Positions 1-64,000 of a stretch of DNA of 64,000 nucleotides are shown here, one piece after another. Under the pieces are notes generated by a model. It was not told where the DNA came from. It saw nothing but the letters and a program-made list of their open reading frames with translations, and ran no database searches. The stretch comes from Longibacter salinarum (GTDB taxonomy: Bacteria; Bacteroidota; Rhodothermia; Rhodothermales; Salinibacteraceae): positions 682,001 through 746,000 of the forward strand of contig NZ_PDEQ01000002.1 of NCBI RefSeq assembly GCF_002554795.1. Direction: 5' to 3'. Within the stretch, counting starts at the first letter, position 1. Each line of letters begins with the position of its first letter. The translations under genes and the position numbers were made by a program.

Positions 1-309
1 GTCGGCATCCTGCCCCGCCAGGCCCTCATCCGCGCACTGTCAACACACGATGCTGCCGACACGGTTGATTCGATTGCCGAAGAGCCGTGCTTTACGGTCA
101 GTGACGACCAGATGCTCGATACGGTCTTCACCAAGATGAGTCAAGAGCAGTGTTCGACAGTTCCCGTCTTGAATAACGGCGACCTGGTCGGGCTGTTGAC
201 GCTCGAGAATGTGGGCGAGTTGGTGATGGTTGCCTCGGCTATGGAACAGCGAGAGGCGGCGGATGTGCGGAAAAAAATGGCACCGCAGCCGCAGGCCGCA
301 CGCGAATAA
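1..309 (+). CDS. CBS-domain protein, C-terminal fragment
   Basis: This is the last 102 residues of a protein whose start lies before the window; the frame is open from base 1 to a TAA stop. The residues VPVLNNGDLVGLLTLENV are a typical second half of a CBS domain, preceded by a helix and strand (DQMLDTVFTKM) that fit the same fold. CBS pairs bind adenosyl ligands and regulate the protein they are attached to. The tail after the domain is short, charged and probably disordered. In this group of bacteria such a CBS end is common on site-2-protease-type membrane metalloproteases, but no protease residues are in view, so that identity is only a guess. Confidence 0.75.
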   Translation, partial: VGILPRQALIRALSTHDAADTVDSIAEEPCFTVSDDQMLDTVFTKMSQEQCSTVPVLNNGDLVGLLTLENVGELVMVASAMEQREAADVRKKMAPQPQAARE

Positions 310-568
310 CCGGCCTCGCTCGTAGAAAACGGAGGCGAAGCCGATGACAACACCGTTCCTGCGCCGTCGGATCGGTCGGGGTCGAACTGACGCGACTCCG
401 CCGACACGATCGGCTGTATTCCCGCAGTCGCATCAAGACTTTCTTCCGACTTCCCGCATTGTTAACTCGAAGTCACGGTGTGGGCACGCATTTCTGGTTG
501 GTGCCTACTATCTTTCGGATTGGTTTTCCGCCATCGCCCTTCGCTCTCCCGATTAGTCCCTGAGTTTT

Positions 569-1999
569 ATGAATCGTCGCACGAAGATCGTCTGCACGCT
601 TGGCCCTGCCTCGTCCGACTCGGAAACCATAGAGAACCTCATTGAGGCGGGGATGAACGTAGCGCGGATGAACTTCAGCCACGGCAGTCACGATGACCAT
701 GCCGAGCGGATACACACCGTACGGGAGGCGGCTAAGCGACAGGGCAAGACGGTCACTATATTGCAGGACCTGCAGGGACCGAAAATCCGCGTCGGGCAGA
801 TGAAGGACGGGAGCGTAATGCTGGATGAGGGGCAGACGCTCGTGATTACGCCCGATCCGGTCGAGGAGGGGACTGCCGAGCGAGTTCACATCGACTATCC
901 AACGCTCGCCGAAGATGCAGACATCGGCGGACGCATCCTTCTCGATGATGGCCTCCTGGAATTGAAGGTCACCGACATCCAGGGGACCGACCTCATCACA
1001 GAGGTGGTGGAGGGAGGACCGCTACGGTCGCGAAAGGGGGTCAACCTCCCGAATATTCGGACCTCGACCCCGTCACTCACGGAGAAGGACCGGGAGGACC
1101 TCAAGTTTGGGCTCTCGATGGATGTGGATGTCGTGGCCCTCTCATTCGTTCGGGAGCGCTCCGATGTTGAGGAACTGCTCGGCCTCATCGAGGATGCCGG
1201 GAATAACGTAAGCATTGTCGCCAAGATCGAGAAGCCGGAGGCCGTCCGGAATATCGAGGAGATCCTGGAGGTCGTCGACGGCATCATGGTGGCGCGGGGC
1301 GATCTGGGCATAGAAATGCCGATGGAGGAGGTGCCGAGCACGCAGAAGATGCTCATCAGCCGTAGCATGGCGACCGCGCGCCCGGTCATCACGGCGACCC
1401 AGATGCTAGAGAGCATGGTCGACAACCCGCGGCCGACCCGCGCAGAGGCAAGCGATGTGGCGAACGCGGTGCTCGACGGAAGCGACGCGGTGATGTTGTC
1501 AGCGGAAACGGCGGTCGGGACGGATCCCGTTCGCGTCGTTCAGGCGATGACCAAGATTATTCGCCGGGCGGAACGGCATTGGACCGACTTCCGGCAGACG
1601 CTGTCGATGACGCCGGGGCACCTGGAGCGCACCGAGAATGTGACGGAGAGCGTGAGCTTTACAGCCTGTCGGCTCGCTGAGCAGGTCAACGCAGCGGCGA
1701 TCTGCTGCCTGACGAACTCGGGGGCAACTGCCCGCTCGATCGCACGACATCGCCCGAGCATGCCGATCTATGCTTTCACCGACAACCAGCGCGTGGTCGG
1801 GCAGCTCGGGATGCTGTGGGGTACCCAGTCGTTTCACATTCCCTTCCAGCAGGATACGGATCAAGGAATCGCTCGGGTGCACAGCATTCTTCGCGATCAG
1901 GGTCTCGTGGAGCCGGGAAGTCACGTCGTGATCACGGCGGGGATGCCCTTGCCAGCACGAGGCCGCACGAACATGGTGCATGTCAGCCGGGTGCAGTAG
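569..1999 (+). CDS. pyk: Pyruvate kinase
   Basis: Last step of glycolysis: converts phosphoenolpyruvate and ADP to pyruvate and ATP. The 476 residues match the usual length. The start MNRRTKIVCTLGPAS is the standard N-terminal signature. Further on are MNFSHGSHDDH, LQDLQGPKIRVG, the catalytic-lysine segment IVAKIEKPEAV, the metal/substrate segment VARGDLGIEMP and TATQMLESM. A C-terminal alpha/beta domain of about 120 residues follows (ICCLTNSGATARSIARHRPSMPI). It stands alone and is followed by a clear terminator. Its product feeds the pyruvate dehydrogenase encoded near 48-52 kb. Confidence 0.97.
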   Translation: MNRRTKIVCTLGPASSDSETIENLIEAGMNVARMNFSHGSHDDHAERIHTVREAAKRQGKTVTILQDLQGPKIRVGQMKDGSVMLDEGQTLVITPDPVEEGTAERVHIDYPTLAEDADIGGRILLDDGLLELKVTDIQGTDLITEVVEGGPLRSRKGVNLPNIRTSTPSLTEKDREDLKFGLSMDVDVVALSFVRERSDVEELLGLIEDAGNNVSIVAKIEKPEAVRNIEEILEVVDGIMVARGDLGIEMPMEEVPSTQKMLISRSMATARPVITATQMLESMVDNPRPTRAEASDVANAVLDGSDAVMLSAETAVGTDPVRVVQAMTKIIRRAERHWTDFRQTLSMTPGHLERTENVTESVSFTACRLAEQVNAAAICCLTNSGATARSIARHRPSMPIYAFTDNQRVVGQLGMLWGTQSFHIPFQQDTDQGIARVHSILRDQGLVEPGSHVVITAGMPLPARGRTNMVHVSRVQ

Positions 2000-2029
2000 C
2001 GCAATCTCTCATTCGACACGTACGACCGC

Positions 2030-2066
2030 GGGACAGGAGCGCTACGGCGTTCTCCTGTCCCTTTTT
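2030..2066 (+). terminator. Rho-independent terminator of pyk
   Basis: A 10-bp perfect stem (gggacaggag at 2030-2039 pairing with ctcctgtccc at 2052-2061) has a 12-nt loop and is followed by five T. It lies 30 bases after the pyk stop and just before the 3' end of the converging malQ. Confidence 0.85.
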
Positions 2067-2084
2067 AGTCCGAAGGTTTCGATG

Positions 2085-3593
2085 CTATGCGTCCGATTCC
2101 TCCGTTTCGGTTCGTCCGTAGAGCCAGCAGAGCTCGGCCAGCTTGTCGAGGCGGGGGTCCTTGAGTTGATCCTCGGTGCAGCGCCAGCGCCAGTTTTCAC
2201 CCACGTCGCCAGGAGTGTTCATACGAGCGTCCGCACCGAGTTCCAGCACGTCCTGGAGTGGTGTGACGACGCGGTCGGCCGGTGAGCTGAGAAGGGCGCG
2301 GAGCGACCGATCGACCAGGTCTTCACCTCCGGTCGCGAGATAGCGGCGGGCAAAATCTCGCTCGTTTTCCGGCATGTCTCCGTTCCACCATCCGCGGAGC
2401 GTGTTGTTGTCGTGCGTACCCGTGTAGGCGACGACGTTTCGGGGGTAGTTGTGGGGCAGATAGCTGTGGTCTGGCTCCCCTCCAAAAGCAAACTGGATGA
2501 TCGCCATGCCCGGAAATTCGAATTCGTCGCGCAACGCTCGGACGTCATCAGTGATGACGCCAAGATCTTCCGCAACAACGGGAAGGTCCCCGATGGCACG
2601 TTTGAGCGCGTCAAAAATGTCAGAGCCTGGACCGTCGACCCACGTCCCGTTGATCGCCGTTTGCTCTTCGGCTGGAATTTCCCAGTAGGCCTCAAAGCCG
2701 CGGAAGTGGTCGATACGCACGAGATCTACGTTTTGCAAGATCTGCTGGACGCGAGCGATCCACCACTTGAATCCGTTCTCTTGCATGCGGTCCCAGCGAT
2801 ACAGCGGATTTCCCCAGCGCTGTCCCTCGGGAGAAAAGTAGTCCGGCGGGACCCCTGCGACGGAGGTCGGCTGACCGTCATCGTCAAGGTAGAAGAGGTC
2901 CTGGTTTGCCCACGTGTCAGCACTATCGTGAGCAACGTAAATCGGAATGTCGCCGAAGATGCGAATATCTTGCTGCTTGCAATGGTCGTGCAATGCCGAC
3001 CACTGGCGGTCGAAGAGAAACTGCCAGTAGGCGTGCATGCGGATCGCTTCTTGTTGCCGTTCCCGTGCGAGCGACAGGGCGTCGGCGTCCCGGTGGACGA
3101 GGCCCTTCTCCCATTGGTGCCACGGCGCGCCGTCGTGTGTGTCTTTGAGCGCCATGAACAGCGCGAAGTCATCCAGCCAGATTGCGTTCTCCTCCCGAAA
3201 CGTTCGAAATGCGTCGGTATCTCCCTGCTGTTGCCGAAATCGTTGATAGGCGGTTTCCAGGAGGCGCCGCTTTCGTGGAAGCAGTCGTTCGAAGTCGACG
3301 TGGTCCCGGGGGAGTTCGGCGAGAGGAGCCACGTCCGCCTCTGCAAGAATTCCGTCACGCAGGAGCGGCTCGGGGCTAATCAGGAGGGGATTATTCGCGA
3401 ACGTGGAGAGGGCAGAGTACGGAGAGGCACCGTGACCCACGGGGCCAAGCGGCAGGATCTGCCAGATTCGCTGATTCGTTTCTGCGAGTCGGTCGACGAA
3501 TCGGTGGGCGGATGTGCCGAGGTCGCCGATACCGTATGGGCCGGGAAGGGAAGTGACGTGCAAGAGGATTCCGCTGACGCGTCGCGAGTCCAC
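2085..3593 (-). CDS. malQ: 4-alpha-glucanotransferase (amylomaltase, GH77)
   Basis: Transfers alpha-1,4-glucan segments between maltodextrins in glycogen and maltodextrin metabolism. The 502 residues match the short bacterial/Thermus-type amylomaltases without N-terminal extensions. The start is GTG (protein begins MDSRRVSGILLHVTSLPG), right where the family begins. The three GH77 catalytic acids are visible: Asp295 in VRIDHFRGFEAYW, Glu342 in VVAEDLGVIT and Asp395 in YTGTHDNNTL. It converges on pyk and is transcribed on its own. The branching enzyme at the far end of the window acts on the same polymers. Confidence 0.97.
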   Translation of the reverse strand: MDSRRVSGILLHVTSLPGPYGIGDLGTSAHRFVDRLAETNQRIWQILPLGPVGHGASPYSALSTFANNPLLISPEPLLRDGILAEADVAPLAELPRDHVDFERLLPRKRRLLETAYQRFRQQQGDTDAFRTFREENAIWLDDFALFMALKDTHDGAPWHQWEKGLVHRDADALSLARERQQEAIRMHAYWQFLFDRQWSALHDHCKQQDIRIFGDIPIYVAHDSADTWANQDLFYLDDDGQPTSVAGVPPDYFSPEGQRWGNPLYRWDRMQENGFKWWIARVQQILQNVDLVRIDHFRGFEAYWEIPAEEQTAINGTWVDGPGSDIFDALKRAIGDLPVVAEDLGVITDDVRALRDEFEFPGMAIIQFAFGGEPDHSYLPHNYPRNVVAYTGTHDNNTLRGWWNGDMPENERDFARRYLATGGEDLVDRSLRALLSSPADRVVTPLQDVLELGADARMNTPGDVGENWRWRCTEDQLKDPRLDKLAELCWLYGRTETEESDA

Positions 3594-3747
3594 GGTGGAT
3601 GGAAGTTAGGTGAGCAAATCGGTGAATGAGCAGGATGCAGACTGGACGCTCGAATCCGCATGCCGAACCGTCGCGGGTCTTGCGCACACGGGATACCGGG
3701 AAATTGGATGTAGAAGCAACGGTGCGCTAGCTGGACGAGCCGGACCG

Positions 3748-5586
3748 CTACTCGTCGGCCCAGGTGCTATGCGCGTCGTCGGGAAGTTGGGGCCTCTCGT
3801 CGGCAGAAAGCCGCGTATCTGCGGAGCCCGTTGCGGCGCGGATACGGTTTTCGTAGAGGGTGTGGAACTGGTCATCTAATTGGTCGAGTGCCTTATCGGC
3901 CGTATTCTCGGGAACGTCGATGACCTCCGGATACGCAAAGCTAGCGGCTCCGGCCGTGTCCACGAAAAAGGACTTCAAGCCCAGTCGTCGTTGAAAGACC
4001 GATGCTCGGGTATAGAAGACGTGATGCTTTTCCGTCGGGAGGATCCAGATGTAGCGGCCAATGACCCCGCGGCGAACATACAGAGCCTCGTCATCGACGG
4101 CGTATCCATGATGGGTGTACTGGAGGTAGGCCCAGAGCAGAAGAAGCGGAGTGAGTGCATACGCCCAGTAGGGTAGCGCCACGCCCATTGGCGCCAGCCA
4201 GTCGGGCGGCCAAAAGTAAGCAGCCGGCACCACGATCACGCTGAGTCCTACGAGATAACGAACGAACGACCGGCGAATCGTGAGTGGGGACACGCGCTCG
4301 AACGGTTCCTGCAGGTCGAAATCGCGAACTCGTTTGCCGATCTGGCGCACCTGGTCGAGTTGAGCGAACGGGACGATCACGCGATGTCCCTGCTCGTCGA
4401 CGTTGAGTCCGATGGTTTGCGCTTCGAGGGCAAACCACCCGAACGCTTCCATCAGCGGGTTGGTGTGCAGAATGAGTGCCTGCACCTTCTTGAGTGGAAT
4501 CGTGCCCTCGGTCACGGTAAAGAGGCCATGCCGCTTGCGGAGTTTGTCTCCCTCGAGCCACAGATGAAAGCCGTAGTACCGATTGAGGTTAATTGCAATA
4601 CCCGTCAGCCAGCCAAACAGAGCGGCGAACATCACGGTCATAACCGCTGCAAAAAACGGGGATGCGTACACGGCATCAACGATCGCCTGAAATTGGGATC
4701 GCGACGCCAGAACGTAATTGAGAAGCGTATCTGGCTCGAAGAACTGAAAGACGGAGAAGACAACCGCGATGTAGATCAGCGAGAACCGAAACATTCCGCT
4801 AAGCAAAACGCGTTGCAGCGGCATCTGAAACAGGATCTCTGCTTCATCGCTTATCTCTTCGGCGGCAACTTCGCCCGCTCCGTCCTCTGTATCGATGTCG
4901 GGCGTCACCATCGGCGCCGTTTCCCCGACGGTTTCCCGCTGAAAGGAGCGGATCGCGTGTCGGATGCGGTGGGCCTCCTTGAGGCTCACATACTCAAGTA
5001 CGCCTTCCGTACCCGAACTGCCGGCGGTTTCGATCTTCACTTTCGCGATATCCGCAATTCGAGCGAGGAGGTTCTGCTCGATTTGCACATTTTGAACGCG
5101 TTCGATCGGGATGCTTCGATGTTGCCGGTTGAAGACCCCGCTTTGAATGATGATTTGCTTCTCGGTCAGCCGGTAGCTAAACCGGTAGTATTGCAGGAGA
5201 ATCGACGGTAGCGCGATAAGTCCAAAGGCCGCCGTCATGAATAGATAAAAGACGTTCTCCGAGCTGGGGTTCATCAGCACGGGGAGCAGAAGCAGCACGA
5301 GGGCCGGGAGACTGGCCAGGAACCGTTGCAGAAGCGTGAGAGGATGCAGGCGCTGAGGTTCCTGCAGCGCGCCGAGGGTGGCGGGCTCCCTACCATCCGA
5401 GTCGTCTGCATCGCCCGCATCGTTGGCTTCCTCAATCGATGCAGACGCCGATTCGTCGGGGCGGTCGTCGATGGCGTCCCTGCTGGACGTTTGAGGATCG
5501 CGCTCTGTATCCGACGACAGATGGTCAGGTGGGTCGGCAGCGTCCGAGGAGGACGGATTCGGACCGTTCGAAGGGGGCGAAGACAT
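3748..5586 (-). CDS. Membrane protein with repeated bacterial PH (bPH2/DUF304) domains, YdbT-like
   Basis: A 612-residue membrane protein. Residues 1-75 are acidic and disordered. Paired membrane segments follow at about 87-132, 260-345 and 430-485, each followed by a bPH2 domain. The first is clearest: RFSYRLTEKQIIIQSGVFNRQHRSIPIERVQNVQI. The same ITEx...IPLKKVQ pattern recurs at GTIPLKKVQALIL, and a third copy begins near YAVDDEALYVRRG. This triple layout matches the Bacillus YdbT family. YdbS/YdbT-type pairs are linked to resistance to foreign peptides in Firmicutes; the role here is unknown. The smaller PH protein lies 76 bases upstream on the same strand, so the two are probably one operon. 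Confidence 0.88.
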   Translation of the reverse strand: MSSPPSNGPNPSSSDAADPPDHLSSDTERDPQTSSRDAIDDRPDESASASIEEANDAGDADDSDGREPATLGALQEPQRLHPLTLLQRFLASLPALVLLLLPVLMNPSSENVFYLFMTAAFGLIALPSILLQYYRFSYRLTEKQIIIQSGVFNRQHRSIPIERVQNVQIEQNLLARIADIAKVKIETAGSSGTEGVLEYVSLKEAHRIRHAIRSFQRETVGETAPMVTPDIDTEDGAGEVAAEEISDEAEILFQMPLQRVLLSGMFRFSLIYIAVVFSVFQFFEPDTLLNYVLASRSQFQAIVDAVYASPFFAAVMTVMFAALFGWLTGIAINLNRYYGFHLWLEGDKLRKRHGLFTVTEGTIPLKKVQALILHTNPLMEAFGWFALEAQTIGLNVDEQGHRVIVPFAQLDQVRQIGKRVRDFDLQEPFERVSPLTIRRSFVRYLVGLSVIVVPAAYFWPPDWLAPMGVALPYWAYALTPLLLLWAYLQYTHHGYAVDDEALYVRRGVIGRYIWILPTEKHHVFYTRASVFQRRLGLKSFFVDTAGAASFAYPEVIDVPENTADKALDQLDDQFHTLYENRIRAATGSADTRLSADERPQLPDDAHSTWADE

Positions 5587-5662
5587 GACAGCAGTGCGGC
5601 ACAGGGATTGGAACGTATCGGCGGCCTAAAACCGCCGGTGCAGGGGTCGAACCGGATTCTGT

Positions 5663-6187
5663 CTAGACCGGATCTTCCATAAGTGGGTCTTCCAGAATGA
5701 ACTGCTTCACGCGATCCCGGATGCGTTCGGCCTCCTTTAGGTTCAACCCCGGGATGACGACGTCGCTCGATCGCGACCCTGCTGTGTGGACAACGAGACG
5801 CCCAAGCGAAAACTCACGCTCCAGAAGATCCTGCGACACGTCGAGGTGCTGGATACGACGGAGCGGAACGACGGTCCGCACATGGTTCAGCACGCCATGT
5901 TCGATGTAAATCTCTTCCGACCGAATTGAGAACCCCCAGGATCGATACAGCAGGCGCGGCCAGAAAAGGGCATACGCCGTGCCGAGGACGACGACAATGC
6001 CCGTGAGCGTTCCGAATGGAAGAGCGCTCGTGCCGAAGAGATGCGCGAGATCGTAGAAGAAAACCGCAAAGGATACGAAGGCAACAAAAACACCTCGCTT
6101 GATCGCCCAGACCGTTCGCATCGAGGGTTCGAGCGACCGAAGGTTGTCGGAAGATGTTGTCTCAGGGGGCGGCGAGTCAGTCTCCAT
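5663..6187 (-). CDS. Small PH-domain membrane protein, YdbS-like
   Basis: 174 residues from the ATG at 6187, giving MRTVWAIKRGVF soon after a short disordered head. An upstream in-frame Met would add about 49 residues of Arg/Pro-rich sequence with no family character, so I reject it. Two membrane helices (about residues 28-72) are followed by one bPH2 domain: YRSWGFSIRSEEIYIEHGV, then VVPLRRIQHLDVSQDLLER and VIPGLNLKEAERIRDRV. It is the first gene of a two-gene unit with the larger PH protein; YdbS and YdbT occur as such pairs. Confidence 0.88.
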   Translation of the reverse strand: METDSPPPETTSSDNLRSLEPSMRTVWAIKRGVFVAFVSFAVFFYDLAHLFGTSALPFGTLTGIVVVLGTAYALFWPRLLYRSWGFSIRSEEIYIEHGVLNHVRTVVPLRRIQHLDVSQDLLEREFSLGRLVVHTAGSRSSDVVIPGLNLKEAERIRDRVKQFILEDPLMEDPV

Positions 6188-6658
6188 TCGATGGACTGAG
6201 ATGGGAAGGCAACAGTGCGGTTGTTGAAAACGACGACCGCGCAGAGGTTTCCCTGTTGGTGATGGAGACCAACTTCTACGTAGCGGTCTACTTCCGGGTG
6301 GCCTGCCGGAATCGATGGGACGCTCAGTCAACAACTCATAATTAGAATATTGTGTGAGTCGGCGCGATCGGTGACAGTTTCGCGAAAGAAATACCGTATG
6401 AGTTTACACAGGGACGTTTACGTACTTGGATGCAACCAGAATTCACAACTGGAGTATTTAACATTATCCAAAGGAGCACGCGGCGTTGTCGCGTCTTCCG
6501 TGTACTTTCGTCACCATATATCGCTTCTTCGATATCCGTTTCGATATTTTTGGGTGCGATCTGCCCTGTCTCTTCTCCTTTCGTTCGCCACAAGCCAATA
6601 TTTGTGGGAAGTGGATCTACGCGTCCGGCCCGATCACGTGTTAAGTTAGCGTTCGCTC
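6188..6658. promoter_or_regulatory. Divergent intergenic region between PH operon and histidine kinase
   Basis: 471 bases without a convincing gene, clearly richer in A+T than its surroundings from about 6340 on. It must carry promoters for both directions. On the plus strand TATTTTTG at 6545-6552 is an exact match to the Bacteroidetes -7 element TAnnTTTG, but no TTG is found at the right distance upstream. Confidence 0.45.
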
Positions 6659-9600
6659 ATGCCCATTGCCCGAGGCTACATTGCTGCAAGCGTTCGTGGG
6701 GTCATCACGTTGGTGGCCCTGCTGATTGTCCTGCAGCCAGCGAACACGAACGCGTTTGAAAGAGAGGGGCAACGTGTGGCACCGTCGGATCGTGATGCTA
6801 CCATCGAGGCAGCGTCCCTCGATTCGGCGGCTTCCGCGGATGAAGCACCATCGTCGCACCAGATCCCGGGGTATCCGCTTTTTCGGAACTACGTACCGGA
6901 TGACTACGGCCCGGATCTGCCCAGCCAGAACTGGGCGATCACCCAAGATGATCGCGGCATTATATACGTCGGTAACCCCGCGGGCGTGTTGTCGTATGAT
7001 GGCGCGAACTGGCGTCTCATCCCGACGGACGACCGAACGCTCGTACGGACCGTCTTCCGCGGCACCGACGGTCGGATCTACGTGGGCGCGTACGGAGAGG
7101 TTGGCTACCTTGCCCCTGACGCGGCGGGGCAGATGCAATTCGTCTCGCTGGAAGGGGAGATTCCCCCGTTACTACGGGACTTTGGTCATACCGCAAGCGG
7201 CGTTTCCGTCAGCAACGGCGTGTACTTCCAGACGCGTAACGCCATTTACCGATGGGATGGCGAAGAGATGGATGTGTGGACAACATCCGATGGATCACGC
7301 TTCTTCCGCGTATTCGCCGTGCGTGATACCGTATATGTGTCACGCGAGTCCGTTGGCCTGCACCGCATCGTGGATGAACGTCTCGAACCGGTGCCAGGAG
7401 GAACGGCCTTCTCTGGCACGAGCGTCACGGCTATTCTTCCTTACGGGAATGACGACCTCCTCATAGGAACGGTCGACAGTAAGCTGTATCTGCGCCGAAA
7501 CGGCGAAATTGAGCGATTTCCGACTGAGATCGACCGCTTTCTGACCGCGAACGAACTGTACACGGCCGCCGCCCTTCCCGATGGCTCTTATGCCTTCGCA
7601 ACGCTCTGGGGGGGCGTGGTCATTACCGATCCCGCTGGACGTACGCGTCGCATCCTGGATAAACGAGCAGGGTTAATCGGCGACGATGTGCGGGCGCTGT
7701 TCGTGGATCAGCAGGACGGCCTCTGGATGGCGTACGAGAGTGGAATTGCTCGCGCAGAGATCACGCTTCCCATCAGCATGTTCGACGACCGAACGGGGCT
7801 GGATGGCGTTGCCATGTCCATTGTTCGGCACGACGACGCGTTGCACGTAGGGACGACGTCTGGCGTTTTCCGTCTGTCTCGACAGGAGACGGACGACGGC
7901 TCCTTGCGCCCCGTATTCCAGCGGGTGAGTTCGCTTCGTGCGCAGGCATTTTCGCTGTTGTCGCATCGGAGTGGTTTGCTCGCAGCAACGGACCGTGGCG
8001 TATTCTTGCTGGCCGACGGACAAGCTCGTTCCGTGGCGGAAAGCCAGACAGCGTACGGCCTACACGCGTCGCGTCATACGGACGGCCTCGTGTACGTCGG
8101 GTATATTGACGGCGTTGGAACGATGCAGTACCAGAGCGGGCAATGGAAGAGCCAGTCGTCGATCCCGGGTCTCGATCGAGGCATTTTCTTTCTTGAAGAG
8201 GATGCGAGGGGAGACCTCTGGGCGGCCTCGGCCTACGGTGGGTTGTGGAATGTGTCGACGTCAGACGGGCTCCAGAATCAACCGATGGTCACCGAAATCG
8301 CATCGGAAGGTCAGCATCCGCAGCACGTTTTCCGGATGGCCTACGTGCCGAACGAGGGCCTCCACATCGTATCGCGAAGCGGTGTGACGCGCCCGGTCCG
8401 GGATGAGATGGGGCACATTTCACTCGAACCCGACACGAGCATTGCGTCACGGCTACCGTCGAGCGCTGGTCGTGTGCTGAGTTTGACGGCCGCCCCGGAT
8501 GGCGATCTCTGGGTGACGGCCGAGTCCGACACCTACTGGCTCGACCGAGAGGACGAGTCGGAGACATCGCTCCGGATGCCCTTTGCGTACATGCCGGAGT
8601 TCAATGCGTATGCATCTCTCGCGGAATCCGCGGGTCGCTTCTGGGTAGTCGGCGAGGAGGGAGTCGTTTCGCATTGTCCCGTCGACGTTCCCAGAAAAGA
8701 CAATGCGGTTCGCACACTAATTCGAAGTGTATCGCTCATTCGAACCGACTCCGTCCTGTTCGGGGGAACGGAACCGCTCGATATAGAACCGATGAGTCGG
8801 GTTGGTTCGGTAGGCCTGACGGGCGCACGTCCTGGGTTGTCCGACGATGAGCAGCAAACTGGGCTGGTTAGCGATGCAAAGCTGGATCTGCCGTCACTCG
8901 AAGAGGTACCTGGCGGCGAAGGGGCGTCGCCGAAGATGGGCATGCTCGCCAGCGTAAAACCGACCCGATCGACACAGACTCCTGCTGTCGGGGACAGCGA
9001 TCTTCAAACTCAGCCGGAGCAGCTAGCACCCGGCACGAGTGAAACCATCAAATCTGTGGTTGATGAGGAGACGGACGGTGGGTCTGATCGGAGTCTGACG
9101 CAGATTCCATACTCGGACAATGCCGTACGCGTCGAATTTGCTGCACCGGGATACGGGCACGAGGAAAGCGTGGAGTATCAGTACCGACTGGACGGGTTTG
9201 ATGCGGACTGGTCGGCGTGGACGAGCGAAACGAAGAAGGAATATACGAACCTTCCTCCCGGTCGGTATCAGTTCGATGTGAGAGCGCGGAATCCGAGGGT
9301 ATGGACAGCGTCCACGGCCCGCTTCGCATTCGAGGTGCTTCCACCGTGGTATCGAACCATCTGGGCGTATGCAGCCTACGCTTTCCTCATGGGCGGCCTC
9401 GTCTTTGGCGTTGTTCAGTGGCGATCCGCGCAGCTCGAACGGCGTGCGATGGCGCTAGAGCGTGTGATCGAGCGGCGCACGGCGGAGGTGAAGGAGCAGG
9501 CTCGACAGCTGGAGGTGTACAACACGGAGCTGGTCCGAAGCAACGAGGTCCTCCAGGAAACGGTGGAGGAGAAGTCGAAGCTTCTGGGCGTTGCAGCGCA

Positions 9601-10285
9601 CGACCTGAAGAACCCGTTGTTTGGAATCCGAGCGCTCTCTGAGGTTCTTCTTGAGCGTGACAACGTGGATGAGACCGCGAGGCGAAAGCTGGACCTGATT
9701 CGAAGCTCCGCTGACGACACGCTCAAGCTGATCAATGATCTGTTGGCATCTGCGGCATCGTCGGCCCAGGTTCAGGCGGAGATGGAGATGATTGACGCCG
9801 CTGCTCTTGCCGAGTGGGTGACGCACAGCTTCCAGCACCAGGCGGATCGGAAGCAGCAACGGTTGACGGCAGCGGTACCCTCGGAGCCATGCATCGTCGA
9901 GGCCGACAAGCGGAAGTTGCGTGAGGCGATGAATAACCTGATCAGTAACGCCATCAAGTACTCGCCGCACGGAGCGCCAATACTCGTTCGCGTCGAGCGC
10001 CAGGGGGATGAAATTTGTTTTTGCGTGGAGGACGAAGGGCCTGGCCTGGGAGCAGAGGACCAGCAGCGCCTTTTTGCTCCGTTCCAGCGTCTCACGCCGG
10101 AACCGACGGGAGACGAGGGATCATCAGGACTTGGATTGTACATCGTGAAGCAGATCGCCGAACTTCACGACGGCGATGTGGAGGTCGATTCCGAACTCGG
10201 GAAGGGAAGTACCTTCAAGCTGATCATTCCCGCTGCATCGGCAGGTCCTCGCCGCTCGCACAATGGCCAATCAGTGGAGTCATAA
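6659..10285 (+). CDS. Large sensor histidine kinase: two-component propeller, Y_Y_Y domain, HisKA, HATPase
   Basis: A 1208-residue sensor. A signal/anchor helix (residues 10-32) leads to a periplasmic beta-propeller of about 650 residues with repeats such as ITQDDRGIIYVGNPAGVLSY and LFVDQQDGLWMAYESGIA. Next come a poorly conserved Gly/Ser/Pro/Asp-rich stretch (about 703-812), a Y_Y_Y domain (VEYQYRLDGFDADWSAW to about 890) and one membrane helix (about 899-921). A coiled coil follows, then a HisKA domain with phosphoacceptor His981 in AAHDLKNPL and a HATPase domain (N box NNLISNAIKYSP, G boxes DEGPGLG and GSSGLGLYIVKQ). Unlike hybrid HTCS regulators it has no receiver or DNA-binding domain, and no response regulator is adjacent, so its partner and ligand are unknown. 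Confidence 0.93.
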   Translation: MPIARGYIAASVRGVITLVALLIVLQPANTNAFEREGQRVAPSDRDATIEAASLDSAASADEAPSSHQIPGYPLFRNYVPDDYGPDLPSQNWAITQDDRGIIYVGNPAGVLSYDGANWRLIPTDDRTLVRTVFRGTDGRIYVGAYGEVGYLAPDAAGQMQFVSLEGEIPPLLRDFGHTASGVSVSNGVYFQTRNAIYRWDGEEMDVWTTSDGSRFFRVFAVRDTVYVSRESVGLHRIVDERLEPVPGGTAFSGTSVTAILPYGNDDLLIGTVDSKLYLRRNGEIERFPTEIDRFLTANELYTAAALPDGSYAFATLWGGVVITDPAGRTRRILDKRAGLIGDDVRALFVDQQDGLWMAYESGIARAEITLPISMFDDRTGLDGVAMSIVRHDDALHVGTTSGVFRLSRQETDDGSLRPVFQRVSSLRAQAFSLLSHRSGLLAATDRGVFLLADGQARSVAESQTAYGLHASRHTDGLVYVGYIDGVGTMQYQSGQWKSQSSIPGLDRGIFFLEEDARGDLWAASAYGGLWNVSTSDGLQNQPMVTEIASEGQHPQHVFRMAYVPNEGLHIVSRSGVTRPVRDEMGHISLEPDTSIASRLPSSAGRVLSLTAAPDGDLWVTAESDTYWLDREDESETSLRMPFAYMPEFNAYASLAESAGRFWVVGEEGVVSHCPVDVPRKDNAVRTLIRSVSLIRTDSVLFGGTEPLDIEPMSRVGSVGLTGARPGLSDDEQQTGLVSDAKLDLPSLEEVPGGEGASPKMGMLASVKPTRSTQTPAVGDSDLQTQPEQLAPGTSETIKSVVDEETDGGSDRSLTQIPYSDNAVRVEFAAPGYGHEESVEYQYRLDGFDADWSAWTSETKKEYTNLPPGRYQFDVRARNPRVWTASTARFAFEVLPPWYRTIWAYAAYAFLMGGLVFGVVQWRSAQLERRAMALERVIERRTAEVKEQARQLEVYNTELVRSNEVLQETVEEKSKLLGVAAHDLKNPLFGIRALSEVLLERDNVDETARRKLDLIRSSADDTLKLINDLLASAASSAQVQAEMEMIDAAALAEWVTHSFQHQADRKQQRLTAAVPSEPCIVEADKRKLREAMNNLISNAIKYSPHGAPILVRVERQGDEICFCVEDEGPGLGAEDQQRLFAPFQRLTPEPTGDEGSSGLGLYIVKQIAELHDGDVEVDSELGKGSTFKLIIPAASAGPRRSHNGQSVES

Positions 10286-10470
10286 ACGCAGAGGCACGTG
10301 GTTCGAGGTGCGTTGGGCTCGGACGGACGGCCCGACGCTACGTGCGAATGCGATGGGCCTGTTGGGTGTCGAGTAATCATCGCGTGTTGCCCGGAACGAC
10401 TGCCCCGACAGTTGCTTTTCAGCGCCAGAACATCCCGTCCACTGCTTTTTGCGACCAACACGATCTCGCT

Positions 10471-11292
10471 ATGGAAACCATCAGCATCCTCGGATGTGGC
10501 TGGCTCGGTCTTCCTCTCGGTCAACGATTAGCGACGCAGGGCCACCGCGTCAAGGGATCGACGACGACGCCGGACAAGCTGGACGTCGTGGAAGCGGCCG
10601 GGATCGAGCCATACCTCCTGCGCCTAGATCCGGAGCCCACGAGCGATTCGGACGACTTCTTCCAGTCCGACATCCTGTTTGTTAACGTTCCGCCACCGAG
10701 GAATCGGGATGACGCTTCATCTTTCCACGAGCGTCAGATGGAGATGATCAGCGCGGCCACGACAGCAGACTGGGTGATTCTAGCGAGTTCGACGGGCGTT
10801 TATCCCAACGCGGATCGTGTCGTGACGGAAGAGGATGTGCCTCCGGGGGGACCGCCGGCGTACGAGGGATCGCGGCGGTCGACCGGTCAGATTTTAGAAA
10901 CCGTAGAAGGAATGTGGGCGACGAAGGACGTGGATGTGACGGTTCTTCGTTTTGGAGGGCTGTATGGCCCGAAGCGGCATCCGGGACGCTTTCTCGCAGG
11001 TAAATCTGGGCTTGCGAGGCCCTCGGCGCCCGTTAATCTCATCCATCTCGATGACTGCATCGGAATTGCGGAAGCCGTGATCCAAGAAGGGGCACGTGGG
11101 GCCATTTTCAATGCTGTTGCAGACCAGCATCCATCACGACGGGAAACCTACACGCGCGCAGCACGCTCACTTGGACTCAAGACGCCTGATTTCGACATGA
11201 GCGACGAGCGAGGCGGAAAGGTTGTGAGCAACGAGAAAGTGCGCGCCGAACTCGGATATGCGTTTGCTCATCCTGACCCGAGTGACGTGTAA
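10471..11292 (+). CDS. NAD(P)-binding epimerase-like protein (SDR superfamily, YeeZ-like)
   Basis: 273 residues from ATG 10471. The frame is open further upstream but there it overlaps the kinase gene and has no family resemblance. The N-terminal ISILGCGWLGLPLGQRLA is a GxGxxG Rossmann motif. Further features are LASSTGVYPN (Ser of the SDR triad) and VTVLRFGGLYGPKRHP. The usual YxxxK is not obvious: the region reads PAYEGSRRSTGQ, with R in place of K. The family is annotated as NAD-dependent epimerase/dehydratase, often nucleoside-diphosphate-sugar-like, but no substrate can be assigned. It lies alone between the kinase and egtB. Confidence 0.82.
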   Translation: METISILGCGWLGLPLGQRLATQGHRVKGSTTTPDKLDVVEAAGIEPYLLRLDPEPTSDSDDFFQSDILFVNVPPPRNRDDASSFHERQMEMISAATTADWVILASSTGVYPNADRVVTEEDVPPGGPPAYEGSRRSTGQILETVEGMWATKDVDVTVLRFGGLYGPKRHPGRFLAGKSGLARPSAPVNLIHLDDCIGIAEAVIQEGARGAIFNAVADQHPSRRETYTRAARSLGLKTPDFDMSDERGGKVVSNEKVRAELGYAFAHPDPSDV

Positions 11293-11598
11293 CGATTCCT
11301 CGATTCATTGGACGGATGGAGCGACTGCGTTGACTTCCCCGGGTAGAAAACATTACTGTGTATATCGGATGAAGCGGCTCGTCGGTCGTCATCATCCCAG
11401 CGCGCGACCCGTGGTCGACGCCTGCAACCCGCGATACTTTGCTTATCGGCATGCCTGAAATGGCCCCGTTCGTACGCCGTTGAGACGGTCGAAGTGTTTC
11501 AGATGTACGTCGTCTCTGGGCGATTGAAGTCTATGGCGTACGGACACCGACTGCGCCGATGTTTCCAGTTCTCTTCTGCCCTTTGCCCTTCCCTCGTC
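11293..11598. other. Intergenic region upstream of egtB
   Basis: 306 bases. An in-frame extension of egtB to 11494 exists, but it encodes Arg-rich sequence with no family match. I see no terminator, RNA or repeat. Confidence 0.4.
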
Positions 11599-12945
11599 AT
11601 GGCTGCTAATCCCGCCGCTCCTGCTGCGACGCCTACGAAGATTCGACATTCGGATGCAGCATCCCTATCCGAGCAATACGATGCCGTCCGGGGCTTTACA
11701 GAAGAATTTTGTGAACCCCTAAATACCGAGGATTACGTCGTTCAGACGGTCGAGAATGTAAGTCCCACCAAGTGGCATCTGGCCCACACTACGTGGTTCT
11801 TCGAAACGTTCATTTTGAAGGATCACGTATCCTCGTACGAGCCACTCAACGAGACGTACGCCTATCTCTTCAACTCGTACTACATCCAGGCAGGCGAGCG
11901 ACATTGTCGAGACCGTCGGGGCTACATTTCACGTCCCACCGTCAGCGAGGTGTACGCGTACCGTGCGCATGTCGATGACGCGATGCACGCGCTCATGTCT
12001 AGCGCGTCTGGGAAGCAGATGCACGAGCTCGCCCCGCTGATCGAGATCGGGCTTCATCATGAGCAGCAGCACCAGGAGCTCATGGTCACCGACATGAAGC
12101 ACGTACTGTCGGTGAACCCGCTGCGTCCAGCGTATCGCGACGATCTTACGCGCGCCGAAAGCCGAGAGGCGCCTGCGCTACAGTGGGTCGGGTTCGACGA
12201 GGGAGTGTACGAAATTGGGTTCGATGACGAGGACCCGGACGCCGGATTTTGCTACGACAATGAGACGCCGAGACACCGCGAGTTTCTTGAGTCGTTTCAG
12301 CTGGCGAATCGCCTCGTGACCTGTGGCGAGTATCTTGAGTTCATGCGTGACGGTGGCTACGAGCGGCCCGAGCTCTGGTTGTCTGCCGGGTGGGCCATGG
12401 TGCAGGAGAAGGAATGGACGGAACCCTTTTATTGGGAAGCGCACGACGATCAGTATTACCTCTACACGCTCGGCGGCCTCCGCGAGGTGAATCCTGCTGA
12501 GCCCGTGTCGCACCTCAGCTACTACGAGGCCGAAGCGTTCGCGCGATGGGCTGATGCCCGTCTCCCGACCGAAGCGGAATGGGAGATCGCCTCGCGGGGT
12601 GTGCCCTTGGAGGGCAATTTTGTCGACGAAGGCCATTTTCACCCGCAGCCACTGCCGGAGGATGCGGAGGGAGCGGTGCCTGAGCTGGGCGATGGGCCGC
12701 TCCATCAAATGTTTGGGGACGTCTGGGAGTGGACCCGGAGTCATTACTCACCCTACCCTGGGTACGAACCGCTGCCGGGCGCTCTTGGCGAATACAATGG
12801 CAAGTTTATGTGCGGTCAGTTCGTGCTTCGCGGCGGATCGTGTGCGACCTCCCGCTCGCACATCCGACGTACATACCGCAACTTCTTCCATCCCGACGAG
12901 GCATGGCAATTTATGGGCCTTCGTCTCGCTCGGGATGCCGGCTGA
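11599..12945 (+). CDS. egtB: Ergothioneine biosynthesis sulfoxide synthase EgtB
   Basis: Non-heme iron enzyme that joins hercynine to a thiol (cysteine or gamma-glutamylcysteine) using oxygen. The 448 residues carry an N-terminal DinB-like domain and a C-terminal formylglycine-generating-enzyme-type domain. The three iron histidines are visible: His63 in KWHLAHTTWFFE and His154/His158 in LHHEQQHQE. The FGE domain shows EYLEFMRDGGY, LPTEAEWEIASRG, GDVWEWTRS and the end VLRGGSCATSRSHIRRTYRNFF. I chose the ATG at 11599, just before the domain. egtD follows 80 bases later. Neither egtA nor egtC (the gamma-glutamyl route) is nearby, which fits an EgtB that uses cysteine directly, though this is not proved. 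Confidence 0.95.
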   Translation: MAANPAAPAATPTKIRHSDAASLSEQYDAVRGFTEEFCEPLNTEDYVVQTVENVSPTKWHLAHTTWFFETFILKDHVSSYEPLNETYAYLFNSYYIQAGERHCRDRRGYISRPTVSEVYAYRAHVDDAMHALMSSASGKQMHELAPLIEIGLHHEQQHQELMVTDMKHVLSVNPLRPAYRDDLTRAESREAPALQWVGFDEGVYEIGFDDEDPDAGFCYDNETPRHREFLESFQLANRLVTCGEYLEFMRDGGYERPELWLSAGWAMVQEKEWTEPFYWEAHDDQYYLYTLGGLREVNPAEPVSHLSYYEAEAFARWADARLPTEAEWEIASRGVPLEGNFVDEGHFHPQPLPEDAEGAVPELGDGPLHQMFGDVWEWTRSHYSPYPGYEPLPGALGEYNGKFMCGQFVLRGGSCATSRSHIRRTYRNFFHPDEAWQFMGLRLARDAG

Positions 12946-13025
12946 GCTCAGGTCGTTTCGATCGCCTCCAGTCCGGTGCACCTCAACCGGACGCGTTCGT
13001 CCTTCTTTTCTCCCGTTATGACCGC

Positions 13026-14003
13026 ATGAACTCGCCCGAAACGCTTTCTCTGATCGATTGTCATCCATCCGAAAGCTCGTTTCGAGAGGACGTCCTCGAT
13101 GGGCTCTCTCGCGAGCAAAAACAGATTGCATCGAAGTACCTGTATGACGCTCGAGGTTCAAAATTATTTGATCGCATCACAACCCTCGAGGAGTATTATC
13201 CGACACGTACCGAAGCATCGATCATGCGAACTGAGATCGATGCGATGGCTGAAGCTATCGGGAAAGACACATTGCTCGTCGAATACGGCAGCGGGAGTAG
13301 CGAGAAGACTCGTATTTTGCTCGACCGCGTGAGCCAGAATCTTCAGGGATACGTTCCGGTCGATATTTCCCGTGATCACCTGATGGATGCAGCGGCTCGA
13401 ATTGCCTCTTCCTATCCAGATTTAGACGTTCGCCCCGTCTGTGCCGACTACACGTCGTCGTTTCCCTTACCAGAGTTCGTCGAGGAGGCTGCGCGCATCG
13501 TCGTATACTTTCCCGGGTCCACGATCGGCAATTTCGAGCGCGATGATGCGGTGGCGTTTCTTGACCGAATTGCGCAGGCGGTCGGTGCGGGCGGTGGTCT
13601 GCTCATCGGCGTGGACCTCCGGAAAGATCCCGACATTCTGCACGCTGCATACAATGACCGCGAAGGAGTCACGGCGAGGTTCAATCTCAATCTTCTCCGC
13701 CGGATCAACCGGGAATTGAACGCCGACTTTGATCTGGATGCGTTTCGCCACGAGGCGGTATGGCGTTCGGACCTGGGCTGTATCGAAATGCTGTTGGTGA
13801 GCACGAAAGACCAGTCCGTACGTGTCGGCGAGGAAACGTTCTCGTTCGAGAAGGGCGAGTCCATTCATACCGAGTACTCGTTTAAGTTTACGCCGGAGCA
13901 ATTTGCAGAGATGGCCTCGGAAGCGGGCTTCCGGATCGAACGCGTCTGGACGGATGATCAGGACCTCTTCAGCATCCAGTATGCTACGGTGGGAGCCTGG
14001 TAG
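13026..14003 (+). CDS. egtD: L-histidine N-alpha-methyltransferase EgtD
   Basis: Makes hercynine from histidine with three SAM methylations, the substrate for EgtB. 325 residues from ATG 13026, the usual length. Family signatures are KYLYDARGSKLFDRITTLEEYYPTR split over residues 38-62, the SAM site LLVEYGSGSSEKTRILLD, YVPVDISRDHL, VVYFPGSTIGNFER and LLIGVDLRKD. The tail has SIHTEYSFKFTPEQF and ends close after the expected final strand. It sits directly behind egtB on the same strand, so the two are probably co-transcribed. Confidence 0.96.
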   Translation: MNSPETLSLIDCHPSESSFREDVLDGLSREQKQIASKYLYDARGSKLFDRITTLEEYYPTRTEASIMRTEIDAMAEAIGKDTLLVEYGSGSSEKTRILLDRVSQNLQGYVPVDISRDHLMDAAARIASSYPDLDVRPVCADYTSSFPLPEFVEEAARIVVYFPGSTIGNFERDDAVAFLDRIAQAVGAGGGLLIGVDLRKDPDILHAAYNDREGVTARFNLNLLRRINRELNADFDLDAFRHEAVWRSDLGCIEMLLVSTKDQSVRVGEETFSFEKGESIHTEYSFKFTPEQFAEMASEAGFRIERVWTDDQDLFSIQYATVGAW

Positions 14004-14221
14004 GTTGAGCCTGTCTTTCGGAAAGGGCAGACACACGACGAGCAGCCCAGAAGTTGTTGAAGGTACCATCTGTGTGACCGGGCTCCGGACCGTCGTTGAT
14101 CGTTTCGTCCCGTTACGCAGGCTGCACGATTGGGAGGAACGAGGAGGGAGGCAATCGTTTGGTGAGAGTCCCGGGGCACCGACCCCATTTTGGGTTCTCT
14201 TTACAAATCGAGACCTAGACT

Positions 14222-14920
14222 ATGGCTTACGAATTTTTTCTCGGCATTGACGTTGCCGATCAGGACTCTGATGGTGCGGGCACCGTCTCGCTATCGCTGA
14301 TCGAAAAGTCTCAGGACGATTCCGAAGAGGCTGCCCAGTATCGGCTCGACAGCATAGAAGAGTACGATGCGGACACCGAGCCGGAAACCATCACGGACCA
14401 CATCCAGAGTCTGCTTGCGGAGTCGCCGTATACGGCACGCACGGGAATTTTTGTCAACCGGGAATCCCAGCGAGGCCAGGCCGTTTACGATGCGCTGGAG
14501 GAGAGCGGTCTCCCCGTTCGTGCCATCACACTGACGGACGAGAAACATGCTTCGCCTCCGACACTGGATGGGGACGATGAGAGCGTGGCCAAGCAGGAAG
14601 CCGTTCGCTCCATTGCAAAGGCGCATCGCGAGGGGCGCCTCGAAATTCAGCATCGTCATACGGAATACGCCTCCACGCTCGCTCGGAAGCTTCAGCAATA
14701 CGCATCGCTCGCTGTGGATGCGGAGGCGCCGGTCGACGTGGACCCCGAAAATGAGGAAGATGGCGAAGCCCTTCCGACGCAGTTCGACTCGCTCGTGACG
14801 AGTGCTGCCGTGGCCGTATGGATGGCCTCGCAGCGATCCTTCGATCCTACGTCTCACCTGAAAGCCGAGCCGAACACATCCGGTAACGTCGTTTCGGGAG
14901 AGCCAGATACGCGCGGATAG
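14222..14920 (+). CDS. Unknown protein resembling a degenerate terminase/RNase H-fold nuclease domain
   Basis: 232 residues, very acidic at the C-terminal end, of unassigned function. The order of elements recalls the C-terminal nuclease domain of phage large terminases (RNase H/RuvC fold). FFLGIDVAD begins strand 1 with a candidate catalytic Asp10. TGIFVNRESQRGQAVYDALEESG is in the place of the usual DxxGxG helix but has Asn for Asp. TQFDSLVTSAAVAVWMASQ resembles the final HDDLVxAxAxA helix, with Phe-Asp-Ser replacing His-Asp-Asp. If the likeness is real, the active site is incomplete. It has its own terminator and no phage neighbours. The match is by eye only. Confidence 0.55.
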   Translation: MAYEFFLGIDVADQDSDGAGTVSLSLIEKSQDDSEEAAQYRLDSIEEYDADTEPETITDHIQSLLAESPYTARTGIFVNRESQRGQAVYDALEESGLPVRAITLTDEKHASPPTLDGDDESVAKQEAVRSIAKAHREGRLEIQHRHTEYASTLARKLQQYASLAVDAEAPVDVDPENEEDGEALPTQFDSLVTSAAVAVWMASQRSFDPTSHLKAEPNTSGNVVSGEPDTRG

Positions 14921-14959
14921 TGGGACGAGGTCGGGTCCTTTCTCCTCTGATGCACCACG

Positions 14960-14990
14960 CGCCCTCACCTCGCCGGTGGGGGCGTTTGAT
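14960..14990 (+). terminator. Terminator after the terminase-like gene
   Basis: A 10-bp stem with one G-T pair (cgccctcacc at 14960-14969 with ggtgggggcg at 14975-14984) closes a 5-nt loop and is followed by TTTGATTT. Confidence 0.75.
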
Positions 14991-15000
14991 TTGTAAGGTG

Positions 15001-15032
15001 TTGTTCACGAAAACGCCCTTGAGTAGCTTTTG
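15001..15032 (+). promoter_or_regulatory. Candidate Bacteroidetes-type promoter of ppa
   Basis: TTG at 15001-15003, 20 bases of spacer, then TAGCTTTTG at 15024-15032. TAGCTTTT matches seven of eight positions of the -7 consensus TAnnTTTG, and the spacing fits. It lies about 60 bases ahead of the ppa ATG. Confidence 0.45.
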
Positions 15033-15092
15033 GCCCAGGGATTTTGCACCTTTTCTCGTGCGCTCCCATCCTTCGTCTAATCCCTGCTACGC

Positions 15093-15650
15093 ATGGCTCA
15101 TCCATGGCATGAAGTACCCGTCGGTCCTGACAGTCCCGAGGTCTTTCAGGCCGTTATCGAGATTCCTCAGGGATGCAAAGTCAAGTACGAGCTCGACAAG
15201 GAAACCGGAATGCTTCGTGTGGACCGGATGCTCTACTCGTCAGTCGTGTACCCTGCGAACTACGGCTTTATCCCGCAAACATACGCGGACGACTTTGATC
15301 CATTGGACGTTCTCGTTCTTGCGCAGGAAGCCGTGGACCCGCTGAGTATTCTCCGTGCTCGACCGATTGGGATGATGAGCATGGTCGACGATGAGCAGGA
15401 GGATGCCAAGATCATCTGCATCCACATCGATGATCCGGCTTTCAATAACTACTGGCACATCAAAGACCTGCCGGAGCATCGTCTTCGTGAACTGAAGCGC
15501 TTTTTTCAGGACTATAAGGCGCTCGAGGACAAGAGCGTACGCGTGCAGGACTTCTTCGGCCCGGAACGGGCTCGCCGAGTCATCTCGGAGGCCGTCGGGC
15601 ACTATGACGAAGAGATCCGGCCAACGCTCGATAACGATGACGAGGAATGA
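15093..15650 (+). CDS. ppa: Inorganic pyrophosphatase
   Basis: Hydrolyses pyrophosphate to phosphate, pulling biosynthetic reactions forward. 185 residues, a normal length for soluble family I enzymes. Recognisable segments are [35 protein letters not shown] and the metal-binding signature [10 protein letters not shown], which has Phe at a position that is usually small or polar. [16 protein letters not shown] carries further acidic ligands, and the family helix is [18 protein letters not shown] separate terminator and promoter precede it, so it appears to be transcribed independently. Confidence 0.96.
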
Positions 15651-15752
15651 CCGGCGCACGATCGAATTCTCGCTATCACAAGTGAACGCATCGCTCGGTA
15701 TCCGCCCTGCGGCGGGTTCGCTCCTTTCTGATTTAACCTGGCTTCGTACACG

Positions 15753-16523
15753 ATGGAAAACATTCGCACCGATGGAATCGACTTTGCGCTGAAAGGCGAC
15801 GACATGCAACTCGTCGAGGTGGAGCTTGACCCCGGCGAAGCGGTCCGTGCCGAGGCGGGAACCATGCTGTACATGTCCGACGGGGTCGAGATGCAGACCG
15901 ACACCGGCGGGGGCATGTTCAAGGGCTTCAAGCGCATGATCAGTGGTGAGAGCTTCTTCATCACGAGCTTTACCTACTCCGGCCCGTCGAAGGGGCGTGT
16001 GGCATTTGCCGCGCCGTACCCGGGGAAGATCGTCCCGGTTGACCTGTCGCAGCACGACGGATTCCTGTGCCAGAAGGATGCTTTTCTCTGCGCCGACCAG
16101 GACGTGGAGGTCGAGGTGGCATTCAACAAAAAGCTTGGCGCGGGTCTGTTCGGAGGCGAGGGATTCATCCTTCAGCGTCTGACGGGACAGGGATGGGCGT
16201 TCGTCCACGCCGGCGGAACGATCGTTGAGCACAAGCTTGAGGCGGGCGAAACGCTTCGCGTCGACACGGGATGCATCGCTGCATTCTCTGGTACCGTCGA
16301 CTATGACATCAACTTTGTTGGAGGCTTCCGGAACGCGCTGTTCGGAGGAGAAGGTGTCTTCCTCGCGAAATTGACGGGACCGGGCACAGTGTACCTCCAG
16401 AGCCTGCCCTTTGCGCGACTGGCGGACCGGATCGTTGCCGGGCAGTTTGCCAACCGGGGCGAAAGCCGCGGCGTCGGCGGCTCAGGTATTCTGGGCGATC
16501 TCATCGGTGGCGACGAAGTATAG
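15753..16523 (+). CDS. AIM24 family protein (DUF124, TIGR00266)
   Basis: 256 residues of predominantly beta structure with the Gly-rich repeats of the family: EVELDPGEAVRAEAGTMLYMS, GGGMFKGFKRMISGESFFI, GEGFILQRLTGQGWAFVHAGG and GGEGVFLAKLTGPGTVYLQS. The family folds as a double-stranded beta helix related to tryptophan-RNA-binding TRAP-like rings. In yeast mitochondria Aim24 helps organise the inner membrane; the bacterial role is unknown. The gene begins about 100 bases after ppa on the same strand and is followed by a strong terminator. Confidence 0.93.
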   Translation: MENIRTDGIDFALKGDDMQLVEVELDPGEAVRAEAGTMLYMSDGVEMQTDTGGGMFKGFKRMISGESFFITSFTYSGPSKGRVAFAAPYPGKIVPVDLSQHDGFLCQKDAFLCADQDVEVEVAFNKKLGAGLFGGEGFILQRLTGQGWAFVHAGGTIVEHKLEAGETLRVDTGCIAAFSGTVDYDINFVGGFRNALFGGEGVFLAKLTGPGTVYLQSLPFARLADRIVAGQFANRGESRGVGGSGILGDLIGGDEV

Positions 16524-16569
16524 TCGCGCTGGCAGCAGACGCTACTCATACAAAACGGGCTGCAATCAG

Positions 16570-16605
16570 CGGGACGATGGGCGAACAGCTCCGTCGTCCC
16601 GTTTT
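16570..16605 (+). terminator. Terminator of the AIM24 gene
   Basis: A 10-bp stem with one G-T pair (16570-16579 with 16592-16601) and a 12-nt loop is followed by TTTT. Confidence 0.8.
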
Positions 16606-16760
16606 CTGTTTAGGCAGTCGAGAGTGTGTCTCGCAAGGTCGATCGATGGGCTCGCGAAACCGGAAGGTGTCGTTACATCCGATGAAGTGTACGCACGTCG
16701 TAGCCCGGGCTGCGTATCCAGTCTCGTATTCAGAATATCAAATCCGGGCCCGATCCATCC

Positions 16761-18344
16761 GTGTCGCCTTCCCATCCGATTCCCAACCTTCAGGTCGTCT
16801 GGTTCAAGCGGGACCTCCGCACGCACGACCACCGCCCGCTGCATCACGCTGCGCTCAATGGCCCGGTGCTTCCGATCTACATTGTCGAGCCGGACATTGT
16901 GGCGGCAGATGACTTCTCGGCTGGTCACTGGCAGTTCATCCGCTCGTCGCTTTCGGAGTTGCGACGAGCTCTCGCCGATCTCGGACAACCGCTCGTGGTC
17001 CGGGTCGGGAATGCAGTGGACACGTTCGAGAAATTACGCTCGGACGCCGGACCCTTCACGCTGTGGTCGCACCAGGAGACGGGCAACCGTGCGACATTCG
17101 ACCGAGATATTGATGTTCGACGCTGGGCGGCCACGTCAGGGATCGAGATGCACGAATGCCGGCAGCATGGCGTGGTGCGGGGCGCGCTCGATCGGGATCG
17201 CTGGGCGAAGCAGTGGCAGGCGTTCATGGATGAACCGGAGACACCGGCACCTAACGCACTGCAGTCATTGCCCGTCCGGCCCGGTCCCATTCCAACGCTC
17301 GCCGACCTTGACCTGCCGCGCGGCAGGTTCGAAGCGCTACAGGCGGGTGGAGAGGAGGCGGCACACCGCACGCTTCAGTCGTTTTTGTTCGATCGCGGTC
17401 GGCGGTATCGAAGAGAAATGTCGAGTCCGGTGACCGCTTTCCAGAGCTGCTCGCGTCTGAGTCCCCATCTGTGCTGGGGTACGATCAGCATCCGCACCGT
17501 CCGAAATGCTGCGCTCAACCGAAAAGACGAGCTATCAAATCGTTCTGGAAGGGAAACGGCTGATTGGCGGAAGTCGATCTCGTCGTTCATCAGCCGCCTG
17601 CACTGGAACGGCCACTTCATTCAGAAGCTGGAGAGTGCGCCGCGGATAGAGCACGAGAGCTTCATTCCGGCTTTCGATGCCGTGCGAGAAAACGACTTTG
17701 ACACCGAGCGCTACGAGGCGTGGAAAGCGGGGGAAACCGGATACCCCCTCGTTGATGCTTGCATGCGCGCGCTCCGTGCGACGGGCTATCTCAACTTTCG
17801 CATGCGGGCGATGATCGTGTCGTTTGCTGCATACGATCTATGGCTCGACTGGCGTAGTTTCCACGACGTGCTGGCGCGCCGATGGATCGATTATGAGCCT
17901 GGCATTCACTTTAGCCAGCTTCAGATGCAGTCGGGCACAACCGGTATCAACGCGTTGCGCATCTACAACCCTACGAAGCAGGCGCGCGACCTGGACCCAG
18001 ACGGTACGTTTATCCGACGGTGGGTGCCGGAGTTGCGCCGTGTGCCGGACACGTACATCCACACGCCGTGGCTTGCTCCGCCGCAGGTACAGGTTCGGTC
18101 CGGATGCCGTATCGGCAAGCAGTATCCAAAGCCCATTGTCCGACACGAGACCGCCGCCAGGCGCGCCCGAAAGGTGATCGGAGAGGTCCGAAAGCGTCCG
18201 GAGGTGCAGCAACAGGCGAAACAAGTTCTCGATCAGCATGGCAGCCGACGACATCGATCGAGACGGAAGACGACGCAGAGTGGGGTGAAAAATCATCGGT
18301 CGCACTCCGACACGTCTGGCCAACAACAAACGTTCGAGTTCTAG
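16761..18344 (+). CDS. DNA photolyase/cryptochrome family protein
   Basis: Blue-light flavoenzyme that normally reverses UV pyrimidine dimers. 527 residues from a GTG start that puts LQVVWFKRDLRTHDH near the N-terminus, as expected. The N-terminal alpha/beta domain spans about 10-140. The FAD domain contains WRKSISSFISRLHWNGHFIQ, ETGYPLVDACMRALRATGYLNFRMRAM in two parts, and FAAYDLWLDWR, DYEPGIHFSQLQMQSGT and YNPTKQARDLDPDGTFIRRWVPEL. This is the core of the family. The last 80 residues are Arg/Lys-rich and probably disordered, perhaps helping DNA contact. Photolyase and cryptochrome functions cannot be separated from sequence alone; repair is the likelier role. Confidence 0.93.
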   Translation: MSPSHPIPNLQVVWFKRDLRTHDHRPLHHAALNGPVLPIYIVEPDIVAADDFSAGHWQFIRSSLSELRRALADLGQPLVVRVGNAVDTFEKLRSDAGPFTLWSHQETGNRATFDRDIDVRRWAATSGIEMHECRQHGVVRGALDRDRWAKQWQAFMDEPETPAPNALQSLPVRPGPIPTLADLDLPRGRFEALQAGGEEAAHRTLQSFLFDRGRRYRREMSSPVTAFQSCSRLSPHLCWGTISIRTVRNAALNRKDELSNRSGRETADWRKSISSFISRLHWNGHFIQKLESAPRIEHESFIPAFDAVRENDFDTERYEAWKAGETGYPLVDACMRALRATGYLNFRMRAMIVSFAAYDLWLDWRSFHDVLARRWIDYEPGIHFSQLQMQSGTTGINALRIYNPTKQARDLDPDGTFIRRWVPELRRVPDTYIHTPWLAPPQVQVRSGCRIGKQYPKPIVRHETAARRARKVIGEVRKRPEVQQQAKQVLDQHGSRRHRSRRKTTQSGVKNHRSHSDTSGQQQTFEF

Positions 18345-19053
18345 GTCGGGGTTGAGTCGCGCCTTCCTCGCTCAATCTCTCAAGCCGTCAGATTGCAACG
18401 CAGGCGTTGGGAATGTTGGCAGTCCGGTGACAAATATGCATCCCGTTACGTTGTGCGGAATCTGGTGTCTCGCGCGAGGAATATGCCCCATGTGTATTCA
18501 GAGCGGAGTTATTGATTGATGCCGTTCGGCCATCGTATTCTGCTACGCGCCGGTAGACATGTTCGAAATAGAAGCGTTCTAACCTGCCGATTATTGATTG
18601 ACGAACGGTCTCGCGTACGTCGGTTGCCTGTGATGTACGCCCTTGGGCCTCACTCAAATCGTTCGGTCGACCAGCAGGTTGAACGAATGCGCCCCATCCG
18701 GTGAAAGCCGGGTGGGGCGTTTGTATAGGTACCGTTCCTGCAGAACCTATGCTGTTTCGTCTCGCCGACGCCGAGGCGAATCTGTCGGAACGCCGGTGAA
18801 ACGTCATTAGCACACGAACGCCACCCGATGGATAAGGTGGTCCGGGAGGCGTGATGGCCCGCCAGGTGCTCGCAAACGTGAGTCGGGAAGAGCGCGTCGA
18901 CCGCCGCGTTGCGGGCGTAGACGCGGGGTCATGGTACGTCGATCAAGGGATGCTGGTCAGGAGATCGCCTCCAGCACGGTCCGCGTGGTACGGCAGCTGA
19001 TCATCGGTGAGGGCCTCCCTTGGTGGAGCTCCGTGTAGTGATTTTGACGGTGG
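18345..19053. other. Long gene-poor region with a lone hairpin
   Basis: 709 bases after the photolyase and before the converging adaptor gene. Short open frames are present on both strands, but none has recognisable protein character. The one clear structure is a 12-bp hairpin at 18690-18719. Confidence 0.4.
18690..18722 (+). terminator. Strong hairpin followed by TTT, gene unknown
   Basis: A 12-bp stem with one wobble (18690-18701 with 18708-18719), loop tgaaag, then TTTGT. It looks like an intrinsic terminator on the plus strand but lies 345 bases beyond the photolyase stop, so it may end an unrecognised small gene or RNA. Confidence 0.6.
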
Positions 19054-19548
19054 TTAGCACGCGGCGCCAAAGTCGAACAGAGAGCGGGGTGTACTCCGCT
19101 CCATCGAAACGATAATGTCCGTGTCGACCTGCCCGGAGGCTGCACGAGATCGTGGCGTGATCGAGATGTGGGAAAAGCGCCAACCGTCCTCGACCGCCTT
19201 GTTCAGGTGGCGAAGACCCGTCGTCTCGTTATTTCGCTGATGGAGGACGACCTGCCGCACATCTTTGCCTGGATCGGGTGATGGGTGATCAGGGGTTTGC
19301 GTCCGCTTCGACCGACTCTTGGTGGACCGAGAACGGTCGGAGCGCTGCGAATCCGATTGACGCTGGTTCGGGGCGGTTGCGGACGACCGTGTGCCGCCAT
19401 GATCGGGTCCGTTTTCCGATCGGCGGGATGAGCCCGTTGAATGGCTAGAATGTGGCGCTGACTCCGTGTCCTCGCGGTCGGACTGCAACAGCGGATCGTC
19501 GTCGGCTGAGCCAAAGATGCTACCGAAAAATCCTTCGGAGTTCGACAT
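19054..19548 (-). CDS. ParA-partner candidate 1: disordered protein with GFFG/DDPLLQ head and SLFDF tail
   Basis: 164 residues, not a known named family. I start it at ATG 19548, which gives MSNSEGFFGSIFGSADDDPL, because the paralogue at 22853-23467 begins the same way. The middle (about 25-95) is Ser/Arg/Asp/His-rich and surely disordered. The last 65 residues form a small domain with LRHLNKAVEDGWRF and then strands, resembling the LNxxxxxGWE pattern of DUF4177, ending STPRSLFDF plus four residues. It lies 43 bases downstream of a ParA ATPase on the same strand, so the two form an operon. A disordered partner next to an orphan ParA suggests an adaptor between the ATPase and a cargo (as McdB is for McdA); this is inference. 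Confidence 0.72.
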   Translation of the reverse strand: MSNSEGFFGSIFGSADDDPLLQSDREDTESAPHSSHSTGSSRRSENGPDHGGTRSSATAPNQRQSDSQRSDRSRSTKSRSKRTQTPDHPSPDPGKDVRQVVLHQRNNETTGLRHLNKAVEDGWRFSHISITPRSRAASGQVDTDIIVSMERSTPRSLFDFGAAC

Positions 19549-19591
19549 AGCAGAGAGAATCAGAGTATAAAAGTAACAGTTCAGTTCGGCG

Positions 19592-20449
19592 CTAGGAGGC
19601 CATTCTGTGTTTTGAGTCAGACGCGTCGGTGTGCTTTTCACGATCGTCTGCAGTGCGGCGTACGGTGCCATAGATCGATCCATAGCGATCGATCCGTTCG
19701 ATGATCTCATCGACGAGCGCTGCGTAATCCGTTGCTCCGCGGGAGTCGGGGGCGGAGTCGAAGACCGATTTTCCGAATGCGGGTGCGTTCTCGATGGCTG
19801 GATCATCGCGGATTTCGGTATTGAATACTTTTCCACCGTAGTGCCCCCGTACCTCATTGATGATCGCGCGGGTCTGCTCGTCTTCGCGCTTTACCATCGT
19901 TAGGACAACGCCAAGCACAGGGGCTGCTTCACCGATGCTCAGTCTTACATTTTTGACCACCTGACCGAGGCTGATGACGCCTTCTAAGGAGAGATAAGAG
20001 GGCGAAACCGGGATGATGAATGCGTCTGCGGCGACCAACGCGTTGACGCTGAGTAGGGATGTGGAAGGGGCACAATCGATCAGTACGACATCGTATTCAT
20101 CCTCAACGCGCTCGATCGCATTGCTAAGACGCTTTTCTCGGTTTGGCTGGCGCGAAAGGCGTGTATCCGTATCCGCGAGTCGGAGCGATCCCGTGATCAG
20201 GTCGAGGTCCGGTGTCTTGGTTGATCGGATCGCATCTTCGATTTCGATGTCACCGAAGAGCACGTCCGCACTGGATGGGTTGAGCTGATCACGGTCTACT
20301 CCCATGGCCAGTGATGCAGAACCCTGGCTATCGAGGTCAATAACGAGCACCCGTTTCCCGTTACGGACAAGACCGGACGCGACGTTGATCGTCGTCGTTG
20401 TTTTGCCGACACCGCCCTTATTGTTGATGATGGGGATCGTCTTGATCAT
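19592..20449 (-). CDS. ParA/Soj-like ATPase 1, without ParB
   Basis: 285 residues from ATG 20449, which puts IPIINNKGGVGKTTTTINVA at the N-terminus; the longer frame adds a 24-residue Pro-rich head with no family match. The deviant Walker A (KGGVGKT with signature Lys), VLVIDLDSQGSASLA (switch I region), YDVVLIDCAPSTSLLSVNAL (Walker B) and the Soj-type end GGKVFNTEIRDDPAIENAP are all present. Such ATPases bind DNA non-specifically as ATP dimers and move DNA or protein cargo across the nucleoid. No parB or parS candidate is nearby. It is closely related to the ATPase at 24608 and heads an operon with partner 1. Confidence 0.93.
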   Translation of the reverse strand: MIKTIPIINNKGGVGKTTTTINVASGLVRNGKRVLVIDLDSQGSASLAMGVDRDQLNPSSADVLFGDIEIEDAIRSTKTPDLDLITGSLRLADTDTRLSRQPNREKRLSNAIERVEDEYDVVLIDCAPSTSLLSVNALVAADAFIIPVSPSYLSLEGVISLGQVVKNVRLSIGEAAPVLGVVLTMVKREDEQTRAIINEVRGHYGGKVFNTEIRDDPAIENAPAFGKSVFDSAPDSRGATDYAALVDEIIERIDRYGSIYGTVRRTADDREKHTDASDSKHRMAS

Positions 20450-21163
20450 GGGTGGAGCAGGTGAAGGCTGAGGAGGAAGCTCTGTACGGCAGCGTTGGCG
20501 TAAAGGAGTCGGCACGCACACGTGCCAATGCTGCGGTACCGACTGGACCTATTTGCAGAGGCAAAGAGCGAACCAGCTGTATGGAGAATTGGATGGCAGA
20601 ACGGCGGGATAAGATTTAATGATGCTATCAGGTCAATGCGGCGCCGTGGACGTGTCCGGAAAAAGTAGAATAGTCTCTTGAGCTTGACTTTTATCACTTC
20701 CAATGAAGTGTTCTTAGATCATGCAATTTATATAGGGATATAATCTCGTCACTACTCCGCCTTCTGCTTCTGCCTTGACTACTAAATATTGCAAGAATGT
20801 GGCAGGCTGGGTAATTAGTAAACGCGTGACCGAGCTTGCACCCGCAGGGATCCGGTTGCCGAATGCGTGGCGGCCTTTTCATTTGCATGTCTTTGGGGAG
20901 TTGGACGGTTCAGCCATCGGTGGATGTTTTGGTATGGCATGAGAGGCGAGCCGGTAGGCATTTTTGATTCGACATACGTGAGTAAGAGCAATATCAACGT
21001 TTCCGTGATGGCACGGCCGATGCGCCGAATGTTGTAGATCCTCGAGTGTGTTCGGCGTACCTTAAGATCATGCATCCCTGTCCGTGGAGACCGACGACCC
21101 TGTTGGTCAGCACTCATCACCTCGCCGTGCGGTATGGAGTTGCGCGGCTGAATCCATGTCGTT
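20450..21163. promoter_or_regulatory. Divergent intergenic region, partly A+T-rich
   Basis: 714 bases between ParA 1 (minus) and the small membrane protein (plus). Stretches near 20600-20790 are markedly A+T-rich, including tttatatagggatataatc at 20730-20748, and probably hold the parA promoter. I see no gene, repeat or hairpin with a T run. Confidence 0.4.
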
Positions 21164-21445
21164 ATGCTAGAGATTACTGTTCTCATCGCGAGCACCCTCC
21201 CGTTTCTTCTTGGCCTGTACGCGCTCAAGATCATTGAGCGTAGGCGGAACGGAGGCGATGATCCACCGCCGCCACCAGACGAGGGCCCGATGCCACCGAT
21301 TGCACCGGAGCCCGGTGCCCCTTCTCTTCGTCTTTCGTCCGGTTCGTCGGAATCCGGTCACGAGCGCATCGACCGCGGTCCCGTACGGGTGACGCGTCCA
21401 ACTGAACGGTCCCGGCGTCCCGTTCGAAGCCAAAGTTTCGCATAG
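21164..21445 (+). CDS. Small single-pass membrane protein with proline-rich tail
   Basis: 93 residues. One N-terminal hydrophobic helix (ITVLIASTLPFLLGLYALKI, residues 4-23) is followed by the basic stop-transfer ERRR and then a Pro/Gly/Ser/Arg-rich cytoplasmic tail beginning DDPPPPPDEGP. The order of hydrophobic helix, positive charges and disordered tail argues for a real gene. I know no family for it. It sits within the ParA/partner cluster, but a link is only positional. Confidence 0.5.
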   Translation: MLEITVLIASTLPFLLGLYALKIIERRRNGGDDPPPPPDEGPMPPIAPEPGAPSLRLSSGSSESGHERIDRGPVRVTRPTERSRRPVRSQSFA

Positions 21446-21738
21446 ATGGGTGCGGGTCCAACCGTAGTTTTCGTTTCGTCCCAATGTGGCATGTCTAGCC
21501 ACGGTTGTTCGTGGATCCGCATCTTTTTCCATAGATTGCGAACGATTCGACCGTAGCGATCCGTCAGTTGTGCTACGTTTGCGTGGCGGCATGTGCGTTG
21601 CTTCATGTGAAAACGTACATCTAGCGTCACTCTTGAAAACTGATCGAGGCGACGGACGCCTGTTACCGGCGACGTCTCTCAGTACGTTTCTCGCGGTCGC
21701 CCCTTCTGATATCGTTTCCCCAACCCCCCTTCGTGCAT

Positions 21739-22746
21739 ATGAATCGATGGCTTCAAACGCTCACAGCAACGTTTCTCATTGTCTCACTCGGGTACGCCGG
21801 GCCAGCGAATGCGCAGTATGAAGATGTAGGCAGTCTTGATGAACTGAGCGGCGCCCTCGAGGTGATGGCCGGTCAGTACGCCGACAATTACGTTCAGCCG
21901 GTATCCGACGCGTTCGGCGCTGGGATGAACTCGGCCATGTTTCGCACGGCCGACGCCGGTGGAGGCATTTTGCCGGGCGTCGATGTTTATGTCGGCGTAT
22001 CCGTCACCGGCGCGCTCATGGCTTCGTCGGATCGCTCCTTTCTCCCGCAGAACCAGACCCTAACGGTAGATGGCCGGGAACTGAGATTCGACTACTCGAA
22101 TGGTCGGGTCCCGACGGCTTTCGGAGAGACCAAGACCCCGAGTGCCACGGTCGATATCACGGACGTAGGCACCGGGCAGACAACGAACGTTCAGTTACCA
22201 CCTGGCATCGTAAACACGCCGGTGGCTCCGCTCGTCATCCCACAGCTTGGCGTCGGAACGGCATTCGGTACGGATGTGATGCTTCGGTACCTGCCGCGCA
22301 CCCGCCTGAAGAGCTACGGTACGGTCGGCGTCTTCGGGCTCGGCGTGCGCCACAGCATCAGTCAGTATATTCCGATGTCACCCGTCGATATCGCGGTCCA
22401 GGGCGCCTACAACTCGATCTCGCTTGAGGATAAGAACGTCGAGGGCGATGTGCTCGACGCATCGGGATACGCCTTCAACCTTCAGGTGAGCAAGAGCCTC
22501 CCGGTTCTCCCGGTAACGTTCTATAGCGGGCTGCAGTATGAGACGTTCGATGCCAGTTACGCGTACACGTTTCAGCCGCAGAACAGTAACATCGATCCCG
22601 TTAGCTTCACGCTCGATCAGGAAGCGAGCAACAAAGTTCGCGGCGTCGCCGGGGTCACGATTACGCTCGCTGTCGTGCGCATCAATGCGGATTACAGTCT
22701 CAGCGGAAATGATGTCGTGACGGTCGGTATGGGCGTACAACTTTAG
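21739..22746 (+). CDS. DUF6588-like outer-membrane beta-barrel protein
   Basis: 335 residues from ATG 21739; the frame could also open at GTG 21733, two codons earlier. A signal peptide of about 26 residues ends ANAQ. The mature part begins with a helix (LDELSGALEVMAGQYADNYVQP), then alternates strands of beta-barrel type, such as YGTVGVFGLGVRHSISQYIP and VTITLAVVRINADYSLSGND, with a final strand ending VGMGVQL. This layout fits the Bacteroidetes DUF6588 family, whose function is unknown. The gene ends at a strong two-way terminator shared with the converging partner-2 gene. Confidence 0.78.
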   Translation: MNRWLQTLTATFLIVSLGYAGPANAQYEDVGSLDELSGALEVMAGQYADNYVQPVSDAFGAGMNSAMFRTADAGGGILPGVDVYVGVSVTGALMASSDRSFLPQNQTLTVDGRELRFDYSNGRVPTAFGETKTPSATVDITDVGTGQTTNVQLPPGIVNTPVAPLVIPQLGVGTAFGTDVMLRYLPRTRLKSYGTVGVFGLGVRHSISQYIPMSPVDIAVQGAYNSISLEDKNVEGDVLDASGYAFNLQVSKSLPVLPVTFYSGLQYETFDASYAYTFQPQNSNIDPVSFTLDQEASNKVRGVAGVTITLAVVRINADYSLSGNDVVTVGMGVQL

Positions 22747-22773
22747 CGTTCAATCGGTACGCATACGCATAAA

Positions 22774-22820
22774 GAAGCGGCTGCGACGGGTTTAGAGCCC
22801 GATCGCAGCCGCTTCGTTTT
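22774..22820. terminator. Bidirectional terminator between DUF6588 gene and partner 2
   Basis: A 13-bp perfect stem (gaagcggctgcga at 22774-22786 with its complement at 22803-22815) encloses a further 4-bp stem. TTTT follows at 22817 on the plus strand and TTT on the minus strand. Confidence 0.85.
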
Positions 22821-22852
22821 GTTGGACCGATGGCGATCCGCAATGCCACCGG

Positions 22853-23467
22853 TTATTCATCAGGGACATCGAAGTCGAAAAGGGACGGTGCACTGTCTCT
22901 TCGTAACACAACATCCACGAGTGTGTCGTTTTCTGACGCGCTGCGAACGGTTTCTACGTACCAGCCATCGTTCACGGCGTCATTGACCTTTTGGAGGTCC
23001 GCTTCTTCATGGGATCCGGAGCGGATCCGCATCTGGCGCTTCGCGCGGGGCGAGGTATCGCCTCCAACCTCGGCAACACCTGTCGATTCCGACACGGGGT
23101 TTGGGGAAGAGCCCGGGGCGTAATGGTCGCTCAGTTTATGTTCTTGTCGGTCGCCTGAAGACGAGGGGCGTCCGTTATGCGAGCGGCCCTGTTGGGTAAC
23201 GTCGTCTGGAGGCGCGGTGCGGTCCATGACGTTCTGGATCCGGGCATACAGGGATGGCGGCCCTGCCGACGAATCACGTTCTACATCGGCCTCCTGTTCA
23301 GATGGTGGTGTCGGCGTGGCATCGGGTGCGGCGTCCCGTTCGGCGTCTTCGGATTCTTCCAGTATGGACGCATCAAACGTTTCCCTCGACGGCTCAGACG
23401 GTTGCAGAAGCGGATCATCATTCGGTGTACCGAAGAAGCCTTTGAGAAACGCGGGACGATTGCTCAT
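22853..23467 (-). CDS. ParA-partner candidate 2: disordered protein with GFFG/DDPLLQ head and SLFDF tail
   Basis: 204 residues from ATG 23467 (a GTG two codons earlier is also possible). It begins MSNRPAFLKGFFGTPNDDPL, matching partner 1 at both the GFFG and the DDPLLQ. Residues 25-135 are an acidic Ser/Pro/Asp/Glu-rich disordered linker. The C-terminal domain shows RQMRIRSGSHEEADLQKVND, AVNDGWYVETV and VDVVLRRDSAPSLFDF, then a short acidic end. It has no ParA in the same operon: the nearest is divergent at 24608, beyond the LC7 gene. Its function is unknown; the paralogy with partner 1 is the main evidence that both are real genes. Confidence 0.72.
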   Translation of the reverse strand: MSNRPAFLKGFFGTPNDDPLLQPSEPSRETFDASILEESEDAERDAAPDATPTPPSEQEADVERDSSAGPPSLYARIQNVMDRTAPPDDVTQQGRSHNGRPSSSGDRQEHKLSDHYAPGSSPNPVSESTGVAEVGGDTSPRAKRQMRIRSGSHEEADLQKVNDAVNDGWYVETVRSASENDTLVDVVLRRDSAPSLFDFDVPDE

Positions 23468-23774
23468 TCGCACAAATCGAGAAACAGTGGACTGGAAGCA
23501 GGCGGACCTGCAAGCGAGTTAGCCCGCCATTGCAGCGGGAACGGCTGTAACCAATGGTCTACAATCGCGGGGGGCGGCAGAGATGTATGAAGGGGAAATC
23601 CCCACCTGCTTGTGGAAGAAACATGCGCCCGTTTGACCCGCAGTCGTAGGACTTCCAGTATCCGGACGCAAATGCGAGTACCAATGTCGATGGGCGACCA
23701 CAGCACGGCGGTCGCCCAACACAAGACATACTCGAATACGATCGACGGATGTCAAGTGACATCCCTTCGTTCCA
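23468..23774. promoter_or_regulatory. Region upstream of partner 2 with two inverted repeats
   Basis: 307 bases between the LC7 gene and partner 2, both on the minus strand. It contains gggcgacc/ggtcgccc (23692-23699 and 23710-23717, 10-nt loop) and ggatgtca/tgacatcc (23747-23754 and 23757-23764, only 2 bases apart). Neither is followed by a T run. The second is too tight for a hairpin and looks more like an operator. Confidence 0.4.
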
Positions 23775-24140
23775 TTAGTTGAGCTCTAGCGTACCGTCAA
23801 TCTTCTCGAGCTGGATCCGGGCAAGGGCCAGGTTTGACTTCTCCTTGTTGAGAGCGACGTACGTGAAGATGTCATCGTTCTCGTGAAACATGCGAATCAG
23901 GTGGTACTGATTATCCAGCGTGATCAGAATGTCCTGGATCTGCTCATCGAGCTGCAGCTGCTTGATGATTGATTTCTTCGCACGGACAACCTCCGTGTTT
24001 CCTGCTCCGGCGAGCTCCATATCGAGCGAGCCGCCACCAATCGTGCCCAGCGTCATTCCCGATTTATAGTCGACGAGAGCGGCACCCACCGCACCGTCGA
24101 TCTCCATGATTTGATTGAGTGAGTCTTGGATGTTAGCCAT
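23775..24140 (-). CDS. Roadblock/LC7-domain protein
   Basis: 121 residues that form one roadblock/LC7 domain from end to end: LNQIMEIDGAVGAALVDYKS is the first helix and strand, followed by a helix with NTEVVRAKKSIIKQLQL, then strands DILITLDNQYHLIRMF and IFTYVALNKEKSNLALARIQ. In bacteria these domains regulate small Ras-like GTPases (MglB on MglA) or act as dimeric scaffolds. No MglA-type GTPase is in the window. The gene lies between partner 2 and the divergent ParA 2, so a part in the same positioning system is possible but unproved. Confidence 0.85.
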   Translation of the reverse strand: MANIQDSLNQIMEIDGAVGAALVDYKSGMTLGTIGGGSLDMELAGAGNTEVVRAKKSIIKQLQLDEQIQDILITLDNQYHLIRMFHENDDIFTYVALNKEKSNLALARIQLEKIDGTLELN

Positions 24141-24607
24141 AAATCTGAGGTTACTTTAAACCGCGTTGCTTGAAAGGGGGAGGTGACGCTACGTGTGTGG
24201 GTAGCAAACAATAAATATACCATACCTACGACAGTATCAATTTTATCACGTTGTGAACCCGTGTGGCGAACTATCTATGGCCGGGGAAAGGCAATGATTT
24301 CCCTACGGTCGGTCTCAATACCTGGTGCGGGTGAGCATTCCGTTAGGTCTTTGCCTGCGGTGTCTCCCTGAAGATGATCTCCTTGCCTCCGGCCCCGGCT
24401 GTCCAACCATCCGCCAAACAGGTTGCGAGTCTCCACGCTTTTCTACAGAGCAGGCTAGCCTCAACACGTCGAGAACGCCCGTATCAGGGAGCGCCGTGTT
24501 AATTCGTTGTGGAGTCATGAGTCCGTAACGAGTGGAGGTTAAACCCGAATACATTGGCGGCGTTTGCGCATTCAATCAACGTACGTTTCCATGGAGTTCG
24601 GAGCTTG
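24141..24607. promoter_or_regulatory. Divergent promoter region between LC7 gene and ParA 2
   Basis: 467 bases, A+T-rich at 24140-24260. It must drive the LC7 gene leftwards and ParA 2 rightwards. The in-frame upstream extension of ParA 2 to 24554 lies here but adds no family sequence. Confidence 0.45.
24212..24240 (-). promoter_or_regulatory. Candidate promoter of the LC7 gene
   Basis: On the minus strand TTG (24240-24238), 18 bases, then TATATTTA (24219-24212), seven of eight matches to TAnnTTTG with near-normal spacing. It lies about 70 bases upstream of the ATG. Confidence 0.4.
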
Positions 24608-25417
24608 ATGCAGATTATCCCCATCATCAACAATAAGGGCGGTGTCGGAAAAACAACGACCACGGTAAACCTGGCGGCCGGGTTGGCGCACCGTGGGAAG
24701 CGCGTCCTCCTGATCGACCTGGACAGCCAGGGATCGGCGTCATTGGCCCTCGGGGTCTCCCATGATCAACTCCAACCATCGGTTGCGGATGTGCTTTTCG
24801 GGAAGCGGACGTTCGCCGAGACGGTACGGAGCACAGACGTAGATGGGCTGGATCTACTCACCGGTTCGCTCGAGCTTGCGAATGCTGATATTCGCCTCAA
24901 GGAGACGCGTCGTCGTGAATGGACGCTTCATCGTATACTCGACCCGATTCGCGAGACGTACGACGTGATTCTCATCGATTGTGCCCCGTCTACCTCGGTG
25001 TTGACAGTGAATGCGCTGGTAGCAGCCGACGCCTTCATTGTACCGGTCCGTCCGACATACCTGGCGCTGGCGGGTGTGGTCGGGCTGGGAGAGGTGGTCA
25101 AGAACGTGAGGGAAGGGGTTGGGGAAGCAGCGCCGGTCCTCGGAATTGTCGTCACACAGGTCGGAGGCGAAAAAGATGGTCATCCGCCGGGAGTGCAGGA
25201 TGAGGTGATTGATGAGTTGCGGACGCACTATGGCGGGAAAGTATTTAACACGCTGTTGCACTACGATCCGTCGTTGGAGCAGGCGCCGGCTCATAGCGAA
25301 GATATATTTGAGTTCGCCCCGAAGTCCCGTGCTGCCAGTGAATATGCGCTTCTTATCGACGAAGTGGAGGAGCGGATTGAGCGATACGGAAATGTGTATG
25401 CCCGCGTGAACCGATAG
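24608..25417 (+). CDS. ParA/Soj-like ATPase 2, without ParB
   Basis: 269 residues from ATG 24608 (MQIIPIINNKGGVGKTTTT). Walker A with signature Lys, VLLIDLDSQGSASLALGV, YDVILIDCAPSTSVLTVNAL and HYGGKVFNTLLHYDPSLEQA show a complete ATPase. By eye more than half its residues match ParA 1, including long identical blocks around each motif and the DQLxPSxADVLFG stretch, so the two arose by duplication or joint transfer. The main differences are in the C-terminal third (EKDGHPPGVQDEV versus REDEQTRAIINEV), a region that in ParA proteins helps contact DNA and partner. No ParB is nearby. Confidence 0.93.
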   Translation: MQIIPIINNKGGVGKTTTTVNLAAGLAHRGKRVLLIDLDSQGSASLALGVSHDQLQPSVADVLFGKRTFAETVRSTDVDGLDLLTGSLELANADIRLKETRRREWTLHRILDPIRETYDVILIDCAPSTSVLTVNALVAADAFIVPVRPTYLALAGVVGLGEVVKNVREGVGEAAPVLGIVVTQVGGEKDGHPPGVQDEVIDELRTHYGGKVFNTLLHYDPSLEQAPAHSEDIFEFAPKSRAASEYALLIDEVEERIERYGNVYARVNR

Positions 25418-25556
25418 CCACATCCCAGGAAGACGGGGCGCTCAATCCACTTTTTCCCGGACGGGACAATGCCACACTCTTTCTCCCAGTGGGAGTGGGG
25501 CGCGCCTCACGATCCATCGAAAAGCCGGAAACCGGAGGGTGGTGCGTTTCATGTAG

Positions 25557-28013
25557 CTAAAACGGGACGTTTTCATCTGTCCGCACGTCAGAGGTCGGTC
25601 GCGTTTTCTGGATTTCTATTCCGTCGGCCGAGAACCCGAATAGGTCCTCCGGGGAGAAAATCAGTCGGAAGTCGGCATCCGAGAAGAACACTTCGAATTT
25701 GCGGCTGAACTGGTCAAGCCGCTTCAGATAGTAGGCGGTGTTCTCGTCGGGCTGATCTGGGTCCCACTCGGTGGCGAGCCTGCAGTTTTTGAACGCCGTG
25801 ACGTTTGGGTCATCTCCGGTGATGTAGTACGAGATGCGATCTCCTTTGCGAATCGTCTGTCCCGTCGCCTGCATCCTCCGTTTCGCGAGTTCGTAGGTGG
25901 CTGCTCGCGGACGGTCACCCTCCTGAACATCTCGTTCGTACTGTTCGATCGTGTCTTTCAGCGTTTCCGTCCGTGCGAAGCTGTAGACGTTCTCCCAGTC
26001 GTGCGCTTCGATGCTCTCACGATATCGAATGTAGAGTTCGTGGAGCCCCTCGACATCCCGCTCCAGCAGGAGTTCGATGGCTTCCCGAACGAAGCGGCGG
26101 CCGAACTTCTCGTTCGATCGAGAGATCAGCGATGAGCCTTTGAATTTAAGGGATCCGTCGTACGTTCGGAGCGCGTAGTTTTTCTTTTTGTACGACAGCA
26201 TTTTCTGAAATCGCCCGTCAAATCCGACGCGTATGCCCTCCGGCATGGCACTCGTCAGATCTCGCGTGAACTGGATTTCGTTGTCCTCGCCGCGAACGTC
26301 GTCCGGTGGCACGAACAGGACGCCATCGGTATCAACTTCGATAACGGTTCCTCCTCGATCTTGAATTTCGGAGATGAGGTCTCTGAGGATCTGTTGGCCG
26401 ATGCGAGCGACCCGATCAGCTTCCTCGAAATCGTTGAAGATCGCCAGGGTAAACCCGAGGTTGCCGTAGAAGGAGTTGATGAGCACCTTGTACGAATTCT
26501 GTCGCGCATCCAGCTCCGATCGGACCTTGTCATCGGCCGCGTCGCGCATGGCCTGTTTGGTTTCGAGACGAAGGTTCGTCAGACGGTCGAGAAGCTGAGG
26601 AAACACCCCGAGTCTGTCTCCCGCAGGCTGGATGTCGTAATTCAGCATGATTGAGGGGTACAGGCTTTCGACGTCAGCGTAGACGACGGGCCCGAGTACG
26701 CCCGTCATGAAAATATCGGTGTAGCCGCCCATCGACTGCGTACCCCATTCGCTACGCGGTAGACTGTGGCGCTTGCGCAGATACTCGCGGACGAAGAGGC
26801 TCTCGATTTTAGATGCCGGTCCACGCCGGGCTGCGCCGCCGTATGTCATCGGCAGCATCTGCGTGAGGTAGAACGTCGATCCGGAGAGGTGCCGTGCGAG
26901 CCGTTCGGTCTCGATCACGTCGTCGAGGGCGTAGTCGAGCAGTCGGTCCCGATCCTCCCGCCAGTATCGGTCGATCTCGTCGCCAGGGATGTAGGTACGG
27001 TCCTCGGGGGCAAACCCGAAATATTTTGCCGCGGTCTTGAGACTGTAGTCCGGGAGATCTCGCTTGAAGACGTCGAACGCCATCACCTGGAAGTAGACAT
27101 CAATGACATGGCGTCCGTGAACGGCCATGGCGGGATAATCCACCGTGCGTTCCGCGAAGCGCATGCTGGATTCGTACGTTCTGGGCGTCGACCCGTCGCG
27201 TCCAATCGCAAAGTCGACTCCATGGCGTTCACACCGCTTGAGGATGTAGTCGAAGTCGAAGGAGAAGCAGTTGTAGCCCTCGATCACGTCCGGGTCGCGT
27301 TCGCGAATGACGTTGACGAGCGTGCAGAGAAGGTCGCGCTCAGCATCGTCGGTGGATGCGTCGAGGTGGAGAACCTTCGTCCAGTCGCGGTTGTCGGACA
27401 GGGCGACGATGATGATTCGATCGTCTGGACGCTTTGCATTCGGGAAACCCTGCTCGGAGTACACCTCGATATCGAGTTGCAGGCGGTGGAGGTCACCCGG
27501 CTTCATCTCGAGGAAGCAGGTTTTCCCCGTTTGCATCATGTATTGCTGCGCCGGAGATCCGACCTGATACAGTTCGTCCGGGCGCCCGTCATCCGTGGTT
27601 GAGCGATGTTCGACCGTGCGGATGGCATTCCAGTAGTCCGCCCACGTGTTGAAGATGACGAGATACCGGTAATGGTTGTCGCCCTCGAGCTCGGTGAACT
27701 TGAACGTGGACCGGTGCCCGCGCAGCAGCGTGATGTCTGAGATGAAGAAAAAGGGGAAGAGGCGATCCTCTTCGGTCGTGATTCGCCGACCGTCCTCAGA
27801 TCGTTGGTATAGTCGGACACGTGCCGGCTCGTCCGATGGGGCGTCCATTAAGGGTTCGATGTCTACGATTCTCGGCGTTGGATCTTTGCCGAAGAGAGCC
27901 GCATCCACGTCCGGATTTGGGTTCGCGTCCTTCGCGGTCGGGGTGGAATCCGTAGACCCGGTACCCGCGTCGGGACGCTGGAATCGGGCGAATACGTCCG
28001 GGCGGGTGAGCAT
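25557..28013 (-). CDS. Family B DNA polymerase with 3'-5' exonuclease
   Basis: 818 residues, the normal length of archaeal/bacterial family-B polymerases without an intein. The proofreading motifs are intact: Exo I QLDIEVYS (Asp181, Glu183), Exo II YNCFSFDFDYI (Asp253) and Exo III YALDD (Tyr361, Asp365). The polymerase motifs are intact too: A ADVESLYPSIML (Asp447), B RQNSYKVLINSFYG (Lys509) and C EVDTDGVL (Asp561, Asp563). Residues 1-50 are disordered. Bacteria rely on family C for replication; this enzyme is probably used in repair or lesion bypass, as Pol II is in E. coli. It stands alone on the minus strand. Family-B genes are patchy in bacteria, so transfer from archaea or viruses is possible. 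Confidence 0.95.
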   Translation of the reverse strand: MLTRPDVFARFQRPDAGTGSTDSTPTAKDANPNPDVDAALFGKDPTPRIVDIEPLMDAPSDEPARVRLYQRSEDGRRITTEEDRLFPFFFISDITLLRGHRSTFKFTELEGDNHYRYLVIFNTWADYWNAIRTVEHRSTTDDGRPDELYQVGSPAQQYMMQTGKTCFLEMKPGDLHRLQLDIEVYSEQGFPNAKRPDDRIIIVALSDNRDWTKVLHLDASTDDAERDLLCTLVNVIRERDPDVIEGYNCFSFDFDYILKRCERHGVDFAIGRDGSTPRTYESSMRFAERTVDYPAMAVHGRHVIDVYFQVMAFDVFKRDLPDYSLKTAAKYFGFAPEDRTYIPGDEIDRYWREDRDRLLDYALDDVIETERLARHLSGSTFYLTQMLPMTYGGAARRGPASKIESLFVREYLRKRHSLPRSEWGTQSMGGYTDIFMTGVLGPVVYADVESLYPSIMLNYDIQPAGDRLGVFPQLLDRLTNLRLETKQAMRDAADDKVRSELDARQNSYKVLINSFYGNLGFTLAIFNDFEEADRVARIGQQILRDLISEIQDRGGTVIEVDTDGVLFVPPDDVRGEDNEIQFTRDLTSAMPEGIRVGFDGRFQKMLSYKKKNYALRTYDGSLKFKGSSLISRSNEKFGRRFVREAIELLLERDVEGLHELYIRYRESIEAHDWENVYSFARTETLKDTIEQYERDVQEGDRPRAATYELAKRRMQATGQTIRKGDRISYYITGDDPNVTAFKNCRLATEWDPDQPDENTAYYLKRLDQFSRKFEVFFSDADFRLIFSPEDLFGFSADGIEIQKTRPTSDVRTDENVPF

Positions 28014-28262
28014 GGTCGAGCGAAACCGGAGGGCGTGAGAGAGTTAGACTGAGGCACCTGGTTAACAGCCGTAGCATTTCTACGAGCGCCTGACCGTGCG
28101 GTGCCATTTGGAATGTGTCGCCGATGGTTCCGCTATGGAATGGCGGTGGCGCGTTCGATCGAGGGGGGGACGGTGGGCACAATTCGCTTCGATCTTCGTG
28201 GATGTATGCCGGTACCTCTTGTTCGTCACGACGCTCCTGCTTTTCGGAAGACTTGATTTTAT

Positions 28263-28916
28263 ATGCCCGTACTTCGTGCCGTTGACGTGGGCCAAAATTT
28301 TGGTTCGTTGCTTCTGTTTCGCCGGATGTCGTTTGAGGTTATCGGTGGCGAAAGTCTGGCGATTACGGGCTCGAACGGTTCGGGAAAGTCTACCCTGCTG
28401 AAAATCCTTTCGGGTGTGATGACACCGAAGGCCGGAGAGGTCGAACTCGTCATTGACGGCCGGACGGTGGACGACATGAAGCGCCCGCTACACGTCGGAC
28501 TCGTCGCACCGTACCTGAGCGTCTACGACAACCTTTCGGCGCGCGAGAATTTAGAGTTTCTGGCGCGGGCTCGGGGGCAGAGCGTCACTGACGGTGCGAG
28601 TGACACCGCCGCGGGTAAGCGCATCGCCTCAGTTTTGCAGCGTGTTGGACTAGAAGGACGCGAGGATGACCTCGTAGGCACGTTTTCTTCTGGAATGAAG
28701 CAGCGTGTGAAGTATGCCGCAGCGATGCTCCCAAGACCGGATGTACTGCTCCTGGATGAGCCGTCGGCCAACCTGGATGTGGAGGGCATTGCCATGGTCG
28801 AGGAGGTCATGGAATGGCAGCTAGAGGCAGATCGCATTCTGATCGTGGCAACGAATGTAGCAGCTGAGGCGGAGGAATGTGACCGCACGCTCAGCGTCGA
28901 ATCGTTTCGTTCCTGA
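28263..28916 (+). CDS. ABC transporter ATP-binding protein, CcmA-like
   Basis: 217 residues forming one nucleotide-binding domain. Walker A is GSNGSGKST, the signature is weak (FSSGMKQR in place of LSGGQ) and Walker B is DVLLLDEPSANLD. After the D-loop the usual switch His is replaced: the sequence is IVATNVAAEAEECD with Asn. The Q-loop region VAPYLSVYDNLSARENL resembles the heme-exporter ATPase CcmA. No permease gene (such as ccmB) is next to it, so its membrane partner is encoded elsewhere. Export of heme or a similar substrate is only a suggestion. Confidence 0.85.
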   Translation: MPVLRAVDVGQNFGSLLLFRRMSFEVIGGESLAITGSNGSGKSTLLKILSGVMTPKAGEVELVIDGRTVDDMKRPLHVGLVAPYLSVYDNLSARENLEFLARARGQSVTDGASDTAAGKRIASVLQRVGLEGREDDLVGTFSSGMKQRVKYAAAMLPRPDVLLLDEPSANLDVEGIAMVEEVMEWQLEADRILIVATNVAAEAEECDRTLSVESFRS

Positions 28917-29092
28917 CACTTCTCCTTGATCGCGGCGATAATACTCTTTTTCGGTTCATCACGGGTGGGCTATGGTATCGATATTTGGCGTGAAGCTGGG
29001 AGGCGATGATGCGGAACGCCGGTCGTAACGAAAACGGCGCAAACAGGCCTCATCGGTTGTCGTTCTATGACAACATTCCTCATTCAACAAGC

Positions 29093-29098
29093 AGGAGG
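29093..29098 (+). promoter_or_regulatory. Canonical ribosome binding site of msrA
   Basis: AGGAGG lies five bases before the msrA ATG. It is worth noting because most starts in this window have no Shine-Dalgarno match. Confidence 0.75.
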
Positions 29099-29103
29099 CT
29101 ATT

Positions 29104-29631
29104 ATGGAAAAGGCAACGTTAGGCGGTGGATGCTTTTGGTGCCTCGAAGCCGTCTACGATAGCGTCGACGGCATTGACAAGGTTGTCAGTGGATACGCCG
29201 GTGGGGACACGCCGAACCCGACATATCGTGCCGTGTGCTCTGGCCGTACCGGCCATGCTGAGGTCGTTCAGATTACGTACGACCCCGAAATCATCTCGTA
29301 TCGTGATCTGGTGGAAATCTTCTTTACGATCCACAACCCAACGACGAAGGACCGGCAGGGGGCAGATGTCGGGCCGCAGTACCGGTCGATCATTCTGTAT
29401 CATGATCAGGAGCAGAAGCAAGTCGCTGAGCTGGTCATCGATGCGCTTGAGGAAGAGAGCGTTTTCTCCGATCCGATCGTGACAGAGCTGGAGCCCCTCG
29501 ATACGTTTTACGAGGCAGAGCAGAAACACCAGGATTACTACCAGCGCAATCCCGGCCTTCCGTACTGCCAGGCGGTCATCGAACCGAAGCTGAGCAAGCT
29601 GCGGAAGAAGCACGCCGCGAAGCTTCAGTAG
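29104..29631 (+). CDS. msrA: Peptide methionine sulfoxide reductase MsrA
   Basis: Repairs oxidised proteins by reducing the S-form of methionine sulfoxide. 175 residues with the catalytic GGGCFWC at 7-13 (Cys10 nucleophile), then SGYAGGDTPNPTY, SGRTGHAEVVQITYDPEIIS, DVGPQYRSIILYHDQEQ and HQDYYQRNPGLPYC, where a resolving Cys sits. There is no fused MsrB domain. The strong ribosome binding site suggests high translation. It ends 17 bases before the converging ComF-like gene. Confidence 0.97.
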   Translation: MEKATLGGGCFWCLEAVYDSVDGIDKVVSGYAGGDTPNPTYRAVCSGRTGHAEVVQITYDPEIISYRDLVEIFFTIHNPTTKDRQGADVGPQYRSIILYHDQEQKQVAELVIDALEEESVFSDPIVTELEPLDTFYEAEQKHQDYYQRNPGLPYCQAVIEPKLSKLRKKHAAKLQ

Positions 29632-29648
29632 GCGAAGGTGTTATTTCC

Positions 29649-30326
29649 TCACGCGCGGGCCAGGCAGAGTGTGGTGATCAGGACGCGGTCCGCGCCGGCC
29701 GCTTTCAGGGTTCGGGCACACGCCATTGCCGTGGAGCCGGTCGTCAACACGTCGTCGACGAGGAGGAGCGTGCCGCCGTCGATGGATTCGGCCACAGAAA
29801 AGGCATCACATACGTTGCGCCAGCGCTCGTCTCGTGAAAGGTTTGTCTGTGATCGGGTTGCGCGATGCCGCGTGAGCGTGTGCGGATCCAACCGTGTCGA
29901 TAACGTGGATGCAACACCTCGAGCGAGCGTTTCGGCCTGGTTGTAGCCGCGTTCGAGAAGGCGAAGTCGGTGGAGTGGGATGGGGACGACCCGGTCTGGT
30001 TCTGGCCAACCGGCGCGTCGGTACGATTGACCGAGAAGACGCCCGAGCTCGACACCGTACTGCGGACGATCGCCGTATTTCAGGGCATGCTGGATGGACT
30101 GGAGCGCTCCCCCCTTATCGAACACCCACATCGCATGCGCACCGGAGGCTGTGCCCCAATCTGGGGGAAGACGATCCAGTCGTGCAGCAACGTTCATTTG
30201 CGGCGCCTGCTCCATACGGCGGAGACATGCCGGGCAGAGTGGGAGCGAGGGACGTTCGGGGCGCCCTGCACAGCCCACGCAGCAGGGCGGGTATAGAAGG
30301 TCGAGGAAGCCACGGAGGAGGTTCAT
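29649..30326 (-). CDS. ComF-like phosphoribosyltransferase-domain protein
   Basis: 225 residues from ATG 30326 (MNLLRGFLDLLYPPCCVGC). A Met seven codons further upstream is also possible. An N-terminal zinc-finger-like part has CCVGC and CPAC. The rest is a type I PRTase fold: ALKYGDRPQYGVELGRLLG, VVPIPLHRLRLLERGYNQAE, and the PRPP-loop LLLVDDVLTTGST. ComF is needed for DNA uptake in competent bacteria, where it works with the ComFA helicase and PriA; homologues are widespread and their general role is unclear. No other competence gene is adjacent. Confidence 0.92.
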   Translation of the reverse strand: MNLLRGFLDLLYPPCCVGCAGRPERPSLPLCPACLRRMEQAPQMNVAARLDRLPPDWGTASGAHAMWVFDKGGALQSIQHALKYGDRPQYGVELGRLLGQSYRRAGWPEPDRVVPIPLHRLRLLERGYNQAETLARGVASTLSTRLDPHTLTRHRATRSQTNLSRDERWRNVCDAFSVAESIDGGTLLLVDDVLTTGSTAMACARTLKAAGADRVLITTLCLARA

Positions 30327-30647
30327 CTGATTTGCTATCTGCCACATGTGCCCGAATGCATAATACGGATATAAAACAATGTATAAATAATATTAGTTGT
30401 GAGTATATGTTTAGGGTGGCGTAGCATGCTGGCGGTTTCGGAGATAATTCGCACCTGGGGTCTGGTTGTGCAACTCCGTTCTTTTATCTTTTTTGTCTAG
30501 AGCCTCGTCCCGCGCTGCGGGGCCTCACATTTTGTTGTATGCTGATCACTGTTTGCTCGACATCGACCGTCGATGCCGGGCGCCTGCGCGGCTTCTGTTT
30601 TCAGCCACCCGAATTGAAGTTTTTCACTAACTGACGTTTTTGTAGCT
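30327..30647. other. A+T-rich intergenic region
   Basis: 321 bases. The stretch 30355-30425 is the most A+T-rich DNA in this area and probably carries the promoter of the ComF-like gene. No repeat or RNA is seen. Confidence 0.35.
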
Positions 30648-30887
30648 ATGGCCGACCGGGAGCGACGCGGAATGTTGATCAAGAACACGGGCACGGAATC
30701 TGTTACCGTGGTTATGGACACCCGTACCATCGACATTGGGGCGGGAGAAGAGACCTTCATCACACCAGAAGAGGTCCGTGATGATGCGCTGCGCGAGGCG
30801 CTACAGGTACGCACGATCTCGATCGTGCGGCCGGCCACGAAGCAAGAAGACCTTACGCTGCGGGAGCAACTCGGAGCGGAGGAGTAG
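30648..30887 (+). CDS. Small unknown protein
   Basis: 79 residues, soluble, acidic. The order of elements is a short beta part (RRGMLIKNTGTESVTVVMDT then TIDIGAGEETFI), a helix (TPEEVRDDALREAL) and a strand (RTISIV). I do not recognise a family. The clean pattern of hydrophobic strands followed by an amphipathic helix suggests a real folded protein, and the ATG is followed by a long gene on the same strand after 76 bases, so it may be co-transcribed with the mannosyltransferase. Confidence 0.6.
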   Translation: MADRERRGMLIKNTGTESVTVVMDTRTIDIGAGEETFITPEEVRDDALREALQVRTISIVRPATKQEDLTLREQLGAEE

Positions 30888-30963
30888 CCGGATCGCACGG
30901 ACCGGATGGTCCGCTGTGTCTTTGTGCTGATAACGTCTCTCGTGGATCTGCAACGCCCTTCGT

Positions 30964-32106
30964 ATGGACATTTTTGCGCTCGAGCCGTGGTACGGCGGGT
31001 CGCACCGTAACTTTCTCGACGGTCTTGTCGAACACTCCAGTCATACGATCCGCACGATCACGATGCCGGGCCGCTTCTGGCGCTGGCGCATGGAAGGCGG
31101 AGGCGTTACCCTTGCGCGGAAGGCACGGGAAGCGGTTGATGAGGTCGGCGTCCCCGACTTGCTCTTCGTCAACGACATGGTCAACGTCCCGGCCTTCCTG
31201 TCGCTGACTCGCGACGTGTTTGCTGACGTTCCGGTTGCGCTGTACTTCCACGAAAACCAGCTCACGTATCCGCTGCCGCCGGATCGCTCCCGGGACCGGG
31301 CCTATTCGATCACGAACTACCTTTCGGCCCTCGCCGCGGACCGCGTCTTCTTCAACACAGCTTTTCACCGGGACGAATTTCTAGAGGCGCTCCCGGTCCT
31401 GCTCCGCAACTTTCCGGACTTCACCAATCTGCACACGGTGCGGGAGATTCGGGAGAAAAGCGAAGTCCTTCACCTCGGTGTCGATTTAGCAGCCCACGAC
31501 GAGTACGACTCTGAGCGCGTCGTTCGTACGGGTGGACAGGGAGAGCCGCCCGTCGTGCTGTGGAATCAGCGCTGGGAGTACGACAAGAATCCGAAGGCGT
31601 TTTTCCGCGCGATGAACCGGCTGGATGACGCGGGATGTGACTTCCGACTGATTCTGGCAGGAAAAGCGTTCCGTGAGCAGCCCGAAGAGTTTGAGCAGGC
31701 GTTCGAGCGATACGCCGAGCGGATCCTGCACTACGGCTACGCAGAAGATTTTAGCGAGTACAGTCGCCTCCTACACCGAGCGGACATTGTCGTCTCTACG
31801 GCACTCCACGAGTTTTTCGGCGTCGCGATCATGGAAGCCATCTACTGCGGGTGTCATCCGCTGCTACCGGATCGCCTCAGCTACCCCGAACTCGTGCCGG
31901 AAACGCATCATCGTCCGCTGCTCCATGCGCCGGTCCTGTACGAGGACGAAGATCATCTCTTTGCAGTGCTTCGCTCGATTCTCGATGGAAACGAACGTAC
32001 GCTTCCCCCGGCTACGCTCCGCAAGATCCCACAGCCCTACGACTGGGACACGCACGTAGCAGACTACGACGCGGCCTTCGAGGCGATGACTAGGTCAACG
32101 GGTTGA
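30964..32106 (+). CDS. tRNA-queuosine alpha-mannosyltransferase (QTMAN, DUF3524)
   Basis: 380 residues of a GT-B glycosyltransferase. The N-terminal DUF3524 half begins IFALEPWYGGSHRNFLDGL and shows PGRFWRWRMEGG, PDLLFVNDMVN and YFHENQLTYPL, all typical of the GTDC1/QTMAN family. The second half is a GT4-type domain: VVLWNQRWEYDKNP, LILAGKAF and VVSTALHEFFGVAIMEAIYCG with the sugar-nucleotide Glu. QTMAN adds mannose to queuosine in tRNA-Asp in animals and has bacterial homologues. No queuosine synthesis genes are in view. Assignment rests on the distinctive N-terminal signatures. Confidence 0.88.
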   Translation: MDIFALEPWYGGSHRNFLDGLVEHSSHTIRTITMPGRFWRWRMEGGGVTLARKAREAVDEVGVPDLLFVNDMVNVPAFLSLTRDVFADVPVALYFHENQLTYPLPPDRSRDRAYSITNYLSALAADRVFFNTAFHRDEFLEALPVLLRNFPDFTNLHTVREIREKSEVLHLGVDLAAHDEYDSERVVRTGGQGEPPVVLWNQRWEYDKNPKAFFRAMNRLDDAGCDFRLILAGKAFREQPEEFEQAFERYAERILHYGYAEDFSEYSRLLHRADIVVSTALHEFFGVAIMEAIYCGCHPLLPDRLSYPELVPETHHRPLLHAPVLYEDEDHLFAVLRSILDGNERTLPPATLRKIPQPYDWDTHVADYDAAFEAMTRSTG

Positions 32107-32112
32107 CGGGTC

Positions 32113-32250
32113 GAGGTGTGGAAGTGTGGACGTGTGGAAGTGTGAACGTAGGTATGTTTGATAAACGACCACCGTCGCACGGCCGTGCGACGGTGGTGGC
32201 TCGCCTTGAGCCTTACACGTTGAACCCTGAACCTTGAACCCTGAACCTTA
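32113..32250. repeat. Composite intergenic repeat element 1
   Basis: Three parts in order: a run of gtgtgga/agtgtg units (32113-32156), a 30-bp perfect palindrome (32168-32197, half-site accaccgtcgcacgg), and tandem heptamers of the form tgaaccc/tgaacct (32220-32250). It lies between two converging genes. The same three-part order occurs at 42973-43130. Confidence 0.8.
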
Positions 32251-32256
32251 TCCGTT

Positions 32257-32715
32257 TCAGTTGTTTCTGGCGCGGACGAGTTCGAAGCAGGTCGCCGGGT
32301 CCGGGTCGCCGTTCACGACGTATGATCGGACGGAGCCGTCCTCGTCCGCCATCACGACAATCGCGTCGGCGTTTGGGTCGTAGGTCTGCATCTTCCGTGT
32401 CGCCCACACGGTCAGAACCTCGTCGTCTGAAGGTTCGCTGGACCAGCCCCCGGCCGAGTCCGGTCGGTAGAGCAGTTTACGGGTGTCGAACGGATGGTCG
32501 AGTCCGGACGACGTCATCGGATCACCCTCGGCAATCACCACAGCCCCGATGCCGTAGCGCTTGAAACCGTAGTACGATGCCGCCGCAACGTCCATCCAGT
32601 GGTCGACCAGGAAGTCGTGGTGCTCGTCCTCCTTCGGGGTGCCGGTCAGCGCGTCGTCCGGCTGCTCGATGGTGATAAAGTGTCCGTTTTCGTCGATCAG
32701 CGTCGTGGACGGCAT
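32257..32715 (-). CDS. Unknown acidic soluble protein
   Basis: 152 residues, strongly acidic. No signal, membrane helix or known motif. It contains HHDFLVDHWMDVAAASYYGF, YGIGAVVIAEGDPMTSSG and ADAIVVMADEDGSVRSYVV, which read as alternating helices and strands of one alpha/beta domain. It starts opposite the response regulator (divergent) and converges on the mannosyltransferase. I cannot name a family. Confidence 0.7.
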   Translation of the reverse strand: MPSTTLIDENGHFITIEQPDDALTGTPKEDEHHDFLVDHWMDVAAASYYGFKRYGIGAVVIAEGDPMTSSGLDHPFDTRKLLYRPDSAGGWSSEPSDDEVLTVWATRKMQTYDPNADAIVVMADEDGSVRSYVVNGDPDPATCFELVRARNN

Positions 32716-32827
32716 AAGCGTCGGGCGGGGCGCAAGAAATCAGTGACGGTGATTGGGATTAGCAAAACGCGACGGGCGCAGGGAGAGGTTTCCACCGAAG
32801 CGAAACGTTTTGGGTTGGCGATTACGC

Positions 32828-33008
32828 ATTGGGGATTGGGGATTCGGGATTGGGGATTCGGGATTGGGGATTCGGGATTGGGGATTTGGAATTGTGAATT
32901 AGGGATTGGGAATTCGGGGATGAGCTTCAAGGATTGGAGTAATGCCGTCGCTCGAACGCTGAACAGTGAACCTTGAACACTGAACCCTGAACACTGAACC
33001 CTGAACAC
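32828..33008. repeat. Two short-period repeat runs upstream of the response regulator
   Basis: 32828-32920 is a run of gattggg/gattcgg units on the plus strand with a period of 7; 32958-33008 is a run of tgaacac/tgaaccc heptamers. The first family recurs inverted on both sides of aceK. Confidence 0.75.
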
Positions 33009-33162
33009 GAAACGCTGGACCATTTCTTGACGATTAGAACCTGGTGAGAAGGCGGTTGGGGTGGGAAATCCTTTTGGCACGCAGCGTAAGTAGGAGCGAT
33101 AGGACCTACTGTGAACCTGGTCGCCTCGCTTCCTTGATGCTCCATCTGCGGAGCTTTTCACT

Positions 33163-33909
33163 ATGACTGAACCGCACATTCTTCTTGTCGAAGATGAGCC
33201 CGATGTAGCCTCGTTCATCCGGAAGGGACTGGAGGAGGAACAGTATCGCGTCACGTGGGCAAAGAATGGCCGACGCGGTCTAGAGTACGTTCAACAGGAT
33301 GAGATCGACCTGGTCTTGCTGGATGTGCGGCTTCCGGATATCAACGGTCTCGACGTGTGCGAACGCCTCCGGATTCACGATACGCATCTGCCGGTGATGA
33401 TGCTCACGGCCCTCGACGCCGTGGAGGATCGAGTGGCAGGACTCCGTTCGGGGGCCGACGACTACCTGCCGAAGCCGTTCGCGTTCGACGAACTGCTCGC
33501 GCGCATCGAGGCGCTCCTCCGGCGCGTGGAGCCGCAGGAACGAGATGAGCCGCTGGAGGACGGGGCGTTGCGGCTTGATCTGGCGGCCCGCCGCTGCAGT
33601 GTCGACGGCGAGGAGATACATCTTACGCCGACGGAGTTCGATCTGCTGGCGTTCTTGATGGCGCGTAAAGGACGCGCACTCAGCAGGGAGGACATCCATC
33701 GCGAGGTCTGGGGCCATAATTTTGATCGGGGAACGAACCTTATCGACGTGTACGTCAACTATCTCCGCCGAAAACTTTCCGACGCCGGCTGTGACTCGCG
33801 CATCGAAACCGTGAGGGGCACAGGGTATCGCTTCGAATCTGCGGAGTCAGGCCCGGCCTCCTCACCGGATGCGGAGACAAACATCGAGACCACGGATGCA
33901 GGTGCATGA
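33163..33909 (+). CDS. OmpR-family response regulator
   Basis: 248 residues. A receiver domain with acidic pocket Glu10/Asp11, phospho-acceptor Asp54 in LLDVRLPDING, Thr in MMLTALDA and Lys in DYLPKPFAF is followed by a winged-helix DNA-binding domain (LTPTEFDLLAFLMARKGR, DVYVNYLRRKLSD, ETVRGTGYRF). A 20-residue acidic tail follows. It is the first gene of a response-regulator/kinase pair directly ahead of a TolC/adaptor/RND set, an arrangement typical of metal-responsive regulators such as CusR/CzcR. The inducer cannot be read from the sequence. Confidence 0.94.
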   Translation: MTEPHILLVEDEPDVASFIRKGLEEEQYRVTWAKNGRRGLEYVQQDEIDLVLLDVRLPDINGLDVCERLRIHDTHLPVMMLTALDAVEDRVAGLRSGADDYLPKPFAFDELLARIEALLRRVEPQERDEPLEDGALRLDLAARRCSVDGEEIHLTPTEFDLLAFLMARKGRALSREDIHREVWGHNFDRGTNLIDVYVNYLRRKLSDAGCDSRIETVRGTGYRFESAESGPASSPDAETNIETTDAGA

Positions 33910-33974
33910 TGCACTTCAGACGAGATGCCATACCGCACGGCACCGTGTCTTCGCAACGATGAACCCGGTAGATC

Positions 33975-35504
33975 ATGTTCGACCTTACAGACTCAGAACC
34001 GCCTCGCAACGAGGCAAGCCCGACGTCAGAGCGACCCCCGTTTCGCCGTCGACTGTTTACGATGGTTGGACCGGCGCTTGCGGCCGCTCTTGCCGTGCCG
34101 GCGCTCATGGCGTGGGCGGGGGCGTACTGGTCGTTTCATCACACAGCCATGAGCACGGTTGAGACGGAGGCCGAAGAGATGCTGGCCGAGGTACGCATTG
34201 TCGATGGATCATTCGATCTAAGTGCGTATGCCTGGCAAGAGGCACATCACCGTCTCGCGATCGACCGCGTCGATCCGATCTTTGTTCAAGTGTTCGACGA
34301 CGGCGGGCAGCTTCTCCGCGAGTCCTCCAATATCAATGCGCTTGATCCCTCGTTTCCGGACCGCCTTCTCGCCCGTCAAATGCCGGAGCGCGTCGTTCCG
34401 TCGTTGAAAACGTTCGAGGCGGGAGACCGAGGATACTACTATACCGTCCGCCCCATTCCGGACCATACCGGACAGGTCGCCGGGTTTGTCCAGGTATCGC
34501 GTGCGGTACCGGATCACCGATCGATGCTCTGGCAGCTGGGGATCGGATTGATCGCCCTCTGGATTGCTCTGACGGTCGGATTGCTGGTCCTTGTCGACTG
34601 GGCTGCTCGTCGTGTTTCAGAACCGCTTCGGAGTGTAACGGATGTCGCCCGGACCATCACATCGGCAGACCTGGACACACGCGTCCACGTCCCCGACGAT
34701 GCAGACCGGGAAACGGCCATGCTCGCGGAGACCCTGAATGCGCTGCTTGATCGCGTGGAGTCGCATGTGGATGCGCTTCGCACGTTCACATCAAACGCGG
34801 CGCATGAGCTGCAGACGCCGCTCACCGTCCTTCGCGGACACGTCGAGATTGCGCTTCGGCGCGATCGATCAGCTGCGGAGTACCGAAGTACGCTGGAGCT
34901 TCTCGACGACCGCCTCGGGAGCTTCGTCCAGACACTGCGAGCATTGCTCACGCTCACGCGGCTTGATCGCGGTGCCTCACTGGAAACGGAGGAGGTCGAC
35001 ATGGTGGATCTCGTTGCGGAGGAGGTGCAATCGTTTCAGGAGCGTGCGGACCAGCGTGGAATTCAGTTGACCGTCGAGGCGCATCGGCAAAATGGCGCTC
35101 ACGACGTGAGCGGGCCGAACAGCCGCGGCGCGAAAAGAACACAGCGCGACGGCCGAGCCTTTCATGTTCAGGCTCAGCCCGATCTACTTCGTGATGCCGT
35201 CCGCAATCTTGTGGACAACGCGCTCAAGTATACGCAGGAGGGGAGTGTGCACGTAGTCGTCGAGGCCGAGGAGGATCGCGTTCACGTGCTCTGCCGCGAT
35301 ACGGGCATCGGAATCGATGCGGAGGAGATGCCGGAAGTCAGCAATCGGTTCCACCGCGGGGCGCGCGCCGGGGACGTTGGCGGTGAAGGCAGCGGGCTCG
35401 GGTTGTCGATCGTGACGCGTATTGTCGAGCGGCACGGGGGGCGGCTGCAGGTTCATTCCGAACGGGGGCAGGGGACGGAGTTTCGCATCACTCTTCCGCG
35501 ATAA
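33975..35504 (+). CDS. Sensor histidine kinase (heavy-metal sensor type)
   Basis: 509 residues. Two membrane helices (about 31-54 and 178-205) flank a periplasmic loop of about 125 residues. A HAMP domain follows, then HisKA with His277 in SNAAHELQTPLTVL and a HATPase domain (N box VRNLVDNALKYT, G boxes CRDTGIGI and GSGLGLSIVTRI). A basic Gly/Asn-rich insertion of about 30 residues (NGAHDVSGPNSRGAKRTQRD) sits inside the region between HisKA and the N box, where kinases are usually compact. The gene begins 65 bases after the response regulator and before the efflux genes, so it probably senses the pump's substrate. Confidence 0.92.
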   Translation: MFDLTDSEPPRNEASPTSERPPFRRRLFTMVGPALAAALAVPALMAWAGAYWSFHHTAMSTVETEAEEMLAEVRIVDGSFDLSAYAWQEAHHRLAIDRVDPIFVQVFDDGGQLLRESSNINALDPSFPDRLLARQMPERVVPSLKTFEAGDRGYYYTVRPIPDHTGQVAGFVQVSRAVPDHRSMLWQLGIGLIALWIALTVGLLVLVDWAARRVSEPLRSVTDVARTITSADLDTRVHVPDDADRETAMLAETLNALLDRVESHVDALRTFTSNAAHELQTPLTVLRGHVEIALRRDRSAAEYRSTLELLDDRLGSFVQTLRALLTLTRLDRGASLETEEVDMVDLVAEEVQSFQERADQRGIQLTVEAHRQNGAHDVSGPNSRGAKRTQRDGRAFHVQAQPDLLRDAVRNLVDNALKYTQEGSVHVVVEAEEDRVHVLCRDTGIGIDAEEMPEVSNRFHRGARAGDVGGEGSGLGLSIVTRIVERHGGRLQVHSERGQGTEFRITLPR

Positions 35505-36060
35505 AAGGCCCTCACAAAACGTGCTTCGATGATAGAGAGTGAGCGAACCGGGCGGGATCCAGGCGCGTGAAGCCGGTGAACCCGAAGCGGTTCAGCGATG
35601 CAGCGACGCGAAGCTAGTGCCCGTGGTGCGACGCGAAGCTAGTGCCTGTGGTGCGACGCGAAGCTAGTGCCTGTGGTGCGACGCGAAGCTAGTGCCTGTG
35701 GTGCGACGCGAAGCTAGTGCCTGTGGCGCGTAACGCCGAAACCGGTCGGTGCAGCGTCCCGAAGGACGTGCCCTTCGGGGGCCGCACGCAGCTCGAATGA
35801 GGGATTGTTAGGGCCTCTAAATCCGTCGCACGTCGGCCGTCGTCTTGCTCTAGATGGCGGCCCCAAACGAATGAAGTGGGTTGTCTGGAGCGTGTGGGCT
35901 CCGTTTCCGTGAGCGGGGTGTCCCCCCGTTCTAATCTGTCTCTAACCTTCTTCTCATCGTGCGCTAAGATCCCTACCTCAGCCAAGCGGTCGAAGAGAGT
36001 GCATCGGCGGTCGAATGCACCGCTGGTTCTGAATGCTCTCGATCAAGACGGCAGGGTAGT
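35505..36060. other. Intergenic region with tandem repeat and hairpin
   Basis: 556 bases between the kinase and the efflux operon. It holds the 25-bp tandem repeat (35603-35727) and a hairpin cccgaagg-acgtg-cccttcggg near 35758-35780. I see no gene in it. Confidence 0.45.
35603..35727. repeat. 25-bp tandem repeat, five copies
   Basis: Units start at 35603, 35628, 35653, 35678 and 35703. Each begins gcgacgcgaagctagtgcc. They are identical but for one base in the first and one in the last copy. There is no spacer between units, so it is not a CRISPR. Confidence 0.95.
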
Positions 36061-37455
36061 ATGAATTGTAGGAGCGTGAGAGGCGCAGGCGCGCTCGGGA
36101 GAGCGCTTGCCGCGATGTTGACGATCACCATGTTCTCGATCGTTGGTTCGACCGCGATCGCGCAGGACCTGGATGGGAATGTCGGACCGGCATTTTCCGA
36201 CACGCTTACGTTTGCCCGGGCGGCGGCGATGTTGGAGGCGAACAGTCCGCAGTTGCGAGCCGCGCAGGCAGAGGCGCGGCAGATGGATCGGTCTGCGAAA
36301 GTCGATGCGCTGTATCCCAACCCATCCCTCTCGGTCCAGGAGGAGCGAACCAACCTGGCGGACGGCGTCGATGACCAGTGGTACCTCTCGGTCAATCAGT
36401 CCATTCGATATCCAGGAGAACAGGGCGCACGTCGCCGTGCCCACGACGCCACGCGCCGGATGGCTGATGCAACCGTCAACGAGACGCGGACGCGGCTTCT
36501 AAACGAGTTGCGCCATCGGTATCTCAATGTTGCGGTGGCACAGGCGCGGGTGACGGTTCTTCAGGACGTGACCGGCCAGGTCCGGGATGCGGAGCGCGCG
36601 GCCCACATTCGCTTCGAAGAGGGGGACCTCGGGACGTTTCAGAAGGCACGCCTGCAGGTCGCCCGGGCACGGTACGAGAACGATTTGTCTGAGGCACAGC
36701 TGCGACTCCGCGACGCTCGCATCGAACTGGCTTACCTGCTGGTGCCAGACGCTCGGGCGACGCTCAATGAGGTCAAAGCGCTCGGAGCCTACCACGTCGA
36801 AGGAGGTGCGCAGGCTCTTCTGTCCTCGCGGGCACCGGCGCCGCGCAGGATCGACGAGGCCGAAGCATTGCAGCAGGCGATGGCTCGGCGCGGAGCCGTT
36901 CATGCCGCGCGAAATCGATTGGACGTTCGCACAGCCGACCTCGATGCGGCTCGATACGGACGATATCCAAGTCTGAACCTATCTGCCGGGCCGAAGCGAC
37001 AGTCGTTACCGTCTTCGACCACCTACGGCTATACCGCGGGGATTGTCATCGGCCTTCCGCTGTGGAACGGGGGGCGTGCTGCGGTTGATGCCGAACGCAA
37101 CCGGCGAGAGGTTGCCCGAGCCGAGCTCGAATCCACGCGGCGGGATGTCGAGATCCAGGTCCATGACGCGCTGGAACGTGTGGACAGTTTTGGAGAGCGC
37201 CTGCGCGTGGTCGGGCAACAGGTGCTTCCCGGCACAGACTCTCTCGCCTCTGATGCGCGATTCGTCTACGGTGAGGGGGAGATCTCTCTCTTCGAGCTAC
37301 TGGATGCTGTCGACGCCGCCACGCAGGCTGCGCTCCTTCGTCTCGACCTTCGGCAGGGATTTCTGCGCGCTCTCTACGACCTCGAACATGCTATCGGCGT
37401 CGGATTTGAGGACGAGCCGATCGTCGTCAACGGCGCGCTGGAGGTGCAGAGATGA
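36061..37455 (+). CDS. TolC-family outer-membrane efflux channel (CzcC/CusC-like)
   Basis: 464 residues with a signal peptide to about residue 35 (ends TAIAQ). It has the repeated TolC helical hairpins: ARAAAMLEANSPQLRAAQAE, SVNQSIRYPGEQGARRRAHD and GDLGTFQKARLQVARARYEND in the first half; LDVRTADLDAARYGRYPSL, IVIGLPLWNGGRAAVDAERN and FVYGEGEISLFELLDAVDA in the second. The final pattern of Tyr/Gly-Glu-X-Ser-Leu is typical for CzcC-type channels. It is the first of the tripartite efflux genes and overlaps the region before the adaptor. Confidence 0.93.
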   Translation: MNCRSVRGAGALGRALAAMLTITMFSIVGSTAIAQDLDGNVGPAFSDTLTFARAAAMLEANSPQLRAAQAEARQMDRSAKVDALYPNPSLSVQEERTNLADGVDDQWYLSVNQSIRYPGEQGARRRAHDATRRMADATVNETRTRLLNELRHRYLNVAVAQARVTVLQDVTGQVRDAERAAHIRFEEGDLGTFQKARLQVARARYENDLSEAQLRLRDARIELAYLLVPDARATLNEVKALGAYHVEGGAQALLSSRAPAPRRIDEAEALQQAMARRGAVHAARNRLDVRTADLDAARYGRYPSLNLSAGPKRQSLPSSTTYGYTAGIVIGLPLWNGGRAAVDAERNRREVARAELESTRRDVEIQVHDALERVDSFGERLRVVGQQVLPGTDSLASDARFVYGEGEISLFELLDAVDAATQAALLRLDLRQGFLRALYDLEHAIGVGFEDEPIVVNGALEVQR

Positions 37456-37526
37456 TGTGTGTCTACCCTCTTTCCTCCTCACGGCTCAGCCGGCTCCGCC
37501 TAATCACGTGTAACGACGCGACTCCT

Positions 37527-38639
37527 ATGCAATTCAGACTGAACCGCTTTCTCTTCCTTCCGGTGTTGGGACTCATGCTCCTTCTGGCGGGGTGTGGCAA
37601 GGACACGGCTCCGACCCCAGCAGCACAGGGCGCTTCGCCGCCGGACCCGGACCAGATTACGTTGACGGACGCCGAGCTTACCGAGGTGCGGGTCGAGACC
37701 CAGAAAGTGTCGGTACGTCCGATCGTTACGTCGCTTCAGCTTCCGGCTCGCGTTCGCCCACAGGCCGATCGCGAGGCCTACGTCACGTCGCTCGTCAGTG
37801 GACGTGTTGAACGGCTGCGGGCAAGCACAGGAGACCGTGTCCGTCAGGGGCAGGTTCTGGCCGATGTCGCTGCCCCGGATCTCAGTGACATGGTCGCAGG
37901 CTTGCGGCAGGCGCGCGACGAACTCGATCGACAGCACAGGCTCCGGGACCGGGGAGTAGCCGTCGAAAAAAACGTCCGTGCTGCCGAGCGAGACTGGCAG
38001 GCCTCGCGTCAGCGTCTCCGCTCGATCGGTGTCAGCAGAGATCGAATCGAGGCCGTTGCTATCGGCGATGCCGATCTGGCTACGCTTCCGCTGACCGCCC
38101 CGATCGACGGCGTCGTGCTCGATCGCACGGCCGTGCTGGGAGATCCTGTTCAGCCGGGAGATCGCCTCTACTACATCGCAGGTCTGGCGCCGATCCGGGT
38201 CGTTGCGGACGTCTTCGAACGGAACCTTGGTGCAATTCGAGAAGGACAGACTGTCACTGTGACGACATCCATGGCGCCGGGGCGAACCTACGAGAGCTTG
38301 GTCGCACAGGTTACGCCGAAGGTGGACGATGAGCGGCGAGCAGCGAGCGCTAGGATCGTGCTTCCGAATGATGATGGCAGTCTCCGTCCCGGGATGTACG
38401 CCACCGTTCGAGTTCAGGTGGAAGGAGATCCACAGCCGGCCCTATCGAGCGACATCCTGATGACCGGGGCGTCAGGGACCTATGTCATCGTACGCGACGC
38501 ACCTCGGACCTTCCGCCGCGTCTTCCTCGATGCCTCCGCCGACGCGGATGGATTTGTCGCGGTGCCCGAGCTCGAACCCGGCACAGAGGTCGTAACGAGC
38601 GGCGCCTACCAGATCGTGAGCGCCATGAATCAGCAGTAA
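37527..38639 (+). CDS. RND efflux periplasmic adaptor lipoprotein (HlyD/CzcB-like)
   Basis: 370 residues from ATG 37527. A lipobox ends at Cys23 in GLMLLLAGCG, so it is a lipoprotein. A biotinyl-lipoyl-like hybrid motif (LVSGRVERLRASTGDRVRQGQ), a helical hairpin (about 120-180), a second half-motif (LTAPIDGVVLDRTAVLGDPV) and beta-barrel domains (IRVVADVFERNLGAIREGQTV) follow in the usual order. The adaptor links the RND pump to the TolC-like channel. It lies between the channel and the pump genes on the same strand. The His/Met-rich metal-binding extensions of some CusB/CzcB proteins are not seen. Confidence 0.93.
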   Translation: MQFRLNRFLFLPVLGLMLLLAGCGKDTAPTPAAQGASPPDPDQITLTDAELTEVRVETQKVSVRPIVTSLQLPARVRPQADREAYVTSLVSGRVERLRASTGDRVRQGQVLADVAAPDLSDMVAGLRQARDELDRQHRLRDRGVAVEKNVRAAERDWQASRQRLRSIGVSRDRIEAVAIGDADLATLPLTAPIDGVVLDRTAVLGDPVQPGDRLYYIAGLAPIRVVADVFERNLGAIREGQTVTVTTSMAPGRTYESLVAQVTPKVDDERRAASARIVLPNDDGSLRPGMYATVRVQVEGDPQPALSSDILMTGASGTYVIVRDAPRTFRRVFLDASADADGFVAVPELEPGTEVVTSGAYQIVSAMNQQ

Positions 38640-38753
38640 CTAGCCGGTTCTGATTTCGGGCCCGGCTGAGGGTTGCACTTCCTCGCAATTCGGACCTGAT
38701 CGACCGTCTTCCCGACGGCCCGCGACTTTTTCACTACCCGACGTCGTTTCATC

Positions 38754-41700
38754 ATGCTCGATCGTCTCATCGCCTCCGTCGTCAAGAACCGCGTACTGGT
38801 TCTGCTGCTCATGGCCGTCCTGGTCGGCTGGGGCCTGTACAGCTGGAAGCAGGTGCCGCTGGACGCCTATCCCGAGCTCACCAACAACCAGGTCCAGATC
38901 CTCACGCGCGTCCCCGGTATGTCACCCGTCGAGGTCGAGAAGCTTGTGACGTACCCGATCGAGATCAACATGACGAACCTCGAAGGGGTAGAGGAAAACC
39001 GCTCGCTGAGTCAATTTGGCCTGAGTGTCGTCACGCTCGTTTTCGATGAGGGAATGGATCCGTATTTCGTGCGCCGACTCACGTCTGAGCGCCTTCGCGA
39101 GATCGAAGACGAACTGCCGTCCTCGGCTGAGCCCTCGCTTGCGCCGATGACCACTGCCCTGGGTGAAGTGTATCAGTATGCTCTCGTGGACGAGCCAGGA
39201 GATGGGCGGACGTATAGTCCGCAGGAACTGCGCACGCTGCAGGACTGGGTACTTGCGCCGGAGCTACGCACTGTCAACGGGGTGGTAGAGGTGAATGCGC
39301 TCGGCGGCTTCATCAAGGAGTATCACGTTCGGTTCGATCCAGAGGCGCTTATCAACTACGACATCTCCATCGACCAGGCGTATGATGCGCTTCGCAAGAG
39401 CAACACCAATGCGGGCGGGAGCTACATCGTCCGGAACCAGCAGCACTACGTCGTCCGCGGTATCGGGCGCATCGGCGCCGGGGATTCCAGTATTCTCGAC
39501 GACATTCGCAATACCGTAATCGCCACGCGGGACGGAACGCCCATTCTGGCGAGCGATGTCGCCGAGGTGAAGATCGATCACGCTGTCCGCCACGGGGCTG
39601 CATCCATGAATGGAAACGGTGAAACCGTGGTTGGAATCGTCATGATGCGGCGCGGGGCGAATGCGCAAGAGGTGGTTCGGAACACGGAAGCTCGAATCGC
39701 GGATCTGCAGTCGACTCTTCCCGACGGCGTCGCGATCGAGGTGTTCTACAACCGAAACAGCCTGACGAGTGCGGCGATCTCAACCGTTACCACGAGCTTG
39801 TTAATCGGCGGCGCCCTCGTGATTCTCGTGCTGATCTCATTTCTCGGCGACTGGCGCTCGGCGCTGATCGTCAGCCTCGTCCTCCCGATGACCGCGCTGG
39901 CGACGTTCATCCTGATGAATTACTTCGGGTTTAAGGCCAACCTGATGAGCCTGGGCGGGCTGGCCATCGGACTCGGGATGTTCGTGGACGGGGCCATCGT
40001 GATGGTCGAAAACATCTTCAGGCTCCGTGAGGAGAACCCCAACGAGTCGATCGGTCTCATTGTGGTTCGAGCGGGACGTGAGGTCGCGCGGCCCATCGCG
40101 TTCTCCGTCGGCGTCGTCATCGCCGTGTTTCTGCCGCTCTTTACGCTAGAGCAGATGGAGGGACGCATGTTTCGACCGATGGCATTTACCGTCTCGTTTG
40201 CTCTTCTCGCAGCGCTTTTCCTTGCGCTCACGATGGCTCCGGCGCTGAGTTCGTACCTGCTGGCGTCGGTCGGGAAGAAGGATACGGATCGCGGTTCGCC
40301 CGACAAGAAGGCGGTCGGAGGCGACGGTCGCCGAGCGTCCGATGATACGGACCACGGCGAAGCCTCCAACCGACTCATGCGCTGGTTGTCGTGGGTATAC
40401 GAGCCGATGCTGGACGCGGCCCTGAGCCGGCGCGGGCTGACGGTCGGGGCGTCCATCGTGGTGGTCGCCGTGGGGGTTGGCGTCTTTTCCACGCTCGGAA
40501 CGGAGTTCGCGCCGCCGCTTGAGGAAGGGTCGGTGGCCATTCAGGTGGCACTAGAACCGGATGCCTCGCTCGAAACGACCACAGAGATTCAGAAATCGGT
40601 CGAATCTGCCCTACTGGAGTTTCCAGAGGTGATCAGTGCGGTGAGTAAGGTCGGACGTCCGGCTGTGGCGACCGATCCCATGGGGCAGAACCTCACGGAT
40701 ATGTTCGTCGGCCTCACGGATCGCGACACCTGGCGATTCGAGAGCAAGGAGGTGCTGGTGGACTCGATGCGGGCGCGGGTGGACCGGATTCCGGGTGCCA
40801 CGTTCGCTTTCACACAGCCGATTGCTCTTCGACTCGACGAAATGGTGAGCGGAGCCAAAAGCGAGATTGCCATCAAGGTGTTCGGTCCCGACCTGGATGA
40901 GCTCCGCCGGCTGCAGTCCGAGATCGCCGATGCCGTCTCCGGGCTGCCCGGGGCCGCCGACGTGCTTCCCACACAGATCGCCGGCTTTGGCTACGTGGAA
41001 GTCGATGTGCAGCGGGCGCAAGCGGCACGATTTGGTCTGAGCGTCGGCGATGTGCAGCGCGCCATCGACATGGCGATTGGCGGGGAAACGGTAAGCACCA
41101 TCCTGGAAGAGGACCGGCGATTCGCCCTGGTGGGCAAGCTCCAGGAGACGGCGCGGAGTTCGGTCGCCTCGATCCGGTCGTTGCCTCTCCGCACGCCCGA
41201 CGGGACACAGATTCGGCTGCAGGATGTGGCGCGCGTCTCTCTCACCGAGGCTCCGGCGGAGGTGGGGCGCGAGCAAGGACGCCGAAAGGTGACGCTGGGT
41301 GTCAACCTTTCGGGTCGTGACGCCGGGGGCTTCGTGGCGGAGGCGCAGGACGTGGTACGGAATCGCGTCGACCTGCCCGCCGGATACACGATGGACTGGG
41401 GCGGTCAGTTCGAAAACCAGCAGCGTGCTCGCGATCGTCTGACCATCATCCTGCCGATCACGCTGGCGGTCGTTTTCGTTCTTCTCTACATGACGTTCAA
41501 CTCCGTCGGGCAGGCTGTGCTCGTCTTTCTGAACATCCCTCTGTCTGTCGTCGGCGGAATCGTATTGCTGAAGGCGATGGGGCTCTACATGAGCGTCCCG
41601 GCCTCCGTCGGGTTCATCGCGATTCTCGGCATTGCCGTGCAGAACGGGGTTGTCATGATCAGCTTCATCGATACCCTCCGCGAGCAGGGCGTGTCGACCA

Positions 41701-41978
41701 TCCGAGCCGTACGCTCTGGTGCGCTGCTTCGGCTGCGCCCGATCCTGATGACCACCCTCACGACGCTCCTGGGGCTCGTGCCACTCCTGATGGCCGAGGG
41801 CATCGGGGCCAACGTTCAGCGACCGCTTGCCGCCGTGGTCGTGGGCGGGATCCCGACGCTCGTGGCATCGACGCTGCTCTTGCTTCCGACGCTATACGGA
41901 TGGTTCAACCCCGACACGCGGACGATAACCGAGGACCTCGTAGAATCAGGACCCCCCCGTCCCGCGACAATCAATTGA
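38754..41978 (+). CDS. RND efflux pump, CusA/CzcA-like
   Basis: 1074 residues with twelve predicted membrane helices in two halves. The N-terminus RLIASVVKNRVLVLLLMAVL and LYSWKQVPLDAYPELTNNQV matches metal-type (HME) pumps. The helix-4 region reads GGLAIGLGMFVDGAIVMVEN. It has the VDGAxxMVEN part of CzcA but not the DFG that precedes it in divalent-metal pumps, so specificity is uncertain. A Lys/Asp/Gly-rich cytoplasmic loop (about 500-540) breaks the centre. The neighbours (channel, adaptor, two-component pair, PII-like protein) make this the core of an inducible efflux locus. Confidence 0.94.
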   Translation: MLDRLIASVVKNRVLVLLLMAVLVGWGLYSWKQVPLDAYPELTNNQVQILTRVPGMSPVEVEKLVTYPIEINMTNLEGVEENRSLSQFGLSVVTLVFDEGMDPYFVRRLTSERLREIEDELPSSAEPSLAPMTTALGEVYQYALVDEPGDGRTYSPQELRTLQDWVLAPELRTVNGVVEVNALGGFIKEYHVRFDPEALINYDISIDQAYDALRKSNTNAGGSYIVRNQQHYVVRGIGRIGAGDSSILDDIRNTVIATRDGTPILASDVAEVKIDHAVRHGAASMNGNGETVVGIVMMRRGANAQEVVRNTEARIADLQSTLPDGVAIEVFYNRNSLTSAAISTVTTSLLIGGALVILVLISFLGDWRSALIVSLVLPMTALATFILMNYFGFKANLMSLGGLAIGLGMFVDGAIVMVENIFRLREENPNESIGLIVVRAGREVARPIAFSVGVVIAVFLPLFTLEQMEGRMFRPMAFTVSFALLAALFLALTMAPALSSYLLASVGKKDTDRGSPDKKAVGGDGRRASDDTDHGEASNRLMRWLSWVYEPMLDAALSRRGLTVGASIVVVAVGVGVFSTLGTEFAPPLEEGSVAIQVALEPDASLETTTEIQKSVESALLEFPEVISAVSKVGRPAVATDPMGQNLTDMFVGLTDRDTWRFESKEVLVDSMRARVDRIPGATFAFTQPIALRLDEMVSGAKSEIAIKVFGPDLDELRRLQSEIADAVSGLPGAADVLPTQIAGFGYVEVDVQRAQAARFGLSVGDVQRAIDMAIGGETVSTILEEDRRFALVGKLQETARSSVASIRSLPLRTPDGTQIRLQDVARVSLTEAPAEVGREQGRRKVTLGVNLSGRDAGGFVAEAQDVVRNRVDLPAGYTMDWGGQFENQQRARDRLTIILPITLAVVFVLLYMTFNSVGQAVLVFLNIPLSVVGGIVLLKAMGLYMSVPASVGFIAILGIAVQNGVVMISFIDTLREQGVSTIRAVRSGALLRLRPILMTTLTTLLGLVPLLMAEGIGANVQRPLAAVVVGGIPTLVASTLLLLPTLYGWFNPDTRTITEDLVESGPPRPATIN

Positions 41979-42072
41979 TCATAACGCCGGACGCGCGATC
42001 CGGTGACGGGCAGCGCTGTGATGCCCTTGCAGGACGTCGCCATCCCACACAAACGAGATGCAGGTACAGGCC

Positions 42073-42411
42073 ATGAACATGATTGTAGCGTACATCCGGC
42101 CCAACATGAAGGAGTCGGTCGTCGATCGGCTGCGACAGCTCCGCGCTCCCGGGGCAAGTTTCACAGACGTCGAAGGGTTCGGGCTCGAAGCGGATGCGAC
42201 CGGTCATCGATCCTACGACGAATACGTCGCCCCGTACGCGCCCAAGGTCAAGCTCGAAGTCGTCTGTTCAGAAGATCGGGCCGACGAGATCGCTCGTGCG
42301 ATCGCGGACGCAGCCAGCACCGGCCGACGTGGCGATGGCAAAGTCTACGTCCTGCCCGTTCAGGCGCGGTTCGACATTCGTAGCTTCGCGACTGACGATC
42401 TCTCCGCGTGA
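42073..42411 (+). CDS. PII-like protein of the metal-efflux-associated group
   Basis: 112 residues if started at ATG 42073 (MNMIVAYIRPNMKESVVDRL); ATG 42058 would add five residues. It has the PII ferredoxin-like fold, with the C-terminal signature TGRRGDGKVYVLPVQ almost as in GlnB. The T-loop lacks the usual uridylylation Tyr51 context (region EADATGHRSYDEYVAPYAP). PII homologues of this 'new group' are known to sit beside RND metal-efflux genes and are not ordinary nitrogen regulators. Its position 79 bases after the RND pump fits that; its ligand is unknown. Confidence 0.85.
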   Translation: MNMIVAYIRPNMKESVVDRLRQLRAPGASFTDVEGFGLEADATGHRSYDEYVAPYAPKVKLEVVCSEDRADEIARAIADAASTGRRGDGKVYVLPVQARFDIRSFATDDLSA

Positions 42412-42472
42412 TATTGCTTGCCGGTGCATTTGACGCGACTATTCTCGACCTTGTTCATCGAATCGACCGACC

Positions 42473-42964
42473 ATGACTTCTGCCCACCTGCATCTCATCA
42501 TCAATCACATCCCTGTTCTCGGAATGCTCTTCGGTGCTGCGATTCTCGCCTACGGTCTGTGGCGATCGCAGGATGCGATCATTCGCGTGGCTCTCGGCCT
42601 GTTCGTTGTATCCGGCGTCGGAGCCGTCGGGGCCTACGTTTCCGGGGAGGGAGCGGAGGAGATTGTCGAGGATCTGCCGGGGATCTCTCATGCCGTCATC
42701 GAGACGCACGAAGAGGTGGCGTTGATCGCGTTCCTGTTGACGGGCCTTCTCGGGACCCTGGCGCTCGGCCTTCTGATCTGGCGACGCCGAAGCGAGATCC
42801 CGCGCATTGCCTCTGTGAGTCTCCTCCTCGCCGCCCTCGGCGTGTTCGGCGTCCTCGTCTACACCGCCAACACGGGAGGCAAGATCCGCCACACCGAGCT
42901 CCGTGATGGGACTACGCAGGCGACCTCGTACGATGCGTTGGATTACGAGGATGACCATGACTGA
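42473..42964 (+). CDS. Four-helix membrane protein of the efflux locus
   Basis: 163 residues with four hydrophobic helices (about 10-30, 36-55, 76-101 and 109-130). The N-terminal helix contains HLHLIINHIPVLG with three His facing one side, reminiscent of heme- or metal-binding DUF2231-like membrane proteins. The C-terminal 30 residues are polar and acidic. It follows the PII-like gene by 61 bases and is the last gene of the locus. Function is unknown; involvement in metal or redox handling is inferred from its His residues and context. Confidence 0.72.
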   Translation: MTSAHLHLIINHIPVLGMLFGAAILAYGLWRSQDAIIRVALGLFVVSGVGAVGAYVSGEGAEEIVEDLPGISHAVIETHEEVALIAFLLTGLLGTLALGLLIWRRRSEIPRIASVSLLLAALGVFGVLVYTANTGGKIRHTELRDGTTQATSYDALDYEDDHD

Positions 42965-42972
42965 CCCCGTGG

Positions 42973-43130
42973 GAGGTATGGACGTCTGAAGGTATGGACG
43001 TCTGAAGGTGTGGGTATTGTTTGTCGAAGGCATTAAACCACCGTCGCACGGCCGTGCGACGGTGGTGGTCTGCATTGAACCCTGAACCTTGAACTCTGAA
43101 CCCTGAACCTTGAACTCTAAACCCTGAACA
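42973..43130. repeat. Composite intergenic repeat element 2, with the same 30-bp palindrome
   Basis: Again three parts in the same order: ggtatggacgtctgaa units (42973-43018), the perfect 30-bp palindrome (43037-43066, half-site accaccgtcgcacgg, identical to 32168-32197), and tgaaccctgaacctt-type heptamers (43075-43130). It lies between converging genes. Confidence 0.85.
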
Positions 43131-43131
43131 T

Positions 43132-43165
43132 AAAAATGGCGCCACCCCGAGAACGGAGCGGCGCC
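43132..43165 (-). terminator. Terminator of icd
   Basis: On the minus strand a stem of ggcgcc plus six further pairs (43165-43154 with 43149-43138, some G-T) and a 4-nt loop is followed by five T (43136-43132). Confidence 0.75.
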
Positions 43166-43203
43166 GGATGGGCCGACGAATCGGCCAGTATTACAGCAGC
43201 GGT

Positions 43204-44469
43204 TTACATGTTGTCAGCAACCGCTTCGCCGAACTCAGAGCACTTCAGGAGCTCCGCGTTGTCCATCGCGCGGTGGAAGTCGTACGTCACGCGCTTCTGC
43301 GAGATCGTCTTCTCGATGCCATCCAGGATGAGGTCCGCGGCTTCGTTCCAGCCCATGTAGCGGAACATCATCTCGCCCGAAAGGATGATCGAGCTCGGGT
43401 TGACCTTGTCTTTGCCGGCGTACTTCGGTGCCGTGCCGTGCGTGGCCTCAAAGATCGACTGCCCGGTGTTGTAGTTGATGTTGGCGCCGGGCGCGATGCC
43501 GATACCGCCAACCTGCGCGGCGAGGGCGTCGGAGATGTAGTCGCCATTCAGGTTCATCGTGGCGATGATATCGTACTCCTCCGGACGCAGGATAATCTGC
43601 TGGAGGAAGGCATCGGCGATGACGTCCTTCACGATGATCTCGCGGCCGTCGTCGAGCGTGATGACCTGCCACGGACCGCCGTCGAGGTCCTCCGAACCGT
43701 AGTCTTCCTTGGCGACCTCGTAGCCCCAGTCGCGGAAGGCACCCTCGGTGAACTTCATGATGTTGCCCTTGTGGACGAGCGTCACGCTGTCCTCGCCGCG
43801 CTCGATCGCGTAGTCGATGGCGGAGCGGACGAGGCGCTTGGTGCCCTCTTCGCTGATGGGCTTGATGCCGATGCCGCTCGTTTCCGGGAAGCGGATCGTG
43901 GTCGCGCCGAGTTCATCCTGGAGGAAGTCGATCAGCTTGTTGGCCTGATCGGACCCGGCGCGGTACTCGATGCCGGCATAGATGTCCTCCGAGTTCTCGC
44001 GGAAGATCGTCATGTCGACCTTCTCCGGATCCACGACCTGTGCGGGCACACCGTCGAAGTAGCGGACGGGGCGGACGCAGGCGAAGAGGTCGAGCTGCTG
44101 GCGGAGCGCCACATTCAGCGAGCGGATGCCGCCGCCGACGGGCGTCGTGAGCGGTCCTTTGATGGCCACGAGGTACTCCCGGATAGCCGACAGCGTATCT
44201 TCCGGCAGCCATTCGCCATATTCCTTCTGGGCTTTCTCGCCGGCGTAGGTTTCGAACCAGACGATCTCACGCTCTCCGTCGTAGGCTTTTTCAACGGCCG
44301 TGTCGAAGACGTGCTTCGCGGCGGGCCAGATGTCGACGCCGATGCCGTCGCCTTCGATGAACGGGATGACCGGCTTGTTCGGGACGTTCAGCTTCTCACC
44401 GGTTTTGGAGATTTTGTCGCCGTCGGTCGGCGGATTCAGCTTCGTATACTCAACGGCAGTGTCACTCAT
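43204..44469 (-). CDS. icd: Isocitrate dehydrogenase (NADP-type)
   Basis: Oxidises isocitrate to 2-oxoglutarate in the citric acid cycle. 421 residues from ATG 44469 ([17 protein letters not shown]); a longer frame adds 23 residues without family match. E. coli Icd signatures are present: [68 protein letters not shown], and [20 protein letters not shown]. Ser117 in IRSLN equals E. coli Ser113, the residue phosphorylated by AceK. aceK itself is the next gene upstream (448 bases, same strand), so Icd activity is probably controlled by phosphorylation here too. Confidence 0.97.
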
Positions 44470-44917
44470 ATGGAATTGCAGGTCTATAGGAAACAGGGCA
44501 AGCGGAAGGACGCGCGAGTAGGCGTTGTCACGATGCACGAACGCATGACGCTTACGAGAACGACCACGTTCAGGTCAGCGTCCGGAGCATTCGGTGCACG
44601 GTGCTGTCAGGGGCGAGCAATACGGTCGCCACATCGGGGGACGGCGCGTCAGAATCCCGGAATATGGCATTCTTTCGCTACTAACGTATGCATCAGGCAC
44701 GCATGCGTCTGTTAGAATAAGGAAAAAATGACGGGAGGATGCCGTGCAGGCGGCAGATCTAAGCGCTCTAATCATTTTTAGGCGCAGTCTCGGCAGCCGC
44801 CGATGTAGTGCACTTCTATTGTTGGTGCACGTACCTGTCGACGTGTCCACGGAGAGGGTTTGAACCATTCACGCCAGATCCAATCCACAATCAACCATTC
44901 ACAATTCCCAATCTGTC
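44470..44917. other. Intergenic region between aceK and icd
   Basis: 448 bases. Its right end holds a short repeat (44877-44914) of the type caatccacaatc. The rest presumably carries the icd promoter; I see no clear promoter or terminator. Confidence 0.4.
44877..44914. repeat. Direct repeat copy A, downstream edge of aceK
   Basis: Begins gatccaatccacaatc and ends four bases before the aceK stop codon. It is nearly identical, in the same orientation, to 46905-46941 on the other side of aceK. Confidence 0.8.
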
Positions 44918-46717
44918 CTACTGCTTCATCAGGTCGGCCGTCTGCTTTCCCGGGGTGACGGTGCGTCGGTGGGGGAGGCGCTCGCTCGGCGGATAGGGGA
45001 GAATCGGGATCAGCGCGCCGTTCTCGATTCGGCTTTGCACATCGTTCCAGAACTCGGCGGTGAAGAGATCGCCGTGCACCTCCTCGAACGCCTCCATGAG
45101 TTCGTCGCTCACGCCCATCGTGACGCGGAATTCTTCGGGGAAGACGTCATCGGGCCCGACGTAGAACCAGGCGTCGGCGGATAGCTCGTCCATGTAGCTC
45201 TTGGCCTGCGGCTTCGACCGGAAATTGTAATCGGTCACGAAGCCGAGCTCGTCGTAGTCGTAGAAGACGACGCGCCCGTGTCGCGTTACGCCGAAGTTCT
45301 TGAGCAGCAGGTCGCCCGGGAAAATGTTGGTTCGCGCGAGGTCTTTGATGGCGTTTCCATAGTCCGTAAGCGCGTTCCGCGATCGCTCAAACCCATTTTC
45401 CCGGATGTACACGTCGAGCGGGGTCACCCGACGCTCCACGTAGCAATGGTCGATCGTCACGCGGTCGCCGTCGTGATGGACGATGTTGCCGGCAATGTCC
45501 AGAAGTTCGTCTTCAAGCTCGTCCTGAAAGAGGCGTTCGTTGAGTCTGAGGTGCTCAAACTCCTGCGCATCCACGAGTCGTCCGGCGCGGTCGTGTTTGA
45601 ACACGAGGTGGTAGCGCTCTTTGACCTCGGACCGCGTCGTCGACTTCGGATAGTCGAACGTGTCTTTGATCAGTTTAAAGACCATATCGTAGCTCGGCAT
45701 CGTGAACACGGTCATGACCATGCCGCGTTGTCCGGCCGCTCGCTCGAACTGATCGTCGGTGTGCTGGAAGTGGTGGAGTAGGTCGCGGTAGAGCTCCGTC
45801 TTGCCGTGTTTGTTGTACCCGATCGAGATGTACAATTCGGCGATTCGCTTCCGGGGCAGAATGTCTTTCAGGAAGTGAACGAGCGAATGTGGATGCCGGG
45901 TGTCGACCAGGAAGTACGTTCGGGCGAAGCTAAACAGGATGCTGACGTCGTCTTCGCGTAGTAGGACAGCGTCGATCACGACCCCGTCGTCATCATGGTG
46001 GAAGGCGAGGGTGAAGGGGACCTTCGTCTCGCCGATCGTAATCGATCCAACGAGGTAGGCACCGATGCCTCGGTAGAAGACCGGGCGGGCCAGGTTAATC
46101 GCGTCGATGGGATCACTCAGCCCACGTCGCCGGAGTCGATCGTCGATAAACTGAGCCGCGCGGCGGATGTCGACTTCCCGGTGGGCGTACGGCGCATTGA
46201 ACGCGTAGTCCTCTAGAATGGCGTCCAGGAAGGCGTCCGTGGTTGGCAAGTCGGAGAAGCCGACGGAGACGGGGCGATCCGGGGGACGGTGCGGACCGGT
46301 GATATCGGTCGTGACGAATTCAATCTGCGGATCGACGCCGACGGTGTTGAAGATGCGCCGCGTCAGCGAATTGTAGAACGTCTCGGCAAGCTCCGCATCC
46401 TTTTTGTCTCGCGTGAGCTTCGAGTACGCGTTACGGATTTGTCGCCACAGATCTTTGCTGTAGAGCCGATCGCCGAGGTGGTGGCGGGTGTCCGCCTCAA
46501 TATGATCCACGACCTGCCGGTAAAGCGTCAGTCGCTCGGTGGCATCGGAGCGCAGTTCGTGCCAGTTGCGCTGCTCAAAGCGGCGCTGCGCCCGGCGCGT
46601 GATGACGCGAAACCGGGCCTGATATGCGTCGAATGCATCGCAGACCAGACGAGCGTGCCGGCTGGCAGGGGGCTCGACGAAGGGCGGACCGTACGACGCG
46701 CGGGGCGGGGCGGACAT
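44918..46717 (-). CDS. aceK: Isocitrate dehydrogenase kinase/phosphatase AceK
   Basis: Bifunctional enzyme that switches isocitrate dehydrogenase off and on by phosphorylation of one serine, diverting isocitrate to the glyoxylate shunt. 599 residues from ATG 46717. The match to E. coli AceK is strong by eye: FYNSLTRRIFNTVGVDPQIE, the kinase ATP region MVFKLIKDTFDYPKS, and the catalytic segment NIFPGDLLLKNFGVTRHGRV followed by VFYDYDEL. The longer upstream open frame runs through repeats, so I reject it. AceK is mostly proteobacterial; its presence here, next to its own substrate gene and between near-identical direct repeats, suggests acquisition. No aceA or aceB is in the window. Confidence 0.96.
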   Translation of the reverse strand: MSAPPRASYGPPFVEPPASRHARLVCDAFDAYQARFRVITRRAQRRFEQRNWHELRSDATERLTLYRQVVDHIEADTRHHLGDRLYSKDLWRQIRNAYSKLTRDKKDAELAETFYNSLTRRIFNTVGVDPQIEFVTTDITGPHRPPDRPVSVGFSDLPTTDAFLDAILEDYAFNAPYAHREVDIRRAAQFIDDRLRRRGLSDPIDAINLARPVFYRGIGAYLVGSITIGETKVPFTLAFHHDDDGVVIDAVLLREDDVSILFSFARTYFLVDTRHPHSLVHFLKDILPRKRIAELYISIGYNKHGKTELYRDLLHHFQHTDDQFERAAGQRGMVMTVFTMPSYDMVFKLIKDTFDYPKSTTRSEVKERYHLVFKHDRAGRLVDAQEFEHLRLNERLFQDELEDELLDIAGNIVHHDGDRVTIDHCYVERRVTPLDVYIRENGFERSRNALTDYGNAIKDLARTNIFPGDLLLKNFGVTRHGRVVFYDYDELGFVTDYNFRSKPQAKSYMDELSADAWFYVGPDDVFPEEFRVTMGVSDELMEAFEEVHGDLFTAEFWNDVQSRIENGALIPILPYPPSERLPHRRTVTPGKQTADLMKQ

Positions 46718-46904
46718 AGGCGAATCGGCTGCGTGCGAGCAAGCGACATGGCTCAAGCTACGACCTACCGTCCCGACTTGCGAATTGCGTTCACACGTTA
46801 AGGCGTTGGAACGTTGATGCGATTGGTATTGAGGATCGAGGATGCAGAATTGCGGATTAGAACGGTCTGCGTAGCGATGGATTTCATCACGCACGATCAG
46901 GCGC

Positions 46905-46986
46905 GATCCAATCCACAATCCACCATTCCCAATCCCCAATCGTCCAATCCACAATCCCCAATTCTAAATCTACAATCGCCCAATCA
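46905..46986. repeat. Direct repeat copy B and extended caatccc run, upstream edge of aceK
   Basis: 46905-46941 begins gatccaatccacaatc like copy A. The run continues with caatccccaatcgtccaatc units to 46986, into the last codons of the glycosyltransferase gene. Confidence 0.8.
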
Positions 46987-47749
46987 AGTCCCGCATCCGC
47001 AGCTCCCAGACTTTCCAAGCGGCCTCTCGGACGATGGCTTTGCTCATTTTGCTCTGTCCTTCGGTGCGCTCGGTGAAGACGACGGGCACCTCCTGAACCC
47101 GAAAGCCTTCGCGCCACGTCCGGTAGTGCATCTCGACCTGAAAGGCGTAGCCGTTTGATTTGACTCGGGACAGGTCGAGCGTTTCCAGGACACGCCGGTG
47201 GAAGCATTTGAATCCAGCCGTTACATCTCGAATCGGCATGCGCGTGATGAACCGTGTGTACACCCCGGCGCCGTAGCTCAGGACGAGTCGTGAGAGCGGC
47301 CAGTTGATCACGCGGACGCCTCCAACATAGCGCGAGCCGATCGCAAGATCGCACTCATCACCTTTCACCGGAGCAATGAGCTGTGGCAGATCGTCCGGGT
47401 CGTGCGAGAGGTCCGCGTCCATCTCGCAGATGAACTGGTAGTCGTGCTGGAGCGCAAACCGGAAGCCGCGGAGATAGGCGGTCCCGAGGCCGAGTTTTCC
47501 CTCGCGTTCGATGAGGTGAACGAGGCCGGGATATGCGTCCATGGCCGTCCGGACGATGTCGGCCGTGCCATCTGGAGAGCCGTCGTCCACGATCAGGATC
47601 GACAGGTCGGCGTCGAGCTGCATCACCCGGTCGATAACGATCCGGATATTGTCGGACTCGTTATACGTGGGAACGATAACGATCGACGAAGTATCGACGA
47701 GAGAAGAGGGGGGAGCGTCGTCAGCCGGGGCGGCGTCCGTAGGGGGCAT
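46970..47749 (-). CDS. Family 2 glycosyltransferase, polyprenol-phosphate mannose synthase-like
   Basis: 259 residues from ATG 47749 (MPPTDAAPADD), after which the catalytic domain begins IVIVPTYNESDNIRIVIDRV. LSILIVDDGSPDGT, GKLGLGTAYLRGF and EMDADLSHDPDDLPQ (the DxD site) follow, then IGSRYVGGVRVINWPLSR and RDVTAGFKCFHRRVLE. This is the soluble DPM1 type, making a lipid-linked sugar on the inner face of the membrane for glycan assembly. No C-terminal membrane helices are present. The last codons overlap a short-period intergenic repeat. Sugar and lipid specificity are inferred from the family. Confidence 0.92.
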   Translation of the reverse strand: MPPTDAAPADDAPPSSLVDTSSIVIVPTYNESDNIRIVIDRVMQLDADLSILIVDDGSPDGTADIVRTAMDAYPGLVHLIEREGKLGLGTAYLRGFRFALQHDYQFICEMDADLSHDPDDLPQLIAPVKGDECDLAIGSRYVGGVRVINWPLSRLVLSYGAGVYTRFITRMPIRDVTAGFKCFHRRVLETLDLSRVKSNGYAFQVEMHYRTWREGFRVQEVPVVFTERTEGQSKMSKAIVREAAWKVWELRMRDLIGRL

Positions 47750-48373
47750 GCGGGGAGAAACGGCGGTCGGGCAGAAGGCGAAGTGGGGTGAGGGGCCGGA
47801 CAACGGCGTCCGAGGAGTGAACGGCTACCGCTGCCATCGATCTGACATTCGAACCGAAAAGGTACCAATGATACGCCTCAACTGCAACGCAGCACAATCT
47901 CGATCCTCGACTACAATTTCATCGTTCGAGCACAGTTTGGACGAAGGAGCGGATTCTCCGCCATCGGGCGCGAAAGAAGCGCTTCCATGCGCGTGTGAAG
48001 ACCCGACGTTCGCAAATGTTTGAACGAAGGATTCGAAACCGCGCATACAGGGTCTGATACAAAACGGTGATGTCATTGCTTCTTTGAGAGCGGTCCCCGA
48101 TGATGTACCGAATCAGCCGCACGCAGCTGGAGGCTTTTAGGCCGGCTCCTGCGCGGCGTGATGATCCGTTGCGTTCCGACCCGGCCCGGCCGGTATTTGA
48201 AACCCGGCTCTGATACATGAGGACTCGGTCGGAGCGCGCCGTGGCCGGTTAACCCCCGATTCCGGCAGTCCGGACGATCCCGTATCGAAGGAGTTGTTGC
48301 GCATGGTTCGCACCGCGAACACGATGCACCCGGCATCCCACATTTGCCCGCACCACGTACGACGTATTCACCT
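47750..48373. promoter_or_regulatory. Divergent region between the glycosyltransferase and the pdh genes
   Basis: 624 bases containing both promoters. Open frames exist but none has protein character, and one large minus-strand frame overlaps pdhA. No repeat or hairpin with a T run is seen. Confidence 0.4.
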
Positions 48374-49585
48374 ATGGCAGACGATAACAGCAAGGCTCCT
48401 ACCGATTCCGCCGACGCCTTCGACGCCAAGTCAGGCGGTGATGGCGCCGCTGATAAGAGCGCAGTCGAGGATACGGCGGCGGACGAATCGACAGAAGAAC
48501 AGGGTCCCTGGACGAAGCAGTCGATCGACATTCCGGAGGGCCCCATCAAGGAGACGGTCGAGTATGAAACGTACCCGGCTTCCCGCTTCACGCACGACGA
48601 CCTCGGCCTCTCGGACGATGACCTGATGCCGATGCTGCGCAACATGCTGCTGCAGCGTCGCTTTGAGGAGCGGTGCCGCCAGATGTATCAGCGGCAAAAC
48701 ATCTCCGGTTTCCTTCACCTCTACATCGGGCAGGAAGCTGTTTCGACCGGATCGGTCTACGGTATTCGTCTCGGCGAGGACTCGGTCATCACGGCCTACC
48801 GGGATCACGGGATCGGTCTTGCGATGGGAATGGACCCGAAAGCCTGCATGGCGGAGCTCTTTGGGAAGAAATCGGGCTGCTCCTCGGGCAAAGGCGGGTC
48901 GATGCACTTCTTCGACTCCGAGAAGCGGATGTTCGGCGGTCACGCGATCGTCGGGGCGCACCTCCCGGTGGGCGCTGGCATCGCGTTCGCCCACAAGTAC
49001 CGCGATGAGGACAACGTCTGCCTCTGCTTCTTCGGCGACGGCGCGATGGCGCAGGGCGCCTACCGCGAAGCCCTGAACCTGGCCGGTATCTACGACCTGC
49101 CGATCGTGTTCATCTGCGAGAACAACCAGTATGCGATGGGCACCGCGGTCGACCGTGTTCAGGCCGAGCCGGACCTGTTCAAGCACGGCCGCTCGTTCGG
49201 CATGCCGTGCTCGCTTGCAAGCGGGATGGACGTGTTCAGCGTAAACGGCGCCGTCAAGGATCACGTCGAGATGGCCCGGGAGGGGCAGCCGTCGATGCTC
49301 GAGATCCGGACGTACCGCTACCAGGGCCACTCGATTTCCGACCCGGCCAAGTACCGCAAGGAAGGAGAGCTCGACGCGCGCAAGAGTGAGGACGCGATCG
49401 TTCGCCTGCAGCAGTACATCATCGATCAGGACATCGCGACGGACTCCGAGATCGAGACGCTCGACGACGAGATTAAGCAGGAAGTGCTCGACGCGATCGA
49501 GTTTGCAAACAATAGCGACTTCCCCGACGACGACGCGATTTACGATCACGTGTACGCCCAGGAAGACTACCCGTTTATCAACTGA
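48374..49585 (+). CDS. pdhA: Pyruvate dehydrogenase E1 component, alpha subunit
   Basis: Thiamine-diphosphate decarboxylase of the pyruvate dehydrogenase complex. 403 residues from ATG 48374. An acidic disordered head of about 60 residues is followed by LRNMLLQRRFEERCRQMYQ, GFLHLYIGQEAVSTGSVYGI and ITAYRDHGIGLAMGMDPKA. The cofactor motif is complete: GDGAMAQGAYREALNLA through CENNQYAMGT. The phosphorylation-loop-like stretch TYRYQGHSISDPAKYR is also family-typical. pdhB follows after 134 bases and pdhC after a repeat array. The acidic head is unusual in length and fits the salt-adapted character of the proteome. Confidence 0.96.
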   Translation: MADDNSKAPTDSADAFDAKSGGDGAADKSAVEDTAADESTEEQGPWTKQSIDIPEGPIKETVEYETYPASRFTHDDLGLSDDDLMPMLRNMLLQRRFEERCRQMYQRQNISGFLHLYIGQEAVSTGSVYGIRLGEDSVITAYRDHGIGLAMGMDPKACMAELFGKKSGCSSGKGGSMHFFDSEKRMFGGHAIVGAHLPVGAGIAFAHKYRDEDNVCLCFFGDGAMAQGAYREALNLAGIYDLPIVFICENNQYAMGTAVDRVQAEPDLFKHGRSFGMPCSLASGMDVFSVNGAVKDHVEMAREGQPSMLEIRTYRYQGHSISDPAKYRKEGELDARKSEDAIVRLQQYIIDQDIATDSEIETLDDEIKQEVLDAIEFANNSDFPDDDAIYDHVYAQEDYPFIN

Positions 49586-49680
49586 CCCGACAGATCTCAC
49601 GGTCTGACAAGGGTCAACGACCCGGAACGCCCTTCGATCAATGAATTGAAGAACACGGCGCCACCGGAGACGGGACCCCA

Positions 49681-49719
49681 ACTTCGCATTTCAAATTTCG
49701 AACTTCGAATTCGCAACTT
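49681..49719. repeat. Short A+T-rich heptamer run directly before pdhB
   Basis: A run of cgcatttc, aaatttcg, aacttcg and aattcg units ends at the base before the pdhB ATG, so it forms its 5' untranslated end. It differs from the other repeat families in the window. Confidence 0.65.
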
Positions 49720-50706
49720 ATGGCAACTCTACAGCTACGCGAAGCTATTCGCGCGGCCATGACGGAAGAAATGGAGCGCGATGAAGATGTCTTCCTTATG
49801 GGCGAGGAGGTCGCTGAATACGATGGCGCCTACAAGGTCAGCCAGGGCATGCTCGATCAGTTTGGCCCCGATCGGGTCATCGACACCCCCATTGCTGAGC
49901 TTGGCTTCTCCGGCCTCGGCATTGGAGCGGCGATGAGCGGACTCCGCCCGATCATCGAGTTCATGACGTTCAACTTTTCCTTTGTCGCCTTTGATCAGGT
50001 CGTCAACAACGCGCCAAACATGCGGTACATGTCCGGCGGTCAGTTTGGCTGCCCGATCGTTTTCCGCGGGCCGAACGGCGCGGCCGGCCAGCTCGGTGCG
50101 ACGCACTCGAACTCGACGGAGGCGCTCTACTCCAACTTCCCGGGACTGAAAGTCATTGCACCGTCCAATCCGGATGACGCGAAAGGACTGCTGAAGTCTG
50201 CGATTCGGGATGACGATCCGATTGTCTTTCTCGAGAGCGAGCAGATGTACGGCATGAAGGGCGAGGTCTCCGACGAGGAGGACTACCTGCTTCCGATCGG
50301 AAAGGCGCGCATTGCCCGTGAAGGCGAGGACGTGACGATTGTGGCTCACTCGAAAAGCTATCATGTGGCGATGAAGGCCGCGGAAGAGCTGGAGAAGGAG
50401 GGCTACGACGCGGAGGTCATTGACCCCCGTACGATCAAGCCGCTCGATATCGAGACCATCATCCGGTCGGTGATGAAGACCAACCGCCTTGTGGTCATTG
50501 ACGAAAGCAGCCCCTTTGCCAGCGTTGCGTCGGAGGTTACGCACCAGGTGCAGGAGCGCGCCTTCGATCATCTCGACGCCCCGGTACTCCGCGTCACGCC
50601 GCCCGACACGCCGGCACCCTACGCGCCGAACCTGATGGATCGGTACATGCCGAGCGTTGAAGAGACCGTGCGAGCCAGCAAGCGTGTCCTCTACGCGACA
50701 ACGTAG
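49720..50706 (+). CDS. pdhB: Pyruvate dehydrogenase E1 component, beta subunit
   Basis: Partner of pdhA in the E1 heterotetramer. 328 residues, the usual size. It begins QLREAIRAAMTEEMERDEDV, followed by MGEEVAEYDGAYKVSQGM, RVIDTPIAELGFSGLGIGAA, EFMTFNFSFVAFDQVVNNA and the C-terminal transketolase domain (EVIDPRTIKPLDIETIIRSV, RLVVIDESSP). The stop codon TAG lies inside the first unit of a 20-bp tandem repeat, and the last coding bases (cgacaacgtagcgc) look like the seed of that repeat. Confidence 0.96.
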   Translation: MATLQLREAIRAAMTEEMERDEDVFLMGEEVAEYDGAYKVSQGMLDQFGPDRVIDTPIAELGFSGLGIGAAMSGLRPIIEFMTFNFSFVAFDQVVNNAPNMRYMSGGQFGCPIVFRGPNGAAGQLGATHSNSTEALYSNFPGLKVIAPSNPDDAKGLLKSAIRDDDPIVFLESEQMYGMKGEVSDEEDYLLPIGKARIAREGEDVTIVAHSKSYHVAMKAAEELEKEGYDAEVIDPRTIKPLDIETIIRSVMKTNRLVVIDESSPFASVASEVTHQVQERAFDHLDAPVLRVTPPDTPAPYAPNLMDRYMPSVEETVRASKRVLYATT

Positions 50707-50922
50707 CGCTCAGCGGGACAAAGTAGCGCTCAGCGGGACAAAGTAGCGCTCAGCGGGACAAAGTAGCGCTCAGCGGGACAAAGTAGCGCTCAGCGGGACA
50801 AAGTAGCGCTCAGCGGGACAAAGTAGCGCTCAGCGGGACAAACGTAGCGCCAAGCGCGACAACGTAGCGCTGTGCGAGACAACGTAGCGCCAAGTGCTAC
50901 GGCGTAGCGAAAGGCCCAAGTG
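50703..50922. repeat. 20-bp tandem repeat, seven perfect and about three decayed copies
   Basis: Seven identical units start at 50703, 50723, 50743, 50763, 50783, 50803 and 50823, each gtagcgctcagcgggacaaa. Decayed units of cgtagcgc...gacaa type follow at 50843, 50863, 50883 and 50903. It begins at the pdhB stop codon and lies within the pdh gene cluster. Confidence 0.95.
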
Positions 50923-51015
50923 TACCCTTACCCCTCGTCCGGGAGCCATCACGCTCCCGCGACATACGATTTTTCTTCGATCTGATTTTTGAATCTCGAA
51001 ACGCGAGACTGACCT
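50923..51015. other. Remainder of the pdhB-pdhC spacer
   Basis: After the repeat there is a short hairpin (50940-50946 with 50953-50959), not followed closely by a T run, and a T-rich stretch before the pdhC ATG. Transcription from pdhB may continue into pdhC. Confidence 0.35.
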
Positions 51016-52395
51016 ATGGCGATTGAAATTGAGATGCCCAAGCTCACCGACACGATGGAAGACGGGGTCCTGTCGGCGTGGCTGGTCGATGAGGGCGAGA
51101 AGGTGTCGGCGGGCGATGTGATCGCCCAGGTGGAGACGGACAAGGCCACCATGGATGTGGAGGCCTTCGACGATGGAGTGCTCCTCAAGAAGATGATCGA
51201 TGAAGGCGAGTCCGTCCCCATCGGACAGCTCATCGCTGTTCTTGGCGATGAGGGCGAGGACATCTCGGACCTCGTCGGCGGGGGAGATGGTGCGGATGAA
51301 GAACCTTCCACCGACGAAGCCGGTGCCGATGCGGCAGAAGATAAGGCGGCGGTCGCGAAGACGACGGAGCAAGAGTCGTCCGAAACAGCCGCAGCCGAGC
51401 CGGTTGGTGATGGACAGGTTCGTGATCGCGAACCTGAGCCTGTACCGGCCGGAACAGATTCCGAGGGACGGCGCATCAAGGCGTCGCCGCTTGCCCGCCG
51501 AATGGCCCAGGATCACGGCGTGGACCTCGCGTCCATGGACGGATCCGGACCCGAGGGTCGTATTGTGCGCCGCGACGTCGAGGCACGGATCGAAGAAGGT
51601 GAAGCCGCTCCCGCAGAAACGAAGGCCGCGCCGACGCCGCAGACGTCCGGCGAGCCTGCCTTCGAGATGCCGACATCGGTACTTGAGGAAGAGGGTGAGC
51701 TCTACGCGAGCGAGAACATCTCGCAGATGCGCAAAACGATCTCCCGCCGCCTCGCGCAGAGCAAGTACACCGCTCCGCACTTCTACCTCACGGTAGACAT
51801 CGACATGGCGAAGGCCATGGAGGCACGGAAACAGCTCAATGCTCTAACGGAGAAGCAGGATGGACCGAAGATCTCGGTCAACGATTTCATAACGAAGGCC
51901 TGCGCCCTCGCACTTCGCGAGCATCCGTACGTAAATGCATCGTACCTTGCGGAAGAAGGCGAAATCCGGAAATACAATCAGGTGCACGTCGGCGTTGCCG
52001 TCGCGATCGATGAGGGCCTGATTACGCCTGTTATTCGAAACGCCGACCGGAAAGGGCTAGGCCAGATCTCGAAAGAGACGCGGGAGCTGGCCGGGCGCGC
52101 TCGGAATCGCGAATTACAGCCCGAAGAGTTCGAAGGGTCGACCTTCACCACAAGTAACCTCGGCATGTTTGGGATCGAGGAGTTCACAGCGATCATCAAT
52201 CCGCCGAACGCCGCGATTCTCGCAATCGGTGAGATTCGCGATGTCCCGGTTGTTGAAGATGGAGAGGTTGTGCCCGGTAAGCGCATGAAGGTGACGCTGT
52301 CATGCGACCATCGCGTGGTCGATGGCGCAGTCGGCGCGCAGTTCCTGCAGGATGTTCAGGGGTACCTTGAGGACCCAATGAACATGCTTCTGTAG
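51016..52395 (+). CDS. pdhC: Pyruvate dehydrogenase E2, dihydrolipoamide acetyltransferase
   Basis: Core of the pyruvate dehydrogenase complex, moving the acetyl group to coenzyme A. 459 residues. One lipoyl domain comes first (lipoylated Lys in VETDKATMDVEAF), then an Ala/Glu/Asp-rich linker of about 60 residues and a peripheral-subunit-binding domain (KASPLARRMAQDHGVDLASM, GPEGRIVRRDVEARI). After a second linker the catalytic domain ends with SCDHRVVDGAVGAQFLQ, where His and Asp are the active site. A gene for the E3 (dihydrolipoamide dehydrogenase) is not in the window, so E3 must be supplied from elsewhere. Confidence 0.96.
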   Translation: MAIEIEMPKLTDTMEDGVLSAWLVDEGEKVSAGDVIAQVETDKATMDVEAFDDGVLLKKMIDEGESVPIGQLIAVLGDEGEDISDLVGGGDGADEEPSTDEAGADAAEDKAAVAKTTEQESSETAAAEPVGDGQVRDREPEPVPAGTDSEGRRIKASPLARRMAQDHGVDLASMDGSGPEGRIVRRDVEARIEEGEAAPAETKAAPTPQTSGEPAFEMPTSVLEEEGELYASENISQMRKTISRRLAQSKYTAPHFYLTVDIDMAKAMEARKQLNALTEKQDGPKISVNDFITKACALALREHPYVNASYLAEEGEIRKYNQVHVGVAVAIDEGLITPVIRNADRKGLGQISKETRELAGRARNRELQPEEFEGSTFTTSNLGMFGIEEFTAIINPPNAAILAIGEIRDVPVVEDGEVVPGKRMKVTLSCDHRVVDGAVGAQFLQDVQGYLEDPMNMLL

Positions 52396-52509
52396 ACCGG
52401 ATTTTCGAGTCCTGTGCGCGACCTTCACGCCGCGACGTGCCCTTCCTGGCCGTCGCGGCGATCGCGTATGGGACGGTCCGTTCTCAACTGATGCTAGAAC
52501 GCCTGTGTC

Positions 52510-53319
52510 ATGAAGATCGCACACGTATCGGACCCGCATTTCGGCCGCATCGCTCACCCGGGGATTGTGGACGCGCTTGTGGAGGAGATAAACGAGCGCC
52601 CGTTCGACCTCGTCGCGATAAGCGGAGACCTGACGCAGCGCGCCCGTCCCTCGGAGTTTGCGGCGGCCACGTCCATGATCGAGCGGTTCGAGGCACCCGT
52701 CATTGTCGTCCCGGGAAACCACGACGTCTATCCGTGGTGGCGCCCGTTCCGACGCATGTTGACGCCGCTCAAGCGATATCGCTCGCTCGTCAGCACCGAT
52801 ATGACGCCGTCCGTTGTGAATGATCGGATCGCTGTTCTCGGCATCAACTCGGCCCACGGACGAACGATCAAGGGGGGCAGGATCGGAGAAGAAGAACGGC
52901 AGACCGTCAAGGAGTTTTTCGAACAGGTCAGCCACCAGTTCAAGATACTCGTGCTGCATCACCACCTGACCCAGATCCAGGCGCTCGGTCCCCACGATGT
53001 CGCCCGCCAGGCGGAGGCCACCCTTGAGGTTGCCGCGGATGCCGGGGTGAACCTCATTCTCTGCGGTCATCTCCACATCTCGCATGTCGAGCCCCTCGAA
53101 ATTGTCCCCAACGAGCGGCGGATTGTGATCGCGAGTGCCGGGACGGCGACAAGCACGCGGGGCCGGGGCTCCAACCGAAAAACAAACTTCTACAACCGGA
53201 TCGACATTGAGCCGGAGCGCTTCCAGATTGAGGAGCGCCGGTACGTTCCTGAAAGCGGTCGATTCGTTTCCGATAATCAGTCTGTATTCGATCGGCTGGT
53301 CCCGCGTCGCGTCTCCTGA
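52510..53319 (+). CDS. Calcineurin-like metallophosphoesterase
   Basis: 269 residues with a complete two-metal site: Asp-His in AHVSDPHFGRI, Asp in LVAISGDLTQRA, Asn-His in VVPGNHDVYP, His in LHHHLTQ, and the final His pair in ILCGHLHISHVE. The family includes CpdA-like cyclic-nucleotide phosphodiesterases and other phosphoesterases; the substrate is not known. It begins 114 bases after pdhC and ends 41 bases before the aminotransferase gene, with which it may be co-transcribed. Confidence 0.93.
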   Translation: MKIAHVSDPHFGRIAHPGIVDALVEEINERPFDLVAISGDLTQRARPSEFAAATSMIERFEAPVIVVPGNHDVYPWWRPFRRMLTPLKRYRSLVSTDMTPSVVNDRIAVLGINSAHGRTIKGGRIGEEERQTVKEFFEQVSHQFKILVLHHHLTQIQALGPHDVARQAEATLEVAADAGVNLILCGHLHISHVEPLEIVPNERRIVIASAGTATSTRGRGSNRKTNFYNRIDIEPERFQIEERRYVPESGRFVSDNQSVFDRLVPRRVS

Positions 53320-53360
53320 AATCGCGATCTCGTGTTCTGTCCCCTCCTCTCTCTATACCG

Positions 53361-54503
53361 ATGACTCTCGAGGACTTCCGAAGCGGATTTCCGCACGCAG
53401 AGCGCCTCGTCTATCTCAATCATGCGGCGACGAGTCCGCTCAGTACGCCGGTGCGTGAAGCCATGGAGGCGTACACGCGTGAACGTGGTGGCATCGATCC
53501 GGCCGGTGAGATCGACGCATTCGAGACTACGCTGCTTCCCCTTTTGATCGACACCCGGGAGAAAGCGGCTGAACTGCTTGGCACGGGCCCTGATCGTGTC
53601 GCTTTCGTCCAAAACACGTCGGCAGGGCTGAATGTCCTTGCCGAGGGACTCGACTGGCAGGCCGGGGATCGGGTGGCGATTCCAGACGGATCGTTTCCCA
53701 CAAACGTTTTTCCCTTCCTGAACCAGCGACAGCGCGGCGTCGCCGTCGACTTCATTCCGACGGATGAAGGCTCCTTTTCGGTGAAAGACGTAGAGCGAAC
53801 GCTCCGACCCGGCACGCGCGTCGTCAGCATCTCTTGGGTGCACTTCCTCTCGGGGTTTCGAGCCGACCTCCGCGAGATTGGTCGCCTGTGCGCGGACCGC
53901 GACATCCTATTTTGTGTTGACGCCATCCAGGGGCTCGGCGCCCTCCAGATCGATGTAGACGAGTGTCAGATCGACGTCCTTGCGGCCGGGGGACATAAGT
54001 GGATGATGGCCACGCAAGGCATTGGCATCCTCTACTGCTCTCAGGATGTGCAGGGGCAGATTCAGCCGTCGGCGGGCTGGCTGCACGGGCCGGTCGACTG
54101 GGAGAAGCTGGACGACTACGAGCTTACATTTCACGACGACGCCCGCCGTTTCGAGGCTGGGACGCTGAACAGCGTCGGGCTGGCTGCGCTGAATGCGGCG
54201 CTCGAGCAGAACCTCGAGATTGGCCCGAAAAATATAGAAGATCGGATTCGCGATCTCGCGGCGCACCTCGCAGGGGGCCTCGCAGGGCTTGGACTTCGAC
54301 GCTACGGGTCCAGCAATCCAGCGCACGGCAGCGGCATTGTGACAATCGCGCCCGATGACCCTGAGGCACTGGCCGCTCATCTGAAAGAAGAGGGCGTCGT
54401 TACGGCCCTGCGAAACCGAAAGCTCCGGTTTGCACCGCACGCGTACGTCGCGATCGATGACCTCGACCGTGCGCTTGAAGCCGTCGCTCAGTTCACTGCG
54501 TGA
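53361..54503 (+). CDS. Class V aminotransferase family PLP enzyme
   Basis: 380 residues with the SufS/isopenicillin-N-epimerase fold. VYLNHAATSPLSTPVREAM opens the domain; LLGTGPDRVAFVQNTSAGLN follows. The PLP Lys is Lys213 in AAGGHKWMMATQGIGI, with Asp187 in LFCVDAIQGLG as the ring-nitrogen ligand. FEAGTLNSVGLAALNAAL and VVTALRNRKLRFAPHAY end the domain. No sulfur-mobilisation genes are close, so cysteine desulfurase activity is not supported by context. The substrate is unassigned. Confidence 0.9.
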   Translation: MTLEDFRSGFPHAERLVYLNHAATSPLSTPVREAMEAYTRERGGIDPAGEIDAFETTLLPLLIDTREKAAELLGTGPDRVAFVQNTSAGLNVLAEGLDWQAGDRVAIPDGSFPTNVFPFLNQRQRGVAVDFIPTDEGSFSVKDVERTLRPGTRVVSISWVHFLSGFRADLREIGRLCADRDILFCVDAIQGLGALQIDVDECQIDVLAAGGHKWMMATQGIGILYCSQDVQGQIQPSAGWLHGPVDWEKLDDYELTFHDDARRFEAGTLNSVGLAALNAALEQNLEIGPKNIEDRIRDLAAHLAGGLAGLGLRRYGSSNPAHGSGIVTIAPDDPEALAAHLKEEGVVTALRNRKLRFAPHAYVAIDDLDRALEAVAQFTA

Positions 54504-54914
54504 ACGCGTTCGCGGCCGTCGAAGTGACGGGACCTTGAGCCGGGAAATCGGATTGTCCGCCCGGAAACCCGTCGGTACATCGGTCGTCAACCTGAAGGTC
54601 CTGATCTACCTACCGGACACGTTCATTCGAGCGTGTGTCATTTCAGCATTCCTAGGCGCGGCTGCTCTGAGATGGGTGGGAGTATGTGGGTATGGGAGTG
54701 TGTGAGTGTGTCCTGTTCGACGATGACGTCTCGTTTCCAGGACGCATGAGACGCACGAGATCCGTTTTTCGTTGACATACGAAGACAGTCCGGTTTGAAA
54801 TCCAAACTGTCCGGTACCGAGGATCCCGATCTCGACTCCATCGACGATCAACCGGCATGCCGGGATCTTCAGTCCGGAGGCGCTACCACTCTATCCGATT
54901 AATGACACCTCAGT
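54504..54914. other. Intergenic region with a short repeat run
   Basis: 411 bases. A run of gtgggagtatgtgggtatggg-type units covers about 54671-54710, related to the gtgtgga units found in the composite elements. A perfect 12-bp palindrome ccggcatgccgg is at 54852-54863. No gene is seen. Confidence 0.45.
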
Positions 54915-56015
54915 ATGAGCGACACCTTTGATTCAGCGGACTATGACGCAGACGTCGAGCGAGCGGGCCAGTCGGTTGAAGTCACCGTGGCCGAGGACGA
55001 AGGAGGTGCCCGTCTCGACAAGTACCTCACGCAGTTCTATCCAGAAGCCTCACGCACAAAGGTTCAGCGGTCGATTAAGAAAGGGCACGTCAAGGTGAAC
55101 GGTGACGATGCGTCGAAGTCGTACCGCGTCGAGGCGGGGGATAAGATCGTCTTCCGCCTGATTCGGAAGCCGCCGATGGAGGCCACACCCGAGGACATTC
55201 CTCTCGACATTGTTTACGAGGACGACGACCTTCTCGTGGTCAATAAGCCGGCCGGCATGGTTGTGCACCCGGCGCCCGGACACCGGAGCGGAACGCTCGT
55301 CAATGCGCTGCTCCATCACGTCGGCGGCGATTCGGTCGCGGCGGACGATGAGGAGGCCGACGAGGCGGAGGTCGGCCTGTCGATGATCAACGCCTTGCCG
55401 GAGCGACCGGATCACCCGGTGGTGCGTCCGGGAATCGTGCATCGGTTGGACAAAGGCACGTCGGGCCTGCTCGTTGTGGCAAAGCACGATCGCGCGCACC
55501 GAAAGCTGGCGGCCCAGTTCAAAGACCACTCGACGGACCGGCGCTATCGCGCCATCGTCTGGGGACAGTTCGACCCGCGATCCGGGACCATCACCGGTGC
55601 GATCGGGCGTGACCCGCATCACCGGCAGCGGATGGCCGTCGTCGCGGAGGAACGGGGCAAGTCCGCCGTGACGCATTACCGAACGGTCGAGGAGCAGCAG
55701 TACACGAGCGTCGTCGAGTTCGAACTGGAAACGGGGCGGACGCATCAGATCCGTGTGCACGCCGATTCGCAGAACCATCCCGTGCTCGGGGATCCGAAGT
55801 ACGGCGGTCAAGCCGTCCGCTACGGACGTCAGGGAGGGAAGCGCCGCACGTTTTACGAGCGGCTGTTCGAACACATGCCGCGGCCGGCCCTCCACGCGTA
55901 CCAGCTCGGATTCAAGCACCCGACATCCGGCGAAGAGATGCATTTCGAGGAAGACATGCCGGAGGACATGCAGTTTGTGCTGGACCGCCTTCGAGCCGTG
56001 GAGGGGGCGGAGTAG
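54915..56015 (+). CDS. RluA-family 23S rRNA pseudouridine synthase (RluD-like)
   Basis: 366 residues. After an acidic head, an S4 RNA-binding domain (EGGARLDKYLTQFYPEASRT, KVQRSIKKGHVKVNG) is followed by the catalytic domain. The nucleophilic Asp is in IVHRLDKGTSGLLVVAK. Other signatures are DLLVVNKPAGMVVHPAPGH, TDRRYRAIVWGQF, ETGRTHQIRVH and the end PVLGDPKYGG. The order is that of RluC/RluD enzymes, which modify helix 69 and other sites in 23S rRNA. An acidic insert of about 30 residues (DDEEADEAEVGLS) breaks the catalytic domain. Confidence 0.92.
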   Translation: MSDTFDSADYDADVERAGQSVEVTVAEDEGGARLDKYLTQFYPEASRTKVQRSIKKGHVKVNGDDASKSYRVEAGDKIVFRLIRKPPMEATPEDIPLDIVYEDDDLLVVNKPAGMVVHPAPGHRSGTLVNALLHHVGGDSVAADDEEADEAEVGLSMINALPERPDHPVVRPGIVHRLDKGTSGLLVVAKHDRAHRKLAAQFKDHSTDRRYRAIVWGQFDPRSGTITGAIGRDPHHRQRMAVVAEERGKSAVTHYRTVEEQQYTSVVEFELETGRTHQIRVHADSQNHPVLGDPKYGGQAVRYGRQGGKRRTFYERLFEHMPRPALHAYQLGFKHPTSGEEMHFEEDMPEDMQFVLDRLRAVEGAE

Positions 56016-56186
56016 AGCGGATGTTTCTTCGTAGGGGGGCAAGAGGGGCGCCTCAAAGGCGCGTTCGATCGTATCTTCTCCGATGCTTCGCGACGAACCC
56101 GAACATGCGCGCAGGCCCGGCGTTCGCTTGTCCTGTGTGAGTCCCCGATCCCCCCGACGCGCTTGTTCATTCAGCCCCGGCCGCGC

Positions 56187-56672
56187 ATGCCGACGACCAG
56201 CACGACGGAGATAAACCAACTGCTCAGCCCCGACCGTATTCGGATCGGGTTGCCGGGCTCGTCGAAGTCCGAAATCATCAACGGACTCGTGGATGTGCTC
56301 GCCGGGCACCCGAGTATCGACAGCATCGAGACCGTTCGGCGTGCTATTTTCGCAAGGGAGCAGATGATGTCCACGGGTGTGGGCAAAGGGCTCGGGTTGC
56401 CGCACGCGAAGACCGATGCCGCCCAGGAAACGATCGCGGCCTTCGCGACCACGAAGAACCCGGTTGATTTCGGTGCGATCGACGACGAACCGGTGCATCT
56501 GCTCCTCCTGCTCGTCGGTCCCGAGGCCGACAAGTCGCATCATATCAAGATCCTCGGCCGCATCTCCCGTCTCGTCAGTCGTGACGACCTGCGCACGGAT
56601 CTGCGCAACGCCGCGTCCTCCGAGGACGTCCTTCGCCTGCTCAAGAACGGGGAGGACGCCCTCCGCCGCTAA
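56187..56672 (+). CDS. PTS EIIA type 2 (fructose/PtsN-like) protein
   Basis: 161 residues from ATG 56187. One EIIA domain with phospho-acceptor His73 in GVGKGLGLPHAKTDA; the family helix VRRAIFAREQMMSTG and the strand PVHLLLLLVGPEADK are clear. Stand-alone EIIA proteins of this type are usually PtsN-like regulators of the nitrogen PTS. No EI, HPr or permease subunits are nearby, which supports a regulatory role over sugar transport. It begins about 170 bases after the pseudouridine synthase gene. Confidence 0.92.
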   Translation: MPTTSTTEINQLLSPDRIRIGLPGSSKSEIINGLVDVLAGHPSIDSIETVRRAIFAREQMMSTGVGKGLGLPHAKTDAAQETIAAFATTKNPVDFGAIDDEPVHLLLLLVGPEADKSHHIKILGRISRLVSRDDLRTDLRNAASSEDVLRLLKNGEDALRR

Positions 56673-56822
56673 CGGCCGTTCGTCCTATCAAGGTTTTGGC
56701 GGGAGTTCGCGGTTTCTCATCCGTCGAACTCGTACGTTAGCGGTCGTACGCGCCTGCGACAAACGCCGATGGGCCGCGTCTGCATCTGACTTCTCTTTCC
56801 TCCAACTCTGCCCGATTCCGAC

Positions 56823-58133
56823 GTGAGTACGTCGTTTCAGAACATCAAAGGTACGTTCGATATCCTTCCTGACGCCTATACCGATGGCGGGACGCGCATC
56901 GCTAGCAGTGCCGAATGGCACGCGGTCGAAGAGACGATTCGCGACGTGATGCATCGGCACAACCTGGAGGAGATTCGGACGCCGATCTTTGAACCGACGG
57001 AGCTTGTGGCCCGCGGAATCGGGCAGATGACGGACATCGTATCGAAGGAAATGTTTGCTTTCGAGCGCTCCGGAACGAACTACGTCCTGCGTCCGGAGAT
57101 CACCGCACCCGTGATGCGGTCCTTCCTCCAGCATCACCTTGAGCAGCGCGGCGGGGTGCAAAAGCTGTTTTACATCGGACCCTGCTTCCGTGCGGAGCAG
57201 CCACAAAAAGGCCGCTATAGACAGTTTCACCAGTTCGGCGTAGAGGTCATCGGCGCCGACGACGCGCGGGCCGACGCCGAAACCATCGCGATCATGATGT
57301 CAGTCTATCGCGCGTTCGGCGTGGATAACACGACACTCCGGATCAATACACTGGGCATGCCCGAAGCTAGGGCGAAGTTCGTCAATGCGCTGCGTGAGTA
57401 TCTTGAGCCCTACGAGGATGACCTGTCTGAGACCAGTCGGCGACGTCTCGCCAAAAACCCGCTTCGTATCCTCGACACGAAGCTCGACTACGAACAGGAG
57501 ATCCTGGCCGATGCGCCGGTTCTGACCGAGTTTGTGGAGGACGAGAGCCGCGAGCACTACGTACAGGTCAAGACGTATCTGGACGAGCTGGACATCGATT
57601 ATGACGAGGACCCGCTTCTCGTGCGTGGCCTCGACTACTACACGCGCACGGCGTTCGAGCTGGAAAGCCCGGACCTCGGTGCCCAGAGCGCACTCGCGGG
57701 CGGCGGTCGCTACGACCTTCTGGCAGAGGAGATCGGGAGCAAGCAGCCGGTGCCGTCCATCGGGTTCGCAGCCGGGATGGAGCGGCTCTTTCTCGCCATC
57801 GAAGCTGCAGGAAACGACCTGCCGGAGCCAGAGGGAGCGGATCTGTTCTTCGCCTCGCTCGGCGAAGAGGCGGAGCACTGGGTCTTTCAGACGGTCCATC
57901 GCCTGCGCGGCGAAGGCCTGCACGTTGCGCACGATTTGAAGGGCCGTTCGCTCAAGTCTCAAATGAAGGAGGCGAATCGCCAGAACGCCACCTACGCGAT
58001 CATCATTGGCGGCAACGAGTTGGAGGCCGGAGCCGCACAGATCAAGCACATGGCCAGCGGCGAGCAGGTGGAGGTGCCGTTTGACCGAATCGTCGACTAC
58101 GTTCGGGACGAGACGGCGAACGTTGAGGAGTGA
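56823..58133 (+). CDS. hisS: Histidyl-tRNA synthetase
   Basis: Charges tRNA-His. 436 residues from a GTG start at 56823 (MSTSFQNIKGTFDILPDAYT). Class II motifs are visible: motif 1 around LEEIRTPIFEPTELVARGIG, motif 2 in FRAEQPQKGRYRQFHQFGVE, and the histidine-specific LVRGLDYYTRTAFE. Motif 3 is in SIGFAAGMERLFL, and the C-terminal anticodon domain holds HDLKGRSLKSQMKEANRQNA. Not to be confused with HisZ, which lacks the anticodon domain. It stands alone with 150 bases upstream. Confidence 0.96.
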   Translation: MSTSFQNIKGTFDILPDAYTDGGTRIASSAEWHAVEETIRDVMHRHNLEEIRTPIFEPTELVARGIGQMTDIVSKEMFAFERSGTNYVLRPEITAPVMRSFLQHHLEQRGGVQKLFYIGPCFRAEQPQKGRYRQFHQFGVEVIGADDARADAETIAIMMSVYRAFGVDNTTLRINTLGMPEARAKFVNALREYLEPYEDDLSETSRRRLAKNPLRILDTKLDYEQEILADAPVLTEFVEDESREHYVQVKTYLDELDIDYDEDPLLVRGLDYYTRTAFELESPDLGAQSALAGGGRYDLLAEEIGSKQPVPSIGFAAGMERLFLAIEAAGNDLPEPEGADLFFASLGEEAEHWVFQTVHRLRGEGLHVAHDLKGRSLKSQMKEANRQNATYAIIIGGNELEAGAAQIKHMASGEQVEVPFDRIVDYVRDETANVEE

Positions 58134-58254
58134 GGACGCGCCGCTTCCTGGCTCCTTCCGATCGATGGCGCTTGCACGTGCATCCGCGTTTGACCACATT
58201 CACGTGCAGAGGTATCGCAATATCCCGCCCGGCCACTCCACACCGTAATCCGCC

Positions 58255-59205
58255 ATGTATCCACGCGTCAGCGACCTGTTCGTCGATCTGTTTGGGGTCG
58301 AGCTTCCGTTTCCGATCTACTCGTTCGGTCTGATGGTCGCCCTCGCGATCATCGCCGCGGCCTGGCTCACGATCCGCGAACTGGATCGTATGTACGCCGC
58401 CGGACAGATTTCTGGCGTGAAGGTGGAGAGAGATGGCTCTCGACGGACGGAAGAGGTAAGCCCGTCCATCCTTGTCGGCACGCTCACGGCCATGGCGGCC
58501 ATTCTGGGCATTGTGGGGTCGAAGCTGTTCCACATTCTGGAGAACTTCGGCGACTTCATGGAGGACCCGTCGGGTATGATCTTCTCGACGGGCGGCCTCA
58601 CGTTCTACGGCGGTCTGCTGCTCGCGGGCGGCGGCATCGTCTGGTACCTCCGAAAATATGACCTCAGCATTCCCCGTGTTGCGGATGCCGTCGCGCCCGG
58701 CCTCATGCTCGGCTACGGCATCGGTCGCATCGGATGCTACCTCGCTGGAGATGGCGACTGGGGCGTCTGCTCGAATCTCGCAAACAAGCCGGAGTGGATT
58801 CCTTCCTGGCTGTGGTCGGAGCAATTCCCGCGGAGTATTCTCGATCCGGGAAATCAGTACGTCAACGACGCGGCTGTGATTGAAAAATGCGGCCCCGCGA
58901 TGGACGGCGTTTATCCGACGATGCTATACGAGACGGCGATGGCTGTTCTCATTACCGGCATCCTGTGGGCGATCCGGAAGCATCCGTTCAAAGGCGGCTG
59001 GCTGATGTCGGTGTATCTCGTCTTCAACGGCGCGGAGCGCTTCCTCATCGAGCAGATCCGCGTTAACAACGTCGGTACGTTCCTCGGCATCCAGGTAACA
59101 CAGGCGGAGGTCATCGCCGTCCTCATTTCGCTCGCTGGTGTCGTGGGGCTGGTGTATACGACGAGGCGCGTCGGAGAGAGCGTGAAGGAGGGATCCGGCT
59201 CATGA
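58255..59205 (+). CDS. lgt: Prolipoprotein diacylglyceryl transferase
   Basis: Membrane enzyme that moves diacylglycerol from phosphatidylglycerol to the lipobox cysteine of lipoproteins. 316 residues with about seven hydrophobic helices. Core motifs are SFGLMVALAIIAAAWLTIRE, TFYGGLLLAGGGIVWYL, the signature GRIGCYLAGDGDWG and LVFNGAERFLIEQIRVN. It is longer than most Lgt by a loop near residues 50-75. The next gene encodes a lipoprotein, and several others in the window (RND adaptor at 37.5 kb) need this enzyme. Confidence 0.95.
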   Translation: MYPRVSDLFVDLFGVELPFPIYSFGLMVALAIIAAAWLTIRELDRMYAAGQISGVKVERDGSRRTEEVSPSILVGTLTAMAAILGIVGSKLFHILENFGDFMEDPSGMIFSTGGLTFYGGLLLAGGGIVWYLRKYDLSIPRVADAVAPGLMLGYGIGRIGCYLAGDGDWGVCSNLANKPEWIPSWLWSEQFPRSILDPGNQYVNDAAVIEKCGPAMDGVYPTMLYETAMAVLITGILWAIRKHPFKGGWLMSVYLVFNGAERFLIEQIRVNNVGTFLGIQVTQAEVIAVLISLAGVVGLVYTTRRVGESVKEGSGS

Positions 59206-59342
59206 GACGTCGCTTAGCGGTCACGGAGTGTTCGGGCACGGAATGAACCGGAGCCCCGAGCTGAAATCGTGCTCGCATTGCGTCCACCTACGGTTGTCGA
59301 CCTGCGCGACCGGTTATTCCATTCGTAAACTTTGTCTGGTGC

Positions 59343-60593
59343 ATGCAACGCCTGTCTTTGCTGGTTTTCGTTTTGAGTCTCATCGTCGTCGGTGTAGGTT
59401 GCTCCTCGGACGACGACACCTCGTCGGATCGTGCCGAAACGATCCGGTTCATGACTTACAACATCGAGGATGTTCGCACGGGCGACGTGAAGCGGGCGGA
59501 TCACCCGCGCCTTGAACGCGCCGCTGCACGGATTCAGACCTTGCGGCCGGACGTTCTGCTCGTCAACGAACTGAGCTACGACCAGCAGGGCGGACCGGAT
59601 GTTGAGGACGGCGATTCGCCGGGGCAGAACGCACAACGGTTTGTCGACCAGTATCTCTCGCAGCCCCGGTCCGATTCGCTGCAGCCGGTGAGGTACCAGA
59701 CGGTCATGCTGCCGGTTAACACGGGTATCTCGAGCGGTTTCGACCTGAACAACGATGGCGAGATCGTTGAGACGGTGCCGGAGGTGCCATCTACGCCGCC
59801 CGATGGAAGCGTTCCACCACAGAACGACGCCGGCCGAGCCTACGGCGGCGACACCTGGGGCTTTGGCACCTTCCCCGGCCATTACGGCATGGCCCTCTTC
59901 GTGCGCGAGGACCTCAAGGTTCTTACCGACAGCATTCGCACGTTCCGTCTCTACCCGTGGTCGCGTCTCCCCGGCGCGGAGGTCCCGACGGATTCTGTGA
60001 CCGGCGAGCCCTTTTATTCCAGCGAAGAGTGGGAGGCGCTCCGGCTGTCCTCCAAGAGTCACTGGGACATCCCTATTGAGCTTCCGAACGGTGACCTCAT
60101 TCATGTTCTCGCGAGTCACCCCACACCACCGACCTTTGATGGTGCGGCCGATCGGAATGGCCACAGAAACCACGACGAAATCCGATTCTGGCAGGAGTAC
60201 ATCTCCGGTGCCGACCACATCGTCGACGACTCAAGCAAGACGGGTGGACTGGCGTCCGACGCCTCCTTCGTTATTATGGGCGACCAGAACGCGGACCCGG
60301 ATGAGGGCGACACCTACGGAACGCCCATCGCCGACCTCCTCAATCACGACCGAGTTCAGTCCATCCAGCCGGAAGCGACACCCGCCGGGCAGTCGGCGTT
60401 TCCCGATCTGGATGCGGACGACACAGCACGGTGGGGGCTTCGGGTCGATTATGTCATTCCATCCGAGGATCTGAACGTTGTAGCCAGCGGCGTGTGGCGC
60501 CCGACGGGGGGCGAGGCCAAGGAGCTGGAGGTGAGCGATCACTTTCCAGTCTGGGTCGATGTGAGCATCCCGGCGTCCACATCTTCGAAATAA
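59343..60593 (+). CDS. Endonuclease/exonuclease/phosphatase family lipoprotein
   Basis: 416 residues. A lipobox ends at Cys20 in LSLIVVGVGCSSDDD, so it is a lipoprotein. The EEP fold is indicated by MTYNIEDVRTGD, VLLVNELSYDQ, the catalytic GDQNADPDEGD, RVDYVIPSED and the final VSDHFPVWVDV. The substrate could be nucleic acid or another phosphodiester; secreted members act outside the cytoplasm. It follows lgt by 137 bases, which fits a shared promoter, though a separate one cannot be excluded. Confidence 0.9.
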   Translation: MQRLSLLVFVLSLIVVGVGCSSDDDTSSDRAETIRFMTYNIEDVRTGDVKRADHPRLERAAARIQTLRPDVLLVNELSYDQQGGPDVEDGDSPGQNAQRFVDQYLSQPRSDSLQPVRYQTVMLPVNTGISSGFDLNNDGEIVETVPEVPSTPPDGSVPPQNDAGRAYGGDTWGFGTFPGHYGMALFVREDLKVLTDSIRTFRLYPWSRLPGAEVPTDSVTGEPFYSSEEWEALRLSSKSHWDIPIELPNGDLIHVLASHPTPPTFDGAADRNGHRNHDEIRFWQEYISGADHIVDDSSKTGGLASDASFVIMGDQNADPDEGDTYGTPIADLLNHDRVQSIQPEATPAGQSAFPDLDADDTARWGLRVDYVIPSEDLNVVASGVWRPTGGEAKELEVSDHFPVWVDVSIPASTSSK

Positions 60594-60623
60594 TTGGCAT
60601 CCAGTACATTCTACTTCGACGCC

Positions 60624-61055
60624 ATGATCCTACGCCAGTCGACGGTAACTCTACAGGCCCGCGAGCGCGGATTCCACCTGATCACGGCAGAGATTCGGAA
60701 CGCTATGCCCGACATCAGCGACATCGAAGCCGGTCTGCTGCACGTGTTTATCCAGCACACATCGGCGTCCCTCACGATCAACGAGAATGCGAGCCCGGAC
60801 GTCCGCTCCGATATGGAGAAGCATTTCAACAACATGGTGCCGGAGAATCAGCCGTACTACGACCACACGATCGAGGGCTCCGACGACATGCCCGCGCACA
60901 TCAAAGCATCGCTTCTCGACACCAGCCTGACGATTCCCATTCGGCAAGGGGACCTCGCGCTCGGCACGTGGCAGGGCATCTACCTGAACGAGCATAGAGA
61001 TCACGGCAGCCGGCGGTCACTCGTGCTCACGGTAACCGGGACGACAGAAGCGTAG
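60624..61055 (+). CDS. YjbQ family protein (UPF0047)
   Basis: 143 residues from ATG 60624; a TTG ten codons earlier is the only alternative and would overlap nothing. The single domain shows ITAEIRNAMPDISDIEAGLL, HVFIQHTSASLTINENASP, DVRSDMEKHFNNMVPE, MPAHIKASLLDTSLTIPI and WQGIYLNEHRDHGSRRSLVL, the core signatures of UPF0047. Some members show weak thiamine-phosphate synthase activity, so a thiamine role is only tentative. It begins 30 bases after the EEP lipoprotein gene and may be transcribed with it. Confidence 0.93.
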   Translation: MILRQSTVTLQARERGFHLITAEIRNAMPDISDIEAGLLHVFIQHTSASLTINENASPDVRSDMEKHFNNMVPENQPYYDHTIEGSDDMPAHIKASLLDTSLTIPIRQGDLALGTWQGIYLNEHRDHGSRRSLVLTVTGTTEA

Positions 61056-61366
61056 AACGGAGCAGGAATAGGGTTGGAGAAACCACGCCCACGCCTCAAG
61101 AGGCCTGGGCAGGTTGCTCCGTCCACCGTTATACTGGGTCGGCGGGTTTGAGGGGCCGGTCCATCGCGGAGGTGGTCTCCGTCGATACGTGCCGCGACGC
61201 CCCACGCACCCGTCCGCCCACGAAGGGGCGGCCTCGCTCGCACTCTCAACGCCTAGCATGGCGACAGGTTGACAGCATGCGCCGTGCTACGTAACATCAT
61301 GTCGTCCGGTCTCCGCCCAGGGACATCGGACGGTTCGTTTGCCCTCTCCTTTATTCCTTGCCTCGA
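61056..61366. other. Intergenic region before mscS
   Basis: 311 bases. Contains a short inverted repeat gcctc-aa-gaggc within gccca/tgggc at about 61089-61112, without a T run. No gene is seen. Confidence 0.4.
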
Positions 61367-62182
61367 ATGGAAGACGTCCTTCAGTCCATCGATACAGACA
61401 TGCTTATTAGCATGGGGTTCGATGTTGTCTACGCGCTCATTCTCATCGTCGTCGCCCTGATCCTTGCCGGATGGGCGAAACGTGCGACATCCAAAGGGCT
61501 CGATCGTGCCAACGTCGATCCGACGCTTGGAAAGTTCTTTTCCAATATGGCGCGGTATCTTGTCCTGATTATCGCAGGCATTGCGGTACTTGAAAAGTTT
61601 GGCGTAAGCGTCGCCAGTCTTGCCGCTGTCCTCGCCGCTGCCGGTTTTGCCGTGGGGCTCGCGCTTCAAGGCTCGCTGCAGAACTTCGCTGCCGGCGTCA
61701 TGCTGCTTGTCTTTCGACCGTTCCGGGTTGGTGATGTCGTGGAAACGGCTGGGGAGAAGGGCAAGATCTTCGAGATCTCGCTATTCACCACACAGATGGA
61801 CACCCCGGACAACCGCCGGATCATCATCCCCAACGGCGAAATCTTCGGGTCGACCATCGAGAACGTGACGTTCCACGACACGCGCCGCGTCGACGTAAGC
61901 GTGGGAACCGACTACCCCGCCAGCCTGGACGAAACCCGCGCTGTCCTCCAGGCCGCGGCCGAGTCCGTGGACGGTCGTCTTGACGACAAAGACGTAGTCG
62001 TCTACCTCGACAGCCTCGGCGATTCCTGCATCAACTGGTCCGTGCGCGTCTGGTCCACGACAGCCGACTACTGGGACGTCCGCGAGCGCCTCACACAAGC
62101 GGTGAAGGACCACCTCGACGACGCTGGCATCGGCATCCCGTACCCGCAGATGGACGTGCATGTCGACGGCGTCGACGTATAG
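61367..62182 (+). CDS. Small-conductance mechanosensitive channel (MscS family)
   Basis: 271 residues from ATG 61367 (a TTG three codons earlier is possible). Three membrane helices: MGFDVVYALILIVVALILAG, ARYLVLIIAGIAVLE, and the pore helix VLAAAGFAVGLALQGSLQNF in the family pattern of Gly/Ala packing. The beta domain continues FRPFRVGDVVETAGEKGKI and RRIIIPNGEIFGSTIENVT, followed by the C-terminal alpha/beta part. It releases solutes on osmotic downshock, a useful function in a salt-adapted organism. The short 3' spacer holds a repeat element and a strong hairpin before glgB. Confidence 0.95.
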   Translation: MEDVLQSIDTDMLISMGFDVVYALILIVVALILAGWAKRATSKGLDRANVDPTLGKFFSNMARYLVLIIAGIAVLEKFGVSVASLAAVLAAAGFAVGLALQGSLQNFAAGVMLLVFRPFRVGDVVETAGEKGKIFEISLFTTQMDTPDNRRIIIPNGEIFGSTIENVTFHDTRRVDVSVGTDYPASLDETRAVLQAAAESVDGRLDDKDVVVYLDSLGDSCINWSVRVWSTTADYWDVRERLTQAVKDHLDDAGIGIPYPQMDVHVDGVDV

Positions 62183-62184
62183 AT

Positions 62185-62290
62185 GTCTGGAGGTATGAAG
62201 GTGTGAAGGTATGGACGTGTCGAAGTGTGAAGGTGTTTAGGTGTTAACTTTGAACCCTGAACGTTGAACCCTGAACCCTAAACCCTGAAC
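62185..62290. repeat. Composite intergenic repeat element 3
   Basis: Two of the three parts are present: gtctggaggtatgaaggtgtg-type units (62185-62244) and tgaaccctgaacgtt heptamers (62249-62290). The 30-bp palindrome is absent; a different 20-bp hairpin follows at 62291-62335. It lies between converging genes. Confidence 0.8.
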
Positions 62291-62335
62291 ATAGCAACGC
62301 CCCGATCGGAGCGAGTCCGGTCGGGGCGTTGCTAT
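62291..62335. terminator. Long hairpin between converging mscS and glgB
   Basis: 20 base pairs with one G-T wobble (62291-62310 with 62316-62335) and a 5-nt loop gcgag. No strong T run on either side, but position and stability suit a shared terminator. Confidence 0.65.
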
Positions 62336-62361
62336 TGCTTCGGTGCGAATGTTGGCGTCGG

Positions 62362-64000
62362 TTATTCGTCGCCGCGTTCGAGGATGAGGCCGGCAAGTGG
62401 GGGCAGCGTGAGTTCAATCGAGTGCGTGCGTCCATGTGCGCTGACCGGTTCGGAGTGTACCGTGCCCTGGTTGCCGACATTACCGCCACCGTAGACGCTG
62501 GCGTCGCTATTCAGCAATTCCGTCCAGACGCCGCCCCCCGGGAGGCCAATCCGATAGTTTTTCCGGACGACCGGCGTGAAGTTGAGGATGAAGACGAGCT
62601 CTTTGCCTTCATACCTTCGGATGTAAGCGACGACGCTGTTCGCACGGTCGTCGTAGGAAATCCACTCGAAGCCATCGTTGTCGTCGTTCCAGAGCGCCTG
62701 ATGGTTCTGGTAGAGGTGGTTCAGATCCGAGAACCACGCCTGGATTCCGCGATGCAAGTCTTTCTCCGCGACATGCCACTCGAGTGACTCATCGTGATCC
62801 CATTCGTGGTACTGTCCAAACTCGCCGCCCATGAAGAGCAGCTTCTTGCCCGGGTGGCCGAACATGTGCGTAAAGAGGAGGCGCATGTTGGCGGCTTTCT
62901 GCCAGTCGTCGCCCGGCATCTTGCTCCAGAGCGACTTCTTTCCGTGCACAACCTCGTCGTGCGAGAGCGGAAGCGCGTAGTTCTCCGAAAAGGCCCACGA
63001 GAGGGTCCAGGTCAGCTCGCCGTGGTGATACTGGCGATGCACTGGGTCATTGCTGACGTAGTCGAGCGTGTCGTGCATCCAGCCCATATTCCACTTGTAG
63101 AGGAAGCCCAGACCGCCCGTGTCGACCGGCTTGGAAACGCCCGGCCAGGCGGTGGATTCCTCCGCGAGCATGAGGGCTTCGGGGAATTGCTCGTAGACGC
63201 GCTTGTTGGTGTCCTGCAGGAGTTCGATGGCCTCGAGGTTCTCGCGCCCGCCGTACGCGTTCGGACTCCACTCGCCTTCACGCGAATAGTCGCGGTATAG
63301 CATCGACGCCACGGCATCCACGCGGAGCCCGTCGACGTGGTAGCGATCGAGCCAGAAGAGTGCGTTCGAGATGAGGAAGTTCCGGACGCCGGCTTTTCCG
63401 AAGTCGAACACGCGCGTGCCCCAGTCGGGGTGGGAGCGCATGAGCGGATCCTCATACTCGAAGAGGTGCGATCCGTCGAAGAATGCGAGGCCCTGCGGGT
63501 CCGTGGCAAAGTGCCCGGGCACCCAGTCCATGATGACGCCGATGCCGCGCTCGTGCAGGTAGTTGATCAGGTACATCAGATCCTGCGGCGAGCCGTACCG
63601 GAAGGTCGGGGCGTAGTAGCCGACGATCTGGTAGCCCCATGATCCATAGTAGGGATGCTCGGCGAGCGGAAGAAACTCGACGTGCGTGAAACCGCATTCC
63701 TCTACGTGGTCGGCGAGCGGCTCCGCAATTTCGCGGTAGGATAAGCTTTCGCCCTGCTCCTTGTGACGCCACGAGCCGAGGTGCACCTCGTAGATCGAGA
63801 CGGGCTTGTTCAGGCCGCTCGGACCTTCGCGCTGCTCCATCCAGTCATCGTCGGACCACGTAAAGTCGTCGAGGTCCGTGATGATGGAGGAGAGACCCTC
63901 ATATGTGTTCTCAGCCGGCGCCTCCATTCGGAAGGCGTACGGGTCCGTCCGGTCGAGCTCCTCGTAGTTTGCCTGAATGCGGTACTTGTAGCGGTCCTCG
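62362..64000 (-). CDS. glgB: 1,4-alpha-glucan branching enzyme, N-terminal part outside the window
   Basis: The last 546 residues of a GH13 branching enzyme; the frame is open to the window edge, where it begins [20 protein letters not shown], part of the N-terminal CBM48 region. The catalytic domain shows [31 protein letters not shown], the nucleophile region [23 protein letters not shown] with the acid/base Glu, and [13 protein letters not shown]. The C-terminal beta domain ends [13 protein letters not shown]. It makes alpha-1,6 branches in glycogen; with malQ at 2 kb it points to active glycogen metabolism. Confidence 0.96.

Follow-up and report, generated by a model that had tools for sequence, protein, structure and literature searches.

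Among bacterial ParA-family ATPases, many count as orphans since their partner proteins are too diverse to be recognized. In the McdA-McdB system, an orphan ParA is paired with a small protein that has an N-terminal stretch for binding the ATPase and, apart from it, a part for the cargo (PMC10241942, PMC12204374), and the basic residue K7 in the N terminus of McdB is needed (PMC12204374). Known ParA/MinD partners bind via a positively charged N terminus (PMC10241942). The ParA-family proteins of chemotaxis arrays, ParC and PpfA, likewise act on protein cargo (PMC10241942). In the ParABS system, Soj of Bacillus subtilis binds DNA nonspecifically by R189 and R218 (PMC3778016), and in type Ib partition of plasmids, ParA is accompanied by a small centromere-binding protein, a basic ribbon-helix-helix DNA binder.

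The locus compared with these systems lies in a 64,000-nucleotide stretch of Longibacter salinarum DNA, referred to below as the window; the assembly consists of 22 contigs with 4,406,485 bases in total. The window contains a module in two chromosomal copies. As we propose it, this module would have three parts: a ParA-type ATPase, an adaptor of small size, and a Roadblock-fold protein, the last of which is present in several copies of the module. An orphan ParA with a partner is a system of known kind and shares the plan of McdA-McdB; new are the undescribed adaptor family, which is defined here by its pairing with parA genes, its co-occurrence with ParA, and its two-end architecture, and the unusual charge pattern. 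Two supposedly general rules, the basic N terminus of the partner and the conserved DNA-binding arginines of the ATPase, were broken.

Paired ParA and adaptor genes

The gene for ParA1 (P0002, 285 aa; 19592 to 20449, minus strand) leads an operon in which the gene for adaptor 1 (P0001, 164 aa; 19054 to 19548, minus strand) follows on the same strand after a gap of 43 nt, as the initial annotation had described it. The gene for ParA2 (P0004, 269 aa; 24608 to 25417, plus strand) is divergent from a Roadblock gene and the gene for adaptor 2 (P0003, 204 aa; 22853 to 23467, minus strand); the intergenic region between them (24141 to 24607) contained no repeats and presumably holds both promoters. 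All four reading frames were intact, and the similarities first noticed within each pair were confirmed: ParA1 and ParA2 are ParA/AAA_31 proteins (PF13614, E values of 1e-52 and 2e-53, respectively) with 59% identity over 269 aa, and the two adaptors are homologous (BLASTP E value of 1e-9, 29% identity, with long gaps). Both ATPases carry the deviant Walker A motif with its signature lysine and the Walker A' and Walker B aspartates of ParA/MinD proteins, and the residues K11 (the signature lysine), K16, D40, and D125 were kept in both and across the subfamily. In the ParA tree, both window ParAs were placed with weak support and the deep branching order was not settled, so that the subfamily is not proven to be monophyletic. 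A search of a set of genome contigs with ParA1 as the query returned no relatives.

The modules resemble ParABS in their ATPase motifs and in the approximately 35% identity of the ParAs to the Soj of their own genome, and they differ from it in having neither ParB nor parS-like repeats. The sole ParB of the genome adjoins the canonical Soj on contig C5, the strong ParB match of each ParA-adaptor genome sits at another locus, and no parS-like tandem or direct repeat arrays were found at 20350 to 21800, 24100 to 24700, or 19500 to 19620. A ParB or parS partner was therefore rejected, and the initial view of the two ATPases as orphans stood, the genome encoding no ParB that belongs to either of them.

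The adaptors have a bipartite plan. Adaptor 1 consists of an N-terminal FFGSIFGSADDDPLLQ motif, a polar linker, and a DUF4177-like C-terminal domain with an SLFDF end; adaptor 2 has a FLKGFFGTPNDDPLLQ motif, an acidic linker, and the same C-terminal domain and SLFDF tail. The ends common to the two were also conserved among relatives, which showed the same order of N-terminal motif, variable and mostly acidic linker, and C-terminal domain in 12 genomes. The N-terminal motif approximates F-x(3)-F-x(4)-D-D-P-L-L, and in the C-terminal domain an L and a W are invariant, many members ending in SLFDF. Neither adaptor matched any Pfam or NCBIfam family, which is a further difference from McdB, and no match to solved structures was found by sequence. 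Weak matches to DUF4177 (PF13783) were obtained for 6 of 29 C-terminal domains (best E value of 4e-4), those shown with scores being below the Pfam cutoff. The C-terminal domain was predicted to fold as beta-alpha-beta-beta (pLDDT of 78); since the fold search returned weak matches alone (pieces of dodecin, GNAT, and KCTD; Z below 6), no fold family was assigned. The adaptors had been regarded at first as disordered, which does not fit the predicted folded domain at the C-terminal end; they are thus not simply disordered proteins. Within the order, proteins that consist of just the C-terminal domain are widespread, one of them being encoded in the same genome at 380 kb of contig C2; the adaptor may thus have originated when a ParA-binding N terminus was joined to a preexisting domain.

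Linkage to parA was the rule. In total, 22 family members were found, of which 15, in 12 genomes, lie directly downstream of parA on the same strand, 9 to 75 nt from its 3' end. A further two share the locus with a Roadblock gene between adaptor and parA, namely module 2 of the window and the decayed counterpart of this module in the sister species G054. The remaining five lie elsewhere; G074 has three of them and G068 the other two, and both of these genomes also have linked copies. Strong adaptor matches occurred in 12 of the 114 genomes of the order, and all 12 were among the 13 genomes with the ParA subfamily; the 13th, G052, carries a deletion relic in which the first parA codons are fused to the adaptor C-terminal domain. 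This relic adjoins a photolyase-type gene, which is also a neighbor of the window locus. The co-occurrence of ParA and adaptor gave Fisher p values, uncorrected for descent, of 2e-15 for the order as a whole and 1e-6 for the family alone. Sampling of 394 genomes across the phylum gave no adaptor outside the order, and within the order the lineages with an adaptor were the family of L. salinarum and one genus of another family; because of this confinement, few independent lineages underlie the evidence from pairing and co-occurrence. The adaptors form a genuine family, not described before, which accompanies this ParA subfamily, and the suggestion of a new adaptor family made in the initial annotation, with partner homologs expected mostly beside parA, was upheld.

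Adaptor and ParA were under amino acid constraint between close species, with pN well below pS. In G054, an IS3-type element and additional stop codons disrupted parA2, and two stops had arisen in adaptor 2; ParA2 and adaptor 2 decayed jointly in this species, and module 1 (parA1 and adaptor 1) was intact. Between the window and G054, pS was 0.26 and 0.33 for adaptor 2 and the Roadblock gene and 0.64 to 0.68 for the flanking genes, and this lower synonymous divergence suggests that the adaptor 2-Roadblock stretch was exchanged later. Such apparent lateral exchange, together with an S24/CI-like repressor gene adjoining Type II modules, would be expected of a selfish or defense-related cassette, a reading that we consider extremely unlikely, given that PADLOC matches were to the generic P-loop alone, that no match was found in PHROGs, and that inorganic pyrophosphatase and DUF6588 genes lie beside the modules in conserved chromosomal synteny across several genera. 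With no PADLOC or PHROGs family to hand and with phage ParA relatives distant (at best 36 to 37% identical among the matches listed), a defense or phage origin was rejected.

Inverted charge in adaptor and ATPase

The N terminus of the adaptor is acidic, whereas that of McdB is basic. All 19 adaptors examined had a net negative charge over residues 1 to 30 (mean, -6.3), and the mean charge of the first 20 residues was -3.5, compared with about +1 for the ParB N termini of the order. Since the LGKGL start of ParB has remained basic in this halophile, the acidity of the adaptor does not merely reflect an acidic proteome. The ATPases changed as well. At the position of R189, an arginine was present in 18 of 18 Soj-type sequences and mostly D, E, S, or H in the ParA subfamily; at the position of R218, an arginine was present in 17 of 18 Soj-type sequences and mostly A, V, S, or K in the subfamily, both window ParAs being among those with replacements; and N216 was replaced by D in 20 of 22 subfamily members. 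With the DNA-binding arginines of Soj lost, nucleoid binding by the known route appears doubtful from these alignments, and ParA may use some other surface.

The same observations bear on whether the modules are remnants of integrated plasmids that carried out type Ib DNA partition by means of a ParA and a small centromere-binding protein. The order of parA followed by a small gene resembles that of type Ib cassettes, and a third copy of the module and its relative in G067 lie on contigs of 184 kb and 287 kb, respectively, each of them a possible plasmid. Against this stand the loss of the arginines, the acidity of the partner (pI of 4.1 to 5.1 in 16 of 18), a C-terminal domain predicted to be beta-alpha-beta-beta instead of ribbon-helix-helix, the absence of centromere-like repeats from the intergenic regions, and the lack of a close relative in any PLSDB plasmid record. 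Partition of DNA is therefore very unlikely as the role of these modules.

Roadblock proteins of the ParA modules

Adaptor 2 is preceded on its strand by a gene between adaptor 2 and ParA2 (23775 to 24140, minus strand) that encodes P0005, a protein of 121 aa that, like the third ParA-partner copy in the genome, was absent from the initial annotation. In Foldseek, the AlphaFold2 model of P0005 (pLDDT of 89.5) matched structures of the Roadblock/LC7 superfamily, among them MglB and subunits of Ragulator (E value of 1e-6), and in VIA it matched MglB and Roadblock structures (Z of 16 to 17 over 114 to 116 residues). By this model, P0005 has the Roadblock/LC7 fold, as does MglB. Its matches by sequence to LAMTOR5 and Robl_LC7 were all subthreshold and did not reach the Pfam Robl_LC7 cutoff, which places it in a divergent branch of Roadblock proteins. 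A profile comparison of P0005 (15 sequences) with the canonical Roadblock protein of contig C9 (2 sequences) was unsuccessful, and the assignment was decided by the structure model.

The third ParA of the subfamily and its partner are encoded on contig C9 in an operon with the order ParA, adaptor, Robl_LC7, Ras-like GTPase, protoglobin, and P0005-type Roadblock. The canonical Roadblock (PF03259, E value of 4e-17) is the sole Robl_LC7 protein of the genome, the protoglobin matched PF11563 (E value of 1e-30), and an equivalent operon in G067 lacks the GTPase. The C9 module resembles MglA-MglB and the actinobacterial conservons in that it brings a Ras-like GTPase and a sensor protein together with a canonical Roadblock; the window locus differs from them in having no GTPase, and ParA and adaptor are foreign to those systems. 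The Wuichet 2014 survey makes no mention of ParA in its main text.

The genome yielded three Roadblock genes, and each of them sits in a ParA module, for which the chance would be about 1e-7 if they were placed independently. P0005-type proteins were found in 8 of the 244 genomes of the class, 7 of which have ParA and adaptor; in the eighth, G021, two copies lie on either side of a ParA-like gene with a degenerate P-loop. This repeated linkage (twice in G000 and also in G054, G067, and G068) argues against the reading that ParA and adaptor position a cargo unrelated to Roadblock proteins, whose genes would be adjacent for other reasons, such as common mobility. That reading, which we hold to be decidedly unlikely, has in its favor that adaptor paralogs are many, that some are unlinked, and that their linkers differ, as if for several cargos, and also that several ParA-adaptor genomes (G046, G047, G056, G058, and G059) yielded no P0005-type Roadblock, G056, G058, and G059 being incomplete. 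No cargo gene was common to all ParA-adaptor loci. The Roadblock connection of the modules is suggestive but unproven. G054 has an extra Roadblock gene upstream of parA1, of which a search of the window revealed no remnant.

Candidate cargo and signaling neighbors

Of the initial interpretation as two positioning modules, the part that stood is that two ParAs without ParB each have a small partner of their own; the placing of a cargo is a matter of likelihood. Carboxysomes and chemotaxis clusters had been offered as examples of such cargo, a suggestion that found no support. The genome gave no match to the BMC shell protein PF00936, in which it differs from genomes with McdA-McdB cargo, or to CheW (PF01584), and neither carboxysomes or other BMCs nor chemotaxis arrays are thus the cargo; the Salisaetaceae, the family of L. 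salinarum, are described as nonmotile, salt-requiring rods (PMC6856283).

The best explanation, to which we assign a probability of roughly 0.45, is that ParA and adaptor place a protein complex of the cytoplasm, for which a sensory complex with Roadblock proteins is a plausible candidate. An ATP-bound ParA dimer would sit on a cellular surface, and the N-terminal DDPLL of the adaptor would dock on it and bring about hydrolysis and release of ParA; cargo held by the DUF4177-like C-terminal domain of the adaptor would thereby be spread or placed along the rod-shaped cells. The likeliest cargo would be a soluble cytoplasmic signaling complex built on Roadblock proteins. If the Roadblock link is true, soluble sensory complexes become a candidate cargo class, and the modules offer a tractable test of ParA positioning without the known nucleoid-binding residues. 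A more specific version, in which a charge-inverted ParA-adaptor pair acting off the known nucleoid route positions a complex of Roadblock, Ras-like GTPase, and heme sensor, is unlikely; it would, if true, be the first link of ParA-type positioning to bacterial Roadblock-GTPase modules.

The main rival, somewhat unlikely in our estimation, is a signaling switch in which nothing is moved: the ParA-type ATPase would regulate Roadblock, GTPase, and sensor proteins in a nucleotide-dependent manner, with the adaptor as the coupling element. It accords with the loss of the Soj DNA-binding arginines, with the Roadblock, GTPase, and protoglobin neighbors, and with GAF/PAS histidine kinases in apparent operons upstream of ParA and partner (L082 and L083) or of a partnerless ParA (L075). 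Placement of a complex by ParA and adaptor is favored over such a switch by the ParA/MinD superfamily, whose members mostly position cargo (PMC10241942), and by the dedicated adaptor, whose short N-terminal motif, linker, and separate folded domain follow the plan of a positioning partner. Among the genomes with P0005-type genes near ParA modules, further copies at other loci (L144 and L147) adjoin GAF/PAS histidine kinase genes. Outside the order, in an arrangement that also speaks for the switch, P0005-type Roadblock genes were found without ParA, together with Roadblock and Ras-like GTPase genes in Delftia and Comamonas and in a set that includes a BLUF light sensor on the Agarilytica plasmid pSU2; the set of Roadblock, GTPase, and sensor genes thus stands alone elsewhere and is joined to ParA and adaptor in this lineage.

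Module 2 in the sister species GSL.Bin3

When the window at 22853-25417 was compared with the locus of the sister species GSL.Bin3 (L070), synonymous divergence was lower for the adaptor 2 gene and the gene encoding P0005, the Roadblock protein, than for the flanking genes, and DNA identity was 88% over the parA2 stretch versus 78% for the flanking genes. The greater closeness of adaptor 2, roadblock, and parA2 relative to their flanks suggests that this stretch was exchanged laterally or underwent gene conversion. In GSL.Bin3, parA2 is split by an IS3-type insertion (L070 7011-9153).

ParA loci of genome G052

G052 retained a deletion relic (L119 66-2009), in which the adaptor C-domain is fused in frame to the first codons of parA. 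At a second locus (L086 3297-4855), a divergent ParA gene is followed by the gene for a 72-aa protein, which had no match in Pfam and appeared by eye to be ribbon-helix-helix-like; the two are perhaps a true partition pair.

Roadblock and DUF4177-like genes in other settings

Downstream of ParA-adaptor genes, two loci (L069 10904-13003 and L074 6347-7885) contained an operon encoding a Roadblock protein, (a GTPase), a protoglobin, and a second Roadblock protein, a possible oxygen- or heme-sensing module; a divergent S24/CI-like repressor gene adjoins it in both. Two P0005-type Roadblocks also flank a ParA-like gene with a degenerate Walker A (NNMSVGQVKGQ) in Rhodothermia bacterium 8_bin.12 (L148 6887-9668). 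On Agarilytica plasmid pSU2 (L154 6001-8072), one apparent operon, lacking ParA, encodes a P0005-type Roadblock, a BLUF photoreceptor, a Ras-like GTPase, and a Roadblock. The L. salinarum genome also encodes a stand-alone DUF4177-like protein (L108 6313-6618), whose syntenic relatives across the family adjoin an ATP-grasp (ligase-like) gene.
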